DNA of 64,000 nucleotides, from assembly GCA_002722795.1 (NCBI GenBank), contig PBMY01000019.1, forward strand, positions 16,396 through 80,395, read 5' to 3'. Position 1 is the first letter of the stretch, and every line of letters starts with the position of its first letter. The position numbers were made by a program, and so were the translations under genes. Shown in pieces: positions 1 to 64,000 of the stretch. This DNA is from Crocinitomicaceae bacterium (GTDB lineage: Bacteria > Bacteroidota > Bacteroidia > Flavobacteriales_D > Sanyastnellaceae). Below the pieces are notes generated by a model. It saw only the letters and a program-made list of their open reading frames with translations. It was not told where the DNA came from and did not search any database.

Positions 1-28
1 ACGGATGTCTCATCGAGCTTAAAACCTC

Positions 29-2077
29 TTAGTTTCTGTTATCCTCTACGTTTGAAGATTCCACCATTGCATTTGTAACTGCAATTGATAGACCACCCTG
101 AGCTCTAGTTACAAGCTGAGTTTGTTCTTCTAAGAAATCAGTTTTCTCTTCAGGCTCAGTAATTTCTTGTGGAGCAATAACCCAAACACCGTTGTCCCCA
201 ACAATTGGATTAGACATGTTTCCTATTGGGATTGAAAATGCAGAACCAACTACAACTGGCTCAGCACCTGATCCAGAACCAGAAATAGCTGATGTCTTCA
301 TGTTAGCTTTAAATGCTGTTCTAACTGAACCGCCAATGTTGCTAGCAATCTCTTCAAGATTATTTCCATCCATAAGTTCAGCGTATAGTTCAGCTTTCGC
401 CTCCTTGGTTGCACCCTCAATCATTTTATCTTCTACAGCTTCAAACGAAGGCTCTCCATCCTCTTTGATCAAATCAACAACAGCAACTATATATGTCTTA
501 TCTGCAATAATTGGGTGAGAAATCTCACCTTCTTCTGCTGAGTAAATCCATCCAACTAATTCTCTAGCATCACGGATGCCAGAAAGAGTTTGAGCAGCAC
601 GGATAACATTTACAGCTTCACTAGTAGTATACCCAGCTTCCTCAGCAGCTGCAACTAGATCCTCCTTGTTTGAGTATTCAATTGCAAATTCGTTAGCTGC
701 GGAATACGCATCTCTCTTAGTTGCCTCAGATGCACCAAGTTGACGAGTGATCATTGCAACCTCAGCTTCTTCAATCTTGTAACGACGATCAAGTACTTCT
801 ATTACGTGAACACCATATGATGTTTCAACTGAACCAATTGTTCCAATTCTTTTATTGAAGCTGAAATCGTTAAAAGGAGGAACCATTTGGCCTTTAGGGA
901 AGAAGTCATAAACCCCTCCATTTGACTTAGAACCAGGATCGTCAGAATAACGAGCAGCAAGTCCTCCAAAATCTTGTCCAGACTTGATGATTTTCACTAG
1001 ACTATCAGCCTTTGCGTTAAGTTTTGCCATCTCTTCAGAATCCTTTACGTCTTTAGCTTGAAGTAATATGTGTCTAACGCTTGCAGCAGTATCAGGAACC
1101 ATAGAACGATTTAATACATTTGCAATAATCATTTTGTCACCCTTAGAATAAGGACCTACCATTGAACCAACCTTTACATCAAAGAATGAACTTTCATCAA
1201 CGCTAGTTTCTACCTGTGAAGGTCTCAGTGTTGTGATAAGACCGCTTTCATCTGCTTCAGCAAAGGCTTTTTTATCTTCAATGTTTGACCAAGCTTCTTT
1301 GATTTCAGCAAGTTCAGTATTTACCGCATCTAAATCTTCTACAGATGCTCCAACAGGAATCTTAATTAAAGTAACGTCACGTCCTTCACTCTGCTCAAAT
1401 TCTTTATCAGACTTATGTGAATTGTAGTATGCTCTAACATCATTTTCGCTAACATTTACTGCACTATCTGGTATATTCTTGAATAGCTTCACAACGTACT
1501 TAAACTCTGCTTGACGGTTGCCATTTAGATATTCATACTTTCCTTCAAGAGAGTTAGCATACACACCTCTGTTTACTAGAGCATCAAACTTTTCTCTCTT
1601 ACGTTTAGAAACAATTACGTCTTTGTAACGAAGGAAGTTTTGCTGACCTCTTGGAGTAGTTAGCATTTGAGTAAAGTTCTCTACCCAAGTCCTCTTGTTA
1701 TCTGCATTGCTATAGAATGCACGTGACATGTATCCAGAGTCAATATCTCCAAATAGCATCTCTTGATATTCTTTATCACTTACCACGATTCCAGCATTAG
1801 AGAATTCGTCTGCTAAAACTAAATCAGTAGTCAAATCATTCCACACCTCGTTTGTTAAACCGTCTCCAGTAAATCCTAAACTTCTTCTGTTTTGAACTGC
1901 GATTTGATATTCTTGTCCGCTAATGCTTGAACCATTAACACTTCCTACATTTCTAGCAGCCCCTTGTCCAGTCAATGCAATTACTGCATCAAAGGGAACT
2001 AAGAATCCAAGCATACCAATTCCAAGAACAACAATCAACAATCCTCGCTGATTGCGAATTTTTTCAATCATAGCCAT
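29..2077 (-). CDS. Peptidylprolyl isomerase, PpiD/SurA-type, membrane-anchored, with parvulin domain
   Basis: 682-aa ORF; N-terminal TM (GLLIVVLGIGMLGFLVPF); parvulin block VRHILLQAKD...FGGLAARYSDDPGSKSNGGVYDFFPKGQMVPPFNDFSF...SYGVHVIEV. Confidence 0.92.
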   Translation of the reverse strand: MAMIEKIRNQRGLLIVVLGIGMLGFLVPFDAVIALTGQGAARNVGSVNGSSISGQEYQIAVQNRRSLGFTGDGLTNEVWNDLTTDLVLADEFSNAGIVVSDKEYQEMLFGDIDSGYMSRAFYSNADNKRTWVENFTQMLTTPRGQQNFLRYKDVIVSKRKREKFDALVNRGVYANSLEGKYEYLNGNRQAEFKYVVKLFKNIPDSAVNVSENDVRAYYNSHKSDKEFEQSEGRDVTLIKIPVGASVEDLDAVNTELAEIKEAWSNIEDKKAFAEADESGLITTLRPSQVETSVDESSFFDVKVGSMVGPYSKGDKMIIANVLNRSMVPDTAASVRHILLQAKDVKDSEEMAKLNAKADSLVKIIKSGQDFGGLAARYSDDPGSKSNGGVYDFFPKGQMVPPFNDFSFNKRIGTIGSVETSYGVHVIEVLDRRYKIEEAEVAMITRQLGASEATKRDAYSAANEFAIEYSNKEDLVAAAEEAGYTTSEAVNVIRAAQTLSGIRDARELVGWIYSAEEGEISHPIIADKTYIVAVVDLIKEDGEPSFEAVEDKMIEGATKEAKAELYAELMDGNNLEEIASNIGGSVRTAFKANMKTSAISGSGSGAEPVVVGSAFSIPIGNMSNPIVGDNGVWVIAPQEITEPEEKTDFLEEQTQLVTRAQGGLSIAVTNAMVESSNVEDNRN

Positions 2078-2127
2078 AGTTACACCTATTAGTAATCAGG
2101 TGCGCGAAGATAAGAAATTCTTCCTAC

Positions 2128-3405
2128 CTATAGTAGTTTCAGTTCGATAAGGTCAATTCTGTTTGTTTCTACCTTCAAAATTTTTATGTGGTAGTTATCA
2201 ATATTGAATTCTTTCCCTTCCTCTGGAATCAGCGCTTCGTTATCTAGAATCATACCTCCAAGAGTCTCATAAGCGTCGTCTGTAGGAAGCTCAATTCCTA
2301 GTTTTTCATTCAGATATTCAACTTCGTGTCTTGCCGATAAAAGCCAGTGTTTATTGCCTAATTCCTGTTCTATTAGGTCTTCAACATCATGCTCGTCTTC
2401 AATTTCTCCAAGCAGTTCTTCTACGATGTCTTCCATAGTTAGAATTCCAGCCGTACCTCCAAACTCATCAAGGACAACTGCAAGATGTCTTCGACGTCTC
2501 ATAAACTGTTTTAAAAGTTCGTCTCCAGCCATAGGTTCAGGAATAAAAAATGTGGGAAGAAGTACTTCACTTATGTTTTCAGGCAGTTTAAAGAGGTCTT
2601 TAACGTGGATATAACCAGTTATTTTGTCTATATCCTCATTGAAAATGACGATTTTTGAAAGACCGCTACTATTGAATAGTTCTTTTAACTCTGATATTCT
2701 TGTAGCGTTTGATACCGCTACAACTTCATTACGCGGAACCATGCAATCACGAGCTCTGATATTGCCAAGTTCAAGTGCGTTTTGCATGATTTTGAGTTCG
2801 TGCTCAAGCTCACCGTCTGGTTCAATCTTAGCACTCATGCTCTCTAAATAGTGGTTGAGATCTGTAGCTCCGAATTCAGTTGATTTTATATCAGTTCCAC
2901 CCTTGCTAAAAGGAAATAGGAATAATTTACTTAGGCCAACAATAATCATTGCTGGTAGAGCTAAAACACTAACTATGACAGCAAGAATCCCACTTAATCT
3001 GTTAAGCCATCTATTTGGTGATAAAAGAAAAAGGGATTTGGGAATGAATTCAGCTGTAATCAGGACAACTATTGTTGTTGCTAAAGTTTGGACCAAAAGA
3101 GCAGTGATGGGTGAAGCTGAGGAATTCCAATCAACAGCATTAAATATTGCCTGGCTTATAAGTTCTCCTGATTCTATTCCGCATAGTACAAGAGCAAGAT
3201 TATTTCCAACTAGCATACATGCTATAAAAAGCTGCGGTCTATGGAAAAAAGATGCAACTAATTTCCCGCTTAAACTTTCAGTCGAATCCATTTCAACTTG
3301 AAGACGATTTGCAGAAACAAAGGCCATTTCCATTCCTGAAAAGAAACCAGATGCCACTAATGAAGCAGCTATTATTAAGAGCGTACTAGAGGCGTCAGGG
3401 TCCAT
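2128..3405 (-). CDS. CNNM/CBS-domain hemolysin-family (CorC/YfjD-like) membrane protein
   Basis: 425-aa ORF; CNNM membrane domain then CBS pair and transporter-associated C-terminus (VVLDEFGGTAGILTMEDIVEELLGEIEDEHD). Confidence 0.9.
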   Translation of the reverse strand: MDPDASSTLLIIAASLVASGFFSGMEMAFVSANRLQVEMDSTESLSGKLVASFFHRPQLFIACMLVGNNLALVLCGIESGELISQAIFNAVDWNSSASPITALLVQTLATTIVVLITAEFIPKSLFLLSPNRWLNRLSGILAVIVSVLALPAMIIVGLSKLFLFPFSKGGTDIKSTEFGATDLNHYLESMSAKIEPDGELEHELKIMQNALELGNIRARDCMVPRNEVVAVSNATRISELKELFNSSGLSKIVIFNEDIDKITGYIHVKDLFKLPENISEVLLPTFFIPEPMAGDELLKQFMRRRRHLAVVLDEFGGTAGILTMEDIVEELLGEIEDEHDVEDLIEQELGNKHWLLSARHEVEYLNEKLGIELPTDDAYETLGGMILDNEALIPEEGKEFNIDNYHIKILKVETNRIDLIELKLL

Positions 3406-3620
3406 TATTTACCTAAATCTCGTTCGAGGCGTTTTCTAAATATACGACGAATTGTATACCAAATACCCGCAAGAGATGGGATAAGAGGTAGGAATTTATT
3501 GTCCTCAAAACCCTCTGTGTAGATAATCCACACTGTTCCACAGACAGTTATTATCGTTACAAAAAGCCAAAACTTTTCAGCAGCTTTAGTAACCTTCAAA
3601 ATTCTTTCTTGATCCATCAT
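3405..3620 (-). CDS. Small conserved-type membrane protein (71 aa), unknown function
   Basis: ORF overlaps the stop/start of both neighbours (translational coupling); hydrophobic segments. Confidence 0.65.
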   Translation of the reverse strand: MMDQERILKVTKAAEKFWLFVTIITVCGTVWIIYTEGFEDNKFLPLIPSLAGIWYTIRRIFRKRLERDLGK

Positions 3621-4159
3621 GGTAATTCAAATGCCCCTGTAGGATTTAGGATTCGGTAATTTTCAAATTTGCTATCAGCTTCTAGCCCGTTTCCCTGAAG
3701 AGTTCCAGTTTTTGTTTCTATACTAACAGGTCGATTTGTGTGCACTCTATTTGAGTCATTAGACCAAACAAGGTATTCAGTGTTCAACTTTTCTCCCTCT
3801 TGATTTATAAGTTCAACATCATCGTAAGCCACTAGGTGCCCTAAGTCGGAATTGTATGTGCCTCTTCCACCACTTAGAACAGCTTCATGAACTTCTCTAT
3901 CACCTTCGATGTAAAGAATGAATCCGTCACTAACTCTCCAAACCTCAGTTGATGAACCATCACTTTTCCACCTTTCAAGTCTCCCAGCATGCAAGACGTT
4001 TTTGATTTGGCCTTTTTCAGAATATTGAAAAGTCCCTCCTTTTATTACTTGGAGAGCACTTTCCTCAAGTTCAGCAGATAGTACTTTTCCCGATTCTACA
4101 ACACCACAAGAAAACGCAGTGCTGAGTATTAGAAAAATAGAAAAAGCTCGAATACTCAT
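3617..4159 (-). CDS. lptC: LPS export periplasmic protein LptC-like
   Basis: Signal peptide/lipobox-like FSCG; LptC-like pattern (GGRGTYNSDLGHLVAYDDVELINQEGEKLNTEYLVWSNDSNRVHTNRPVSIETKTGTLQGNGLEAD). Confidence 0.8.
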   Translation of the reverse strand: MSIRAFSIFLILSTAFSCGVVESGKVLSAELEESALQVIKGGTFQYSEKGQIKNVLHAGRLERWKSDGSSTEVWRVSDGFILYIEGDREVHEAVLSGGRGTYNSDLGHLVAYDDVELINQEGEKLNTEYLVWSNDSNRVHTNRPVSIETKTGTLQGNGLEADSKFENYRILNPTGAFELP

Positions 4160-5554
4160 TTATCTAACTCTGATAGTAGTAGTCTCGCCGGAACATGGGC
4201 AAGAACCAGACTCTTTTATTGTGAAGATTGATCCAGCATTAAGACCCAATGCAAAGACATCGTCAATTGTTGGGAATTGTTTGGCCATGTTTGACATTTT
4301 CTTCTCAGCAGTAGTAGCTAAATCAGCATCCATTCGTTTAGCCTTTGCATAGTAGTCATGAGCAACCCAATAAACAGCTCTACTTCCAATTGCTCCATCA
4401 TCACAAGCTTTTGAAGAGCCTGCAATTGCATCACCAATTAACATGTAAGCTTCAGCATTGCCGGCATCAATCGCTAGAACTTGACGTGCGTACCTCTTTG
4501 CAGTGCTTGGACGTTTTAGAGCTGACGCAATTTGGCCTGTCTTAAGTAGGTACGACAACTGATCTGAACAACCATCGCAGCGCATAACTGCTTCTTCCAT
4601 GTACTTAAAGCTCTCAGTGAAATTAGACTGCTTAGCGTAACCCATTCCTATAGCATATGCTGCTTCAGCTGAAGGTTCAACTTCGTAAACAGTTGTTGAA
4701 ACTGGAAGGAAAAGGTCGTTATCAGTACAATCTCTATTGACAAGAAGACTTAAAACTTTCCTTTTTAATTCAAGATCATCTGGATTTGCAATTATCCTAG
4801 AATGTAAGACAGAAACCATGTCTTCACAATTTGCAATTTTGTTGAAGTTTTTCTGAATATTAGATATAGCGCTTTCGTAATTCTTTAAAAGCTTTGCATT
4901 TTCTGAATTAGTATTCATTGCTATCTCAGCATACTCCATCAAAATTAAGTAATCAGTAAGAAGTTGAGCCTTCATTATTTCCCCTTCTTGCTTATCTACT
5001 TCATTGATTTTCTTCATAGTCTTTAAGCCAGTACTGTAATACTTCATTAATACAGTTGCAGTGCTCTCACCTTTAAGACATTCAATACATTCTTTCAACA
5101 TATTATACGCCTCTTCAGGTTGGTCTTTAAAATATTTTTCAAAGTCTGCAGCTTTTCTTCCAAGTACATGGCATCTGTTGTTTGGCTTTTTCTTAGTTGC
5201 AGGGTAAAGCTGCATTCTCATGTCATAAACCCACATTAGACTATCTACAAGCACTGCTGAACGCGCCTCGTCACCCTCCTTTTGTGCGGCTTTAATTTCA
5301 GCCTTAATGAATGTAGCGCCGTCTGCATACAGGTTTTCCTGGACAGTTTCAGGACATAAAGCACATGCCTTTTCCCACTGTTGGTATGCTTCGCGGTAAT
5401 TCTTTTGCTTTTTGTAACTCTTATATACACTTAATGATTCCTTACATAACGTTTGTTGTTCAGGGGTAATTCCATATTTGCTGTCATTTTGAGCTAAGCC
5501 CAAAATAGGGATTGAGATAATAAGAGAAAGTGTGATGTACTTACTGATATTCAT
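4160..5554 (-). CDS. TPR-repeat exported protein
   Basis: 464-aa ORF with N-terminal signal peptide and TPR-like helices (EAAYAIGMGYAKQSNFTESFKYMEEAVMRC...NAEAYMLIGDAIA). Confidence 0.75.
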   Translation of the reverse strand: MNISKYITLSLIISIPILGLAQNDSKYGITPEQQTLCKESLSVYKSYKKQKNYREAYQQWEKACALCPETVQENLYADGATFIKAEIKAAQKEGDEARSAVLVDSLMWVYDMRMQLYPATKKKPNNRCHVLGRKAADFEKYFKDQPEEAYNMLKECIECLKGESTATVLMKYYSTGLKTMKKINEVDKQEGEIMKAQLLTDYLILMEYAEIAMNTNSENAKLLKNYESAISNIQKNFNKIANCEDMVSVLHSRIIANPDDLELKRKVLSLLVNRDCTDNDLFLPVSTTVYEVEPSAEAAYAIGMGYAKQSNFTESFKYMEEAVMRCDGCSDQLSYLLKTGQIASALKRPSTAKRYARQVLAIDAGNAEAYMLIGDAIAGSSKACDDGAIGSRAVYWVAHDYYAKAKRMDADLATTAEKKMSNMAKQFPTIDDVFALGLNAGSIFTIKESGSCPCSGETTTIRVR

Positions 5555-5569
5555 TTTCTTGCTGTTTTA

Positions 5570-7015
5570 TCAATCATAAAGTTTTGGCATAAGCCAAAGG
5601 TTTTTAATAAACGGAGCTAAAGACACTCCAAGTTGTACGTTAAAAATAGACTCTTCTAATGAATTATCTAAAACTGTGCCATCTAGACTTCGCTTTCCGT
5701 AACTAACGCCAAAATGTATGCTACTATTGGATCTTGACCCTTCAAGTGGCATTGTAAATCCTGTTGAGGCTCTCCAGCTTTGAAGCTGCTCGAAATTGCC
5801 GGAGGAAACTTCATAGTTTAAAGGGTAATTATCAAGAGCAAAACCCACCTTATAAGTTGTCTTTGCAAAGACGTTTTTTCTAGAACCTTTAAGTCCAGGC
5901 TTTAAGCTTATTCCTGAAGAAATTCTACATGCATCTGCCCAAGAAGCATTTCCATCTAGCATATAATCATTAGTTCCTTGACTAGTTGATGTCCAATTTT
6001 CTTTCATCAAATCTACTCCTAATAGAATTCTTCTTCCGCTTCTAGAATCAAACGAAATTGCTGCACCTGCAGTCCATCTCGATGGGATTTGACCTTCAAA
6101 AACATCAGACTTATAAAACGCAGTGTCAACAACAGATTCAACACTATTTAAAAGCACTACAGTTTCGATAATTTTTTCAAAATCTGTATTCAGCTTTGAT
6201 GGTGTTGAATACGTCCCTCCAAGGAAGATTGAAGACGATCTCTTAAAGTTCTTTTGATCGTCGTATTTAGTCCCTAAAAGCTGATGTATTTGTAGACCAA
6301 ACAATCCCCCCATAGCTCTATGTCTCATGCTAGTACTAGTCCTGTTGTCCAAATATGTAAGATCTTGAATATCCAGTCTTTCTTGTTGAACAATCTCTCC
6401 AAAAAGATAGTTTACTTGACCACCTATTTGTAGGTTGAAGGTGTTTACTAGTACAGAATCGCTATCACCAACTTCTATCCACTTCTTACCTTTAAAACCT
6501 CTTGCGAATCCTACATAACTTCTAGCTGTTCCGCCAGACCCTCTGTAGCTTTCGATTATATCGCCAACAAGTTCATTTTCGTATGATCTAATGAGATTAT
6601 ACCCCTTAGTTGAATGAGGAATTACACCAAACATGAAAGCAGACTTACCACTTGGTTTTTTTATAATCATATTGATTGCTCCAAGATTACCTGTAAATGC
6701 TGTTGTGCTAGAATCACCCTCAGTCATTAGGTTTCTAGAGCTGTAAACTGAAGATTGGAATAACGTGGTGTTACATCCAGCAGCAGATGCCGGCTGATTT
6801 GGGTTTATCACATTTTTATCCATCATTGGAGAACTAAGTCCACCCATTAATTGTTGTGGTAATGTGTTTGCAGGAAGTGTAATTCCTAGACCAAACCTAG
6901 ACCATGGAGAAGGGTCAGATTCTTGCGCGTAATTTTGATTAAAGCTGAAAACACAGATTGTAACTATGATTACAGCTTTGAGGTTAAATATTTTTGATGG
7001 ATTGTAATAAAGCAT
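5570..7015 (-). CDS. Putative outer-membrane beta-barrel protein (OmpP1/FadL-like), conserved neighbour of coaX
   Basis: 481-aa ORF, signal peptide ending NYAQ, beta-rich pattern; WSRFGLGITLPANTLPQQLMGGLSSPM N-terminus. Confidence 0.7.
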   Translation of the reverse strand: MLYYNPSKIFNLKAVIIVTICVFSFNQNYAQESDPSPWSRFGLGITLPANTLPQQLMGGLSSPMMDKNVINPNQPASAAGCNTTLFQSSVYSSRNLMTEGDSSTTAFTGNLGAINMIIKKPSGKSAFMFGVIPHSTKGYNLIRSYENELVGDIIESYRGSGGTARSYVGFARGFKGKKWIEVGDSDSVLVNTFNLQIGGQVNYLFGEIVQQERLDIQDLTYLDNRTSTSMRHRAMGGLFGLQIHQLLGTKYDDQKNFKRSSSIFLGGTYSTPSKLNTDFEKIIETVVLLNSVESVVDTAFYKSDVFEGQIPSRWTAGAAISFDSRSGRRILLGVDLMKENWTSTSQGTNDYMLDGNASWADACRISSGISLKPGLKGSRKNVFAKTTYKVGFALDNYPLNYEVSSGNFEQLQSWRASTGFTMPLEGSRSNSSIHFGVSYGKRSLDGTVLDNSLEESIFNVQLGVSLAPFIKNLWLMPKLYD

Positions 7016-7736
7016 AGTACCCCTTTAGGGTCAGATTAGAATCGGCAAATTTCGGGGTTACAGATCCTAGTTCCAAGTTAGAACTGCCACCTCCTGTTAA
7101 AATTATTCCAATGGTTGGAAATTCATGCTTCAGAGTTGTCCATCTACCTACGATTTCACTCACTACTCCACAGGCAGCACCCTTTTCTAAAGAATCTTCT
7201 GTGCTAAGCCCCCTAGTTTCTCCAGTTATGTTTTCTGCATCAAAACTGAATTCCAAATGTGGTAATGCGTGAGTTTCAGAATTCATGACGTTGAGTCTCG
7301 ATTGAATCCCAGGCGAAATACTACCACCATGGTGTACTCCTTCTACAATAAGATCAGCGGTTACACATGTACCAACATCTACAACTAACCATGCGGGATT
7401 TAACCTCATATAATCGTCGACTCCTTGTTGTACGGCATACGAATTAGCAACCCTGTCTGTTCCAAGTGATTCGGGATTGTAAACCTGTGTTACAAGAGGA
7501 TGTCCATCGCCATATTTAAATACAAAGAGATCACCTCCTGATAGATCGTAAAACGCAGATTCTTCCTCATCAGACCAATGACCACTTCCAGTTAACATAA
7601 TTTTTTCTGGTGCCTCTTTTGGCACTGAGTCAAAACTAAAATCTTCAAAGCTCACCCTTGAAACAATTTTACCCTCTTCAAAAACACCCACTTTCCAAAG
7701 AGTATTGCCCTTTTCTACAATCCAAGTTACTCCCAT
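6984..7736 (-). CDS. coaX: Type III pantothenate kinase
   Basis: 250 aa; PESLGTDRVANSYAVQQ, WLVVDVGTCVTADLI, GGSISPGIQSRLNVMNSETHALP, GIILTGGGS. Confidence 0.93.
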   Translation of the reverse strand: MGVTWIVEKGNTLWKVGVFEEGKIVSRVSFEDFSFDSVPKEAPEKIMLTGSGHWSDEEESAFYDLSGGDLFVFKYGDGHPLVTQVYNPESLGTDRVANSYAVQQGVDDYMRLNPAWLVVDVGTCVTADLIVEGVHHGGSISPGIQSRLNVMNSETHALPHLEFSFDAENITGETRGLSTEDSLEKGAACGVVSEIVGRWTTLKHEFPTIGIILTGGGSSNLELGSVTPKFADSNLTLKGYYALLQSIKNI

Positions 7737-8302
7737 GATATTGACTTCATTATATGTTCAACATCATGCAATAGCCGATTAACTACAGGCGCAGTACTAT
7801 CTGCATTTGGTGCGTGGTTAAAATAAAGAGAACCTCGTAGGAAATGGTTAGAGCTGTCTGTCACAAAAAACTGAATGGGAGTAGCAACAGGTCCTCCAAT
7901 ATGGTATAAAACACCATTGAGACCCTTTTCGTCTTCGGCGACCCTAATTCTTCTTATTCCATTTGACTTCATGTCATGCGAGAATACCATTTCTTGTGCC
8001 TCTTCCATCAAGTCAACAAGATTATTTCTGACATCTACTTGAGTGCAATAAAGTCTAGCGTTGAATTGATTAAATCTAAAATTGAACCAACAGGCATCTC
8101 CACTTTTTTCATTATTTACGATCTCTACGATAGAATATTCTGGCTTCTCAAGACTAAGTCCGCAATCAATTTCAACAGATCTATATGATTCAGAAGGAAG
8201 AGCTATTCTATAAAATCCCTCCGGTTTTGGAATTGGAGGATTTCCACAGCTGAAAATTGATACTATAAAACAGATAACTGCTATGTGAATCCATTTTATC
8301 AC
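7727..8302 (-). CDS. gldD: Gliding motility lipoprotein GldD
   Basis: Lipobox FSCG; PKPEGFYRIALPSESYR; adjacency gldD-gldE-ssb matches the known Bacteroidota order. Confidence 0.88.
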   Translation of the reverse strand: MIKWIHIAVICFIVSIFSCGNPPIPKPEGFYRIALPSESYRSVEIDCGLSLEKPEYSIVEIVNNEKSGDACWFNFRFNQFNARLYCTQVDVRNNLVDLMEEAQEMVFSHDMKSNGIRRIRVAEDEKGLNGVLYHIGGPVATPIQFFVTDSSNHFLRGSLYFNHAPNADSTAPVVNRLLHDVEHIMKSISWE

Positions 8303-9612
8303 TCTTCTGACTTTTGGGTTAAGACTTCAATTTTTACTCTGTCGATTTTTCTATTATCACCAGCGTCAACCATTAATCGTATATTCTTAAAAGTAATATG
8401 CTCTCCTTTATGAGGAATTTTCCCTGCTTGTTCCATCATGAATCCTCCAATAGTATCACTTTCACCTTTGGATTCTTCCCAAGGTCCCTCGTCAATTTCT
8501 AGCACTCTGTAAAAATCAATTAAAGCTGTTTTGGCCTCCATGACAAAGGTGTTTTCGTCAAGCTGAGAATAACTCATCTCTTCAACATCAAATTCGTCTG
8601 TAATGTCACCTACAATTTCTTCCAATACATCCTCTAGGGTAATAAGACCACTAGTACCTCCATATTCATCAACTACAAGCGCCATATGAACCTTTCTCTC
8701 TTGAAACTCTCTCAAAAGATCATCGATTTTCATATTTTCTGTAATGAAGTAGGGTTCTCTTAAGAGTGAAGTCCAAACTGCAGTCTCCAACTCTAATAGC
8801 GGGATTAGATCTTTTATGTGTAGTACACCGACAACTTCATCCATTGACCCTTTATGAATGGGAATTCTAGAAAATCCGCTAGCTACAACTGCTGATCTTA
8901 GAACTAGCCACGGCTCCTCTAATGAAAAAGCCACAACGTCTGTTCTTGGCGTCATAATTTGTTTAGCATCCTTGTCACCAAACTTTACAATCCTTTCTAA
9001 AATTTCTTTCTCTTCAACCGATCTATTTACATTGTCAGTGAGTTCAACCGCCTTTGAAAGATCGTCAACTGAAAGCTCGCCAGCATACTTAGCAATCCTT
9101 TTGTCTAAACGTTGTCCAATTGATACAAGGGGCATCCAAAGTGGCTTAAATATTCTCTGAAGTACTACAAGTGGACCAGCCATAAATCTACTTACTCTAA
9201 GATTATGTGAGTTAGCGTAAAGTTTAGGAATGACCTCACCAAATAATACTATTAGTAGAGTCACCCCTGCTATGTGAATGGCTACGCTTACAAAATTAGG
9301 TAGTGTATTAGATGGGAAAATTTCTTCAGCTTTAACTGTAGCAATTAGAACAATCGCAATATTTATGAGATTGTTAAGTACTAAAATTGTTGCTAACAGA
9401 TTTCTAGGGCCTTCTTTTTCATGTGGCTCCCTTAAAAGTTTTAAAACAAGATTTGAGGATCTCCTAGAATCTGAATCTAATTCGTCAAGATCTTTTGGTT
9501 TTAATGAAAAGAAAGCAACTTCTGACCCTGAGATAAGAGCACTGCAAAGGAGAAGGAGAGCTACTAATCCAAGTGAAAATATGTCATTAATAAGAAGAGG
9601 GTCAGGGTCCAT
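8299..9612 (-). CDS. gldE: Gliding motility-associated CNNM/CBS protein GldE
   Basis: 437-aa CNNM+CBS protein (VVDEYGGTSGLITLEDVLEEIVGDITDEFD) between gldD and ssb. Confidence 0.88.
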   Translation of the reverse strand: MDPDPLLINDIFSLGLVALLLLCSALISGSEVAFFSLKPKDLDELDSDSRRSSNLVLKLLREPHEKEGPRNLLATILVLNNLINIAIVLIATVKAEEIFPSNTLPNFVSVAIHIAGVTLLIVLFGEVIPKLYANSHNLRVSRFMAGPLVVLQRIFKPLWMPLVSIGQRLDKRIAKYAGELSVDDLSKAVELTDNVNRSVEEKEILERIVKFGDKDAKQIMTPRTDVVAFSLEEPWLVLRSAVVASGFSRIPIHKGSMDEVVGVLHIKDLIPLLELETAVWTSLLREPYFITENMKIDDLLREFQERKVHMALVVDEYGGTSGLITLEDVLEEIVGDITDEFDVEEMSYSQLDENTFVMEAKTALIDFYRVLEIDEGPWEESKGESDTIGGFMMEQAGKIPHKGEHITFKNIRLMVDAGDNRKIDRVKIEVLTQKSEE

Positions 9613-9620
9613 TCTTTAAT

Positions 9621-10067
9621 TTAAAATGGTAGATCGTCTGGTTCATTAGAAGCTGCTGGTTGAGCAGGTGCGTCTAGTTTTGAAATTGGTTGAGCAGGTT
9701 CTGTATATGCAGAATTAGACACAGAAGAGTTTTCTCTTCTATCTAACATCTGCATTGTGTCAGCTATAATTTCAGTTGTGTATCTTGTTTGACCTTGTTG
9801 GTCCTCCCACTTTCTTGTACGAATTTTACCATCGATGTATACTGATGATCCCTTACGAAGATATTTTTCAGCTGTTTCAGCTAATCCTCTCCAAAGGATA
9901 ATATTGTGCCATTCTGTTTGAGTTACTTTTTCTCCGCTAGTCCTGTCTTTGTATGACTCAGAAGTAGCTAATGAGAATGAACAAACAGCGACACCATTTT
10001 GTGTGTAACGCATCTCGGGGTCTCGGCCTAAATTGCCGACTAGAATCACTTTATTTATTCCTGCCAT
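9621..10067 (-). CDS. ssb: Single-stranded DNA-binding protein
   Basis: [37 protein letters not shown]...; C-terminal acidic tip EPDDLPF. Confidence 0.97.
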
Positions 10068-10154
10068 ATTAAGCGAAGGTATGGATTCAGTCAGGGAATT
10101 AAAATTCTTATTGCAGAAAGTTCATCATTCATTTCGTTTTCAGATGAATAGGCG

Positions 10155-10162
10155 TATTTTTG
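10155..10162 (+). promoter_or_regulatory. Candidate Bacteroidota -7 element TATTTTTG upstream of the HU gene
   Basis: Exact TAnnTTTG; TTTC-like sequence about 18 bp upstream; first gene downstream starts at 10233. Confidence 0.5.
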
Positions 10163-10232
10163 CACCCCTAATAAATCAAATATTGCGGATCTTAATTCGC
10201 ATTTAAATAAAATCAAGCAACTACAACAAGCT

Positions 10233-10526
10233 ATGACTAAAGCTGATATTGTTAGCCAGATTGCAGATCAAACTGGTATGGAGAAGCACGATGTGCAAAT
10301 TACTGTTGAAGCATTTATGCGAACAGTACGTGATAACGTTGAAAGAGGAGATAATGTTTACCTAAGAGGATTTGGTAGCTTCATCGTTAAGACTAGAGCG
10401 GCAAAAACTGGCCGTAACATTCTTGCGAAGAAATCTATAAGAATTCCTGCGCACAACATTCCTTCATTTAAGCCTGCCAAGGAGTTCCTAGAGAATGTAA
10501 AGGCTAAGGTTGCTGTTAAGGCATAA
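10233..10526 (+). CDS. HU/IHF-family DNA-binding protein
   Basis: MTKADIVSQIADQTGMEKHDVQITVEAFM...GDNVYLRGFGSFIVKTRAAKTGRN...IPAHNIPSFKPAKEF. Confidence 0.96.
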   Translation: MTKADIVSQIADQTGMEKHDVQITVEAFMRTVRDNVERGDNVYLRGFGSFIVKTRAAKTGRNILAKKSIRIPAHNIPSFKPAKEFLENVKAKVAVKA

Positions 10527-10532
10527 GCCTAA

Positions 10533-11153
10533 ATGAAGTTGACCTCAGGACAAATAACACTATTGATTACAGCATTACTTGTTCTAGCTGTAATTGTCTT
10601 TTCTAATCGCCAGCCAGGCTCTTCTCCCGAACCGGCAGAACAGTTGGATCTTTCGGTGACAGAGGTAGACGTACAAATAGAAAAAGCTTTGGGGATCATT
10701 AATGGAGGTGAACAACCGATGGAGGGGATCCTTATGCTCAAGGATCTAGCCGATGCTGAAGAGCCCAATTACGATGCAGTTTTCTTATTGGGTCAATTGA
10801 GTATTCAAAGCGGACAGCTCGAGAAAGCAGTTGAGAGATTCTCTCAGGTACTTGAATACAACCCAAATCATATCGACGCAACTTGGGAACTCGCAATGTT
10901 GAACATGAAAATGGGAGACTTAGAGGATGCAGTTGCTAGATTTGAATTTTGTATCGATAAAGATCAGTCCTTTGTAAATGGATATTTCTTTATTGGACAA
11001 TGCTTAGAAGCAATGGGCCAAAAGGACAATGCTCTTAATGCATATAAAACATATTTGCCTTTATCACCTGACTCAGTAGTGGGTAAAAGTGTACAGGCTA
11101 TTATTAACAGATTGGAAGTCGGAGCTACTAGGGCAAACGACATTAACCCATAA
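10533..11153 (+). CDS. TPR-repeat membrane-anchored protein
   Basis: 206 aa; N-terminal TM; TPR-like GQLEKAVERFSQVLEYNPNHIDATWELAMLNMKMGDLEDAVARFEFCI. Confidence 0.8.
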   Translation: MKLTSGQITLLITALLVLAVIVFSNRQPGSSPEPAEQLDLSVTEVDVQIEKALGIINGGEQPMEGILMLKDLADAEEPNYDAVFLLGQLSIQSGQLEKAVERFSQVLEYNPNHIDATWELAMLNMKMGDLEDAVARFEFCIDKDQSFVNGYFFIGQCLEAMGQKDNALNAYKTYLPLSPDSVVGKSVQAIINRLEVGATRANDINP

Positions 11154-11164
11154 AGAATTAAATC

Positions 11165-11257
11165 ATGCCAAGCGGTAAGAAGCGTAAGCGTCATAAAATG
11201 GCGACTCACAAAAGAAAGAAGCGTCTACGTAAGAATCGTCACAAGAAGAAGAAGTAA
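11165..11257 (+). CDS. 30-aa extremely basic small protein, candidate bS22/AURKAIP1-COX24-like ribosomal protein
   Basis: ATG...TAA read directly: MPSGKKRKRHKMATHKRKKRLRKNRHKKKK; 18 of 30 residues K/R; below the ORF-track cutoff; sits between TPR gene and RNase E/G. Confidence 0.75.
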   Translation: MPSGKKRKRHKMATHKRKKRLRKNRHKKKK

Positions 11258-11343
11258 TTTAATATTCTCGCTCTTTATTGAGCGCGGAGGTTATTTCTTT
11301 CATGTGTTTCACCTAGTAATTTGCTAGGCCAAAACTACGTGCT

Positions 11344-12921
11344 TTGAAGTCGGAATTGATAATAAATGCTACTTCGAAAGGAGTAGAATTAGCTGTCCTA
11401 GAAGAAGGTAAGCTAGTTGAATTACATCGCGATCCAGGAGAAACTTCCTACAGAGTAGGAGATATTTACTTAGGGCGAGTTAGGAAAGTAATGCCTAATT
11501 TGAACGCTGGATTTATTGATGTAGGATACGATCGTGATGCCTTTTTACACCACAGTGATTTGGGTGCTCAGTATAAGACCCTTCAGAAGTGGACCAAACT
11601 TGTAATTACTGGTAAGCAGCCAGTATCTAAGATTGATAAATTCAAACTTGAGGCTGATATTGAGAAGAAGGGTAAAATGCAAGATTATGTAAGTTCTTCT
11701 CAACTAGTATTGGTACAAGTTTCTAAAGAGCCTATAGGCTCAAAAGGCCCAAGGCTCACTGCGGATGTAACCCTACCAGGTAGATTTTTGGTACTTGTTC
11801 CTTTTTCTGACAATGTCAACTTGTCAAGTAAACTAAGGAATGAGAAAGAGAAGAAGCGTCTTAAGAGTTTAATTAACAGTATACGTCCTCCTGGGTTTGG
11901 TATCATTGTGAGAACAGTTGCTGAGGGTAAGAAATCAGCAGATCTACACAGTGATTTGAGTGACTTGATGAAGAGATGGGGTGAACTATACAAGGGATTA
12001 AAAAGAGCTAAGCCAGGCAAAAGAATTCTTGGTGAGCTTAATAAAACTAGCACAGTTTTAAGAGACGTACTTCGTCCTGAGTGCGAGCTAATCAGAGTAA
12101 ATGACGAAAAGCTTGCTGACGAAGTAAAGACATACTTAGGTAGTATTGGGTCGGATAAAGTTGATATGGTGAAATTCAGTAAGGACAAGGACCTCTTCAA
12201 TACTCTTTCTATCCACAAACAGATAAAGGCAACGTTTGGTACAAAGGTGAATCTTCAAAACGGTGCGTATCTTATCATTGAGCAAACAGAAGCAATGTTT
12301 GTCATTGATGTTAATAGTGGAGGAAGAAAGAAGGGTGCTACGTCGCAAGAAGAGAATGCTCTTATAACCAATACAGAATGTGTTGATGAGATTGCAAGGC
12401 TTTTAAGGCTAAGAGATATTGGAGGGATCATTGCCATAGATTTTATTGATATGGCAAAGAGAGAAAACAATAAGAAGCTTACTGACGCTATGAGAGCTGC
12501 AATGAAGAAGGATAAGGCCAAACACAACATAGCTCCTCCAAGTAAGTTTGGGGTTATGGAGCTTACTCGTCAGAGGGTTAGAGATGTTGCTGAAGTGAAG
12601 ACTAAGGATAAATGTCCATCCTGTAACGGTACAGGAAATATACAAGCGGCTATCCTTGTAACAGACCAAATCGAATCGAGCATTAAGTATCTTTCTAAGG
12701 GTGAGGGTCACAAGAAGATGTCACTTCTTCTACATCCAATCCTAGAAGCTTATATAGTAAAAGGGGAAATCCACAGCATGCTTAAAGCCATTTGGGGGAA
12801 CAGTCTCAGAACAAATTGGGAGAAAAAATACGGTATAGAAATCTCTATCGAATCAAATTCTTCTGTTGAGATTTTAGAATTCCACGTATTTGATTCAAAC
12901 GGTAAAGAACTGTCTAATTAA
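11344..12921 (+). CDS. rng: Ribonuclease E/G family protein
   Basis: 525 aa, TTG start; VGDIYLGRVRKVMPNLNAGFIDVGYDRDAFLHHSDL, MFVIDVNSGG, GGIIAIDFIDM, CPSCNGTG zinc-link motif. Confidence 0.94.
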   Translation: MKSELIINATSKGVELAVLEEGKLVELHRDPGETSYRVGDIYLGRVRKVMPNLNAGFIDVGYDRDAFLHHSDLGAQYKTLQKWTKLVITGKQPVSKIDKFKLEADIEKKGKMQDYVSSSQLVLVQVSKEPIGSKGPRLTADVTLPGRFLVLVPFSDNVNLSSKLRNEKEKKRLKSLINSIRPPGFGIIVRTVAEGKKSADLHSDLSDLMKRWGELYKGLKRAKPGKRILGELNKTSTVLRDVLRPECELIRVNDEKLADEVKTYLGSIGSDKVDMVKFSKDKDLFNTLSIHKQIKATFGTKVNLQNGAYLIIEQTEAMFVIDVNSGGRKKGATSQEENALITNTECVDEIARLLRLRDIGGIIAIDFIDMAKRENNKKLTDAMRAAMKKDKAKHNIAPPSKFGVMELTRQRVRDVAEVKTKDKCPSCNGTGNIQAAILVTDQIESSIKYLSKGEGHKKMSLLLHPILEAYIVKGEIHSMLKAIWGNSLRTNWEKKYGIEISIESNSSVEILEFHVFDSNGKELSN

Positions 12922-14159
12922 ATATTTCTTTCAGGCATATCCTTGGGATAACAAAGGAAAGATTTTACTACGTTTCTACTCAGGCTTTCAATTGTTAGAT
13001 TATCGTTTGCTTTTGCAAAGTCAATTAAATCGCCACTCTTGCTCTTGAGCATTATTCCGTTTTGGACGTATGGTTGATTTTCAACACTCCCCGCACTAAC
13101 ATAGTAAAGTGCTTCTTCCTCATTTAAGCCCCAAAGTTTCATGAGGGATTGTACTCTTTCATTAATATCCTGTTCTGAAAAAGGATTAGTACGTAGTTCA
13201 ATTCGGAATAGCTTCCTGTCGAGCAGTCTTGAGCTTAGGTCTGAAAGCACCTTGTCTGGATGTAGACGCCATGCTTTCATGGCATTGTAAATATCCGAAT
13301 CGTCGAGGTCGCAAAATTTATCTAGAACACCTTCAGTATTCTTAAATCCTTCTTTGTCAAAATCTTTTTGTAAGAATATGGTTAGAGCTGGTGATGCAAA
13401 CAACAACTCTCCTTGCCTACTTAAATCTTTTGCCCTTTTTAAAGCAAGCATAAGCATGTGTTCTGCGCTTAGCACTGTACGATGTAGGTACACTTGCCAA
13501 TACATCAAACGTCTTGCAACGATGAACTTCTCAATGCTATAAACGCCCTTTTCCTCAACTACAAGTTGGTCTTGTTCTACGTCTAGCATTTTAATAATTC
13601 GCTCACTTCCAACCTTGCCTTCGGTAACTCCTGAATAAAAACTATCCCTAGCGAGATAATCTAATCTGTCCATATCTAGTTGCGATGAAACAAGTTGGTG
13701 AAGGAATTTTTTGTGGTAATTGTTTTGGAATACCTGTATTGCAAGATCAAGTAAACCGTCAAATTCATCATTAAGCCTGTCTAAAATTAGTTCGCCAATT
13801 TCTTCGTGATGAACACCCTGAACAATACTGTGTTCTAAAGCGTGACTGAATGGACCATGTCCAATATCGTGAAGCAATATAGCAAAACAAACTGCTTCAT
13901 CTTCCTCATCGGTTATTTTTACACCCTTTGATCTTAATGTGTTTATAGCCTGCTGCATAAGGAACAAACATCCCACAGCATGATGGAATCGGTTGTGCAC
14001 TGCACCAGGATAAACAAGGTGGGAAAGACCTAGTTGAGAAATCCTTCTCAGTCTTTGAACGTATGGGTGGTCCATAAGTTCAAGAACCCTTGTATGTCTT
14101 AATGTTACAAACCCATAAACTGGATCATTTAGGATTTTATGGCTATTAGTTGTAGACAT
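12918..14159 (-). CDS. HD-domain phosphohydrolase (dGTPase-like family)
   Basis: HD motifs RLRRISQLGLSHLVYPGAVHNRFHHAVG, AILLHDIGHGPFSHALEH; start moved to MSTTNSHKILNDPVYGF because the longer ORF (to 14219) overlaps porX. Confidence 0.9.
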   Translation of the reverse strand: MSTTNSHKILNDPVYGFVTLRHTRVLELMDHPYVQRLRRISQLGLSHLVYPGAVHNRFHHAVGCLFLMQQAINTLRSKGVKITDEEDEAVCFAILLHDIGHGPFSHALEHSIVQGVHHEEIGELILDRLNDEFDGLLDLAIQVFQNNYHKKFLHQLVSSQLDMDRLDYLARDSFYSGVTEGKVGSERIIKMLDVEQDQLVVEEKGVYSIEKFIVARRLMYWQVYLHRTVLSAEHMLMLALKRAKDLSRQGELLFASPALTIFLQKDFDKEGFKNTEGVLDKFCDLDDSDIYNAMKAWRLHPDKVLSDLSSRLLDRKLFRIELRTNPFSEQDINERVQSLMKLWGLNEEEALYYVSAGSVENQPYVQNGIMLKSKSGDLIDFAKANDNLTIESLSRNVVKSFLCYPKDMPERNI

Positions 14160-14207
14160 GAATTCTAAGATACGCTTTACTTTGTTACAATTACGCAAAT
14201 TAAAAAC

Positions 14208-15773
14208 ATGACGAGACAACCTAATATACTTTGGGCTGATGACGAGATAGATGTTTTAAAGCCACATATTCTATTTCTAGAGGGGAAAGATTACAAAGTT
14301 ACTGGGGTAAATAGTGGTAATGAAGCCCTTGAAGAAATTGAAAAGCAAGCCTTCGATGTGGTTTTCCTAGATGAAAATATGCCCGGTCTTAACGGTATAG
14401 AAACCCTTCAAAGGATGAAGGAAAAGAAACCTCATCTACCAGTAATTATGATTACTAAAAGTGAAGAGGAGCATATAATGGAGGAAGCCATTGGTTCTAA
14501 GATTAGCGATTATTTAATTAAACCTGTCAACCCAAACCAAATACTTCTTGCTGTTAAAAAGGTCCTAGATGGAAAGAGGCTTTTGAGTGAGAAGGCCATG
14601 TTAGATTACCAAAAGGAATTCAGAGAAATTGGGATGAAGCTTATGGATAGAATGGACTTTGATCTTTGGTGCGAGGTTTATAAAAGACTTGTGTTTTGGG
14701 ATATTGAGCTACGTAATTCTGAAGATCAAAGCATGCAAGATGTTTTAAATATGCAGTTCGAGGATGCGAATAGGCAGTTTGGCAAATTCGTTGAGAATGG
14801 ATACGAGGGTTGGATTGCTAAAGGTGATTCGGATGATGTGCCGTTAATGTCGCATAGGGTTTTGCCGAGTATTTTGCCGGAGGTTCTTGAAGATACTTAT
14901 GGAAGGCCAGTTTATCTAGTAGTGATAGATAATTTGAGGATGGATCAATGGGCAACGATTGAGCCTTTGTTGAAGGACTCTTTCAGGACAGTCGAAAACC
15001 GTTCTTATTTGAGCATTTTGCCTACGTCGACACAGTATGCTAGGAATGCACTTTTTGCCGGAATGATGCCAGCCGATATTCACAGGGTGACTCCAAATTA
15101 TTGGAGAACAGAGGACGATGAGGGGTCGAAAAATCAGTTCGAAGAGAAGTTACTTGAGGGTTTGCTTGGGCGTTTGGGAATTGAGGGGAAGACTAGTTAC
15201 CACAAGGTGACAAATCTTGCTGCCGGGCGCAAGCTTGTTGATTCGTTCTACGAGACTAAGGGGGAAGTTTTGACTACGGTGGTTTACAATTTTGTTGACA
15301 TGTTGAGCCATGCGAGGACGGACATGGACGTAATCAAGGAGCTTGCCGATGATGAGGCGGCTTACAGGGGTTTGACCTTGACTTGGTTCGAGCATAGTGC
15401 GCTCAAGGAGTTGTTTGATAAGATGGCTGAAGCAGGGGGAAGGGTTATTGTCACAACTGATCACGGGACGGTTAGGGTTAGGCAGGAAGTCAAGGTCAGA
15501 GGGGATAGATCGACTAACTCGAATTTGAGGTATAAGGTTGGGAAGAATTTGGGATATGAGAGATCTGAGGTTTTTGAGTGCTTAGATCCGGAGAAATTTG
15601 GATTACCCAAGCAGAATTTAAGTACTGGATATGTTTTTGCAAGGGATAGAGATTTCTTTGTTTATCCAAACAATTACCATCAATTTGTAAAATACTTCAA
15701 GGATACATTCCAACATGGAGGGGTTAGTTTGGAGGAAATGGTGGTTCCTCTTGCTATTTTAGATGCGAAGTAA
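14208..15773 (+). CDS. porX: T9SS regulator PorX: response-regulator receiver plus PglZ/alkaline-phosphatase-like domain
   Basis: Receiver (ILWADDEIDVLKPHILFLEGKDY...VVFLDENMPGLNGIETL) fused to PglZ domain (VVIDNLRMDQW...ILPTSTQYARNALFAGMMP...VIVTTDHGTVRV). Confidence 0.95.
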   Translation: MTRQPNILWADDEIDVLKPHILFLEGKDYKVTGVNSGNEALEEIEKQAFDVVFLDENMPGLNGIETLQRMKEKKPHLPVIMITKSEEEHIMEEAIGSKISDYLIKPVNPNQILLAVKKVLDGKRLLSEKAMLDYQKEFREIGMKLMDRMDFDLWCEVYKRLVFWDIELRNSEDQSMQDVLNMQFEDANRQFGKFVENGYEGWIAKGDSDDVPLMSHRVLPSILPEVLEDTYGRPVYLVVIDNLRMDQWATIEPLLKDSFRTVENRSYLSILPTSTQYARNALFAGMMPADIHRVTPNYWRTEDDEGSKNQFEEKLLEGLLGRLGIEGKTSYHKVTNLAAGRKLVDSFYETKGEVLTTVVYNFVDMLSHARTDMDVIKELADDEAAYRGLTLTWFEHSALKELFDKMAEAGGRVIVTTDHGTVRVRQEVKVRGDRSTNSNLRYKVGKNLGYERSEVFECLDPEKFGLPKQNLSTGYVFARDRDFFVYPNNYHQFVKYFKDTFQHGGVSLEEMVVPLAILDAK

Positions 15774-15786
15774 TTTTGCTTATTGA

Positions 15787-16227
15787 ATGGAGGTATTATT
15801 ACAAATCGAAAAATATGATCTTGAAGAACTAGGGGAGGTTTCTGAAAAGTTAGCAGCTGTTCTGCCTGAGTCAGGTGTACTTGCTTTTCATGGTGAGATG
15901 GGTGTAGGCAAAACCACACTAGTCAAGGAAATATGCAGGGTTTTAGGAGTGGCAGACGAGGTGAGTAGTCCTACGTTTGGCCTGGTAAATATTTATAAAG
16001 CAGCAGAGAAAACAATTAATCACGTAGACCTTTATAGGCTGAAGAATGCTGACGAGGCGGCGACAGCTGGAGTGTTTGAATTGTTCTATTCAGATGCGCT
16101 TACAATTGTAGAGTGGCCAGAGAGAATTGCGGATGAATTGCCTGACGAATTGATGCTTTTGAAGATCGATTTATGTGAAAACTTTAATCATGATAGTAGC
16201 AGGAGACTTATTTTAACGCGAACTTAG
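15787..16227 (+). CDS. tsaE: tRNA threonylcarbamoyladenosine biosynthesis ATPase TsaE
   Basis: Walker A GEMGVGKTTLVKEI; SSPTFGLVNIY; NHVDLYRL; VEWPERI. Confidence 0.95.
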   Translation: MEVLLQIEKYDLEELGEVSEKLAAVLPESGVLAFHGEMGVGKTTLVKEICRVLGVADEVSSPTFGLVNIYKAAEKTINHVDLYRLKNADEAATAGVFELFYSDALTIVEWPERIADELPDELMLLKIDLCENFNHDSSRRLILTRT

Positions 16228-16245
16228 TATTCTAATCGCACTATC

Positions 16246-17463
16246 ATGGATTCACAAAGAGAAGGAATCAAGGCCTTGGCTAGGGAGGCAGCATTAATAC
16301 CTAAGGAAGAACTTTTACAGGTAAAGGCTGGGTCTTCAGATTTGGTTATTGGTATTCCCAAAGAGACAAGTCTACAAGAGAAAAGAGTTGCAATTACACC
16401 AGAAGCAGTTGCACTTTTAGTTGCGCATGGCCATCAAGTGGTAGTTGAAACAGGTGCTGGAGAGCTCTCCTATTATTCAGACATTGATTATAGTGAATCA
16501 GGTGCTAAGATTGAACACGACAGAAAAGAGGTGCTACAGGCTGGACTCGTAATGAAGGTTGAGCCACCGTCTTTAGAAGAGGTTGGAATGATGAGTACGG
16601 GCGCTACATTAATAAGCGCGCTTCAATTAAGCGTTCAAAATGAGAACTTACTCGAGGCAATGAGCAAAAAGAAGATTACTGCTATTGCTTGGGATTATAT
16701 CAGAAATAAAAGTGGAATTTTCCCTCTTGTAAGGGCAATGAGTGAGATTGCAGGAAATACTTCAATACTTAAAGCCGGCGAATTATTAGCTGCAACTGAT
16801 GGTAGGTCTGCCATGCTTGGTGGAATTAGCGGAGTTAGGCCAAGCACTGTGGTGATTATTGGTGCAGGAACTGTTGGTGAGTTTGCAGCTAGAGCAGCGA
16901 TGGGTTTAGGGGCTCAAGTAAAGATTTTCGATAACAGACAACATAGGTTAGTAAGGATTCAGCAGAGTTTAGGCAGGAGGGTTTGGACTAGTACGATTCA
17001 ACCGTCTGTACTTGATGAGGCTCTTAGGTCAGCTGATGTTGCGATTGGAGCATTAAGAGGAGAGGGCTCTAGATCGCCCATGGTAGTAAGTGAACCCATG
17101 GTAAGTGCCATGAGCAAGAAGAGTGTTGTGATAGATGTGTGTATCGATAGAGGCGGATGTTTTGAAACGTCAAGATTGACATCTCATGAGAATCCAACAT
17201 ACACAGAACTTGGAGTCATTCATTATTGCGTACCAAACCTTGCTTCATGCGTTAGTAGAACAGCTAGCGAAGCGTTGAGCAACATAATAGCTCCGATGTT
17301 ATTGAGCATCGCATCTGATGGTGGGATTGAGTCTGCTGTTAGAAGCGCAAATATAATTCGATCTGGAGTATACATGTTTAAAGGAACATTAACTCACAGT
17401 GGAATAGCTGAAGAAAGGGGAATGGCTTTCAAGGATTTGGACTTGTTGCTTGCTGCATACTAA
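16246..17463 (+). CDS. ald: Alanine dehydrogenase
   Basis: IGIPKETSLQEKRVAITPEAVALLVAHGHQVVVETGAG; NAD-binding VVIIGAGTVGEFAARAAMGLGA. Confidence 0.93.
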   Translation: MDSQREGIKALAREAALIPKEELLQVKAGSSDLVIGIPKETSLQEKRVAITPEAVALLVAHGHQVVVETGAGELSYYSDIDYSESGAKIEHDRKEVLQAGLVMKVEPPSLEEVGMMSTGATLISALQLSVQNENLLEAMSKKKITAIAWDYIRNKSGIFPLVRAMSEIAGNTSILKAGELLAATDGRSAMLGGISGVRPSTVVIIGAGTVGEFAARAAMGLGAQVKIFDNRQHRLVRIQQSLGRRVWTSTIQPSVLDEALRSADVAIGALRGEGSRSPMVVSEPMVSAMSKKSVVIDVCIDRGGCFETSRLTSHENPTYTELGVIHYCVPNLASCVSRTASEALSNIIAPMLLSIASDGGIESAVRSANIIRSGVYMFKGTLTHSGIAEERGMAFKDLDLLLAAY

Positions 17464-17470
17464 GCGGCGA

Positions 17471-20077
17471 TTAGCCACCAACTATTTTTCTTATTTCGTG
17501 TAACTTCATAAGCGCATCAATCGGTGTTAGATTATCTATGTCCAAATCTAAAAGTCTATCCCTCACGTCTTCAAGAGCAGGGTCATCGAGTTGGAAAAAG
17601 CTCATTTGTACTCCATCCTTAACACTAGTTTTTGGCGATTGAATTTTAAGGCCTTCACCTTCACTAGTTTTTTTTCTAGACGATTCTAAATCTACTAGAA
17701 CATCTTTTGCACGTCTAACGAGAGAGCGAGGCATACCGGCAAGTTTGGCTACATTAATACCAAAACTGTGATTAGAACCCCCAGGAACAAGCTTTCTTAA
17801 AAAGATTATATTCCCGTTCACCTCCTTAACGTTTACGTTGAAATTCCTAATCCTTGGAAAGCTAGATTGCATAGTATTCAACTCGTGGTAGTGAGTAGCA
17901 AAAAGCGTCAGTGGCCTAATCTTATCTAAAGCGTGAAGATGCTCAGCAATTGCCCAAGCAATACTCACCCCGTCATACGTTGATGTCCCACGTCCGATCT
18001 CATCTAACAGAACTAGCGAACGTTCGGTCAGATTATTCAAAATTGATGCAGTCTCATTCATTTCAACCATGAATGTTGACTCACCACTTGATATGTTGTC
18101 AGAAGCTCCAACCCTAGTGAATATCCTGTCTAGAATTCCTAATTCTGCCGCCTTTGCCGGAACAAAACTCCCACTTTGGGCCATCAAGCAAATCAATGCT
18201 GTTTGTCTCAAGAGGGCACTTTTCCCAGACATATTGGGGCCAGTTATCATAAGGATTTGGGACTGTTCTGGATCTAGTGTTACATCGTTTGCAACATAGG
18301 ATTCACCGATTTGTAATTGCTTTTCGATTACTGGATGTCGACCATCTGAGATTTTCACTCCATGATCATCTTTCATCCTAGGACGAGTGTATCCGTTTTC
18401 ATTTGCAATATCTGCATTGCTGATAAGAACGTCTAATTCACCAAGCGCTCTTGCATTTCCAATAAGCTCAGCAGTGTTCTTTACAGTTTCACCAACTAGA
18501 TGGTCGTAAAGCCTATGTTCTATAGAAAGAGCTCTTTCCTTAGCGTCTAGGATTTGGGCTTCCAAAACTTTTAGTTCTTCAGTGATATATCTTTCAGCTT
18601 GAGTCAGAGTTTGTTTTCTAATCCACTCTTCCGGGACCTTATTCTTATGAGCATGCCTTACCTCGAGGTAGTAGCCAAAAACATTATTGAAACCAATCTT
18701 TAGTGAGCTGATACCAGTATTTTCAACTTCTCGTACTCTGATTTTATCAAGAGCAACATCACTTTCAAAGGCTAAAGAACGAACTTCATCTAATTCGTCA
18801 CTAACTCCCTTTTTTATTACTGAACCTTTACCAACTTGAGTAGGCGCATCTTCTTCGAGTTCCTTTACCAATTTATCAAGTAGCGTTTCACATGGAGACA
18901 ACTTTTCAAGAGTTGGGATTAGTGATTTTTCTCCGGCTGCTTCTTCTGCAATTTCAATTACAGATTCTATACCTCTTCGTAGTTGGACTAATTCTCTTGG
19001 GTTGATTTTAGCTGAACTAGCCTTTGAAGCAAGTCTCTCAAGATCGCCAACTGATTTGAGGATGTCGCTTAGTTTGCGTAATAGGTCTGTGTTTTCTAAA
19101 AGAGTAGCAACAGCATCATGTCTTAATTCAATTTCAGCTCTATCAGTCAAAGGCATAACCAACCACTTGCGAAGCATTCTAGCTCCCATTGGGGTATTTG
19201 TTTGGTCTAAACAATCCGCAAGCGACACCCCATCAAGATGAGATGAATAAATAATCTCAAGGTTGCGAACAGTAAACCTATCTAGCCACATTCCATCAGT
19301 CTCCCTGAGCCTTTTTACACCCTGTAAATGTTCTAATTTGGTATGGTGAGTGTATTCTAAATATTGTAGAATTACACCGGACGCTACAGTTGCTTTAGGG
19401 GCATCGTGGAGACCAAACCCTTTTAATGACTTAGTCCCAAATAGCCCGTGCAACTTCTCTTTAGCATAAGATTCAGTAAATACCCAATCATCAAGTTTGG
19501 ACCTTGGGACATCATCACCAAAAAGAGAAATCAAGTCTAATTCATACTGTTTCTGAAGCACCCACTCTTTGGGCCTAAAGCTTCTAAGAAGTCGATCAAT
19601 CCACTCAACACTCCCTTCTGCTGCAAGAAACTCTCCAGTACTTATGTCTAAAAATGCAACGCCACATCCATTTGGTGTAAAGTGCAAAGAAGCCAAGTAG
19701 TGATTTTCTTTTGATTCCAAGACCTGATCGTGCATTACAACGCCTGGGGTAACAAGCTCGGTAACTCCACGTTTTACAATTCCTTTTGCTTGTTTTGAAT
19801 CCTCTAATTGATCACATATTGCGACCTTGTACCCTGCCCTAACAAGCTTAGGTAAATATGTGTTAAGTGAATGATGAGGAAATCCTGCCAACTCTATTTC
19901 AGAAGCACTTCCATTTCCTCTTTTTGCTAATATGATTCCTAGCACCTTTGCAGAAACAATGGCATCACTCCCAAATGTTTCGTAAAAGTCACCCACCCTA
20001 AAGAGTAGGATAGTATCCGGATGTGCAGCTTTAATCCGGTTATATTGTTTCATTAAAGGAGTCTCCTTTCCCGACAC
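17471..20077 (-). CDS. mutS: DNA mismatch repair protein MutS
   Basis: TPLMKQYNRIKAAHPDTILLFRVGDFYETFG; Walker A ITGPNMSGKSALLRQTALI; LLDEIGRGTSTYDGVSIAWA. Confidence 0.98.
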   Translation of the reverse strand: MSGKETPLMKQYNRIKAAHPDTILLFRVGDFYETFGSDAIVSAKVLGIILAKRGNGSASEIELAGFPHHSLNTYLPKLVRAGYKVAICDQLEDSKQAKGIVKRGVTELVTPGVVMHDQVLESKENHYLASLHFTPNGCGVAFLDISTGEFLAAEGSVEWIDRLLRSFRPKEWVLQKQYELDLISLFGDDVPRSKLDDWVFTESYAKEKLHGLFGTKSLKGFGLHDAPKATVASGVILQYLEYTHHTKLEHLQGVKRLRETDGMWLDRFTVRNLEIIYSSHLDGVSLADCLDQTNTPMGARMLRKWLVMPLTDRAEIELRHDAVATLLENTDLLRKLSDILKSVGDLERLASKASSAKINPRELVQLRRGIESVIEIAEEAAGEKSLIPTLEKLSPCETLLDKLVKELEEDAPTQVGKGSVIKKGVSDELDEVRSLAFESDVALDKIRVREVENTGISSLKIGFNNVFGYYLEVRHAHKNKVPEEWIRKQTLTQAERYITEELKVLEAQILDAKERALSIEHRLYDHLVGETVKNTAELIGNARALGELDVLISNADIANENGYTRPRMKDDHGVKISDGRHPVIEKQLQIGESYVANDVTLDPEQSQILMITGPNMSGKSALLRQTALICLMAQSGSFVPAKAAELGILDRIFTRVGASDNISSGESTFMVEMNETASILNNLTERSLVLLDEIGRGTSTYDGVSIAWAIAEHLHALDKIRPLTLFATHYHELNTMQSSFPRIRNFNVNVKEVNGNIIFLRKLVPGGSNHSFGINVAKLAGMPRSLVRRAKDVLVDLESSRKKTSEGEGLKIQSPKTSVKDGVQMSFFQLDDPALEDVRDRLLDLDIDNLTPIDALMKLHEIRKIVGG

Positions 20078-20172
20078 GACTTTTTTAATTTGGATGAGAC
20101 CAAATTAGGAACACCAACCCTCTGCAAAAGAGAAAAAAGGAGTGTGCTTATCCACAAGCAACCAACACGCTG

Positions 20173-21396
20173 TTAAGCCACTTTTAAACCAGTATTGTCT
20201 GGATTGATTTCTTGCTTTTCACAGTATTTCCGATCAACTACAAATTCTTTTAAATCTGAACCAGGTAATTCAAACATTGCATTTGTAAGAAGAGATTCTA
20301 AAATGCCCCTTAAACCTCTAGCACCAAGTTTAAATTCTACAGCCTTGTCAACAGTCCAGTCAAGAGCGTCAGAATTGAACTTTAACTTGATTCCGTCTAG
20401 TTCAAACAGATGGATATATTGTTTGATTAAGGCGTTTTTAGGTTCAGTAAGTATTTTTCGAAGAGCTTCTTTATCAAGTTTACTCAAGTATGTTAATACG
20501 GGGAAACGCCCCACTAATTCAGGAATCAAACCAAAGCTCTTTAAATCAGCAGGATTAATATGAGCAAGAATATCTTCCCCAATTCCTACAGCCGATTTAG
20601 TTTTAAAACCTATAGTTCTTTGTTTGTGTCTACGTTCGATATGCTGATCAATGCCTGAGAAAGCTCCACCACAAATGAATAGAATATTCTGTGTGTTGAT
20701 TTTGATAAGTTTTTGCTCAGGGTGTTTACGACCACCTTGTGGCGGAACGTTCACCTCAGTTCCCTCAAGAAGTTTTAAGAGTGCTTGTTGTACACCCTCA
20801 CCGCTTACATCTCGAGTTATTGAGGGGTTGTCACTCTTTCTAGCAATCTTATCAATCTCATCAATAAATACAATACCTCTTTCTGTTGTTTCAACATCGT
20901 AATCTGCAGATTGAAGTAGTCTAGAAAGGACACTTTCGACATCTTCACCAACATATCCAGCTTCAGTTAGAACGGTTGCATCAGCAATACAAAATGGAAC
21001 TTCTAGAAATTTTGCAATAGTTTTTGCAAGAAGTGTTTTACCTGTTCCAGTTTCACCGACAAGAATCACATTTGATTTATCAAGTTCAATTTCTGCACCC
21101 TTTTTAGGAGGGTTAAGCAATCTTTTGTAATGGTTGTATACAGCTACACTTAGTGTGCGCTTGGCAGCATCTTGACCAATTACATACTCATCTAAGTATG
21201 TTTTTATCTCTGATGGTTTCTTGAGGTCAATTTGTGGTAGTGAACTTGGAGCTTTTGCAGCTTCCTCTTTCACAATATTGGTTGCTTGTCTTACACAATG
21301 GTCACAGATATGACCAGACATACCCGCAATGAGCACCTCAACTTCATCCTTGGGTCTTCCGCAAAATGAACATTTATCTGCAACCTTTTTTGCCAT
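20173..21396 (-). CDS. clpX: ATP-dependent Clp protease ATP-binding subunit ClpX
   Basis: N-terminal C4 zinc finger [11 protein letters not shown]...CDHC; Walker [26 protein letters not shown]. Confidence 0.98.
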
Positions 21397-21397
21397 A

Positions 21398-22072
21398 TTA
21401 TCTTACTAGTACTTCGTCGATCATTCCATACTCTTTAGCTTCAGTAGATGTCATCCAATAATCTCTATCACTGTCTTTCCAAACATCATCATATGATTTG
21501 CCAGAGTGATGGCTAATAATTTCGTAGAGTTCTTTTTTAAGTTTTTGAATCTCCTTTGCTGTAATTTCAATATCAGAAGCTTGACCACGAGCACCACCAA
21601 GAGGTTGGTGAATCATAATACGAGAGTGCTTAAGTGCAGTTCTCTTTCCAGCAGCACCTCCGCAAAGTAAAACCGCTCCCATCGAAGCTGCCATGCCCGT
21701 GCAAATAGTAGCAATCTCAGGTTTGATGTACTGCATAGTATCGTAAATACCTAAGCCAGCATATACGCTTCCACCAGGAGAGTTTATATATATCTGAATA
21801 TCCTTTGTTGGATCAGTAGATTCTAAAAATAGAAGCTGAGCTTGGATGATGTTAGCGATGTAATCATCAACACCTGTACCTAAGAAGATGATCCTGTCAG
21901 CCATTAGACGAGAGAACACATCCACCTCTCTGAATGGCATGCTTCTTTCCTCGATAACTGTTCGAGTCATGTTTTTTGGCCCATATACGGATGAGATAAA
22001 ATCACCAACTGTATGGCTACTAAGTCCGCGGTCCTTGACAGCAAACTTCATAAATTCTTTATGGTTGTTCAT
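21398..22072 (-). CDS. clpP: ATP-dependent Clp protease proteolytic subunit ClpP
   Basis: [48 protein letters not shown]. Confidence 0.98.
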
Positions 22073-22151
22073 GATGCTTTAAGAATATGTAAGCAATTTA
22101 GTCTACAAGAACCAAAAGACAGCGCTTAAACTAATTGGATATTCACAAGGC

Positions 22152-23504
22152 TTATTTAACCTCTGCAGCTAGTTCAGCGAACTTTTCGTAGCTGATAGAT
22201 TTCTCTTTAATCGTAACAAGAGTTTTAAGATGGTCAACCACTTTTCTCTCTATTATTACATCTGTAATTCTTCGACGCTCATCTTCTTCAGCGAGCATGC
22301 TTTTTGCAACATTAGACATAGTCTCTTCGTCCATAGGCATTCCATACTGAGCGTATTGTGCACCAATAAATTTCTTTGCTTCAATTTCTAATTCGTCTGC
22401 AGTTACTTTTATCTCCTGATCGGCTAAAACTGCTTTTTGGATTAATTGCCATCTAAGAGAATCAGCATAACTAGCGAACTCTTTATCAAGTTGCTCTGGA
22501 CTAACAGGCTTCTCATTTGTAAGCATAATCCAACGCTTCAAGAAGGCCTCAGGAAGATTAATCTTCATATGCTCAACTAGGTCAACTACGAATCTGCGAC
22601 GGAAAACCCATTCAGAATCCCTATCGAAGTATTCTTTAAGATCCTTTTCAATTTTTCCTTTAAAATCCTTCAAATTCTTTACCTCACCCTGAGGGTATAT
22701 CTTATCGAAAAGCTCTTGATTTACTTCGTGCTTTTCCAGGCTCTTAATTTCTTCAACACCAAACTTAAATTCACCCTTAAGATCATGTACTTGCTCGTTA
22801 GTAATGCCAAGCATCTTGCCTAGATCATCATGACCTTTAGTGATTTTTGTTGGTTCAATAACTACAACGTCGTTGATTTTAGAACCAACTAGTTTCTTTT
22901 GAATCTTTTTGTCTTCAACAAACTCAATCGAAATTGAACTGCGGTTCTCTATACCGCCTTCAAGAATTTCTCCATTCTCATCAAGCTGTACAAAAGTTCC
23001 AAGAAGCATATCCTTATTACCAGCTTTTTTAACATCATTCACCTTGCCGTGTTGACGTTGCATATCTTTGATACGATTCTCAATCGCCTTCTTATCTACG
23101 GGGATAGTGTGACGAGTGAATTTGGCCTTCTTTAAATCAAGCTTTATCTCTGGGGCCAAACCAATCTCATAGTGAAAAGTAAATGCGTCAGGGTTATTCC
23201 AATCTCCGCTATCCTCAAGCGTTTCTGATGGAATAGGGTTTCCAAGAACATCAAGCTTGTTATCTACAACGTACTTTTGTAGCGCTTCAGATAGTAGCTT
23301 GTTTAGTTCATCAGCAAGAACACTCTTACCATACTGCTTTTTGATCAACACCATGGGAATTTTTCCAACACGGAAGCCCGGCATTTGGGCCTGTTTTCTG
23401 AATGATTTAAGACTATGTTCTACACGAACTTCATAATCGCCTTTTTCTAGGGTAACACTAACGTGTGCTCTCAGCTCATCAATTGATTCCTGACTTATTT
23501 GCAT
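22152..23504 (-). CDS. tig: Trigger factor
   Basis: 450 aa, N-terminal ribosome-binding domain (SFRKQAQMPGFRVGKIPMVLIKKQYGKSV), order tig-clpP-clpX. Confidence 0.92.
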   Translation of the reverse strand: MQISQESIDELRAHVSVTLEKGDYEVRVEHSLKSFRKQAQMPGFRVGKIPMVLIKKQYGKSVLADELNKLLSEALQKYVVDNKLDVLGNPIPSETLEDSGDWNNPDAFTFHYEIGLAPEIKLDLKKAKFTRHTIPVDKKAIENRIKDMQRQHGKVNDVKKAGNKDMLLGTFVQLDENGEILEGGIENRSSISIEFVEDKKIQKKLVGSKINDVVVIEPTKITKGHDDLGKMLGITNEQVHDLKGEFKFGVEEIKSLEKHEVNQELFDKIYPQGEVKNLKDFKGKIEKDLKEYFDRDSEWVFRRRFVVDLVEHMKINLPEAFLKRWIMLTNEKPVSPEQLDKEFASYADSLRWQLIQKAVLADQEIKVTADELEIEAKKFIGAQYAQYGMPMDEETMSNVAKSMLAEEDERRRITDVIIERKVVDHLKTLVTIKEKSISYEKFAELAAEVK

Positions 23505-23544
23505 GCTTTTCTTATATGGATCTTATCCAGAAGAATTGGAATTG

Positions 23545-23626
23545 TGCGGGTGGAGGGACTCGAACCCACACACCTTGCGGCACTAGATCCTAAGTCTAGC
23601 GTGTCTACCAATTTCACCACACCCGC
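23545..23626 (-). tRNA. tRNA-Leu (anticodon UAG)
   Basis: Reverse complement gcgggtgtggtgaaattggtagacacgctagacttaggatctagtgccgcaaggtgtgtgggttcgagtccctccacccgca; 7-bp acceptor stem, anticodon loop cttagga, GGTTCGAGTCC T arm; CCA not encoded. Confidence 0.95.
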
Positions 23627-23643
23627 ATTCCAAAATCGGGGTG

Positions 23644-23651
23644 CAAATATA
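23644..23651 (-). promoter_or_regulatory. Candidate -7 element TATATTTG for tRNA-Leu/tig
   Basis: Minus-strand TATATTTGCACCCC; an ATTGC -33-like element about 19 bp upstream; same TTTGCACCCC context as the HU promoter. Confidence 0.45.
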
Positions 23652-23675
23652 TAACGAACAAACATAAACGGCAAT

Positions 23676-23705
23676 AAAAAAGGCACCTACGCAGGTATTT
23701 TTTTC
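23676..23705. other. Short hairpin flanked by A-tract and T-tract (terminator-like on both strands)
   Basis: aaaaaaggcACCTacgcAGGTattttttt. Confidence 0.4.
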
Positions 23706-23861
23706 GTGAAATGGACAAATAAGCTTCTCAGATTGCATTTATTAAAAGATTTAAGCTGCTATTCATCCTTGTTTTACATATAAAGTCATGTGTTTTAACC
23801 TAAATGCTGCCCACTTTTATTTTGTTTGCTTATCTGATTAAAATCATAGTATTTCAATATC

Positions 23862-23870
23862 AAAGGAGGT
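23862..23870 (+). promoter_or_regulatory. Strong Shine-Dalgarno sequence AAAGGAGGT
   Basis: AAAGGAGGT, 8 nt before ATG 23878; unusual in Bacteroidota. Confidence 0.5.
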
Positions 23871-23877
23871 TTGGTTT

Positions 23878-23940
23878 ATGGAAGAAAATTTAAAATGTCT
23901 ATCCATATCTTTAACGCATGGCAAATACATCAGACATTAA
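23878..23940 (+). CDS. Possible 20-aa leader ORF overlapping the efp start codon
   Basis: MEENLKCLSISLTHGKYIRH*, ATG preceded by AAAGGAGGT; +1 frame relative to efp, 23-nt overlap. Confidence 0.35.
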   Translation: MEENLKCLSISLTHGKYIRH

Positions 23941-24484
23941 AAATGGATTGTGCTTGAACCACAATAATGGTTTATGGCAAATTGTTGAATTCCTTCACGT
24001 AAAGCCAGGGAAGGGAGCGGCGTTTGTTCGAACTAAGCTTAAGAATATTGAAACAGGTCGAGTTGTTGATCACACTTTCAATGCTGGAGCAAAAATTGAT
24101 CCTGTAAGAATTGAGACTAGAGAGTACCAATATCTGTACAATGATGATATGGGGTTCCACTTTATGAATTGTTCTACTTATGAACAGATAGCATTAGGTA
24201 AGCACTTAATTAATGCTCCTGAATTTTTGCGGGATGAGCTAATATGCCACATCCTATTCCATGCAGATGAAGAGCGACCAATTTCTTGTGAACTACCAAC
24301 TCATATTGAAGCTGAAATCACATACACTGAACCAGGTGTAAAAGGTGATACAGCTACTAATACTCTTAAGCCAGCTACTATTGATACTGGTGTTGAGATT
24401 AGAGTGCCTTTGTTTATAGACACAGGTGACTTTATCAAAGTGGATACTCGTAGAAAGGAGTATATAGAGAGAGTTAAGAAGTAA
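23918..24484 (+). CDS. efp: Elongation factor P
   Basis: VEFLHVKPGKGAAFVRTKLKNIETGRVVDHTF; C-terminal GDTATNTLKPATIDTGVEIRVPLFIDTGDFIKVDTRRKEYIERV. Confidence 0.98.
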   Translation: MANTSDIKNGLCLNHNNGLWQIVEFLHVKPGKGAAFVRTKLKNIETGRVVDHTFNAGAKIDPVRIETREYQYLYNDDMGFHFMNCSTYEQIALGKHLINAPEFLRDELICHILFHADEERPISCELPTHIEAEITYTEPGVKGDTATNTLKPATIDTGVEIRVPLFIDTGDFIKVDTRRKEYIERVKK

Positions 24485-25916
24485 TAGCTTTTTTAGTTTT
24501 CTCACGTAGTTCAATATCTAGGACTACTAAAAAAGCGATGAATCCCCAAAATGGGGCACTTGCTTTATCAGTATCTAAATAATTATTTAGTACACCGTGA
24601 ATGAAGTAGGTCATAAGCCCTAGGTAAATCCCAAGGGCTAAATTTCTTGTTTCTATATCATTGATTTCATTCCATAATCGGAATCCTAAAACACAGACAT
24701 ACCAAAATATTAGCAGTACAAAAACCGGCCCAAATATTCCTTGTTCTGCAAGTGGCCCTAGATACTCGCTATGTGCGTTCCCACCATCTGCATTATTAGT
24801 GGATATAATAGTTTGATATCTAGCCTCTTGAAAGGGTGCATACACAAACTGATAAGTTCCAGGCCCCCATCCCATCAGAGGCCTTTCCTTAAATAAGGAG
24901 ATTGCACAGTTCCATCTATTTAATCTTTCAAGATTAGAATCGTCACTTGAAACATTTGAAATTGACTCAACGTGTTCAGTTAAATTGTCAGAAGAGTCTT
25001 GCTTATTCCTTTGAAGTTCGATTAAAATCGACTCTTTGTTTATCCAAAATAAACCTATGACTAATACACCAATTAACGCAAGCTGTTTAAACTTTATTCC
25101 CATTTTCATACAGGCGTAAATAGCACCTACACCAACTAAACTTACCCAAGCAGCTCTAGTAAAAGAAAACACTATGCCAACTGCAAGAATGAAAGTGGAA
25201 ATTCCTAGTAGAACTCTAGTTATTCCTGGCCTGTCTTTCTTAAGAAGTAGTGCTACCGATGGAGGAAACATCATTGCTAGTACTGCACCGTAAGAAGTGT
25301 GATCTTTGAAGAAAGGCTTCATCATCCAGTGACCAGCATTTTTGCTAAAATCATGGCTAGCATGTCTTATTAGAGTGTAGATTATTACAATAACTAAAGG
25401 AAAGAGAAGCATCATTATCATATGTTCTCTGAATTTGGGTTTATGCAACATTACATGGCCCAAAACAAAAAAGAACCCAACAATGAACCACGACCTAGAA
25501 ATTAAAAACTTGATTGAAACTAGTATGTCATAACTAGTAACGGAGGTTATTGCCATCCATAGCATCATCCCTCCAATAACAAATGTAATATGGTGATTAA
25601 AAATACGTTTGTCTACTGGATATCCTTTGAAGAATCTCAATATAAAAAGTGACAAAAGACTAAATAGCATTGGTTCAGTTGGTAGATATAATCCTGGCAG
25701 GGAATATGAGAATTCCTGAATATTGAGACTCAATGGAACGGCTATTAGAAGAGTCCCTACAAATAGATCCATCCTTTTAAAAACCCACCATAACATAACA
25801 AATGCGATGGGCAAAAGAGCTAACCAAATGAATTCAAAATAAATACTTATGCTTAGTATTATTGAGTAAATAATACCACCTACAATAGCAATTTTATCTG
25901 AAGCTAAAGGCTTCAC
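24474..25916 (-). CDS. O-antigen ligase/polymerase-like (Wzy/WaaL family) polytopic membrane protein
   Basis: 480 aa, about 10 TM segments; MGWGPGTYQFVYAPFQ...GGNAHSEYLGPLAEQGIFG typical periplasmic loop. Confidence 0.85.
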   Translation of the reverse strand: MKPLASDKIAIVGGIIYSIILSISIYFEFIWLALLPIAFVMLWWVFKRMDLFVGTLLIAVPLSLNIQEFSYSLPGLYLPTEPMLFSLLSLFILRFFKGYPVDKRIFNHHITFVIGGMMLWMAITSVTSYDILVSIKFLISRSWFIVGFFFVLGHVMLHKPKFREHMIMMLLFPLVIVIIYTLIRHASHDFSKNAGHWMMKPFFKDHTSYGAVLAMMFPPSVALLLKKDRPGITRVLLGISTFILAVGIVFSFTRAAWVSLVGVGAIYACMKMGIKFKQLALIGVLVIGLFWINKESILIELQRNKQDSSDNLTEHVESISNVSSDDSNLERLNRWNCAISLFKERPLMGWGPGTYQFVYAPFQEARYQTIISTNNADGGNAHSEYLGPLAEQGIFGPVFVLLIFWYVCVLGFRLWNEINDIETRNLALGIYLGLMTYFIHGVLNNYLDTDKASAPFWGFIAFLVVLDIELREKTKKAITS

Positions 25917-26908
25917 TTTTTATTATCTGCAGATTTAATACTGTCTAAAACTAGAAGTGAAATTAGAGTCATAGCAAGCGTAGACAAAACACTAACAACC
26001 ACTATCATCCATCTAACTGGGGAAGATTTTTTATCAGCTGCCTCTGCCATATCGACTACTAAACTAGATGGCAATCTAGTTTCAGCATCAACCTTGAGTT
26101 GATCATGTCTCTTTTTAAGAGTTGCAAGTTGTTCATACGCCGGTTCTAAGAAATTAACTAACTCATTGTACTCATTTGCCAACTTAGAGATTCTATCAAG
26201 ATCGTTTTGGATAGTTCGGGCACCCTTCATGTTATTATTAGCAACAGCAGTTCCATATTGAACAGTCAATCCCTCAACCTGTGCTTCAAAATTGTAAATC
26301 CCCTGTTCATGAAGTTTGCCAAGTTTGTCTTCAGCAGTTTGAATTTCATTTAAAGCCTTATAATAAGATTGTTTTGACAATTCGTATGCAAGTTGAGCTC
26401 TTTCATTTCTGAGCTTATTGGCCAAGCTGTCCGTTAACTGAACTAAATGATTTGCAATCACCTTAGCAAGTTGTGGGTCCTTATCCATAACAGCAACACG
26501 AATCGAGCCGTAACGAGTCAAAGAGGCACTCACATTACTGTTGTATTCTTTCTGAAGTAATGTTCTTCCTCCTGGTTCATTGACTTCAATATCGTAGTGT
26601 TCTGCAAGGTTGTGTGATTTTATAATCTTACTTCTAACAAGACTAGAATTTAGCAATTGTAAGAGTCTTTCAGCATCCTCAGTTTCACCATAGGACAAGA
26701 TATCTCCCGAATTCATTTCTTCATAGAACTGTTGTCCAATTGAACTTTGAGTAGTTGCAAACATTATAACGCTCGACTCAAATTTCTCTTCCATAATTAG
26801 AGAAACAGCAGAAGAAATAAAAGTAGCAACGATTCCAACGATGATGAAAATTCTCAATCTTTTGTAGACAAAAAGTATAAGATGTGAAGAGTCTAGCTTT
26901 GAATTCAT
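25913..26908 (-). CDS. Wzz-type polysaccharide chain-length determinant/co-polymerase
   Basis: N- and C-terminal TM with long coiled-coil periplasmic region. Confidence 0.8.
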   Translation of the reverse strand: MNSKLDSSHLILFVYKRLRIFIIVGIVATFISSAVSLIMEEKFESSVIMFATTQSSIGQQFYEEMNSGDILSYGETEDAERLLQLLNSSLVRSKIIKSHNLAEHYDIEVNEPGGRTLLQKEYNSNVSASLTRYGSIRVAVMDKDPQLAKVIANHLVQLTDSLANKLRNERAQLAYELSKQSYYKALNEIQTAEDKLGKLHEQGIYNFEAQVEGLTVQYGTAVANNNMKGARTIQNDLDRISKLANEYNELVNFLEPAYEQLATLKKRHDQLKVDAETRLPSSLVVDMAEAADKKSSPVRWMIVVVSVLSTLAMTLISLLVLDSIKSADNKK

Positions 26909-26942
26909 AGGGGTAAAAGTAGATTAGTTAACTACAGGCGAG

Positions 26943-26958
26943 CAAAGTTATAACTTTG
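26943..26958. promoter_or_regulatory. Perfect 16-bp palindrome CAAAGTTATAACTTTG; back-to-back -7 elements for the divergent wzz-like and glycosyltransferase genes
   Basis: Read directly; each half is TAACTTTG on opposite strands (TAnnTTTG). Confidence 0.55.
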
Positions 26959-26963
26959 AACCC

Positions 26964-28070
26964 ATGTCTCGTATTGCCTTAAACGCACGATTGTTAATTC
27001 CAAATAAGCTTGAGGGTATTGGTAGGTTTACTCATCAGTGCTTCAAGAGGTTAGTTGAGTCGAGACCCAATGACCAATTCCTTTTAATTTTTGACAGAGA
27101 ACCAGCTGAAGAGTTCCAATATGGATATAATGTAGAGGCAGTGAGGTTGTTCCCGCCAGCTAGAAGACCTTGGCTTTTTGATCTTTGGTTTGATTATTCT
27201 GTAACGAGAAAACTTAAAAACTGGAGGGCAGATATATTTGTTTCTACAGATGGTTATATCTCAAGAAGGACATCAACCCATCAACTTAATGTGATTCACG
27301 ATATAAACTTTGAGCACAACCCTCAATGGTTACCGCATAGATATACAAACCATTTTAGAAAGAGATTTCCAGAATATGCTAAACTGTCAACTAAGCTTTG
27401 TACAGTTTCAGATTACAGTAAAAAAGACATTGCAACTTGCTATGGAATCGATGAATCGAGCATTTCAGTTATTCCCAACGCACCTGATGAAATGTTTAAG
27501 CCCATTTCAAAAGAGGCCAAACAAAAATCACAAGACCAGTTCACAAATGGTAAACCCTATATAGTTTTTGTTGGATCTCTCCACCCTAGAAAAAACATAA
27601 AGGGAATGATAAAGGCATTTGAAAAATATAAAAGTTTAGGGGGTACAAATGAACTCTTAATGGTTGGTGTGTCAATGTGGAAGGATGAGAAAATAGATTC
27701 ATTAAATGTACACTACGCGGGAAGGCTCAATGATATAAACCTAGCTAACGCCGTAGCAGGAGCAGATGCGATGCTTTACCTGCCATTTTTTGAAGGATTC
27801 GGGGTGCCAATTGTTGAGGCAATGGCTAGCGGAGTTCCAGTTGTAGCAAGTAATTGTACATCTGTTCCTGAAGTATGTGGAGATGCTGCCGCTGCATTAG
27901 TGGACCCTTTAGATGATAAAGCAGCTGCCAATGCACTTTTGAAATTAGAACTTGATTTAGATTGGAAGCATGCCCAAATCACAAAAGGAATTAATCGAGC
28001 ATCAGATTTTTCTTGGGATAAGAGTGCTCAACTATTGTCTAATAATATAGATCAAACCCTAAATGCCTAA
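26964..28070 (+). CDS. Glycosyltransferase family 4-like protein
   Basis: [66 protein letters not shown]. Confidence 0.93.
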   Translation: [368 protein letters not shown]

Positions 28071-28650
28071 TCTCCTAACCTTTTTAGAAAAAGGAAGAAT
28101 AGAAGCAGGTTGTGATGAAGCCGGAAGAGGATGTTTAGCAGGTCCGGTTGTTGCAGCAGCGGTTATTTTAGATGAGCAGAGTGCGAATGATTTAAAACTT
28201 GACGATAGCAAAAAGTTGAGTGAGAAAAAAAGGGACGCTTTAAGAATAGTAATCGAGGAAAAAGCACTTGCTTGGGCTGTAGCATTTGTTTCAAATGACA
28301 AGATTGATGAGATAAATATTCTCCAAGCATCTTTTCTTGCAATGAGACAGGCAGTGGATCAATTATTTATTAGGCCAGACCATATCTTAATTGATGGAAA
28401 TAGGTTTGTGTCTTCTGATTCAATGCCGCCTCACACATGTATTATTAAGGGTGATGGAAAGTATTCTTCGATTGCAGCGGCAAGCATTTTGGCCAAAACA
28501 CATAGAGATGATTTTATGAAAAAATCATCAATAGAATTTCCGGGTTATGGATGGGAGAAAAACGCAGGGTATCCAACGGCAAAACACAAGCAGGCTGTTA
28601 AAGCGTTGGGCACGACAAACTTACATAGGTTGTCGTTTAAACTAGATTAA
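28063..28650 (+). CDS. rnhB: Ribonuclease HII
   Basis: AGCDEAGRGCLAGPVVAAAVIL; LDDSKKLSEKKRDAL; GDGKYSSIAAASILAKTHRDDFM. Confidence 0.97.
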   Translation: MPNLLTFLEKGRIEAGCDEAGRGCLAGPVVAAAVILDEQSANDLKLDDSKKLSEKKRDALRIVIEEKALAWAVAFVSNDKIDEINILQASFLAMRQAVDQLFIRPDHILIDGNRFVSSDSMPPHTCIIKGDGKYSSIAAASILAKTHRDDFMKKSSIEFPGYGWEKNAGYPTAKHKQAVKALGTTNLHRLSFKLD

Positions 28651-28726
28651 ATATAGATGAACTCAATTTCACTTGTTTTGATTGATTTCGAACTGTAGAT
28701 TTACGACTGTATAATCAATAACAACC

Positions 28727-31700
28727 ATGTATCGTTTTACCATTACCCTTTTCACTGTTTTTTTTGCTGCTATAAATGTTGGAAAAGCTCAGTGTACAAT
28801 TTTCTTCTCAGAGTATGCAGAAGGATCATCAAACAATAAGTATTTAGAAATATACAATCCTACTAATTCAGTAGTAGATCTTAGTGGATATGCATTTCCA
28901 AGTGTTAGTAATGCACCCTCTGTCCCTGGTGAATATGAATATTGGAATACCTTCGATGAGGGTGCTACAATTGAACCGGGGGGATTTTATATAATTGCTC
29001 ATGGATCTTCTGATCCGGCAATTTTGGCATTTGCAAATCAAACCCACACCTACCTTAGTAATGGTGATGATGGATATATGATCGTTCAAGGAACTGAAGA
29101 CGATTATGTACAAATTGATGCAATTGGTGACTGGAATGGAGATCCTGGATCAGGATGGGCTGTTGCTGGTGTATCAAACGCAACAAAAGATCACACTCTT
29201 GTTAGAAAAGAAATCGTAACTCAAGGTAATGGTGGTGATTGGACATTTTCTGCCGGAACTAATGAAGAAGATTCTGAGTGGTATGTTCTACCACAAAACA
29301 CTTGGAACGATTTGGGCTCTCACAGTTTTTATGGAAATTGTGGTTCTGCAATTCTAGGTTGTACTAATCCCAACGCAACAAACTATGACTCTTCTGCTAC
29401 TTCAGATGACGGTAGTTGTGTGTTTGCTAATGCTTGTAATGTGGATGCTGTAGAAGTTGAAGCATATAACTATGGATTTGAACCTACAGACTTAACAATA
29501 GACGTTGGTACGCAAGTTACTTGGACGAACCTTGGTGGAAACCACGATATAAATTTTGACATTAGTGCTTTAACTGGAGAGTCTTTTGGAAACCCAGAGT
29601 CATTTTACATTCCTGCTGTATTTAGTTCAGCATATGAATGCATAGGCTCTCACACGTTTAATTTACCTGGAGTTTATTCTTACGACTGTTCAATTGGAAA
29701 CCATGCTGCAAATGGAATGGTTGGAACAATTACAGTAGGAGTTGGAGGTTGTACTGATGCAGGTGCTCCAAACTATAACGATGGTGCTGATTGGGATGAT
29801 GGAACTTGTCAAGAAGCTCAGTTTACTTCAATATACGATATTCAAGTAGGTCAAGCAACAGGTGCTTATACAGATCAAGTTATAAATACATCAGGTATAG
29901 TAACAGGTGTATTTGGATCTTCAGTTTCTGTGCAAGATGGTACAGGTCCATATTCAGGAATTTGGATGTACGGTTCTGATGCAAACGTACAAGTTGGTGA
30001 TGAGGTTGGAATAACAGCTACAGTAGGAGAGTACTATGACTTAACTCAACTTTCTTCTCCTGCGGTTACAATTATTAGCCAGGGTAATGACTTACCTACT
30101 GCTGAAGTATTAGCAACTGCAGATGTAAGCGCAGAACAGTGGGAAGGTGTATTAGTACGCACAAGTGGAGATGTAGATAATGATGCACTAGGATGGGGCG
30201 AGTGGTCACTTACTGATGGAAGTGAATCAGCTGTTGCAGATGACAAGGGGTATGATGCAATTGGTGCTGGATTAATTTCTGTAGGAGCTACAGTAGATGT
30301 TGTAGGTCCAATTGACTTTGGATTTGGAGCATATAAAATTCAGCCTCGTGATGCATCTGATGTTATGCTTCACGGTTGTATAAATAATACAGCTGATAAC
30401 TATAATGATTTAGCTTCTATAGATGATGGAAGCTGTGAGTTTTCTGGCGCAGAGTGTACGGTCTTCATTTCAGAAATTGCTGAAGGGTCTAGTAATAACA
30501 AGTATTTGGAATTATTCAACCCAACTGGATCAACTATTTTCTTGAGCCAATTTACTATGGCAAATTGTAGTAATGGTTGTGATGATCCGGACGCATTGTA
30601 CTTAACGGATCAATTTGATTATTGGTCATTCTCATTCCCAATTGATGCTACTATTGAACCAAACGGTACATATGTGGTAGCTCACCCAAGTGCAGATCAG
30701 CTAATTCTAGATGTAGCTGACATGACATACAACTACTTGAGTAATGGTGATGACACATACGGTCTTGTAGAGATTGTTGGACAGGATTCAATTTTAGTTG
30801 ATGTTGTTGGAGATATTGGCCCAGACCCGGGGTCTGGTTTTACAGTATCTGGAGTGACAAATGCAACTCAAAATGGAACACTAGTCAGGAAGCCTTCAGT
30901 TATCGCTGGAAATGCTGGCGATTGGGTTGGGTCTGCTGGCACCGATACTTTTGACGGAGAGTGGATTCTCCACCCTTCTAATTACTGGCTAGATATTGAT
31001 GTTCACACTTTTAATGGAGGATGTGCATCTAGCACTTCAGGGTGTACAGACCCAGGAGCAATTAACTATGATGAGAACGCAACTGAAGATGACGGTTCTT
31101 GTTTATACATACCCAACCTTACTATTCAAGAGATTCATTCTAGTAATTTCTCTGGTCAAGTAATCACAGGAGGTGTCGTCACAGCTGTATATGAAGCATC
31201 AAATGCTCTAGCTAATAACCCATCTTTTGTAATCCAAAACGGAACGGGACCATATTCTGCAATTTGGTGTCTGGGTGATGGTGTTGCTGTCGGTGACCTA
31301 GTAGATGTCGCAGGTAACGTAAGTGAAGTATATTTTTTACGCCAAATCCAAGGAGCTACTCCAACAATTATTTCTTCTGACAATGTACTCCCAGAGCCTC
31401 AGTTACTTGCAACTACAGTAATTAATGATGATCAATGGGAAAGTGTACTTCTTCAATTACTTGCACCAGTGTCAAATGCTGATGCCGGATATGGTGAGTG
31501 GTTATTAGACGATGGATCAGGTGTAGCTGCTGTTGATGACTTCGCATACGATGCAGTTGGAGATAGTGTTGATGTTGACGGGGTTATCACACCAGTTGTT
31601 GCTGAGGGTGTAACATACAGAGTAACTGGACCTAATTTCTATGCATATGGAGCTTGGAAACTAGTACCGAGAGATTCATCAGATGTTGTACGGTTGGGAT

Positions 31701-32746
31701 GTATGGATTCTTCATTCGCTAACTATGACCCACTAGCTGCCGAAGATGATGGCTCGTGTGTAAACACTGAGGGCTGTACAGATGAAAGTGCGGACAATTA
31801 TAATCCAAACGCAACTCTAGATGATGGTTCATGTGTAATTACAGGTTGTAATGATGAGAATGCTCTTAACTACAATCCCAATACAACTAATGAAGAAAAT
31901 TCTTCTTGTTACTACACTCTTCCATCAATTATTATCAATGAGATTCATTACAATCCTTGTTCAGCACAAGGTGATGATTTCGAGTGGGAGTTCTGTGAGC
32001 TTCTTAACTTAGGAGATCTTGCAGCTGATATTAGCGGATACCAGTTTATTAATGGAGCATCCGGCGAGGACCAAGTAGGTCTTGTATTCCCAGAAGGAAC
32101 TTCAATTGGTTCTGGCGAGTTTATCGTAATAACAGTTGCTGGTGGACTTGGAGCTCCTAACTATCAGGGTAATGGTTACCAAGTATTTACGATGGATCTT
32201 GGGAACTTCTCTAATTCAGGTGAGTTATTATCCTTGCAAGATGCTTGGGGAAATGAAGTTGATGCAGTGTCTTATTCAGACGAAGGAGAATGGCCATCTG
32301 ATGGCTTTAGTATCCTAGGTTCTGTTCTGATAGCAAGCCCAGACGGAGGTTGTGCTTCATTAGAATATATTCCAGAAATTCTTTTTGAGTACATAGCAGG
32401 TGTGCCAGGAATGGATAATGAGTATGCTTCTAACTGGCAAGCTTCATGGGTTGATGGCGGTACTCCGGGAGCGCCAAACTCATCTGCATTTGGTTGTAAT
32501 GACGCTACAGCATGTAACTATAACCCAACAGCTTTCTTAGCTGATAACGACAATTGTACTTATGATTGTTACGGTTGTACATACATAACAGCAGAGAACT
32601 ACAATAGTGGAGCAACATTTGATGACGGTACCTGTACTTTCAGTATTGCTGAAGATACTTGCCCTGAGGATTTAAATGGAGATGGTGCTGTTTCTACCGG
32701 TGACCTTCTTCAGTTCCTATCTGCATTCGGAGAAATCTGTGACTAA
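28727..32746 (+). CDS. Large secreted multidomain protein: lamin-tail-like domains, blue-copper-like domain, OB-like domains, GC..NY..DDGSC repeats, dockerin-like C-terminus
   Basis: 1339 aa; signal peptide; CTIFFSEYAEGSSNNKYLEIYNPTN and CTVFISEIAEGSSNNKYLELFNPTG (LTD); IIINEIHYNP (LTD); NYGFEPTDLTIDVGTQVTWTN...YDCSIGNHAANGMVGTITV (cupredoxin-like); C-terminal DLNGDGAVSTGDLLQFLSAFG. Confidence 0.8.
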   Translation: MYRFTITLFTVFFAAINVGKAQCTIFFSEYAEGSSNNKYLEIYNPTNSVVDLSGYAFPSVSNAPSVPGEYEYWNTFDEGATIEPGGFYIIAHGSSDPAILAFANQTHTYLSNGDDGYMIVQGTEDDYVQIDAIGDWNGDPGSGWAVAGVSNATKDHTLVRKEIVTQGNGGDWTFSAGTNEEDSEWYVLPQNTWNDLGSHSFYGNCGSAILGCTNPNATNYDSSATSDDGSCVFANACNVDAVEVEAYNYGFEPTDLTIDVGTQVTWTNLGGNHDINFDISALTGESFGNPESFYIPAVFSSAYECIGSHTFNLPGVYSYDCSIGNHAANGMVGTITVGVGGCTDAGAPNYNDGADWDDGTCQEAQFTSIYDIQVGQATGAYTDQVINTSGIVTGVFGSSVSVQDGTGPYSGIWMYGSDANVQVGDEVGITATVGEYYDLTQLSSPAVTIISQGNDLPTAEVLATADVSAEQWEGVLVRTSGDVDNDALGWGEWSLTDGSESAVADDKGYDAIGAGLISVGATVDVVGPIDFGFGAYKIQPRDASDVMLHGCINNTADNYNDLASIDDGSCEFSGAECTVFISEIAEGSSNNKYLELFNPTGSTIFLSQFTMANCSNGCDDPDALYLTDQFDYWSFSFPIDATIEPNGTYVVAHPSADQLILDVADMTYNYLSNGDDTYGLVEIVGQDSILVDVVGDIGPDPGSGFTVSGVTNATQNGTLVRKPSVIAGNAGDWVGSAGTDTFDGEWILHPSNYWLDIDVHTFNGGCASSTSGCTDPGAINYDENATEDDGSCLYIPNLTIQEIHSSNFSGQVITGGVVTAVYEASNALANNPSFVIQNGTGPYSAIWCLGDGVAVGDLVDVAGNVSEVYFLRQIQGATPTIISSDNVLPEPQLLATTVINDDQWESVLLQLLAPVSNADAGYGEWLLDDGSGVAAVDDFAYDAVGDSVDVDGVITPVVAEGVTYRVTGPNFYAYGAWKLVPRDSSDVVRLGCMDSSFANYDPLAAEDDGSCVNTEGCTDESADNYNPNATLDDGSCVITGCNDENALNYNPNTTNEENSSCYYTLPSIIINEIHYNPCSAQGDDFEWEFCELLNLGDLAADISGYQFINGASGEDQVGLVFPEGTSIGSGEFIVITVAGGLGAPNYQGNGYQVFTMDLGNFSNSGELLSLQDAWGNEVDAVSYSDEGEWPSDGFSILGSVLIASPDGGCASLEYIPEILFEYIAGVPGMDNEYASNWQASWVDGGTPGAPNSSAFGCNDATACNYNPTAFLADNDNCTYDCYGCTYITAENYNSGATFDDGTCTFSIAEDTCPEDLNGDGAVSTGDLLQFLSAFGEICD
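29357..32635 (+). repeat. Nine interspersed protein repeats G-C-(x)n-N-Y-(x)n-D-D-G-[ST]-C (two degenerate)
   Basis: GCTNPNATNYDSSATSDDGSC; GCTDAGAPNYNDGADWDDGTC; GCINNTADNYNDLASIDDGSC; GCTDPGAINYDENATEDDGSC; GCMDSSFANYDPLAAEDDGSC; GCTDESADNYNPNATLDDGSC; GCNDENALNYNPNTTNEENSSC; GCNDATACNYNPTAFLADNDNC; GCTYITAENYNSGATFDDGTC. Confidence 0.9.
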
Positions 32747-32779
32747 AAAGTATAATTAAATACCACTCTAATCAAATTG

Positions 32780-32810
32780 AAAGGCACTCCTTGTGGGGTG
32801 CCTTTTTATT
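32780..32810. terminator. Rho-independent terminator between convergent genes
   Basis: AAAGGCACTCC-TTGT-GGGGTGCCTTTTTATTTT; 11-bp stem. Confidence 0.88.
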
Positions 32811-33306
32811 TTACTATTGTTGTTGTGGTGTCTTCGTTTGATAGATTTAAGGATCTATCCTCAATTGTAATTCTAAATCTCAATGTATCGTATGAGCTCT
32901 CGAGATACCAAGTCTGCATATCTACTTCCACAACTGCATTAACAGCTTGATTTGTTCCAGTAGGATTTGCTCTTGGAACTCTGTAGTAAAAAGGGACCTG
33001 TCCTTCGTTTGGATTTAATTCTAGATGAGTCCAAACCCCATCTCTCAATTCGTCATACTCGCATTTTAAATTGTAATAATGTTCACATGTAGGGCAGAAG
33101 GGGAACAGTATATCATCTGTATTCAATCCTAAATCACCATCTCCGTCTGTCACGTTAAAACTCAAAACGGCACTCCCTGAATCTACAATTTCAAATGAAA
33201 TAAAATCAATTAATGGCTCATCAGGATAAGTTATATCTTCAAGACATCCAATAGATGTAAGAACAATTACAAACGCAGTTGGCTTAAATATTTTGGCCCA
33301 AATCAT
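32806..33306 (-). CDS. Putative lipoprotein, unknown function
   Basis: Lipobox VLTSIGC after MIWAKIFKPTAFVIV; start moved to that Met (track start 33345 overlaps the divergent gene). Confidence 0.7.
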   Translation of the reverse strand: MIWAKIFKPTAFVIVLTSIGCLEDITYPDEPLIDFISFEIVDSGSAVLSFNVTDGDGDLGLNTDDILFPFCPTCEHYYNLKCEYDELRDGVWTHLELNPNEGQVPFYYRVPRANPTGTNQAVNAVVEVDMQTWYLESSYDTLRFRITIEDRSLNLSNEDTTTTIVK

Positions 33307-33339
33307 TAATCCAAAGCTAGCTCTTCCGAACTTAGCTAA

Positions 33340-34335
33340 ATGCAATCAAGTGTAGAAAATTTCAAATCCCGCTTTTTTAAGTGTAACGATTTTGAAGCTT
33401 TAACTCTTGATATATTTAAATTTCAAGCACAACACAACAACGTTTATTCAAGATATCTTGACTTGTTAGGTGTTAATGCAGACGATGTAAAATCAATAGA
33501 TCAAATTCCTTTCCTACCAGTAGAGGCTTTTAAAAACCACGATGTGGTAACTGGTAATTTTGTACCAGAGGCAATTTTTAAAAGTTCAGGCACTTCAGGT
33601 TCGACCAATAGATCACATCATAGAGTTAAGTCTTTAGACTGGTATCACAATGTGTCTCAAAGAATATTTGAAGATCAGTTTGGGTCACTGAAAGGGACAA
33701 AATGGTTTGGCCTATTGCCGGGTTATTTAGAAAGAGGGGACAGCTCACTTGTTGAAATGACAAATCATTTTATGAGTGCTAGCGGATCGGATAAAAATTT
33801 CTTCCTACACGATTACCAAGGGTTTAATGAGTTAATTGAATCAAGCGAGAAATGTGTCAAAGTGATTGGTGTAACTCATGCGCTATTAGATTGGATTGAA
33901 GGAGACTTAAGGCCAAACAGTAATAGAAACCTTACCATAATTGAAACTGGTGGAATGAAGGGGCATGGTGATGAACCGATTCGAAGTGAAGTGCACGAAA
34001 GAATCAAATCCATTCTTCCCGATGCAAGTGTGCACAGTGAGTATGGAATGACAGAGTTATTGTCTCAGGCTTATTCTACTGACGGTAGATTTTTCGAGGC
34101 TCCTAAGTGGATGAGAATTATAATTAAGGATACAACAGACCCAATGAATCAGTTAGAAAGGGGAAGAACTGGGAGGGTTCAAATAATTGACCTAGCGAAT
34201 ATTGATAGTTGTTCATTTATATCAACGTCAGATTTAGGTAGGATGGAAGAGGTAGAAAATTCAAATAGATTTGAAATTCTTGGAAGGTTTGACCACAGTG
34301 AGATAAGAGGATGTAATTTACTTAGTGTTAACTAG
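33340..34335 (+). CDS. LuxE/acyl-protein synthetase-like adenylating enzyme
   Basis: 331 aa; IFKSSGTSGSTNRSHHRV adenylate loop; ETGGMKGHGDEPIR; VHSEYGMTELLSQAY. Confidence 0.82.
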   Translation: MQSSVENFKSRFFKCNDFEALTLDIFKFQAQHNNVYSRYLDLLGVNADDVKSIDQIPFLPVEAFKNHDVVTGNFVPEAIFKSSGTSGSTNRSHHRVKSLDWYHNVSQRIFEDQFGSLKGTKWFGLLPGYLERGDSSLVEMTNHFMSASGSDKNFFLHDYQGFNELIESSEKCVKVIGVTHALLDWIEGDLRPNSNRNLTIIETGGMKGHGDEPIRSEVHERIKSILPDASVHSEYGMTELLSQAYSTDGRFFEAPKWMRIIIKDTTDPMNQLERGRTGRVQIIDLANIDSCSFISTSDLGRMEEVENSNRFEILGRFDHSEIRGCNLLSVN

Positions 34336-35589
34336 GAAGTAATTCTTTTTTCCCCTTTGAAGCAAAAGTTGTTTGCCATTTAATAAGTCTTCTGAGTTGA
34401 TGACTGTATCTCCATCAACAACTCCTTGATTCACCCTTATTGAATTCTCCTTAAGAGCTCGTTTTGCTTCTCCCTTTGATGAAAGAAAACCGCTCAAATC
34501 ACTTAACAGATCAATAACATTTACACCTTTATCAAAAGTACTCTTGTCAATTTCACATTGTGGCACACCCTCAAAAACTGAAAGTAACTCTGCTTCTGGT
34601 AGTGCTGCTAAATCTTCTTTAGCACTCTTGCCAAATAAAATCTTAGAAGCAGCTATAGCTGTTTGTAGATCTTCTTCAGAATGAATTCGAATAGTTATAT
34701 CTTCTGCTAAAGCTTTTTGAAGTACTCGAGATGGAGGATTTTGCGCATGTTCAGCTTCTATTGCTTCAATTTCCTCACGAGACTTTAGAGTGAAAATTCT
34801 AATGAATTTACTGGCGTCTTCGTCAGCGGTGTTAATCCAATATTGGTAGAATTTATATACTGAAGTCCTCCTCTTATCAATCCAAACATTTCCCCCTTCA
34901 CTCTTGCCAAACTTGCTGCCGTCGGATTTTGTAATCAATGGTGCTGTGAGAGCAAATGCTTTTCCTCCACTTTTTTTACGGATGAGTTCGGTTCCCGTAA
35001 CGATGTTTCCCCACTGATCGCTACCGCCCATTTGGACCATACAATTCTCTTCCTTCCAAAGATGGTAAAAATCATAACCTTGAACTAGTTGGTAGGTGAA
35101 TTCAGTAAAACTCATCCCCCCCTCAAGCCTATTTTTCACGCTATCCTTACACATCATGTAGTTAACAGTGATGTGCTTTCCAACATCTCTAATGAAATCA
35201 AGGAATGTCATGCTTTCAAACCAGTCTATGTTGTTTACAACCTTAGCTGCATTATCTCCGGAAAAGTCCAAAAACTTTTCTAGTTGTTTCTTTTGGCATT
35301 CAAGATTGTGATTAATCACATCAATGTCTAAAAATTGACGCTCAGAAGTTTTTCCACTCGGGTCACCCACCATCCCAGTAGCACCTCCAACAAGAGCAAG
35401 AGGCCTGTGCCCTGCTCTTTGCCAATGAACTAAAAGCATAACAGGCACAAGGTTACCGATGTGAAGAGAATCAGCCGTTGGGTCAAAACCAACATAAGCT
35501 GAAGTCATTTCTTTCTCCATCTGTTCCTCTATGCCTGGCATGATGTTGTTTATCATACCTCTCCACTTCAGTTCTTCTATCAATTTCAT
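34318..35589 (-). CDS. tyrS: Tyrosyl-tRNA synthetase
   Basis: AYVGFDPTADSLHIGNLVPVMLLVHWQRAGH; MGGSDQWGNIVTG; KFGKSEGGNVW (KMSKS-type). Confidence 0.97.
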   Translation of the reverse strand: MKLIEELKWRGMINNIMPGIEEQMEKEMTSAYVGFDPTADSLHIGNLVPVMLLVHWQRAGHRPLALVGGATGMVGDPSGKTSERQFLDIDVINHNLECQKKQLEKFLDFSGDNAAKVVNNIDWFESMTFLDFIRDVGKHITVNYMMCKDSVKNRLEGGMSFTEFTYQLVQGYDFYHLWKEENCMVQMGGSDQWGNIVTGTELIRKKSGGKAFALTAPLITKSDGSKFGKSEGGNVWIDKRRTSVYKFYQYWINTADEDASKFIRIFTLKSREEIEAIEAEHAQNPPSRVLQKALAEDITIRIHSEEDLQTAIAASKILFGKSAKEDLAALPEAELLSVFEGVPQCEIDKSTFDKGVNVIDLLSDLSGFLSSKGEAKRALKENSIRVNQGVVDGDTVINSEDLLNGKQLLLQRGKKNYFLVNTK

Positions 35590-35602
35590 ACTGTAAAGAT
35601 AA

Positions 35603-36889
35603 TCAGAGTAGGGGTAGTAGTTGTTCCATTCTCATGCTTCTACTTCCCTTTAATAAAACAGTAAATCCTTTAATGGGCTCCACTTCCCAAACTTCTTTTA
35701 AATCCTCTACAGAAGTGTAAAATCTTGAATCTTCATTGGAAACTGCATAGAATTCCTCTCCTACGAAGATTCCATTTAATCCTAATTTATCACTCAATCC
35801 TACTATCTCCTTGTGTGCCTCATGTGAGAACCGTCCTAACTCTCTCATGTCTCCTAGTACTACTAATTTATCACCCTCGATGTTTTTGGCAAATGATTCT
35901 AATGCACCAATCATGCTAGAAGGATTAGCATTGTATGCATCAAGCAATACAGTATTTAATTCAGTCTGAGTAGTTTGGGATCTATTATTTTTTGGTGAGT
36001 ATTCTGAAACTGCTGCTCCAATTTGGTCTCTTTCTACTCCAAAATGTAATCCAACAGTTATAGCTGTAGTTATATTGTCAAGATTATAGTCGCCTTCTAA
36101 TTGAACTGTTAGCGCCTTGCTTTCTCCCTCCTTATTAGACCAAACAAATTGCCTACTTTCCCCTTCAATAAATCTTGCAGTCGGCTCATTTTGTTTATTA
36201 CCGTATAGTGTTCTATTAAGCCCTTCAGAGATTTCAATAAGTAAAGGATGATTTGCATTAACGAAGACATTCGTTCCCTCCTTACTCCTTAAAAAATCAA
36301 ATAACTCACCCTTACCTTTCTTTACACCCTCAATTCCTCCAAACCCTTCAAGGTGAGCACGACCAATATTAGTAATCAAACCATAATTGGGTTCAGCAAT
36401 AGAGCAAAGTGTTGCAATTTCTCCTATATGATTTGCTCCCATCTCAACTATAAGTACTTCAGTATCTCTAGGCGCAGAAAGTAAAGTCAAGGGGACACCA
36501 ATATGATTGTTTAAGTTTCCTTTAGTTGAATGTACCTTATACTTTCTATCGAGAACTGCAGTAATTAATTCCTTAGTTGTAGTTTTCCCATTTGACCCAG
36601 TTAGTCCTAGTACGGGGCATGAAAATGTTCTTCGATATTCTCTAGCCAAACCTTGAAGTGATTCTAGAACATCATCAACTAGTATAATTCCATTTTTAGG
36701 AACTAAATCCTTATCGTCAACAACTGCTGCAATACAACCGGCTTCTAAAGCATCTTGTGCATATTTGTTTCCATCAAAATTTTTACCTTTTAAGGCAAAG
36801 AAGATCATGCCTTCCTTACACAACCGTGTGTCAGTAGTAACACTAGTTGGTGTGTTTAGGAATATTTTAAGTAGTTCTTTAGACGACAT
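35603..36889 (-). CDS. murF: UDP-N-acetylmuramoyl-tripeptide--D-alanyl-D-alanine ligase
   Basis: VTTDTRLCKEGMIFFALKGKNFDGNKYA; LTGSNGKTTTKELI; LLDAYNANPSSM. Confidence 0.96.
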   Translation of the reverse strand: MSSKELLKIFLNTPTSVTTDTRLCKEGMIFFALKGKNFDGNKYAQDALEAGCIAAVVDDKDLVPKNGIILVDDVLESLQGLAREYRRTFSCPVLGLTGSNGKTTTKELITAVLDRKYKVHSTKGNLNNHIGVPLTLLSAPRDTEVLIVEMGANHIGEIATLCSIAEPNYGLITNIGRAHLEGFGGIEGVKKGKGELFDFLRSKEGTNVFVNANHPLLIEISEGLNRTLYGNKQNEPTARFIEGESRQFVWSNKEGESKALTVQLEGDYNLDNITTAITVGLHFGVERDQIGAAVSEYSPKNNRSQTTQTELNTVLLDAYNANPSSMIGALESFAKNIEGDKLVVLGDMRELGRFSHEAHKEIVGLSDKLGLNGIFVGEEFYAVSNEDSRFYTSVEDLKEVWEVEPIKGFTVLLKGSRSMRMEQLLPLL

Positions 36890-36902
36890 TCAATTACAAA
36901 GA

Positions 36903-36935
36903 AAAGCCCCGATGTAATAATGACATCAGGGCTTT
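36903..36935 (-). terminator. Rho-independent terminator downstream of gldJ, before murF
   Basis: AAAGCCCcGATGT-aataatg-ACATCaGGGCTTT with poly-A on + strand (poly-U on the minus-strand transcript). Confidence 0.85.
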
Positions 36936-36954
36936 AAAAAAAGTTATTAGTCAA

Positions 36955-38703
36955 TTAGTGTCCAGAGTAAGGAACAGGAGTTCCAACTCTAGTCATTGCA
37001 CATCTAAACCCGATGTCAGCTGACGATTGAGTCTCATCTAAGAAACGACGAGTACCTGGAACAAGCCAATAAGCTCTATCATTCCAACCACCACCTTTGT
37101 ATACTCTAGATTGGTTGTTTACAAGCGAAGATGCGCCGTAATCGTACATCCTATTCATATCTTGCCTTCCTTCGTCACCTTGTCCAAACGCGATCGAGCT
37201 GTTAAAATCACCATCAAGGTAATCGATGTTATTTGCCTCTCGGTAGTTGCTTCTGTTAATATTTTCTTCAACAGTAACGTCTCTGAACTTCATGTCTCCG
37301 GGTACAGCAATAATATTGTCACTCATGCCTTTTCTTAGGTCAGCAGCTACCAAAGCTTCACTTTCTTCGATCATATCCATTGCGTCTGCCATGATAGTTT
37401 GGGCTTCTTCCTCTTGCTTCTTTTTATCAGCTTCTGAAGCTTCTTCAAATTTAACTTCTAATGAGTTCATAAGCTCGTCATCTTCTGGTGTTACGGCTTT
37501 AGACCCAATCTTTCGTCTGTAATCATTAAGAAATGCAGTAGTTCCTGGAATATCATAAACTACGTAATCATATTTATCAGCAGGGTTGCCCTCTGGATTA
37601 TGTACCATTGTTTGGTAGTTGTTACCACGATATGGACGGAATTCTTCAGAGTCTAGAGTAGAAAGTGGACGATATACATCCATAACCCACTCGTTTACGT
37701 TGCCAGCCATATTAAATAGGCCGTAATCATTTGGAGCGTAAGCTCTAACCTGTACAGTGATATCACCGAAGTCATCTAATGCTCCAGCAACACCCATGTA
37801 ATCACCTCTTCCTTTTACGAAGTTTGCGTTAATGTCGCCAAATCCTTTGTCTCTAGTTTTGTCATTACGTATGTAGTGACCATCCCATGGGTAAGTTCTA
37901 CGCTCTTCAATAAGTTCACCGTAGCTGTTACCAATAAGACCTAGAGCAGCATACTCCCACTCAGCTTCTGTTGGAAGTCTGTAATCAGGAAGTAGAACTC
38001 CGTCCTCCATGCGAATATCACGATATCCACTAGAGTTTGGACTATAATCTTTAATTCCTTCAGCATCTCTTTCGCCAACATATTGACGATTTAAGTAAGT
38101 ATCAGTTGTAAAATGCTCTTCATCCATTTGAGATTCTGGGTTGTGAACAAAAAGTCCCTCTTGAACTAGGATGTTTTCATTTACACGATCAGTTCTCCAC
38201 TTACAAAAGTCGGTTGCCTGTCTCCAACTTACTCCAACTACAGGGTAATCTCTGTATGCTGGGTGGCGTAGGTAGTAATCTACCATTGGCTCATTGTAAG
38301 CAAGCTTTTCTCTCCAAGCTAATGTGTCCGGAAGAGCTCTCTCAACGATTTCAGGGAAGCTGTTTCCATAGATTCTGTCTAACCAATTTAGGTATTCAAG
38401 CCAAAACATATTTGTTACCTCAGTTTCATCCATGTAGAATGAACTTACAGTAACTCGTCTTGGAGAGTTGTCCCAATTATTTGTTAGGTCGTCTTCAACC
38501 TGTCCCATTGTGAAAGTACCACCTTCAACGAAGATGAGACCAGGTCCGGTTTGTTGCTCGTAGAAGTTTGCCTTCTCAAATCCTCCGTTTTCAGTTTTGT
38601 TGTACTTCCATCCAGTTGCACCAGAACGTTCTCGGTAACAACCAGTCAAGGCAAACATAATGCCTAGTGAAGCTATTAATGTAATGTGTAGTTTCAATTT
38701 CAT
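36955..38703 (-). CDS. gldJ: T9SS/gliding lipoprotein GldJ (SUMF1/FGE-sulfatase-like fold)
   Basis: Lipobox ALTGC; GGTFTMGQVEDDLTNNWDNSPRRVTVSSFYMDETEVTN; YRLPTEAEWEYAAL; GGGWNDRAYWLVPGTRRFLDE...SSADIGFRCAM; next to porP/porU/porV. Confidence 0.93.
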   Translation of the reverse strand: MKLKLHITLIASLGIMFALTGCYRERSGATGWKYNKTENGGFEKANFYEQQTGPGLIFVEGGTFTMGQVEDDLTNNWDNSPRRVTVSSFYMDETEVTNMFWLEYLNWLDRIYGNSFPEIVERALPDTLAWREKLAYNEPMVDYYLRHPAYRDYPVVGVSWRQATDFCKWRTDRVNENILVQEGLFVHNPESQMDEEHFTTDTYLNRQYVGERDAEGIKDYSPNSSGYRDIRMEDGVLLPDYRLPTEAEWEYAALGLIGNSYGELIEERRTYPWDGHYIRNDKTRDKGFGDINANFVKGRGDYMGVAGALDDFGDITVQVRAYAPNDYGLFNMAGNVNEWVMDVYRPLSTLDSEEFRPYRGNNYQTMVHNPEGNPADKYDYVVYDIPGTTAFLNDYRRKIGSKAVTPEDDELMNSLEVKFEEASEADKKKQEEEAQTIMADAMDMIEESEALVAADLRKGMSDNIIAVPGDMKFRDVTVEENINRSNYREANNIDYLDGDFNSSIAFGQGDEGRQDMNRMYDYGASSLVNNQSRVYKGGGWNDRAYWLVPGTRRFLDETQSSADIGFRCAMTRVGTPVPYSGH

Positions 38704-38749
38704 CGTAATAGGTTTGATGATCTAGTCTAAGATTCTTGCAGTTATATAA

Positions 38750-39769
38750 CTAGAAAGTTGGGCAAGGTATTTTACGGAACTTGCCTTTTTTCGATTTACA
38801 GTCAAATTTCAATGTCATGCTCAACTCGTGAGCACCACCTGTAGCAGGGGTTAATTCAGAGATAGTAATATCGTAGCTGTAACCGAATCTCATAATATCA
38901 GATTCAATTCCAATTACAGCGATAAGAGCATCTCTGTATACAGGTTCTTCAGAGCTAGAGAAGAAAACTCCTCTATACCAAACGCCGCCAAATAAAGGGC
39001 CTTTATTCACGAAAAGACCAGTGTTGAGTTGCTTAAACTCAGCCTGCTTACGAAATAAGAAGTTTGGTGATATTGAGGCTAATACCTCATTCTTTATATT
39101 TTTCTTAATTGGGAACTTACCTCCAGCATGAACGGTTAATTTCATTGGAAGACGGCTAAGTCCTACAACTAGAGATTCGTTTGGCTCGTTTAAGTGATGA
39201 GCAGCAAATCCTAGATGAAGCTTTGGCGTGAAAAGTAAAAGGCCTGCACCGAAATCAACATTTTGAACCTTACCACCTCTAGGAGTATCTTGAGTTTCAT
39301 AGATGAAACCACGACGAGGATCAATCATGTCTCCAAAAGTCAAGTTGCTCCAATCTAGAGCTTTCTGGAAATAGCTTGCCTCAAGCGCTGCTCTCATGCT
39401 AAGCTTTCTAGTTAGACTTTGTTGATATGCATACATTCCGGTAATTCGGGTAGTCTGTAAAGTGCTTTGGCCTGCCTGATCATGTAGAACAGTCAATCCA
39501 AGTCCTCCTTGAATAGAATTCAAGTGCTGATCATAAGAAACAGCGTTAGTTACATAACTTCCGCTCATTGCCGGCCATTGGTTTCTATATGACATCACCA
39601 TTCTAGGGCAACGGTCAGAACCAGCAAAAGCTGGGTTAAGGAATAGTGGATTCGCGTAGTACTGAGTAAACTCAGGGTCTTGTGCTTGCGCTTCATTAGC
39701 TGCGCCAACAACTAGAACGAACGCAAGAAGCGTATAGCGAATTAGGTATTTCAGTTTCATTTTCAACAT
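38750..39769 (-). CDS. PorP/SprF-family type IX secretion outer-membrane protein
   Basis: QDPEFTQYYANPLFLNPAFAGSDRCPRMVMSYRNQWPAM is the PorP/SprF signature; start moved inside the GTG-started ORF (39790). Confidence 0.93.
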   Translation of the reverse strand: MLKMKLKYLIRYTLLAFVLVVGAANEAQAQDPEFTQYYANPLFLNPAFAGSDRCPRMVMSYRNQWPAMSGSYVTNAVSYDQHLNSIQGGLGLTVLHDQAGQSTLQTTRITGMYAYQQSLTRKLSMRAALEASYFQKALDWSNLTFGDMIDPRRGFIYETQDTPRGGKVQNVDFGAGLLLFTPKLHLGFAAHHLNEPNESLVVGLSRLPMKLTVHAGGKFPIKKNIKNEVLASISPNFLFRKQAEFKQLNTGLFVNKGPLFGGVWYRGVFFSSSEEPVYRDALIAVIGIESDIMRFGYSYDITISELTPATGGAHELSMTLKFDCKSKKGKFRKIPCPTF

Positions 39770-39906
39770 AGAGGTTCCCATTGAACTCACAAGTATACGA
39801 AATTTACAACATTTATTTTGGGTGGGTCTTAAAGCGTAGCTTTAACAATAACACCGTACAAATGACGTTTATTCCTTGATTCTTGCCGAAATTTGACAAA
39901 TAACTA

Positions 39907-42900
39907 ATGAGCGTCGACGCAAAAAATAAAAGGATATGCACACTCTCTCGTGTGTTTAAGGTTTTTACCGTGACTTTTTTGTGTATGTACACTAGTGAAA
40001 GTCAGATTTTTGCGCAAGTCGATGAAGTTTCTGAAGCTCAAGTAATAGAAGCACATTGGGAATTAACGGAGACGACAGAAATTCTCGACGAATTGTCTCC
40101 AACAGTCATTGCCGAGTTCCAAATTGATAGTCGTTGGAGTGGCGTAGAAGTCTTAGATGAAACTTTATTATGGGAGAATTTCACTCAAGAATCGAATGAA
40201 TTTGACCAAAATATAGGTAAGTTTTTTACTGTTAATCGCCCTGAATGGCGTGTAGTTAGAGGCGATAATTCAAATAGTTACTTAGCTCAGGTAAGATTAC
40301 CTGCATTTCGCATTGAAAATGGCCAAACTCAAAGACTTGCTTCATGGTCTGGAGTAATTGCATCATCCCCCGCATTATACAATAGAATCCAAAGGGATTG
40401 GCCCGAAAATTCAGTTCTTTCCACAGGAAGTTGGATAAAATTTGCCACTACAAAAGAGGGTATTCACAGAATCGAATATTCGGATTTAACTGCATCAGGA
40501 TTAGATCCTGATTCACTTAATTTCAATAAGATTCAGCTATATGGTGGCGGAGGACAACAGCTTCCATTTTTAAACGATACTGAGCGTCCACTCGATCTTC
40601 CGCTGATTCCCATTAAAACAAATGGAGAGGCTGATGGAGCTTTTAATCAGGGTGACGCAATATTCTTTCATGCTTCAGGTGTGAATACTTGGGAATATGA
40701 TGAGGGCGATGATATGTGGAAACATAACCTACACGCTTGGTCTGATACTGCGTTTTACTTCATGCGACTTGATGGGGAATCAAACCTCGAAGGGAGCCGA
40801 ATTTTAGCCGCAGACGAAATTATGAGCCCGGCTACTGAAACTTATACCAAGCACCTTGCTAGGAGGTTTCACGAAGTGGAATTGACAAATTTGGCGCATT
40901 CCGGAAGGGAATTCTATAATGAGCACTTTACATATTTGGGGTCCCAAGTGTTTAGCATAAATTTCGATATTCCGAATCTCACAGGTGATACTGGTCATGT
41001 TAGTTCTAGGATAGCGGGCCGAACTTTAGGGACAACGAGTGATTATACCATGAGTTGTGTAGGTGAGCAGTACACCACTTCGGATGTTAGCCTTACTGAG
41101 AATAGTCTTCTTATAGCCCAAAAGAGGAACTTAAATATTTCAGCACCACTTAACGGGGATGGTGTAATCGTAGAGATGTCTTATTCACCAGGCAATAGCG
41201 AGGCCGAGGGGTGGATTGATTATGTCAGGGTGCAGGCTTGGCAGCATTTAATATTTTACGGAGGACAGTTTCATGTGAATGGGACTCATTATACTGAAGA
41301 GGAAGAAATAGTGGAATACCTTCTTGAGGATGCCCAAACCGTAGATGAAGTTTGGGATATCACTAATCATTTGGAACCTAAAATTTGCGAAGTCGAAGGA
41401 CTAGGAACAAACCAAATCAGCTGGAAATCAGATAAGGATACGACTAGAAGATTTGTGTCATTCCGTTACAGTTCGTCACACCAAGTTGAACCATTGGGTG
41501 TTGTTGCTAATTCTAATTTGCATTCACTTCAGGATATAGATTTGGTGATTTTAACCTCTCCAATTTTGGATTCGGCTGCATACCGATTAGCGACTCTTCA
41601 TGCCAATGAGGGTATGAGAGTTGCCGTTGTAAATCAACGTGAGTTGTGGAATAGTTTTTCTTCTGGTTCGCCCGACCCTACAGCTCTTAAGATGTTAATG
41701 ATGATGTTGAAGGATAAGGCTGAAGACCCAGTAAATGAGCCCAAACATCTTCTTCTCATGGGCGATGGAACTTATTTAAATAGGAATCTTAATCCTGACG
41801 GGATTAACCTACTGACATTCCAAAGCGAGAACTCAGAAAGCACAGTGAGTAGCTATGTGACGGACGATTATTTTGGGATTCTAGAGGATGGGTTTGGTGA
41901 GGCCCCTGGGGATAAGCTAGCTATCGGAGTCGGGAGAATTCCCGCTTCGAGCTTAGGTGATGCACTTGGAATGGTGGCAAAGATTGAGACTTATTTGGGT
42001 GAGCCTATCGATACTGTGGGTGTTGGGAGTTGCTCGGGAGATGAAGCCTCGTCTACTTTTGGGGCGTGGAGAAATAAAATTTTGTTTGTGACGGATGATC
42101 AGGATGGGAATAATAATGATGGGTGGCGTCATATGTCCGATAGCGAGGTACATTCGGATCACGTTTCCGAGAATTACAATGATTACGATGTGATTAAGAT
42201 TTATCCTGATTCTTATGTACAGGAGGCCACGCCTGGGGGTGAGAGATATGATGAGGCAGAGGCTGAAATTCAGCGGAAAGTTGAGGAGGGGGCTTTGATT
42301 GTGGATTATATAGGTCATGGAGGTGCTAGGGGATGGGCGCACGAAAGAATTTTGAATACGACAACTATTAGGGAGTGGACAAACAAGAATAGGTTGCCAG
42401 TATTTATGACAGCTACATGTGAGTTGTCGAGGTATGACGATCCAGATGTGGAGTCAGCAGGAGAGATGTTGATATTCAATCCTGACGGAGGAGCTGTAGG
42501 GACATTAACTACTACGAGGACTGTATTTAGTGGAGGCAACCAAGAGTTGAACACAGCATTTTTCCAAACTGTTTTAAATGAGGATGCTGGTACAGGCCAA
42601 ATGCGTTGCCTAGGTGATATCTGTAAAGACACAAAAAACAGCAACATCGTCACTAGTACAGTAAACATGAGGAATTTCTCTCTTTTAGGTGATCCTGCAA
42701 TGATGCTAGCTTATCCTGCTGAAAATATTTATATAACTGAAATTCCGGATACTATTAAGAGTTTGGACTTAGTTACAATAAGTGGATACGTAGGAAATGC
42801 TGAGGGGGATACTTTGACGGATTTTAATGGTAGAATCTATCCAACGGTTTTTGACAAACGCTCTTATTTAAACACTTTAGATAATGATCAAGTTGCCGGT

Positions 42901-43779
42901 GCATTTGCCTACAGCATGTTCAGAAATGTTATATATAAAGGACTTGCGAGTGTGGAGGGCGGCACATTTACATTTCAATTTGTTGTGCCAAGAGATATTG
43001 ATTATACATTTGGTAAAGGAAGAGTGAGCTGCTACGCTCTTAGTGGTGATAGAGATGCCCATGGAGCTACAGAAGACTTTGTTATAGGCGGAACTTCAGA
43101 TTCCATTATAATAGATAATGAGGGTCCTCAGGTTCAACTTTATATGAACGACAGCTTATTTATAAGCGGAGGAATCACTTCTGATGATCCCTGGCTTTAC
43201 GCTAAAGTATACGATGAAAGTGGCATAAATACGGTCGGAAATGGAATAGGCCACGATCTGAAAGCAGTTCTTGATGGCGAATATGACAATCCATTTATTC
43301 TAAATTCCTACTTTGCTGCAGACTTAGATACATACAAAAGTGGTACTGTCAGGTTTCCATTTAGAGACTTGGAAGAGGGTGTACATCACTTGGAATTAAA
43401 GGTTTGGGATGTCCAAAACAATAGCGCAACAGCTACAACAGAGTTTATAGTTGTAAATTCTCTAGATGTTGCATTAAACACAGTGTATGCTTACCCAAAT
43501 CCTGCATATTATGAGACTACTTTCCGCTTTTCGCACAATCAAGAATGCAACGCTGTAACAGCTAAACTTGAGATTTACGATAGCAGTGGACGATATGTAA
43601 GAGGTTATGAAACTGACTTGCACGCTCAAGGATCTACCACAGACCTATTGAAGTGGGATCTGACAAATGATGGTGGAGCAAAGGTGGAACAAGGTATTTA
43701 CCTTTTTAAAATAGAATTAATAGCGATAAATGGCGCTTCCGCACAATATGGAAGTAAACTTGTCGTTGTAGGGCCGTAA
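39907..43779 (+). CDS. porU: Type IX secretion system sortase PorU
   Basis: 1290 aa; gingipain-like peptidase region; catalytic context VDYIGHGGARGWAHE and FMTATCELSRYDD; C-terminal Por-sorting-like domain VYAYPNPAYYETTFRF. Confidence 0.93.
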   Translation: MSVDAKNKRICTLSRVFKVFTVTFLCMYTSESQIFAQVDEVSEAQVIEAHWELTETTEILDELSPTVIAEFQIDSRWSGVEVLDETLLWENFTQESNEFDQNIGKFFTVNRPEWRVVRGDNSNSYLAQVRLPAFRIENGQTQRLASWSGVIASSPALYNRIQRDWPENSVLSTGSWIKFATTKEGIHRIEYSDLTASGLDPDSLNFNKIQLYGGGGQQLPFLNDTERPLDLPLIPIKTNGEADGAFNQGDAIFFHASGVNTWEYDEGDDMWKHNLHAWSDTAFYFMRLDGESNLEGSRILAADEIMSPATETYTKHLARRFHEVELTNLAHSGREFYNEHFTYLGSQVFSINFDIPNLTGDTGHVSSRIAGRTLGTTSDYTMSCVGEQYTTSDVSLTENSLLIAQKRNLNISAPLNGDGVIVEMSYSPGNSEAEGWIDYVRVQAWQHLIFYGGQFHVNGTHYTEEEEIVEYLLEDAQTVDEVWDITNHLEPKICEVEGLGTNQISWKSDKDTTRRFVSFRYSSSHQVEPLGVVANSNLHSLQDIDLVILTSPILDSAAYRLATLHANEGMRVAVVNQRELWNSFSSGSPDPTALKMLMMMLKDKAEDPVNEPKHLLLMGDGTYLNRNLNPDGINLLTFQSENSESTVSSYVTDDYFGILEDGFGEAPGDKLAIGVGRIPASSLGDALGMVAKIETYLGEPIDTVGVGSCSGDEASSTFGAWRNKILFVTDDQDGNNNDGWRHMSDSEVHSDHVSENYNDYDVIKIYPDSYVQEATPGGERYDEAEAEIQRKVEEGALIVDYIGHGGARGWAHERILNTTTIREWTNKNRLPVFMTATCELSRYDDPDVESAGEMLIFNPDGGAVGTLTTTRTVFSGGNQELNTAFFQTVLNEDAGTGQMRCLGDICKDTKNSNIVTSTVNMRNFSLLGDPAMMLAYPAENIYITEIPDTIKSLDLVTISGYVGNAEGDTLTDFNGRIYPTVFDKRSYLNTLDNDQVAGAFAYSMFRNVIYKGLASVEGGTFTFQFVVPRDIDYTFGKGRVSCYALSGDRDAHGATEDFVIGGTSDSIIIDNEGPQVQLYMNDSLFISGGITSDDPWLYAKVYDESGINTVGNGIGHDLKAVLDGEYDNPFILNSYFAADLDTYKSGTVRFPFRDLEEGVHHLELKVWDVQNNSATATTEFIVVNSLDVALNTVYAYPNPAYYETTFRFSHNQECNAVTAKLEIYDSSGRYVRGYETDLHAQGSTTDLLKWDLTNDGGAKVEQGIYLFKIELIAINGASAQYGSKLVVVGP

Positions 43780-43792
43780 TCCTAGATTACAT

Positions 43793-45115
43793 TTGCAATT
43801 CCTAATGAAAAAAAAGCATTTATTATTTTCTAGTGCTATAGCAGTTGTTCTTGCTATTCTTCCTAATAGGTATCAATGTCAAATTGATCCCGACGAAGAT
43901 CCAACGCAGTTTTTTCAACTTAATACGATTACTACAGCTGTCCCTTTTTTGATGATTGGTCCAGACTCTAGATCAGGTGCACTCGGTGATGCAGGTGTGG
44001 CACTTTCTCCTGATGCAAATAGTTTGCATTGGAATCCTGCCAAAATGGCTTTCTCAGATAGCGAATTAGACGTGAGCCTTTGTTACACACCTTGGTTAAG
44101 GGCGTTGGTTGATGATATGAATTTGGCCTATTTGAGTGGAGTAAATAAACTAAATCGTAAGCAGGCATTAGGTTATGCACTTAGATATTTCAGCTTAGGT
44201 AACATCACATTTACTGATGAACAGGGCCAAACAATTAGAGACTTCCAGCCAGCCGAATTCAGTCTTGACGTAGGATTTTCCCAAAAGTTTTCTGACAAGT
44301 TCAGCGGCGGTGTTACAGGAAGGTTCATCCATTCTAACTTAACAGGTGGAGTTACAGTTGTTGGTGCTGAATCAAAACCGGGAATATCAGTAGCAGCAGA
44401 TTTGGGTTTGTTCTACACTAATAAACGCGCTAATTGGTTTGGGGGTAAGGGCATGTTCAATTGGGGGATGAATATTTCAAATATCGGATCTAAGATGAGC
44501 TACACTGCAACTGCAGCAAGAGACTTTATTCCCGGAAATCTTAGATTAGGTGCTGCATATAAAATGCAGATTGACGATTACAATGCTCTGACATTCACAT
44601 TCGATTTAAACAAGTTACTTGTTCCAACTCAGCCTATTTATCACGAGTATGATATTAGTACTATTGTCAGTGGATTCGATCCCAACGTTGGCGTTGCTAC
44701 AGGTATAGTTCAATCATTCTACGATGCTCCAGGTGTAGTGACATTTACTGATTCAATAAACCTTCAGCCCGTTGGACCAGAAGGAGCTATGGTTGATGTT
44801 TACCACGACCCAAGCGAGTACACTGTTGAACAAGGATCTGTATTTAGAGAGGAGCTCAGAGAAATCAATATTGGTGGAGGGCTTGAATATGGCTTTATGG
44901 ATGTTTTTTCCTTTAGAACGGGATACTTCTTTGAGCACTACTCAAAAGGAAATAGACAGTTTATTGCAATGGGTGCTGGTCTGAAGTACACGGTATTCAA
45001 TATTGACCTTAGTTACATAATCAGTACTACTCAGCAAAACCCTCTTGCTAATACACTTAGGTTTACTCTGTCACTTCAGTTTTCAGATTTAGAAGAGTTC
45101 CTCAAAGAGGATTAA
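43793..45115 (+). CDS. porV: Type IX secretion outer-membrane protein PorV
   Basis: FLMIGPDSRSGALGDAGVALSPDANSLHWNPAKMAF; directly after porU. Confidence 0.95.
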   Translation: MQFLMKKKHLLFSSAIAVVLAILPNRYQCQIDPDEDPTQFFQLNTITTAVPFLMIGPDSRSGALGDAGVALSPDANSLHWNPAKMAFSDSELDVSLCYTPWLRALVDDMNLAYLSGVNKLNRKQALGYALRYFSLGNITFTDEQGQTIRDFQPAEFSLDVGFSQKFSDKFSGGVTGRFIHSNLTGGVTVVGAESKPGISVAADLGLFYTNKRANWFGGKGMFNWGMNISNIGSKMSYTATAARDFIPGNLRLGAAYKMQIDDYNALTFTFDLNKLLVPTQPIYHEYDISTIVSGFDPNVGVATGIVQSFYDAPGVVTFTDSINLQPVGPEGAMVDVYHDPSEYTVEQGSVFREELREINIGGGLEYGFMDVFSFRTGYFFEHYSKGNRQFIAMGAGLKYTVFNIDLSYIISTTQQNPLANTLRFTLSLQFSDLEEFLKED

Positions 45116-45121
45116 AACCAA

Positions 45122-45601
45122 ATGGATTTCAGAATCGGATATGGCTACGACGTTCATCGCCTCTCGGAAGGTGAAGAGCTGTGGATTGGTGGAATCCTTG
45201 TTCCAGGGGAATTTGGCGCCGTAGGACACAGCGATGCTGACGTGCTACTTCATGTTATTTGCGATGCAATGTTGGGTGCACTAGCTCTTGGTGATCTAGG
45301 GAAACACTTTCCGGATACAGATCCAGCATACAAAGGCATAGATTCAAAAAAGCTACTAGCTCACACAATGGAATTAGTTCGCGAAAAAGGTTGGACTGTT
45401 GGTAATATTGACACTACAGTTTGTCTTCAAGCTCCTAAGCTCGCACCTTATATTTCTAAAATGCGTTTAGCAATTTCAGAGGTACTTGATTGTCACCTAG
45501 ATAGGATTAGCGTAAAGGCTACAACTACCGAAAATATTGGGTTTATTGGTACTGGCGAGGGTATCAGCGCTCACGCAGTTGCGTTGCTTAAGAAGGGTTA
45601 G
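45122..45601 (+). CDS. ispF: 2-C-methyl-D-erythritol 2,4-cyclodiphosphate synthase
   Basis: RIGYGYDVHRLSEGEELWIGGILVPGEFGAVGHSDADVLLHVICDAMLGALALGDLGKHFPD. Confidence 0.98.
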   Translation: MDFRIGYGYDVHRLSEGEELWIGGILVPGEFGAVGHSDADVLLHVICDAMLGALALGDLGKHFPDTDPAYKGIDSKKLLAHTMELVREKGWTVGNIDTTVCLQAPKLAPYISKMRLAISEVLDCHLDRISVKATTTENIGFIGTGEGISAHAVALLKKG

Positions 45602-46239
45602 CCCTCCTCGTCCTCGAAGAAAAATATTCTGATTTGTGCTGTGTCTCTCAAGAAATCAAGCTTTCTTATCTCAACACGAGTTATGTTTAGACCTGTTCTT
45701 TCTTTTAGGTCAGCTAGAAGTTCTTCCCTTTTCTCAGGAACTATAAGTTCGATTTTCTCGTAAATAATTGTTTTGCGACTCTCGTGTTTAAGAAGCCAAA
45801 TTTTCTCTAAACCATAAGTAATAGCAATAATTAGTATGTTGGTGAACAACAACTCAGCGTGGCTAATTTTCTTATTTGCTAAGGCGTTTATCACTGAAAC
45901 ACCAATAACGATAAACAAGTACGTCATCTCCTTGATAGGAATAGGATCAGTACGATAGCGGATTATTCCAAATATGGCAAAAAGTCCCAGAGCAAATCCA
46001 AGCTCAAGTTTTACGTTTTCAAGTAGAAAACACAGGCAGAATACGGTTACACTTATGAGCAAGTATGTAAACAAGTAATCCTTGTTCTTAGTTGCTGGGT
46101 AGTATAAATAGCGAACGATGTAGCCGATCACTAAAAAGTTGAAAACGGCCTTTATTAAGAGCTCAAAGAAATCCTTTTTGTCTATAAGGTCAGCACCAAA
46201 GATTTCTAAATCAGTTAGCAATAACAGTAGTTCGTTCAT
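45598..46239 (-). CDS. DUF4956-family membrane protein
   Basis: 213 aa; GFALGLFAIFGIIRYRTDPIPIKEMTYLF. Confidence 0.85.
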   Translation of the reverse strand: MNELLLLLTDLEIFGADLIDKKDFFELLIKAVFNFLVIGYIVRYLYYPATKNKDYLFTYLLISVTVFCLCFLLENVKLELGFALGLFAIFGIIRYRTDPIPIKEMTYLFIVIGVSVINALANKKISHAELLFTNILIIAITYGLEKIWLLKHESRKTIIYEKIELIVPEKREELLADLKERTGLNITRVEIRKLDFLRDTAQIRIFFFEDEEG

Positions 46240-46988
46240 GTTGAATGGAGTTTGTCTAAATGTAAAAACTTTCTCTTGAAATTGTTTCTCTTCAATTGAG
46301 GAAATAAACTAGCAGTTGCCATGCAATACTTGCTTATTCTAAAAGGGTGAACACGCTCTTTTTTTATGATTCTGATAAAATCAGATGATAAATTTCTTTT
46401 GGCCTGCTTTACCTCTGCAATGACCATATCACCAAGATTTTTTTTGCTTGATTGAGTATCCTCAAACCTAAAATTCACATCTATTGTTAGTCTCTCTTTT
46501 CTTCTTTTATGAACAAAAGTGATTCTGTTGAATTTGTTCCAATGTTGTGGTTTTAGAGCTAATTCAGACCCAACCACTTTGCTGACAAAATCTTTATTTG
46601 TTCCATCAAGAGTTATAGAAATCCCGTTCACTTTAATTCTCTTTTTTACGGTCTTTCCCTTGTTGTTTTTGCGTTTCACTTCAAGAAATGACAAGCCTGA
46701 ATCAATGTACTCTCTGAATCTGACCTTATTTCTATTTGTTTTGCCGTTGTGATGTTGGTGGTAAAATAGAAAATCTTCAGTGTCAAAATACAACGAGCGA
46801 TATGCGTTTAATCTCACCCCGTTTATGTCTAAAACACGGTAGTGCTCAATTAATTTGGGTATGATTTTATGTAGTGTAGATATAGGAAAGACAAACTTTG
46901 TGTCTGTTCTTTTCATCAACTTTACCGCATTCATTTCGGATAATGAAATAGGGTCAAAACTCGATATTTTTTGGTCTAAAGAATCCAA
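46236..46988 (-). CDS. VTC-domain polyphosphate polymerase-like protein
   Basis: CYTH/VTC tunnel motifs KLMKRTDTKFVFP, RSLYFDTEDF, KVRFREYIDSGLSFLEVKRK, VIAEVKQ, ISKYCMATA; ATGA overlap with the DUF4956 gene. Confidence 0.85.
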   Translation of the reverse strand: MDSLDQKISSFDPISLSEMNAVKLMKRTDTKFVFPISTLHKIIPKLIEHYRVLDINGVRLNAYRSLYFDTEDFLFYHQHHNGKTNRNKVRFREYIDSGLSFLEVKRKNNKGKTVKKRIKVNGISITLDGTNKDFVSKVVGSELALKPQHWNKFNRITFVHKRRKERLTIDVNFRFEDTQSSKKNLGDMVIAEVKQAKRNLSSDFIRIIKKERVHPFRISKYCMATASLFPQLKRNNFKRKFLHLDKLHST

Positions 46989-47063
46989 TTACCAAATGAG
47001 CTATGATTATCAAAACCAGCTATCAAAAATTAACTAGTAAAATCTTGCACACAGGTAAAGTTA

Positions 47064-47090
47064 CAAAGTTGCACTTTGAATATATCTTTG
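47064..47090 (+). promoter_or_regulatory. Inverted repeat CAAAGT-TGC-ACTTTG followed by candidate -7 element TATCTTTG (47083-47090), upstream of pdhA
   Basis: Read directly; -7 lies 21 nt before ATG 47112. Confidence 0.5.
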
Positions 47091-47111
47091 CCCTCACCAT
47101 AAACTATATCT

Positions 47112-48122
47112 ATGGCAAAGAAGAAAGTAAACAAGCTGCCTCATAGCGAGGCTGTATATCGCAGGTGGTATATGGAAATGTACCTGATGCGTAAGTTTGA
47201 GGAGAAGTGCGGACAGCTGTATATACAGCAGAAGTTCGGCGGATTCTGTCACCTATATATTGGTCAAGAAGCTATCCTATCTGGAATGATGGAGGCTATT
47301 AAACCAACCGATAGGGTTATCACTGCTTACAGGGACCACGCTCATCCACTTGTGATGGGTTCAGATCCAAAAAGAGTAATGGCCGAGCTCTATGGGAAGC
47401 AAACTGGTCTTTCTAAGGGTAAAGGAGGTTCTATGCACATGTTTGACAAGGAGAAAAATCTTTTTGGCGGTCATGGAATCGTAGGAGGCCAAATCGGATT
47501 AGGTGCTGGTATTGCATTTGCAGACATGTACAGAGATGAAGATCACGTTACTGTGTGTTTCATGGGCGATGGAGCTGCACGTCAGGGAATACTACACGAG
47601 ACATTTAATATGGCAATGAACTGGAAGCTTCCGGTGATATTCATCATTGAGAACAACCAATACGCTATGGGTACAAGTGTAGAAAGAACAACAAACGTAA
47701 CTGATATGTCAAAAATCGCACTTAGTTATGACATGCCTGCTGAAACTGTTGACGGCATGAGTCCTGAGGATGTGTGCGCTTCAATTAAGATAGCTGCACA
47801 ACGAGGGAGAAAGGGTCAAGGACCTACTTTATTGAATATTGAGACCTACAGATATAAAGGTCACTCAATGTCAGATCCTCAGAAGTATAGGACTAAAGAT
47901 GAAGTTCACGAGTACCAAGAGAAGGATCCTATTACACACGTTAAGAAAGTTCTTTTAGACCAAAAGTGGATGACTGCTGATGAAATTAAAGCTGTCGAAA
48001 AAGAAGTTAAGGCTGAAGTTGAAGAGGCTGTGAAATTTGCAGAAGAGAGTCCGCTTCCTGAGCCACATGAGTTATACGAAGACGTCTATATACAAGAAGA
48101 TTATCCGTTCGTAAAGGACTAA
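47112..48122 (+). CDS. pdhA: Pyruvate dehydrogenase E1 component subunit alpha
   Basis: YMEMYLMRKFEEKCGQLYIQQKFGGFCHLYIGQEA; ThDP motif GDGAARQGILHETFNMAMNWKLPVIFIIENN; GHSMSDPQKYR. Confidence 0.97.
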   Translation: MAKKKVNKLPHSEAVYRRWYMEMYLMRKFEEKCGQLYIQQKFGGFCHLYIGQEAILSGMMEAIKPTDRVITAYRDHAHPLVMGSDPKRVMAELYGKQTGLSKGKGGSMHMFDKEKNLFGGHGIVGGQIGLGAGIAFADMYRDEDHVTVCFMGDGAARQGILHETFNMAMNWKLPVIFIIENNQYAMGTSVERTTNVTDMSKIALSYDMPAETVDGMSPEDVCASIKIAAQRGRKGQGPTLLNIETYRYKGHSMSDPQKYRTKDEVHEYQEKDPITHVKKVLLDQKWMTADEIKAVEKEVKAEVEEAVKFAEESPLPEPHELYEDVYIQEDYPFVKD

Positions 48123-48141
48123 TACCTAACAATATTGAACT

Positions 48142-49419
48142 ATGGCTGAGATTGTAAAAATGCCCAAACTAAGCGATACAATGACTGAAGGTGTCGTTGC
48201 TGAATGGCATAAAAAAGTTGGTGACGAGGTTGAGAGTGGGGATTTACTAGCCGAAATCGAAACAGATAAGGCTACTATGGAATTCGAGTCATTCCAAGAC
48301 GGTTTCCTTCTTTATATAGGAGTTGAAAAAGGCTCAACTGCACCTGTAGATAGTGTGCTTTGTATTCTTGGAGAAAAGGGTGAGGATTATAAAGAGCTCT
48401 TAAAAGCTGAAGAAGCCTCAGTTCCCGAAGTTGAGGAAAAGCCTGTAGTTGAGGAAAAGCCTGCAGTTGAGGAAAAACCGGATGCTCCCGCAGCTGCTCC
48501 CGCTCCAGTAGCACCAACACCTGCTCCTACAGCTCCATTAACACCAAAAGCTGCTGCCCCTGCACCACCATCAGGAAATGATAGAGTTGTAGCATCACCT
48601 CTTGCAAAGAAATTGGCTGAGAAACTTGGTTTACAATTAAGTAGAATCCCTGGTTCCGGCGAAGGTGGTCGTATCGTAAAGCGCGACGTAGAAAACTTCA
48701 AGATGTCAGGCGCTATTGGTATGCCAGTTATGACTCAGGAGAAATTTACTGAGGTTGGAGTAAGCCAAATGAGAAAAATCATTGCTTCACGTCTTGCTGA
48801 AAGCAAATTCACTGCTCCACATTTCTATCTGAATTTGAGTATTGACATGACTAACGCCATTCAAGCTCGTAAGGCAATCAATGATCAAGGTCTATACAAG
48901 GTATCATTCAATGACATGGTTGTAAAGGCAGCGGCAATGGCTCTTCGTAAGCACCCAGCTGTAAACAGCTCTTGGTTAGAGGATAGAATCCGCTACAACG
49001 AGCACGTACACATTGGTGTTGCTGTTGCCGTTGAGGACGGCCTTTTAGTTCCTGTTGTTCGTTTTGCTGATGGCAAATCATTCGCAGGCATCGGAGATGA
49101 GGTTAGAGAGTTTGCTGCTAAGGCCAAATCTAAAAAGCTTCTACCTGAGGATTGGGAAGGAAATACATTCACGATTTCTAATTTGGGAATGTTTGGCATT
49201 GAAAATTTCACTGCAATTATCAACCCACCTGACGCATGTATCCTAGCTATAGGAGGTATCAATGAGGTGCCAGTTGTAAAAGACGGTGCAGTTGTCCCTG
49301 GTCATGTAATGAAGGTGTGTCTAAGCTGTGATCACAGAGTTGTGGATGGAGCAACCGGAGCAGCATTCTTACAAGATTTCAAAAATCTACTAGAGAATCC
49401 TGTCTTGATGTTGGTATAA
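48142..49419 (+). CDS. pdhC: Dihydrolipoamide acetyltransferase (pyruvate dehydrogenase E2)
   Basis: Lipoyl domain EIETDKATMEFES, Ala/Pro linker, E3-binding region, catalytic SCDHRVVDGATGAAFL. Confidence 0.97.
   Translation: MAEIVKMPKLSDTMTEGVVAEWHKKVGDEVESGDLLAEIETDKATMEFESFQDGFLLYIGVEKGSTAPVDSVLCILGEKGEDYKELLKAEEASVPEVEEKPVVEEKPAVEEKPDAPAAAPAPVAPTPAPTAPLTPKAAAPAPPSGNDRVVASPLAKKLAEKLGLQLSRIPGSGEGGRIVKRDVENFKMSGAIGMPVMTQEKFTEVGVSQMRKIIASRLAESKFTAPHFYLNLSIDMTNAIQARKAINDQGLYKVSFNDMVVKAAAMALRKHPAVNSSWLEDRIRYNEHVHIGVAVAVEDGLLVPVVRFADGKSFAGIGDEVREFAAKAKSKKLLPEDWEGNTFTISNLGMFGIENFTAIINPPDACILAIGGINEVPVVKDGAVVPGHVMKVCLSCDHRVVDGATGAAFLQDFKNLLENPVLMLV
48430..48480 (+). repeat. 18-nt tandem repeat (3 copies) encoding VEEKP(VA) in the E2 linker
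   Basis: gttgaggaaaagcctgta / gttgaggaaaagcctgca / gttgaggaaaaaccg. Confidence 0.9.
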
Positions 49420-49450
49420 ATTATTAGATGCGGTAGATTGCATAAGCCGT

Positions 49451-51565
49451 ATGTCTAGTAATCAACTGAACTCATTAAATACTTCTATTTCTTACCTCAA
49501 AGGGGTAGGGCCCAAGAGGGCTGAACTTCTTCAGAATGAGCTTGGTATTTTCACTTTCTACGACCTTATCCAACACCTACCTTTTAGGTATGAGGATAGA
49601 TCTCAGTTCCATAAAATTTCAGACATATCTGTTGATACATATGCTCTTCAACTGAAGGGGAAAATAGTATCCAAAAAGATAGTTGGAGTCGGTCGTAACG
49701 CTAGGCTTGTTGTACTATTTGATGATGGTGAATCGAAGATTGAGCTGGTTTGGTTTAAAGGTGGGAAATGGATAATGAGCCAACTACCAGTTGATATTAC
49801 TGTAGTAGTTTATGGAAGGCCACAGAATTATAAGGGGAAGTGGAATATTCCTCATCCTGAAGTAGAGAGAGCAGATCAATATGACAAAAGAGGTGGAGGT
49901 GGATTACACCCAGTTTATTCGTCAACTGAAAAACTTACATCAAGGGGATTGCACAGCTCGGGTTTGGGCCGATTGATTAGAGTTGCTTGGGCTGAGGTTA
50001 GGTGTGAAGTTGATGAGACACTAGGAGATGATATGCTTGCAATGCTTCAAATTCCAGGAAGGGCTGAGGCTTTTGAGAAGGTTCATGCACCAAAGACTCC
50101 TCAAGAAGCTGACCGAGCTTTGAAGAGGTTGAGATTTGAGGAGTTGCTTTACTTACAGTTGGTTTTATTGAAGCAGAAACAGGAAGTGACAGTTGATTTG
50201 AAAGGAGTGAGATTTGAATCTGTTGGAGAAAAGTTTAATTATTTCTACAAGGAGAATCTTCCCTTCGCACTTACTGGAGCCCAAAAGAGAGTAATGAAAG
50301 AAATCCGTGCTGATCTCAATACGGGTTCTCATATGAACAGATTGCTACAGGGTGATGTGGGATCGGGCAAAACAATAATTGCTTTGATGACTTCTCTACT
50401 TGCGATTGACAATAATTACCAAGCTTGTATTATGGCTCCAACAGAGATCCTTGCTCAGCAACATTTTAATGGAATAACAGAGTTACTAGGTGAGATGGAT
50501 GTTAGGGTAGAGTTGTTGACGGGTTCAGTCACAAAATCGGCGAGAAGACCGATACTTCAGGGACTTGAAAATGGTGTAGTGGATATAATTATTGGTACTC
50601 ATGCCTTGATTGAACCAGCTGTTAAATTTCAAAATCTAGGACTTGCGGTTATTGATGAACAGCATAAATTTGGGGTGGCGCAAAGGAGCAAACTGTGGGC
50701 TAAAGCATCAACAGCTCCACATGTTTTAGTAATGACAGCAACACCAATTCCTAGAACTTTGGCTATGACTTCATACGGCGATCTTGATTGTAGTGTATTA
50801 GATGAAATGCCACCAGGCAGGAAGGAAATCAAAACGGTTCATAGAACAGATGCCAACAGATTGGCAGTCCACAATTTCATTGAAAAACAAATTTTAGAAG
50901 GTCGTCAGGTCTATGTAGTGTATCCTCTTATTGAAGAGAGCGCAACATTAGATCACAAGGATCTCATGGATGGGTATGAGAGTTTGACTCGTAGGTTCCC
51001 TCTTCCCAAATTTAAGCTTAGCGTGGTTCACGGGAGAATGAAGCCAAACGATAAAGAGATGGAGATGCATAGGTTTGCTGAAGGAAGGACTCAAATTTTG
51101 GTAGCTACTACTGTAATTGAAGTTGGAGTAAATGTGCCAAACGCTACATTGATGGTGATTGAAAGTGCTGAAAGATTTGGGCTAAGTCAGTTGCATCAGT
51201 TGAGAGGGCGTGTTGGCCGAGGTGGAGAACAGAGTTACTGTATACTTATGACTAAGGATGAGTTTAGTTCTGAGGCGAGACGTAGGTTAGAAACTATGTG
51301 TCGAACAAATGATGGATTTGAGATTGCTGAAGTGGATATGGAAATTAGAGGACCTGGTGATGTAATGGGTACTCAGCAAAGTGGTGTTCCCGATTTGCAG
51401 ATGGCAGATTTAATGAGAGATAGAGATCTTATGGTAACTGCTAGATATATGGCTAGTCAAATTCTAGATGACGATCCTAAACTAGAAAAATCGAAGAATC
51501 AGATATTAAAAATAAACTTGGATAGAATTCTCGAAGACCGCCCAAATTGGAGTCGCATTTCTTAA
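49451..51565 (+). CDS. recG: ATP-dependent DNA helicase RecG
   Basis: LKGVGPKRAELLQNELGIFTFYDLIQHLPFRYEDRS; LLQGDVGSGKTIIALM; QLRGRVGRGGEQSYCIL. Confidence 0.98.
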   Translation: MSSNQLNSLNTSISYLKGVGPKRAELLQNELGIFTFYDLIQHLPFRYEDRSQFHKISDISVDTYALQLKGKIVSKKIVGVGRNARLVVLFDDGESKIELVWFKGGKWIMSQLPVDITVVVYGRPQNYKGKWNIPHPEVERADQYDKRGGGGLHPVYSSTEKLTSRGLHSSGLGRLIRVAWAEVRCEVDETLGDDMLAMLQIPGRAEAFEKVHAPKTPQEADRALKRLRFEELLYLQLVLLKQKQEVTVDLKGVRFESVGEKFNYFYKENLPFALTGAQKRVMKEIRADLNTGSHMNRLLQGDVGSGKTIIALMTSLLAIDNNYQACIMAPTEILAQQHFNGITELLGEMDVRVELLTGSVTKSARRPILQGLENGVVDIIIGTHALIEPAVKFQNLGLAVIDEQHKFGVAQRSKLWAKASTAPHVLVMTATPIPRTLAMTSYGDLDCSVLDEMPPGRKEIKTVHRTDANRLAVHNFIEKQILEGRQVYVVYPLIEESATLDHKDLMDGYESLTRRFPLPKFKLSVVHGRMKPNDKEMEMHRFAEGRTQILVATTVIEVGVNVPNATLMVIESAERFGLSQLHQLRGRVGRGGEQSYCILMTKDEFSSEARRRLETMCRTNDGFEIAEVDMEIRGPGDVMGTQQSGVPDLQMADLMRDRDLMVTARYMASQILDDDPKLEKSKNQILKINLDRILEDRPNWSRIS

Positions 51566-51575
51566 TATTAGCACT

Positions 51576-53030
51576 ATGAGGCAATTCTTGATTTTAGTTT
51601 CAGCTTTAGCTTTAGCATACCTTTCTGTTGTATTGTATTTCAGCGTTAAGACGGTAGATAGCTTTGATGCTTCAGACCCAACTAATTATGCTTCAGATGT
51701 TTTCACTACATGGACAATTAGCTATGAAAACCCCTCTTTTCCAATAACTAGTTTCTCAGGCACCAATGAACTTGGAGAATCTTTGAAAATTGTGCACTCA
51801 TACGATGTGGATGCTGTTGTGCCTGCAGGGTGGAAGTTTGTAGAGTGGAGAGGAGGAGTCTTAATGGGGGATATGTTGAGTCTGAGGTCTTGGAGCGATG
51901 AGCCGGGTGAGATGGCTCTTAGATGGCGATTGGAAGAGGGAGTAAATTCAAGATTGTTTAAGAGTGATTTGGGTTATGTTCTAGAAAGGTCAAACAACGA
52001 GGTTGTCGTTTGGGAAGATGAACTTAGGATTCCCAAGTATGTTTTTGATAGAGGAGGACTAGAAATTGAGAATGACAGTTCTGATCTAAATCATAAATAC
52101 GTTGCTGTAGTTAGAGCACAGGGCGGAACTTATCTAGCTGTTGATTTAGGTGACAGATATGTTTGGGTTTTTGATGACTCGGTGGAACAAATACAAATTG
52201 ATGAAAATGATGTTTCTGATAAGTCATTAGATACACATGAGTCTCTTTTGGGTATAGTAAGAAATCATAGAACTAGATCGGATTTAGATATTTTGTTCGA
52301 TTCTGAAAGGGGAGTTGTTGAAGCAGTGGGGGAAGATGGTGGTGTGGTATGGGCTGTGGAAATAGAAAACGAACCCATAGGTTTAGCATACGAGATAGAC
52401 ATCTATAAAAACGGGAAATACCAAACAGCTTTTGCAACATCCGATGGAGTTTTTCTGATAGATGTGAAGGGAAATAGTGTAAAGGGATATCCATATATAC
52501 CATCGGCTGATATAACAGGATTTGCTGTGATGGATTATGATAGAAACAGAAAATATAGATTCCTAGTAGCGACATCAGATGGGAAAATATCTAACATAAC
52601 AGGAGAAGGAATTCGAACTTCAGGTTGGAATTTTAAAAAGCTTAGGGACGGTGTGTTTGTTGAACATATTCATCACATCAAAGTAGGTTCTAAGGATTAT
52701 ATTTATGCAGGATGTAGTGATTCAAGTGTGCATCTGCTAAAGAGAACGGGGGGTAAAAGGGCGAGTACATCAGTTAAGGTAAATTCTAATTATGCTCCAG
52801 CTTTCAGGCTATCTAGTAACATCAGTAAAACTTCAGTTTTGTTTATAGATGCAGAAGGTTGGTTGAAGGAGTACACATTTGGTGATGCTTTAGAAGTTGG
52901 GATATCAGGCATGGTCAAAGCTGATAGAGTCCAGATGATGGATACTAATTCAGATGGCAAAAAAGAGGTAGTAGTGCACTACAAGGGTGATCGCACAGTT
53001 TGGAATACCAGAAATGAAAGGATAGATTAA
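51576..53030 (+). CDS. Membrane-anchored protein with C-terminal beta-propeller-like repeats, unknown function
   Basis: 484 aa; N-terminal TM; repeats such as FATSDGVFLIDVKGNSVKGYPY, FLVATSDGKISNITGEG, MMDTNSDGKKEVVVHYKGD. Confidence 0.6.
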   Translation: MRQFLILVSALALAYLSVVLYFSVKTVDSFDASDPTNYASDVFTTWTISYENPSFPITSFSGTNELGESLKIVHSYDVDAVVPAGWKFVEWRGGVLMGDMLSLRSWSDEPGEMALRWRLEEGVNSRLFKSDLGYVLERSNNEVVVWEDELRIPKYVFDRGGLEIENDSSDLNHKYVAVVRAQGGTYLAVDLGDRYVWVFDDSVEQIQIDENDVSDKSLDTHESLLGIVRNHRTRSDLDILFDSERGVVEAVGEDGGVVWAVEIENEPIGLAYEIDIYKNGKYQTAFATSDGVFLIDVKGNSVKGYPYIPSADITGFAVMDYDRNRKYRFLVATSDGKISNITGEGIRTSGWNFKKLRDGVFVEHIHHIKVGSKDYIYAGCSDSSVHLLKRTGGKRASTSVKVNSNYAPAFRLSSNISKTSVLFIDAEGWLKEYTFGDALEVGISGMVKADRVQMMDTNSDGKKEVVVHYKGDRTVWNTRNERID

Positions 53031-53033
53031 CAG

Positions 53034-54176
53034 TTAGTCCTTCAAGATGCTTCTCGAGATTATGATTTTTTGAACCTCTGAAGTTCCCTCATAGATCTGT
53101 GTGATTTTAGCATCACGCATTAATCTTTCTACGTGATACTCTTTAACGAAACCGTAACCGCCATGGATTTGTACAGCTTCCACAGTTTGTTTCATTGCTA
53201 CTTCTGATGCGTAGAGTTTGGCCATGCTTGATGCAAGTTCGTAGTTTTCTCCGGCGTCCTTAAGTGCAGCTGCTTTGTATACTAGAAGTCGAGCGCACTC
53301 AATTTGTGTTGCCATATCTGCAAGTTTGAATCCAATTGCTTGGTGCTTGTAAATCTCCTTGCCAAATGTCTTTCGCTCTTTCGAATATGCAAGAGCTAAT
53401 TCGTATGCGCCGGCTGCAATTCCTAGGGCTTGTGCTGCGATTCCTATACGGCCACCGCTCAAAGTTTTCATTGCGAATTTGAATCCAAACCCATCTTCGC
53501 CAATTCTGTTTTCCTTTGGAACTTTCACGTCTGTGAACATCAAAGTGTGTGTGTCAGAACCTCTAATTCCTAGCTTGTCTTCTTTTGCACCAACAATGAA
53601 GCCCTCTATATCGCGCTCAACGATTAAAGCGTTGATGCCTTTGTGACCCTTTCCAGCGTCTGTTTGGGCTATAACAATATAATAAGAAGCAGATCCACCA
53701 TTAGTAATCCAATTCTTAGTTCCATTGAGTAGGTAGTGGTCACCCATATCAATGGCAGTGGTACTTTGCGAAGTGGCATCAGAACCAGCCTCAGGCTCGC
53801 TCAAGCAAAAAGCTCCGATTTTCTGACCGCTAGCGACAGGTTTCAGGTACTTTTCCTTCTGTGCCTCAGAACCATAAGCCTCAATTCCATAACAGTATAA
53901 AGAGTTGCATACACTCATGCAAACACTAGTAGATGCGTCGACTTTACTTATTTCCTCCATAGCGAGAACGTAGCTCATTACATCCATACCTGATCCGCCA
54001 TATTTAGGGTCAACCATCAAACCTAGAAAACCAAGTTCGCCTAATTGACGGATCTCATCAGCAGGAAATCTCTGCTCATTGTCGCGCTCAATTACACCCG
54101 GCTTAAGCACATTTTGGGCAAAATCCCTTGCTGCGCCACGTACTGCTAATTGCTCTTCTGAAAGTTCGAAATTCAT
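53034..54176 (-). CDS. Acyl-CoA dehydrogenase
   Basis: MNFELSEEQLAVRGAARDFAQ; GAFCLSEPEAGSDATSQSTTA; RLMRDAKITQIYEGTSEVQKIIISR; start moved to MNFELSEEQ (track start 54227 overlaps anmK). Confidence 0.96.
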   Translation of the reverse strand: MNFELSEEQLAVRGAARDFAQNVLKPGVIERDNEQRFPADEIRQLGELGFLGLMVDPKYGGSGMDVMSYVLAMEEISKVDASTSVCMSVCNSLYCYGIEAYGSEAQKEKYLKPVASGQKIGAFCLSEPEAGSDATSQSTTAIDMGDHYLLNGTKNWITNGGSASYYIVIAQTDAGKGHKGINALIVERDIEGFIVGAKEDKLGIRGSDTHTLMFTDVKVPKENRIGEDGFGFKFAMKTLSGGRIGIAAQALGIAAGAYELALAYSKERKTFGKEIYKHQAIGFKLADMATQIECARLLVYKAAALKDAGENYELASSMAKLYASEVAMKQTVEAVQIHGGYGFVKEYHVERLMRDAKITQIYEGTSEVQKIIISRSILKD

Positions 54177-54194
54177 CTTTATCTTTTCACTCGA

Positions 54195-55274
54195 ATGGAA
54201 TACGAAGATACGACAACACATGCCCAAGATAAATCTTGGACCGTCATTGGATTAATGAGTGGAACATCCCTCGATGGTTTGGACATTGCTAGGGCTCAAT
54301 TTGAAATTGACGATAATGGAGATTGGAAGGGAGAGCTTCTCAATTTCGAGTGCTTTGAGTACCCTGAGGAGCTTTGGTCTAGGCTAAGACAATCAATGGA
54401 ACTAAGTGGGATTGACCTTAGGTATTTAGAAAAGGATTGGTCTGAATTCGCTGCGTCAAAGGTGGTTGACATGAAACTCGAAGCCGACCTTCTATGCTCT
54501 CATGGTCACACGGTTTTTCATAAACCAGATGACGGAGTTACATTACAAATAGGTTCAGGTGCAATTTTAGCTGCTTGCACATCAATACCAACTATTTGTG
54601 ATTTACGCAGTCTTGATGTGGCCTACGGAGGAACAGGTGCACCACTTATTCCAATGGTGGATAAAATTCTATTTTCCGATTATAAAGCATGTGTCAACCT
54701 AGGTGGGTTTTCTAACATTAGTATTAGCTCTGATGATGAAACTATTGCTTGGGATATGGGGCCGTGCAATAATTTACTGAATCTCATTGCTAGAGAAGTT
54801 GGTAAAGATTTTGATGAGGATGGAGTAATGGCTCGCAAAGGACTCATTTCTGAATCACTTTTAAAAGAATTGCTTGATCTTGAATACCACGATTTAAAAC
54901 CACCCAAAAGCTTAGGTATGGAGTGGTTTTACAATGACTTAGTTCCAGTTTTGGTAAGAAATAATGGGTTTTCTTTAGAAAACATCTTGTGCACTTCCGT
55001 TGAATACATAGCTCATACAATTTCGAAAGACCTTCCAAAAGGTAAGGTGCTTTTTTCAGGTGGAGGAGCTAGGAACACTTATCTAATGGAGAGACTTTCT
55101 ATGCTTGTCAAGGATGCTGAACTACATATTTGTGAGGCGCCAATGATAGATGCAAAAGAGGCATATGGTTTTGCATTTTTAGGCCTACAAAGGTGGCTAT
55201 TGATGGATAACGTACTAAATACAGTTACTGGAGCATCAAGACCAACGTCTTCAGGTGCAATTTGGCTACCTTGA
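54195..55274 (+). CDS. anmK: Anhydro-N-acetylmuramic acid kinase
   Basis: VIGLMSGTSLDGLDIA; CNLGGFSNIS; GGGARNTYLMERL. Confidence 0.94.
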   Translation: MEYEDTTTHAQDKSWTVIGLMSGTSLDGLDIARAQFEIDDNGDWKGELLNFECFEYPEELWSRLRQSMELSGIDLRYLEKDWSEFAASKVVDMKLEADLLCSHGHTVFHKPDDGVTLQIGSGAILAACTSIPTICDLRSLDVAYGGTGAPLIPMVDKILFSDYKACVNLGGFSNISISSDDETIAWDMGPCNNLLNLIAREVGKDFDEDGVMARKGLISESLLKELLDLEYHDLKPPKSLGMEWFYNDLVPVLVRNNGFSLENILCTSVEYIAHTISKDLPKGKVLFSGGGARNTYLMERLSMLVKDAELHICEAPMIDAKEAYGFAFLGLQRWLLMDNVLNTVTGASRPTSSGAIWLP

Positions 55275-55302
55275 TGTAGTATCTTTGCCGGCAAATTAAT
55301 CG

Positions 55303-56541
55303 GTGAAGATGCGAGATTTACTCAAAGCTTACGAAGAAAAGAGTCCAGAGATAGTTTTCTCATGGAAAGATAGTGAAACAGAGGCTGAAGGATGGGTGGT
55401 AATTAATTCACTTCGCGGAGGCGCCGCTGGTGGCGGAACTAGAATGCACACTGAGGTCGACCAAAGGGAAGTAGAATCTCTTGCCAAAACTATGGAGGTG
55501 AAATTCACTGTTTCAGGTCCGCAAATAGGTGGAGCAAAATCAGGGATCAATTTTGACCCTAACGATCCTCGCAAAAGAGAGGTGTTAGAACGTTGGTATG
55601 CAGCTGTGACTCCTCTTCTTAAAAATTACTACGGAACGGGTGGAGATATGAATGTCGATGAAATTCACGAAGTAATTCCAATCACCGAAGAAAACGGAGT
55701 TTGGCATCCACAAGAAGGAGTCTTCAATGGTCACTTCAAACCGGATGAAGCTCAAAAAGTACGGAGAATTGGAAACCTAAGACAGGGTGTTTCTAAGATT
55801 GTTGAGGATGCTAATATTTCTCCTGACTTAAGTAGAAAATATCGAGTAGCAGATTTAATTACTGGATACGGTGTGAGCGAATCAGTGCGTCATTTCTACG
55901 ACATATACGGAGGGACACTTGAGGGTAAAAGAGTAATTATCCAAGGATGGGGTAATGTTGGCTCAGCTGCTGCGTACTACATCACTCAAGCAGGAGCTTC
56001 TGTAGTTGGTATCATCGATAGAGCAGGTGGAATTATTGACACAGATGGTCTCAATTTTAAATCTATCACTAAACTCTTCAATGAAAAGGACGGAAACTCT
56101 TTAAACGCTCCGAAAATGATCAGTTTCCAAGATATTAATGATAAAATTTGGGATATTGAAGCTGATGTATTCCTTCCGTGTGCAGGTTCTCGGCTTATAA
56201 CCCAAGACAAAATAGATAGGCTTATAAACTCAGGTCTTCAGGTAATCAGTTCTGGAGCAAATGTTCCTTTTGCTGACCCAGAAATTTTCTACGGAGAGAT
56301 TGCAGCATCAGTAGATGAACGAATCACAGTAATTCCTGACTTTATTGCTAATTGTGGAATGGCTAGAGTTTTTGCATACCTAATGAGTTGTGAAAACGTA
56401 GATATGAAAGACAAAGCAATTTTCACCGATACCTCAGTAATCATAAAACAAGCACTTGAAGCTACATATTCGATGAGATCTGAAACAACTCTCCTCACTG
56501 CAACTGCATTTGAAAAATCCCTAAATACACTTTTAAAATGA
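55303..56541 (+). CDS. Glu/Leu/Phe/Val-family amino-acid dehydrogenase
   Basis: GGAAGGGTRMH, GPQIGGAKSGINFDP, VIIQGWGNVGSAAAYYITQ; GTG start or in-frame ATG at 55309. Confidence 0.92.
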   Translation: MKMRDLLKAYEEKSPEIVFSWKDSETEAEGWVVINSLRGGAAGGGTRMHTEVDQREVESLAKTMEVKFTVSGPQIGGAKSGINFDPNDPRKREVLERWYAAVTPLLKNYYGTGGDMNVDEIHEVIPITEENGVWHPQEGVFNGHFKPDEAQKVRRIGNLRQGVSKIVEDANISPDLSRKYRVADLITGYGVSESVRHFYDIYGGTLEGKRVIIQGWGNVGSAAAYYITQAGASVVGIIDRAGGIIDTDGLNFKSITKLFNEKDGNSLNAPKMISFQDINDKIWDIEADVFLPCAGSRLITQDKIDRLINSGLQVISSGANVPFADPEIFYGEIAASVDERITVIPDFIANCGMARVFAYLMSCENVDMKDKAIFTDTSVIIKQALEATYSMRSETTLLTATAFEKSLNTLLK

Positions 56542-57908
56542 TATCTGCCATTCTATTAACCGTATTTGTTTTAGGCTATTTAGCTATTGCATTAGAACAC
56601 AATATTCACGTTGATAAAGCTGCTTCTGCACTATTAACTGGAACTATTTGTTGGGCATTATTTGTACTCGGTTATCCAGAAGCTCCTGCTCATTTAAGTG
56701 AAGCATATCAAGCATTTATGCATGAGCATGACGGAAATGGATTACTAAGTGTTTTCTATGAACATAGGCTTTTTCATCACATGGAGGAAATCTCAAGTAT
56801 TCTATTCTTTCTCTTAGGTGCCATGACTATTGTAGAGCTTGTAGATGCTAATGAAGGGTTCAGAGTAATAACGGATAAAATAAAGACTAATAACAAGGTT
56901 AAACTACTTTGGATTATTTGCATTATAACCTTTTTCTTCTCTGCTGTACTTGACAATCTTACTACATCAATTGTAATGATTTCTTTATTGAGAAAGCTTA
57001 TAAGCGACAAGGAGACAAGGTGGATTTTTGCAGGTATGGTGATAATTTCTGCCAACGCTGGTGGTGCTTGGTCACCTATTGGAGATGTTACAACTACAAT
57101 GCTTTGGATTGGGGGTCAACTTACTACTCCAGTTATTGTTGTAAATCTAATTATACCATCAATAGTAGCAATGTTGGTTCCTCTAGGGATCATGTCTTTT
57201 AAGTTAAATGGTGAAGTAAGTAGGCCTGTGCTACATGAAAACACAGGACTTGCAAACACTAACATTGAAAGAAACATTGTCTTTATTTGTGGAGTTGTAG
57301 GGCTGCTTTTCGTACCATTTTTTAAAACGGTTACTCATCTACCACCTTTTATGGGAATGATGCTATCCTTAGGAGCTATGTGGTTTTTAACAGAGATTTT
57401 GCATAGAGAGAAAAATATTGAGGACAAGTCCAAACTTTCAGTTGTAGGTGTTCTCAGAAAAATTGATTCGGCAAGTGTATTATTCTTCTTAGGAATTCTA
57501 CTTGCAGTATCAGCTCTTCAAGAAGCAGGTCACTTACTTATAGCTGCAGAATTTCTTAGAGCTAGCCTTGAAAACATTTACTTAATTGATATCGCTATTG
57601 GACTTCTGTCATCAATAGTTGATAATGTCCCTCTTGTAGCAGCTTCAATGGGAATGTATGATGTTATTGCATTAGTGCCTGGATTGAGTGATTGGGATTC
57701 AATGTTTGTACAAGATGGAAAATTTTGGCAATTCTTAGCTTACTGTGCGGGTACAGGTGGATCTGCTCTAATCATAGGCTCAGCTGCCGGTGTAGCAGTG
57801 ATGGGCTTGGAGAAAATGGATTTCATTTGGTACCTTAAAAAAATCAGTCTTATCGCTATTGCAGGCTACCTAGCTGGTGCTGGAGTGTACGTTCTGATGT
57901 TTGCATAA
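56538..57908 (+). CDS. nhaD: Na+/H+ antiporter NhaD
   Basis: 456 aa; LDNLTTSIVMISLLRKL, SANAGGAWSPIGDVTTTMLWIGGQ, SSIVDNVPLVAASMGM. Confidence 0.93.
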   Translation: MISAILLTVFVLGYLAIALEHNIHVDKAASALLTGTICWALFVLGYPEAPAHLSEAYQAFMHEHDGNGLLSVFYEHRLFHHMEEISSILFFLLGAMTIVELVDANEGFRVITDKIKTNNKVKLLWIICIITFFFSAVLDNLTTSIVMISLLRKLISDKETRWIFAGMVIISANAGGAWSPIGDVTTTMLWIGGQLTTPVIVVNLIIPSIVAMLVPLGIMSFKLNGEVSRPVLHENTGLANTNIERNIVFICGVVGLLFVPFFKTVTHLPPFMGMMLSLGAMWFLTEILHREKNIEDKSKLSVVGVLRKIDSASVLFFLGILLAVSALQEAGHLLIAAEFLRASLENIYLIDIAIGLLSSIVDNVPLVAASMGMYDVIALVPGLSDWDSMFVQDGKFWQFLAYCAGTGGSALIIGSAAGVAVMGLEKMDFIWYLKKISLIAIAGYLAGAGVYVLMFA

Positions 57909-58028
57909 TTTCTTCATAAAACAGCTACTTTTTGCACTAAAAAAATTTTATAACACGTGGGAGCGTCTTTAATACGAAGCACTATTTCGCAGAACTTTAT
58001 CGTTTAGTATAATGTTATCGAATTACCC

Positions 58029-58712
58029 ATGTATAAATTTTTCCTCTTACAAGCTGATAATACCACAGCACTTGAAGGTTTAACAGAAAGAAACGTAAAT
58101 GTTCTTGAGCTTTTAATGACAGGTGGATGGTACATCATGTTACCTCTAGCCCTTATGAGCTTGATAGCCATGTATGTCTATTTCGAGAGATACTTTGCAA
58201 TTAGAAAAGCCGCGGCAGAGTCTCCAGACTTTATGAACAAGCTGAAGGATTATATCAACGAAGGTCAATTACCAAGTGCTAAGAATCTTTGCTCAGAGAA
58301 CGATACTCCAATGGCCCGAATGATGGAAAAAGGTATAGCCCGAATCGGGAAACCACTCAAAGACATTGCAACTTCTATAGAAAATGTAGGTAAACTAGAA
58401 ATCTACAAGCTAGAAAAGAACATAAGTATGCTTGCAACTGTTGCAGGTGCTGCACCTATGGTAGGAATGCTTGGAACTGTAATAGGAATGGTAAATGTTT
58501 TCCTTGACATGGAGGCCGCAGGCACGGTTCAAGTAAGTGATATCTCAGCAGGAACTAAACAAGCAATGATAACTACCATAGTAGGTCTAGTTGTGGGCAT
58601 TATAGCATATATGGCCTACAATCATTTGGTGGGTAGAGTTTCCAAAGTGGTACACAAGATGGAGTCTACATCAATTGAGTTCATCGACATTTTAGAAGAA
58701 CCAGCTAAATGA
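58029..58712 (+). CDS. exbB: MotA/TolQ/ExbB proton channel family protein
   Basis: LLMTGGWYIMLPLALMSLIAMYVYFERYFAI; ATVAGAAPMVGMLGTVIGMVNVF. Confidence 0.93.
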   Translation: MYKFFLLQADNTTALEGLTERNVNVLELLMTGGWYIMLPLALMSLIAMYVYFERYFAIRKAAAESPDFMNKLKDYINEGQLPSAKNLCSENDTPMARMMEKGIARIGKPLKDIATSIENVGKLEIYKLEKNISMLATVAGAAPMVGMLGTVIGMVNVFLDMEAAGTVQVSDISAGTKQAMITTIVGLVVGIIAYMAYNHLVGRVSKVVHKMESTSIEFIDILEEPAK

Positions 58713-59101
58713 GTTTTTCAACGAGAAATAAGATAAATGTGTCAGCAGGTATCAGTTCAATGACGGACCTAGTATTCCTTCTGCTCATTTTCTTCATCAT
58801 CATTTCAACTCTTGTGAGTAATGGGGTCAACGTAGACCTTCCAAAGAGTAAGGGAACGACTTCTCTCACGCCAAATCTTACGTTGAGTATAACAGCAGAT
58901 GGGACTTACCACCTAAATGGGGGTGGGGCAATTTTGCAATCTGACTTAGAGAATAAACTAATTCTAGAAATGCAAAAGCAGGATGAAAAAGTAATTTACC
59001 TACAAGCTGATGCTAATGTTCCTACAGGCCAAACAGTAGAAATTATTGGTCTTGCAAAAGCAAATCAGTGGAAGGTTATGTTAGGTTCAACACCAAAGTA
59101 A
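58709..59101 (+). CDS. exbD: ExbD/TolR family biopolymer transport protein
   Basis: ISSMTDLVFLLLIFFIIISTLVSNGVNVDLPKSKG; ATGA overlap with exbB. Confidence 0.93.
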   Translation: MSFSTRNKINVSAGISSMTDLVFLLLIFFIIISTLVSNGVNVDLPKSKGTTSLTPNLTLSITADGTYHLNGGGAILQSDLENKLILEMQKQDEKVIYLQADANVPTGQTVEIIGLAKANQWKVMLGSTPK

Positions 59102-59102
59102 A

Positions 59103-59888
59103 ATGTCGAGTAAAGCACTACACGAAATAAACGCTTCGAAGCATAAGCGTAAAGCAAGCTTTCTTACTGCTGTGATCTTCGTGAGCATCCTTGTTTTGTG
59201 CTTTTTTCTAACAGCATTCACTATCCAAGATCCGCCTCCAGGTGAACAATATGTAGCAGTAGGATTTGCAGATTTAGGCGAAGTAAATAACGCTAGTGGG
59301 GAAACAGAAACAGAAATCCCATCTGAGTTTGTAGAGGAAGTAGTTGAAGAAAACGAAAGCATAGAATCAGTTGTCGAGCCAATTGTGACAGAAGAAATTA
59401 TAACTGCAGAGAAAAGCGAAGTAGTTGCTCCAACAGAAGAGGTAGAGGAAGTGATAGAAGAGGTTACGGTTAAAGAACCAATTAGAACCTCAGCAGGCGC
59501 AAATCTCATAAACGCATTTGCATCTTCAGGTGGAGGTGGCTCAGAAGGGGAAACAGAAGGGATGGGCAACCAAGGTGCAGAAGACGGAAAAATTGAAGGT
59601 TCTGGAGTAGTTACTGGAGATGATTATTCTGCATATCTTGATGGAGCAACAATGACAAGTCCTCCTAGGCTAGATGAAAAACCAACAGAAGAAGGATTGA
59701 TAAGAATGAAGATTGTTGTGAATTCTGATGGTAAGGTTATCTCTTCTATTTTTGATGCTGTAAATTCAGATAATGCAGATACAGAGTTAATTCGTCTTGC
59801 AATGATTGCTGCAAAATCTACAATATGGGAAATATCTACTAAACCTAGAAGACTAGGTTATATGGACTTTAGATTTGAGTTAGAGTGA
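59103..59888 (+). CDS. TonB-like energy transducer
   Basis: N-terminal TM, Glu/Val-rich periplasmic linker, C-terminal TonB-like domain LIRMKIVVNSDGKVISSIF; follows exbBD. Confidence 0.85.
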   Translation: MSSKALHEINASKHKRKASFLTAVIFVSILVLCFFLTAFTIQDPPPGEQYVAVGFADLGEVNNASGETETEIPSEFVEEVVEENESIESVVEPIVTEEIITAEKSEVVAPTEEVEEVIEEVTVKEPIRTSAGANLINAFASSGGGGSEGETEGMGNQGAEDGKIEGSGVVTGDDYSAYLDGATMTSPPRLDEKPTEEGLIRMKIVVNSDGKVISSIFDAVNSDNADTELIRLAMIAAKSTIWEISTKPRRLGYMDFRFELE

Positions 59889-61105
59889 TGGTTTATCAAG
59901 AGGCTATAGACGTCCTCTTCACGAAACTACCTATGTTTCAACGTAGCGGTCCAGCAGCATATAAGTCAAATCTTGATGGAACAAAGGCTGTCTGTAAAAT
60001 GCTTGACAATCCAGAAAATGATCTAAAATATGTTCATATAGCCGGCACAAATGGGAAAGGTACAGTTGCTCATATGCTTTCAGCAGTTTTACAAAACTCA
60101 GGGTATAAAGTTGGACTTTTCACTTCACCCCATCTTGTTGATTTCAGAGAGAGAATAAGGATCAACGGCGAAATGATTCCTGAAGAAGAAGTTGTAGAGT
60201 TTGTTGAATCTTTCGAATCAAAATGGGGTTCACCTTCTTTTTTTGAACTCACGTTTGGAATGGCTTTGAGATATTTCAAATCACAACAAGTTGATATTGT
60301 TGTTTTAGAAACTGGAATGGGTGGACATTTGGATAGTACCAATGTTATTCCTAATGCAGAGGTTTGTGTTGTTACAAACATTGGTCTTGACCATCAACAA
60401 TTTTTAGGCGACACGATAAGAGACATTGCTAGAGAAAAAGCAGGAATTTTAAAACATGGGGTTCCTGTTATTTTAGGAAAAATGCGTGCAGAAGCACAAT
60501 CAATTATTCTTGAACAAGCCCTCAAGACTAGCTCAGAAATGCACTACGGCCGCATCGTTCCCAATGGCATTCACGACGATCCAAGTCCTTTCTTTAAAGA
60601 AAACACTGCAACAACATTCGAGACTCTAAGGGTTCTTAAACTTCATGGATGGAATATTGAAGAGGATGATGTAATAAAAGCATTAAATGATTATCGTAAC
60701 ATTTCAGGACAACGAGGTAGGTCAGAAATTCTTGAAGAAAGTGGTAATTATGGAAGTGTATTATTGGATTGCGCACATAATTACGATGGTATTAGTGGTT
60801 TGATTCGTTCACTAGAAGGACTAAAACTTCATATAGTTTTTGGCTCAGTCGGAGATAAAGATTTGGGTTCTATCATGCGTTTATTTCCAAAGACATCTAC
60901 TATGTATTGGTGCTCAGCAGATGTGCCAAGATCTATGGATGTTAAAATCCTTTCTGAATATGGATATCGAGAGGGATTAAAGGGACAGGCATACGATTCT
61001 GTTCAAGACGCATTTGTGGCCGCAAGAATCAAATCATTTAAGAAGAAAAATGAACAAGCACTTATTTGCGGAAGTATTTTTGTTGTTGGTGAGGTTACTT
61101 CATAG
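59885..61105 (+). CDS. folC: Folylpolyglutamate synthase/dihydrofolate synthase
   Basis: YVHIAGTNGKGTVAHMLSAVLQNSGYKVGLFTSPHLVDFRERI; LETGMGGHLDSTN; LLDCAHNYDGI. Confidence 0.95.
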   Translation: MMVYQEAIDVLFTKLPMFQRSGPAAYKSNLDGTKAVCKMLDNPENDLKYVHIAGTNGKGTVAHMLSAVLQNSGYKVGLFTSPHLVDFRERIRINGEMIPEEEVVEFVESFESKWGSPSFFELTFGMALRYFKSQQVDIVVLETGMGGHLDSTNVIPNAEVCVVTNIGLDHQQFLGDTIRDIAREKAGILKHGVPVILGKMRAEAQSIILEQALKTSSEMHYGRIVPNGIHDDPSPFFKENTATTFETLRVLKLHGWNIEEDDVIKALNDYRNISGQRGRSEILEESGNYGSVLLDCAHNYDGISGLIRSLEGLKLHIVFGSVGDKDLGSIMRLFPKTSTMYWCSADVPRSMDVKILSEYGYREGLKGQAYDSVQDAFVAARIKSFKKKNEQALICGSIFVVGEVTS

Positions 61106-61224
61106 TGCTAAATACATACTTTCATCCTTCCATTATATTATTATTTTTAGTTATGTCCTGTTACATTCAAATAACTACGATATCTCAATATAGCCTTGTT
61201 AAAGACTTTTTCTTTTAAATAGCT

Positions 61225-61251
61225 ATTACATTTTTGTAATTCCTAGGTTTG
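61225..61251 (+). promoter_or_regulatory. Inverted repeat ATTACA-TTTT-TGTAAT followed by candidate -7 element TAGGTTTG (61244-61251), upstream of TonB-dependent receptor
   Basis: Read directly; -7 about 35 nt before ATG 61287; no clear TTTG at the -33 position. Confidence 0.5.
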
Positions 61252-61286
61252 TATCATAAATATTAAGTTTAAAAAAACCGAATGTT

Positions 61287-63275
61287 ATGAGAATTCAAGG
61301 TGTTACGACTTTATTTTTTTCTCTACTTATTTCATTTACCGCTTTTTCGCAAACATCATCTTCTGTTACTGTTGATATTGAAGAAGTTGTGATTTCTTCT
61401 GGACCTAAAAAACTTGACCAAGAAGAGTCACCAAGGTCGATATCAGTCATTAAAGCTGAAGAAATAATTCAATCTTCAGCTGTTTCTATAGGAGAAGTGC
61501 TTGAGACAACTCAAGGTATTGATTATCGTCAAAGAGGAACGATAGGTATTCAAGCCGATTTGAGTCTGAGAGGAGGTTCATTTGAACAAACAGCCTTGTT
61601 ACTTAATGGTGTGCGAATGAGTGCTCCACAAACAGGACATCATCTAATGGATATAACATATGATCCGGAAGATATACATCGAATAGAAGTTGTTCGTGGA
61701 GGTTCTTCCCCTTTCATTGGTATGGGTGCTTTTTCAGGTGCAGTAAATATTATAACTGGTCCGTCACAATCGGATGGATTTTTTGGCACTATTGAAGCGG
61801 GAGGATATGGTTTTTATCGAACTAAGGGGAGAATCGATTTTGGTAAAACGAATATTAGGCATAGAATTTCTTTAAGTAGTTCTAAAACAGACGGTCATAT
61901 CGAAAATACAGATGCTACAATGATGATCGGTTCTTATTCCTCATCTCTGAACACGAATAATGGACTAGTTAAATTTGAAGTGAGTTTTGCAGATAAAAAA
62001 TTTGGAGCTCAAAATTTTTATACACCTGTATACCCTACTCAGTATGAAGAAACAGAAACCTTTCGAGGACAATTATCTTGGGAAAAATCAAAAGAAAATT
62101 TAGATTTATTTGTAGCCGTACATTCCCGTATTCATAATGATATGTTTGAACTTTTTAGAGAGGGAGAAGGTTATTATGAATCGACGACGGATTCACTAAC
62201 ACAGAATGTGTATTTAGTCATGGGAAACGATACTGCTGCGAGCTGGTATACTGCACCAAATAATCACAAGTCTCACACACATGGCTTAACAGCTAATGCG
62301 CTTTACACTAGTAAGTATGGATATACTGCTTTAAGACTTGATGCAAGAAATGAAGCTATCTATAGTAACCTTTTAGGTACTCAAGAGTGGGCGGAAGCGG
62401 GTCTTTTTTCCGGAGACTCAATATTAACAAATGGTGATAGTAGGTTTAATACCGAATTTGCACTTTCCCATAGAGTTGAAAAAGGAGGTTTTTCAGCATC
62501 CTTAACCACAGGACTTTTTAACAGCAGTAGATTTGGCGCTTTTTTTATTCCCGGATTTAATACAACGTTAAAACTTGGTAAGGAAAAATTGTCATCTTAC
62601 TTATTTGCATCTGCTAACAGATCGGTAAGGCAGCCATCGTTTACAGATTTGTATTATTCGATTGGAGGAGCTCAGGGTTCTCAAGACTTAAAATCTGAGT
62701 TGTCTAATAATTATGAAGCTGGATTTAGAATTATATATCAATGGAATTCTGGAGGAAAAATTACTTTGGAAGAATCTATTTTTCGACGAGATGGTAGTAA
62801 TTTAATTGATTGGGTAACATTTGATGACGACGAAGAGCAAACTTATCAAGCGACAAATCTTAGAGAGGTTTCATTTCAAGGATTTGAGTCGTCCATCACA
62901 CTTTCTGATAATAAAATAAGAGGTAGCATTGGCAATTCCCTACAATTATCTTACTGTACTATTAATGCCTCTGAGTTAAGTTCTGGATTTCAGTCAAACT
63001 ATGTTTTGGATTACTTAAAGAGAAAATTAGATATCAAAGGACTTCTATTACTACCTTCTTTCTTTAATCTGTCGGTACGATATTCAATTCAAGAACGAAT
63101 TAATAATCCAACAACTAGCATTTTAAGCTCAACTCTAAGTCGCTCATTTCAAGACGGAAAATTAAATGCTCACGTTAGAATAGATAACGCTTTAAATGCT
63201 CAAATAGTTGATATAGGTAATGTTCAACTCCCGGGACGTTGGTTACGCGCGGGGATAACACTTATGTTAGAATAA
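61287..63275 (+). CDS. TonB-dependent outer-membrane receptor
   Basis: 662 aa; plug domain SLRGGSFEQTALLLNGVRMSAPQTGHHLMD...IEVVRGGSSPFIGMGAFSGAVNIIT; barrel C-terminus. Confidence 0.9.
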   Translation: MRIQGVTTLFFSLLISFTAFSQTSSSVTVDIEEVVISSGPKKLDQEESPRSISVIKAEEIIQSSAVSIGEVLETTQGIDYRQRGTIGIQADLSLRGGSFEQTALLLNGVRMSAPQTGHHLMDITYDPEDIHRIEVVRGGSSPFIGMGAFSGAVNIITGPSQSDGFFGTIEAGGYGFYRTKGRIDFGKTNIRHRISLSSSKTDGHIENTDATMMIGSYSSSLNTNNGLVKFEVSFADKKFGAQNFYTPVYPTQYEETETFRGQLSWEKSKENLDLFVAVHSRIHNDMFELFREGEGYYESTTDSLTQNVYLVMGNDTAASWYTAPNNHKSHTHGLTANALYTSKYGYTALRLDARNEAIYSNLLGTQEWAEAGLFSGDSILTNGDSRFNTEFALSHRVEKGGFSASLTTGLFNSSRFGAFFIPGFNTTLKLGKEKLSSYLFASANRSVRQPSFTDLYYSIGGAQGSQDLKSELSNNYEAGFRIIYQWNSGGKITLEESIFRRDGSNLIDWVTFDDDEEQTYQATNLREVSFQGFESSITLSDNKIRGSIGNSLQLSYCTINASELSSGFQSNYVLDYLKRKLDIKGLLLLPSFFNLSVRYSIQERINNPTTSILSSTLSRSFQDGKLNAHVRIDNALNAQIVDIGNVQLPGRWLRAGITLMLE

Positions 63276-63300
63276 AATAAACCCACTGAGTGGGTTTATT
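63276..63300. terminator. Bidirectional Rho-independent terminator between convergent genes
   Basis: AATAAACCCACT-G-AGTGGGTTTATT, near-perfect palindrome followed by TTT. Confidence 0.88.
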
Positions 63301-63344
63301 TTTAGTGGACCTAAGTGTCCTTATTTCGAACTTTTTTTGATGGA

Positions 63345-64000
63345 CTATTTTTCGAGTACTAACTTTTTGTTAAGGATTTCATCTTTAGTATTTAACTGTA
63401 GTATATAGATAGCACTTGAATATTGTGATAAATCAATACTTCTATTGAAATTCCCGTTAAAGTCTTTAAGCGATTCACTAAAGATTAATTCACCCGACAC
63501 ATTATGGACTCTTAAATCAATATCTTTCTTTGTATTAGTATTAAATACAATATTAAATATATCATTTGATGGGTTAGGATATATGTTAATTCTTTGCAGA
63601 TTAGAATTTTCTGACTCAATATTAGCTGGAAGACATGGGTCAATAACTGATAAAGCAAATTCTAGTAAAAACTGATATCTGTCAGTATTTGTGCTATTTC
63701 CTATTGAATGAACCAGAGTGTCTTTACCTATTATTCCCAAATCACTATATCTATTTTGAATTATAATTCCATAATTAGGATCATGAATGTCTGGATTAAT
63801 TGAATCTGAGGAGCATCCTGGTTCTCGCTTATATACAAAGAAAATATTCGGGGATTGTTCCGTTACATCGTTGGGAGGGTGCCAAAACGTGGAATCTCCC
63901 CAAGCTCCTGAAGGTAGTGCATTATACATGTAGAGCCCTTTTATACCAGGGTCATTTCTATGTGCTTCTTTCCAACTTAAAACAGTTCCTCTTGAGGAAC
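63345..64000 (-). CDS. T9SS cargo protein, C-terminal part with type A sorting domain (partial, continues beyond window)
   Basis: Por-type C-terminus INIYPNPSNDIFNIVFNTNTKKDIDLRVHNVSGELIFSESLKDFNG...YILQLNTKDEILNKKLVLEK; frame stays open from 63929 to the window edge (SSRGTVLSWKEAHRNDPGIKGLYMYN). Confidence 0.9.
   Translation of the reverse strand, partial: SSRGTVLSWKEAHRNDPGIKGLYMYNALPSGAWGDSTFWHPPNDVTEQSPNIFFVYKREPGCSSDSINPDIHDPNYGIIIQNRYSDLGIIGKDTLVHSIGNSTNTDRYQFLLEFALSVIDPCLPANIESENSNLQRINIYPNPSNDIFNIVFNTNTKKDIDLRVHNVSGELIFSESLKDFNGNFNRSIDLSQYSSAIYILQLNTKDEILNKKLVLEK

Follow-up and report, generated by a model that had tools for sequence, protein, structure and literature searches.

Organization of the Locus and of the Encoded Protein

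In the window, by which we mean the whole analysed stretch of 64,000 nucleotides, an ATG-initiated reading frame encoding 1339 amino acids (positions 28727–32746, forward strand) is open throughout. The gene lies in the order GT–rnhB–focal gene–lipoprotein–acyl ligase-like–TyrS–MurF–GldJ–PorP–PorU, and this order up to PorU is preserved in relatives as far as their contigs extend. The coordinates of the protein modules and of the nearby T9SS/gliding genes are given in Table 1.

The signal peptide proposed in the preliminary description is predicted from the sequence for residues 1–21, and the orthologues share the same hydrophobic start, which ends in ...AQC. It is followed by LTD1, Cys repeat 1, a cupredoxin domain, Cys repeat 2, OB1, Cys repeat 3, LTD2, Cys repeat 4, OB2, Cys repeats 5–7, LTD3, Cys repeats 8–9, and a tail with a single F-hand; the protein thus has nine Cys repeats, three LTDs, two blocks of tandem OB folds, a single cupredoxin, and a tail that amounts to half a dockerin. 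The block order first described from the letters alone is the same, with the nine Cys repeats in that sequence and their Cys invariant. The mature protein is extremely acidic (193 D+E versus 16 K+R, net charge about −176). No catalytic domain, the EEP domain included, was matched by the Pfam and NCBIfam profile searches; the preliminary description had likewise seen no catalytic nuclease domain.

The same architecture was recovered in related genomes along its full length at 53–84% identity in 18 genomes (complete or almost complete from end to end in 14 of them), and for this reason it cannot be a product of chance. Thirteen genomes of the genus, the window's own included, carry orthologues that are about full-length or truncated solely at contig ends; in one of these 13 (G006), the match comprises only the C-terminal two thirds, and four members of the family beyond the genus (g3, g5, g10, and g14) also carry the gene. 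There is one copy per genome at a single syntenic locus. A scan of named genomes found the orthologue in more than 30 Flavobacteriales MAGs, mostly marine, many of them titled Crocinitomicaceae or Flavobacteriales. In other genera (L125–L128), the same locus encodes a related protein that has the same tail and arranges its LTD and OB modules differently; no cupredoxin was detected in these equivalents by BLAST.

Every domain of the protein is already known. The combination of domains, the conserved locus, and the usage of the tail were not found in the limited collection of literature searched.

Table 1. Positions in the window of the modules of the 1339-residue protein and of the neighboring T9SS/gliding genes.
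Feature	Position	Strand	Evidence
Signal peptide, residues 1–21; mature start near Q22–C23	28727..28789	+	Read from sequence; orthologue starts
LTD1, residues 22–206, closed by invariant C23 and C205	28790..29344	+	PF00932; Cys conservation; 49% identity to LTD2
Cys repeat 1, C212–C231, GCTNPNATNYDSSATSDDGSC	29360..29419	+	Sequence; both Cys invariant
Cupredoxin domain, residues 236–338	29432..29740	+	PF00127 above cut-off; PDB plastocyanins; Foldseek
H273, predicted type-1 copper ligand	29543..29545	+	Kept in 17/17
C321, H326, M331, predicted copper ligands, C-x4-H-x4-M	29687..29719	+	C and H 16/17; M 17/17
Cys repeat 2, C342–C361	29750..29809	+	Invariant Cys
OB block 1, residues 363–548	29813..30370	+	41% identity to OB2; homology to L131/L136 EEP nucleases; beta-rich confident model
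Cys repeat 3, C551–C570	30377..30436	+	Invariant Cys
LTD2, residues 577–766	30455..31024	+	PF00932; 49% identity to LTD1; own clade
Cys repeat 4, C773–C792	31043..31102	+	Invariant Cys
OB block 2, residues 796–986, two tandem OB folds (predicted)	31112..31684	+	AF2 pLDDT mostly 85–95; Foldseek HIN-200, Teb1, RPA, CST
Cys repeats 5–7: C992–C1011, C1017–C1036, C1041–C1061	31700..31909	+	Invariant Cys
LTD3, residues 1063–1249, different LTD subtype	31913..32473	+	PF00932, best stretch 1066–1184; Foldseek lamin; Cys covariation
Cys repeats 8–9, six Cys, 1257–1303	32495..32635	+	Invariant Cys
C-terminal tail, single F-hand between C1312 and C1338, CPEDLNGDGAVSTGDLLQFLSAFGEICD	32660..32743	+	Profile searches; tail comparisons
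T9SS/gliding cluster (context only)	36955..45115	mixed	NCBIfam and sequence inspection
GldJ	36955-38703	-	Best NCBIfam match, just under the model's cut-off
PorP/SprF	38750-39790	-	NCBIfam
PorU	39907-43779	+	NCBIfam
PorV-like	43793-45115	+	Sequence inspection

Cupredoxin Domain and Cysteine Framework

The blue-copper-like block proposed earlier proved to be a cupredoxin by profile and by predicted fold. Residues 243–337 match the plastocyanin/azurin family PF00127 with 30.5 bits against a cut-off of 21.2, the sequence resembles PDB plastocyanins, and a Foldseek search with the AF2 model returned the pseudoazurin/plastocyanin fold with probability 1.0 and a TM score to the target of up to 0.73. 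Judged by its residues, the domain carries an intact predicted type-1 copper ligand set (two His, Cys, and Met). All four ligands named in the preliminary description, H273, C321, H326, and M331, are present in 16 of the 17 orthologues covering the region; the sole loss is in L037, where C321 and H326 are missing together and the rest of the protein is kept. The domain shares the fold and the H, C, H, M set with the PF00127 cupredoxins but differs from them in being one domain inside a 1339-residue modular protein, in the C-x4-H-x4-M spacing, and in an extra invariant Cys pair, C237/C305, which probably forms a disulphide. A second copper-domain protein is encoded in the same genome, and shorter ones, of about 400 residues, occur elsewhere in the genus.

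Across the orthologues, 30 of the 35 Cys are invariant. Leaving the ligand aside, the invariant Cys are even in number, which fits 15 disulphides and a free copper thiolate at C321, and we infer this arrangement. In LTD3, C1078 and C1209 are present or absent together, a covariation consistent with a disulphide. The Cys repeat itself matched no Pfam family; a phage origin was considered and set aside, with just three weak phage matches. The genome is rich in repetitive Cys-repeat proteins.

LTD and OB Modules

AF2 models were built from orthologue alignments of 16–18 related rows for residues 22–575 (pLDDT 80) and 766–1339 (pLDDT 70); the pTM of 0.46–0.47 gives low confidence to the relative orientation of the domains, and confidence is likewise low for the tail and the latter half of LTD3. 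Cupredoxin, LTD, and OB folds were all recovered from these models by Foldseek.

The LTD assignment of the preliminary description is borne out by three stretches matching the lamin tail domain PF00932 (127.8 bits, cut-off 34.3) and, for LTD3 only, by a Foldseek comparison in which its model matched the Ig fold of lamin A/C and lamin B1 with TM scores to the target of 0.73–0.79. The OB blocks gave no direct Pfam family match; their distant homologues match the OB-fold family PF01336 inside or adjoining the homologous stretch, and the OB2 model resembles the tandem-OB domains of HIN-200 proteins, Teb1, CST, and RPA. The region of OB1 is beta-rich and confidently modelled, and its assignment rests on 41% identity to OB2, the listed Foldseek matches of the N-terminal model being filled by cupredoxins. 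The predicted fold of OB2 is thus an OB beta-barrel.

The recurrence of LTD and OB units in the same order had been taken as a sign of segmental duplication, and this holds in part. LTD1 shares 49% identity with LTD2, and OB1 shares 41% with OB2, but LTD3 is only 26% identical and belongs to a distinct LTD subtype. The module trees are less favorable to the idea. In the OB tree, the OB1s and OB2s of all orthologues separate into two supported clades (whose mutual relation the tree does not resolve), so that these blocks had diverged by the time of the common ancestor; in the LTD tree, the LTD2s form their own clade, and the LTD1s group with LTDs from other proteins (L128 and L002), with the exception of the LTD1 of L035, which is placed elsewhere. 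From these groupings it follows that the common ancestor already had the present module order and that modules moved between proteins. A recent duplication within the gene is unsupported by either tree, and a duplication inside the focal gene would be ancient at best; the sequences fit better with the shuffling of an old pool of modules or with a duplication predating the orthologues of the family.

The kinship of these modules with extracellular nucleases, also suggested earlier, was substantiated. The NCBIfam families ExeM and ExeM/NucH (NF033680 and NF033681) match partially, in the N-terminal LTD and OB parts only, and OB-block homologues adjoin EEP domains in the Chloroflexota nucleases L131 and L136. 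Such homologues also occur in proteins with T9SS type-A tails in several phyla. In Shewanella ExeM, nuclease activity requires the OB-like region and reaches its full level only with the LTD (PMC6085458). The succession of an LTD and an OB-like region, as well as the homology of the OB blocks to those of the EEP proteins, thus links the focal protein with the ExeM/NucH family; it differs in lacking the EEP domain, in having three LTDs, two OB blocks, a cupredoxin, and Cys repeats, and in its other C-terminal tag. We had considered rejecting DNA binding on the basis of charge, and this argument was dropped: the OB blocks of the EEP proteins are equally acidic, so acidity cannot settle the matter.

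C-Terminal Tail

The C-terminal tail is a single Cys-flanked F-hand of about 30 residues. The preliminary description called it dockerin-like, and as a dockerin it fails: a dockerin of type I or of the GC type has two F-hands, and the tail, with one, scores 13.9 bits against Dockerin_1 (PF00404, cut-off 22.9) and 17 bits against the GC-type dockerin (NF041540, cut-off 29). Among the profile searches proposed at the outset, the LTD and cupredoxin families exceed their cut-offs and the dockerin families do not. The likeness to both dockerin families lies in the Cys-flanked F-hand at the extreme C-terminus; the differences are the single repeat, the low scores, and a genus in which no cohesin exceeded the cut-off in 14 genomes, the window's own (about 83% complete) among them. 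A cohesin partner for the tail was rejected on this account. No paper on the "GC-type dockerin", or on Crocinitomicaceae together with dockerins, was found in the literature searched.

In the window's genome, the tail was found on at least 18 ORFs at E values of about 1e-5 or better, about 16 of them besides the focal protein, and in all 17 ORFs checked it ends at most 4 residues from the stop. Some of these ORFs have two F-hands and others one; one two-F-hand version reaches both the Pfam and the NCBIfam dockerin cut-offs. At least 53 ORFs of the same genome score above the T9SS type-A cut-off; none of the ORFs listed belongs to both sets. The focal protein is not among the type-A ORFs and has no match to the type-A domain (TIGR04183/PF18962) in Pfam or NCBIfam; its tail matched no T9SS type A, B, or C family. 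It resembles the C-terminal domains of these types in being a C-terminal tag that a T9SS-positive genome places on many of its secreted proteins and differs from them in being a 30-residue F-hand rather than an Ig-like beta-sandwich (PMC10202324).

The tail is concentrated in one lineage. Among 120 genomes of the order, high counts (20 to at least 68) were observed only in the window's family, with at most 3 per genome in the other families; in a phylum sample, 3 of 198 genomes had the tail, and both with more than one copy belong to the window's family. Within the family, the number of tails per Mb correlated negatively with that of type-A candidates (Spearman −0.57, n = 31), with unscored first-look counts and without phylogenetic correction.

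Position and distribution fit a lineage-specific C-terminal sorting or anchoring tag, though they do not prove it. The T9SS genes nearby, together with the distribution of the tag, are a circumstantial hint at T9SS export of the focal protein. We tentatively suggest a more specific possibility, namely that the tail is an unrecognised export or surface-anchoring signal, invented in the family from a dockerin-like module and carried by tens of secreted proteins; the family would use it alongside the T9SS type-A domain and to some extent instead of it, with the focal protein as its best-conserved large cargo. If true, T9SS-bearing Bacteroidota would gain a fourth class of C-terminal tag, and each genome would have tens of secreted proteins to reclassify.

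Proposed Function

We see about an even chance that the protein is a non-enzymatic, disulphide-stapled scaffold of the surface or matrix that presents a ligand and combines a predicted redox-capable copper site with a C-terminal tag. It would be exported via Sec by its signal peptide and delivered to or past the outer membrane. The LTDs (Ig fold) and tandem-OB modules, which support DNA cleavage in the ExeM/NucH nucleases, may be retained here as binding modules without the EEP nuclease, with rigid two-Cys linkers setting their spacing. The single cupredoxin could bind copper and act in single-electron transfer, either at the cell surface or beyond it, and the Cys-flanked F-hand would act as the family's sorting or anchoring tag in place of the type-A domain. 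We prefer this scaffold because LTD and OB modules are kept without a nuclease; the strong negative charge argues against direct binding of a polyanion unless calcium bridges the two, although nuclease-linked OB blocks share this acidity. The adhesive, matrix, or metal-binding scaffold of the preliminary description is likewise plausible.

An unlikely alternative is a split ExeM, in which the focal protein would be the substrate-presenting half acting in trans with a separate EEP protein. The genome does encode a secreted EEP protein of 560 residues (C29:43016-44695) that lacks LTD and OB modules but shares the tail and has a single Cys repeat. Its homologue is found in 15 of the 18 genomes with the full orthologue versus 5 of the 19 other genomes of the family (Fisher p = 0.0008), a co-occurrence confounded by shared ancestry, since one genus dominates, and by incomplete genomes. 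The two genes are not neighbors, across much of the genus the EEP homologues share only about 30% identity, and the negative charge of the focal protein also speaks against this arrangement. We consider it just as improbable that the protein serves extracellular copper binding or electron transfer, with the cupredoxin as the working part positioned by the LTD, OB, and Cys modules. The intact, conserved ligands agree with such a role, as do the other copper-domain proteins of the genome and genus; however, the lack of a cupredoxin in the L125–L128 equivalents by BLAST and the loss of two ligands in L037, with the remainder retained, indicate that what stays constant is not the copper domain.

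The abundance of repetitive Cys-repeat proteins in the genome and the free shuffling of modules would suit a structural or adhesive surface protein without a specific ligand, the domains being generic beta-rich spacers, but order, Cys frame, and ligands are too strongly conserved among the single-locus orthologues for this to be other than quite improbable. Most doubtful of all is a true dockerin plugging into a cohesin scaffold in the manner of a cellulosome: the EF-hand/dockerin-like consensus of the tail, the two-F-hand versions in the genome with one at the cut-offs, and the cohesin–dockerin systems proposed in Cloacimonadota (PMC8542988) are set against a single F-hand under the cut-offs and 14 genomes of the genus with no cohesin over the cut-off. 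The scaffold that we prefer would join ExeM-type accessory modules, conserved without their nuclease, to an intact predicted copper site, in bacteria whose lineage abounds among marine MAGs.

Module Changes in Orthologues and Genomic Setting

Two orthologues of the 1339-aa secreted protein depart from it in single modules. In L035, the first lamin tail domain (LTD; residues 27-199) falls in a different LTD clade, which suggests replacement of this module within a protein that is orthologous in its remainder. The cupredoxin of L037 lacks the Cys ligand and one His ligand (YDSGIASDVVAGM), and judging from its sequence, L037 is a naturally occurring copper-free variant.

Cys-flanked F-hand tails occur in approximately 18 ORFs of the genome to which the window belongs (loci L050-L079), with one or two hands each, including a subtilisin-like protease (L018/L054); none of these ORFs contains a T9SS type-A domain. 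A separate EEP protein (L163/L164) of this genome carries one Cys repeat, ends in a single F-hand tail like that of the 1339-aa protein, and is a possible partner of the latter in trans. In related MAGs, the gene order of the GldJ-PorP/SprF-PorU stretch is the same as in the window as far as PorU.

Features near the gene and elsewhere in its genome
Feature	Coordinates	Remark
GldJ, PorP/SprF, PorU, PorV-like gene	window 36955-45115	~4-12 kb downstream of the gene
Secreted EEP nuclease/phosphatase-like protein (L163/L164)	G000:C29:43016-44695	560 aa

The Flavobacteriales locus, with full or partial synteny, was also found in MAGs whose record titles name Euryarchaeota, Chryseobacterium gleum or Rhodopirellula (L084, L119, L121, L127), and the titles or binning of these MAGs are therefore probably wrong.

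Weak matches to the Cys repeat were observed in Synechococcus phage ACG-2014j (33176-33307) and Marine virus AG-345-P14 (63113-63277), one of them within an annotated virion structural protein.
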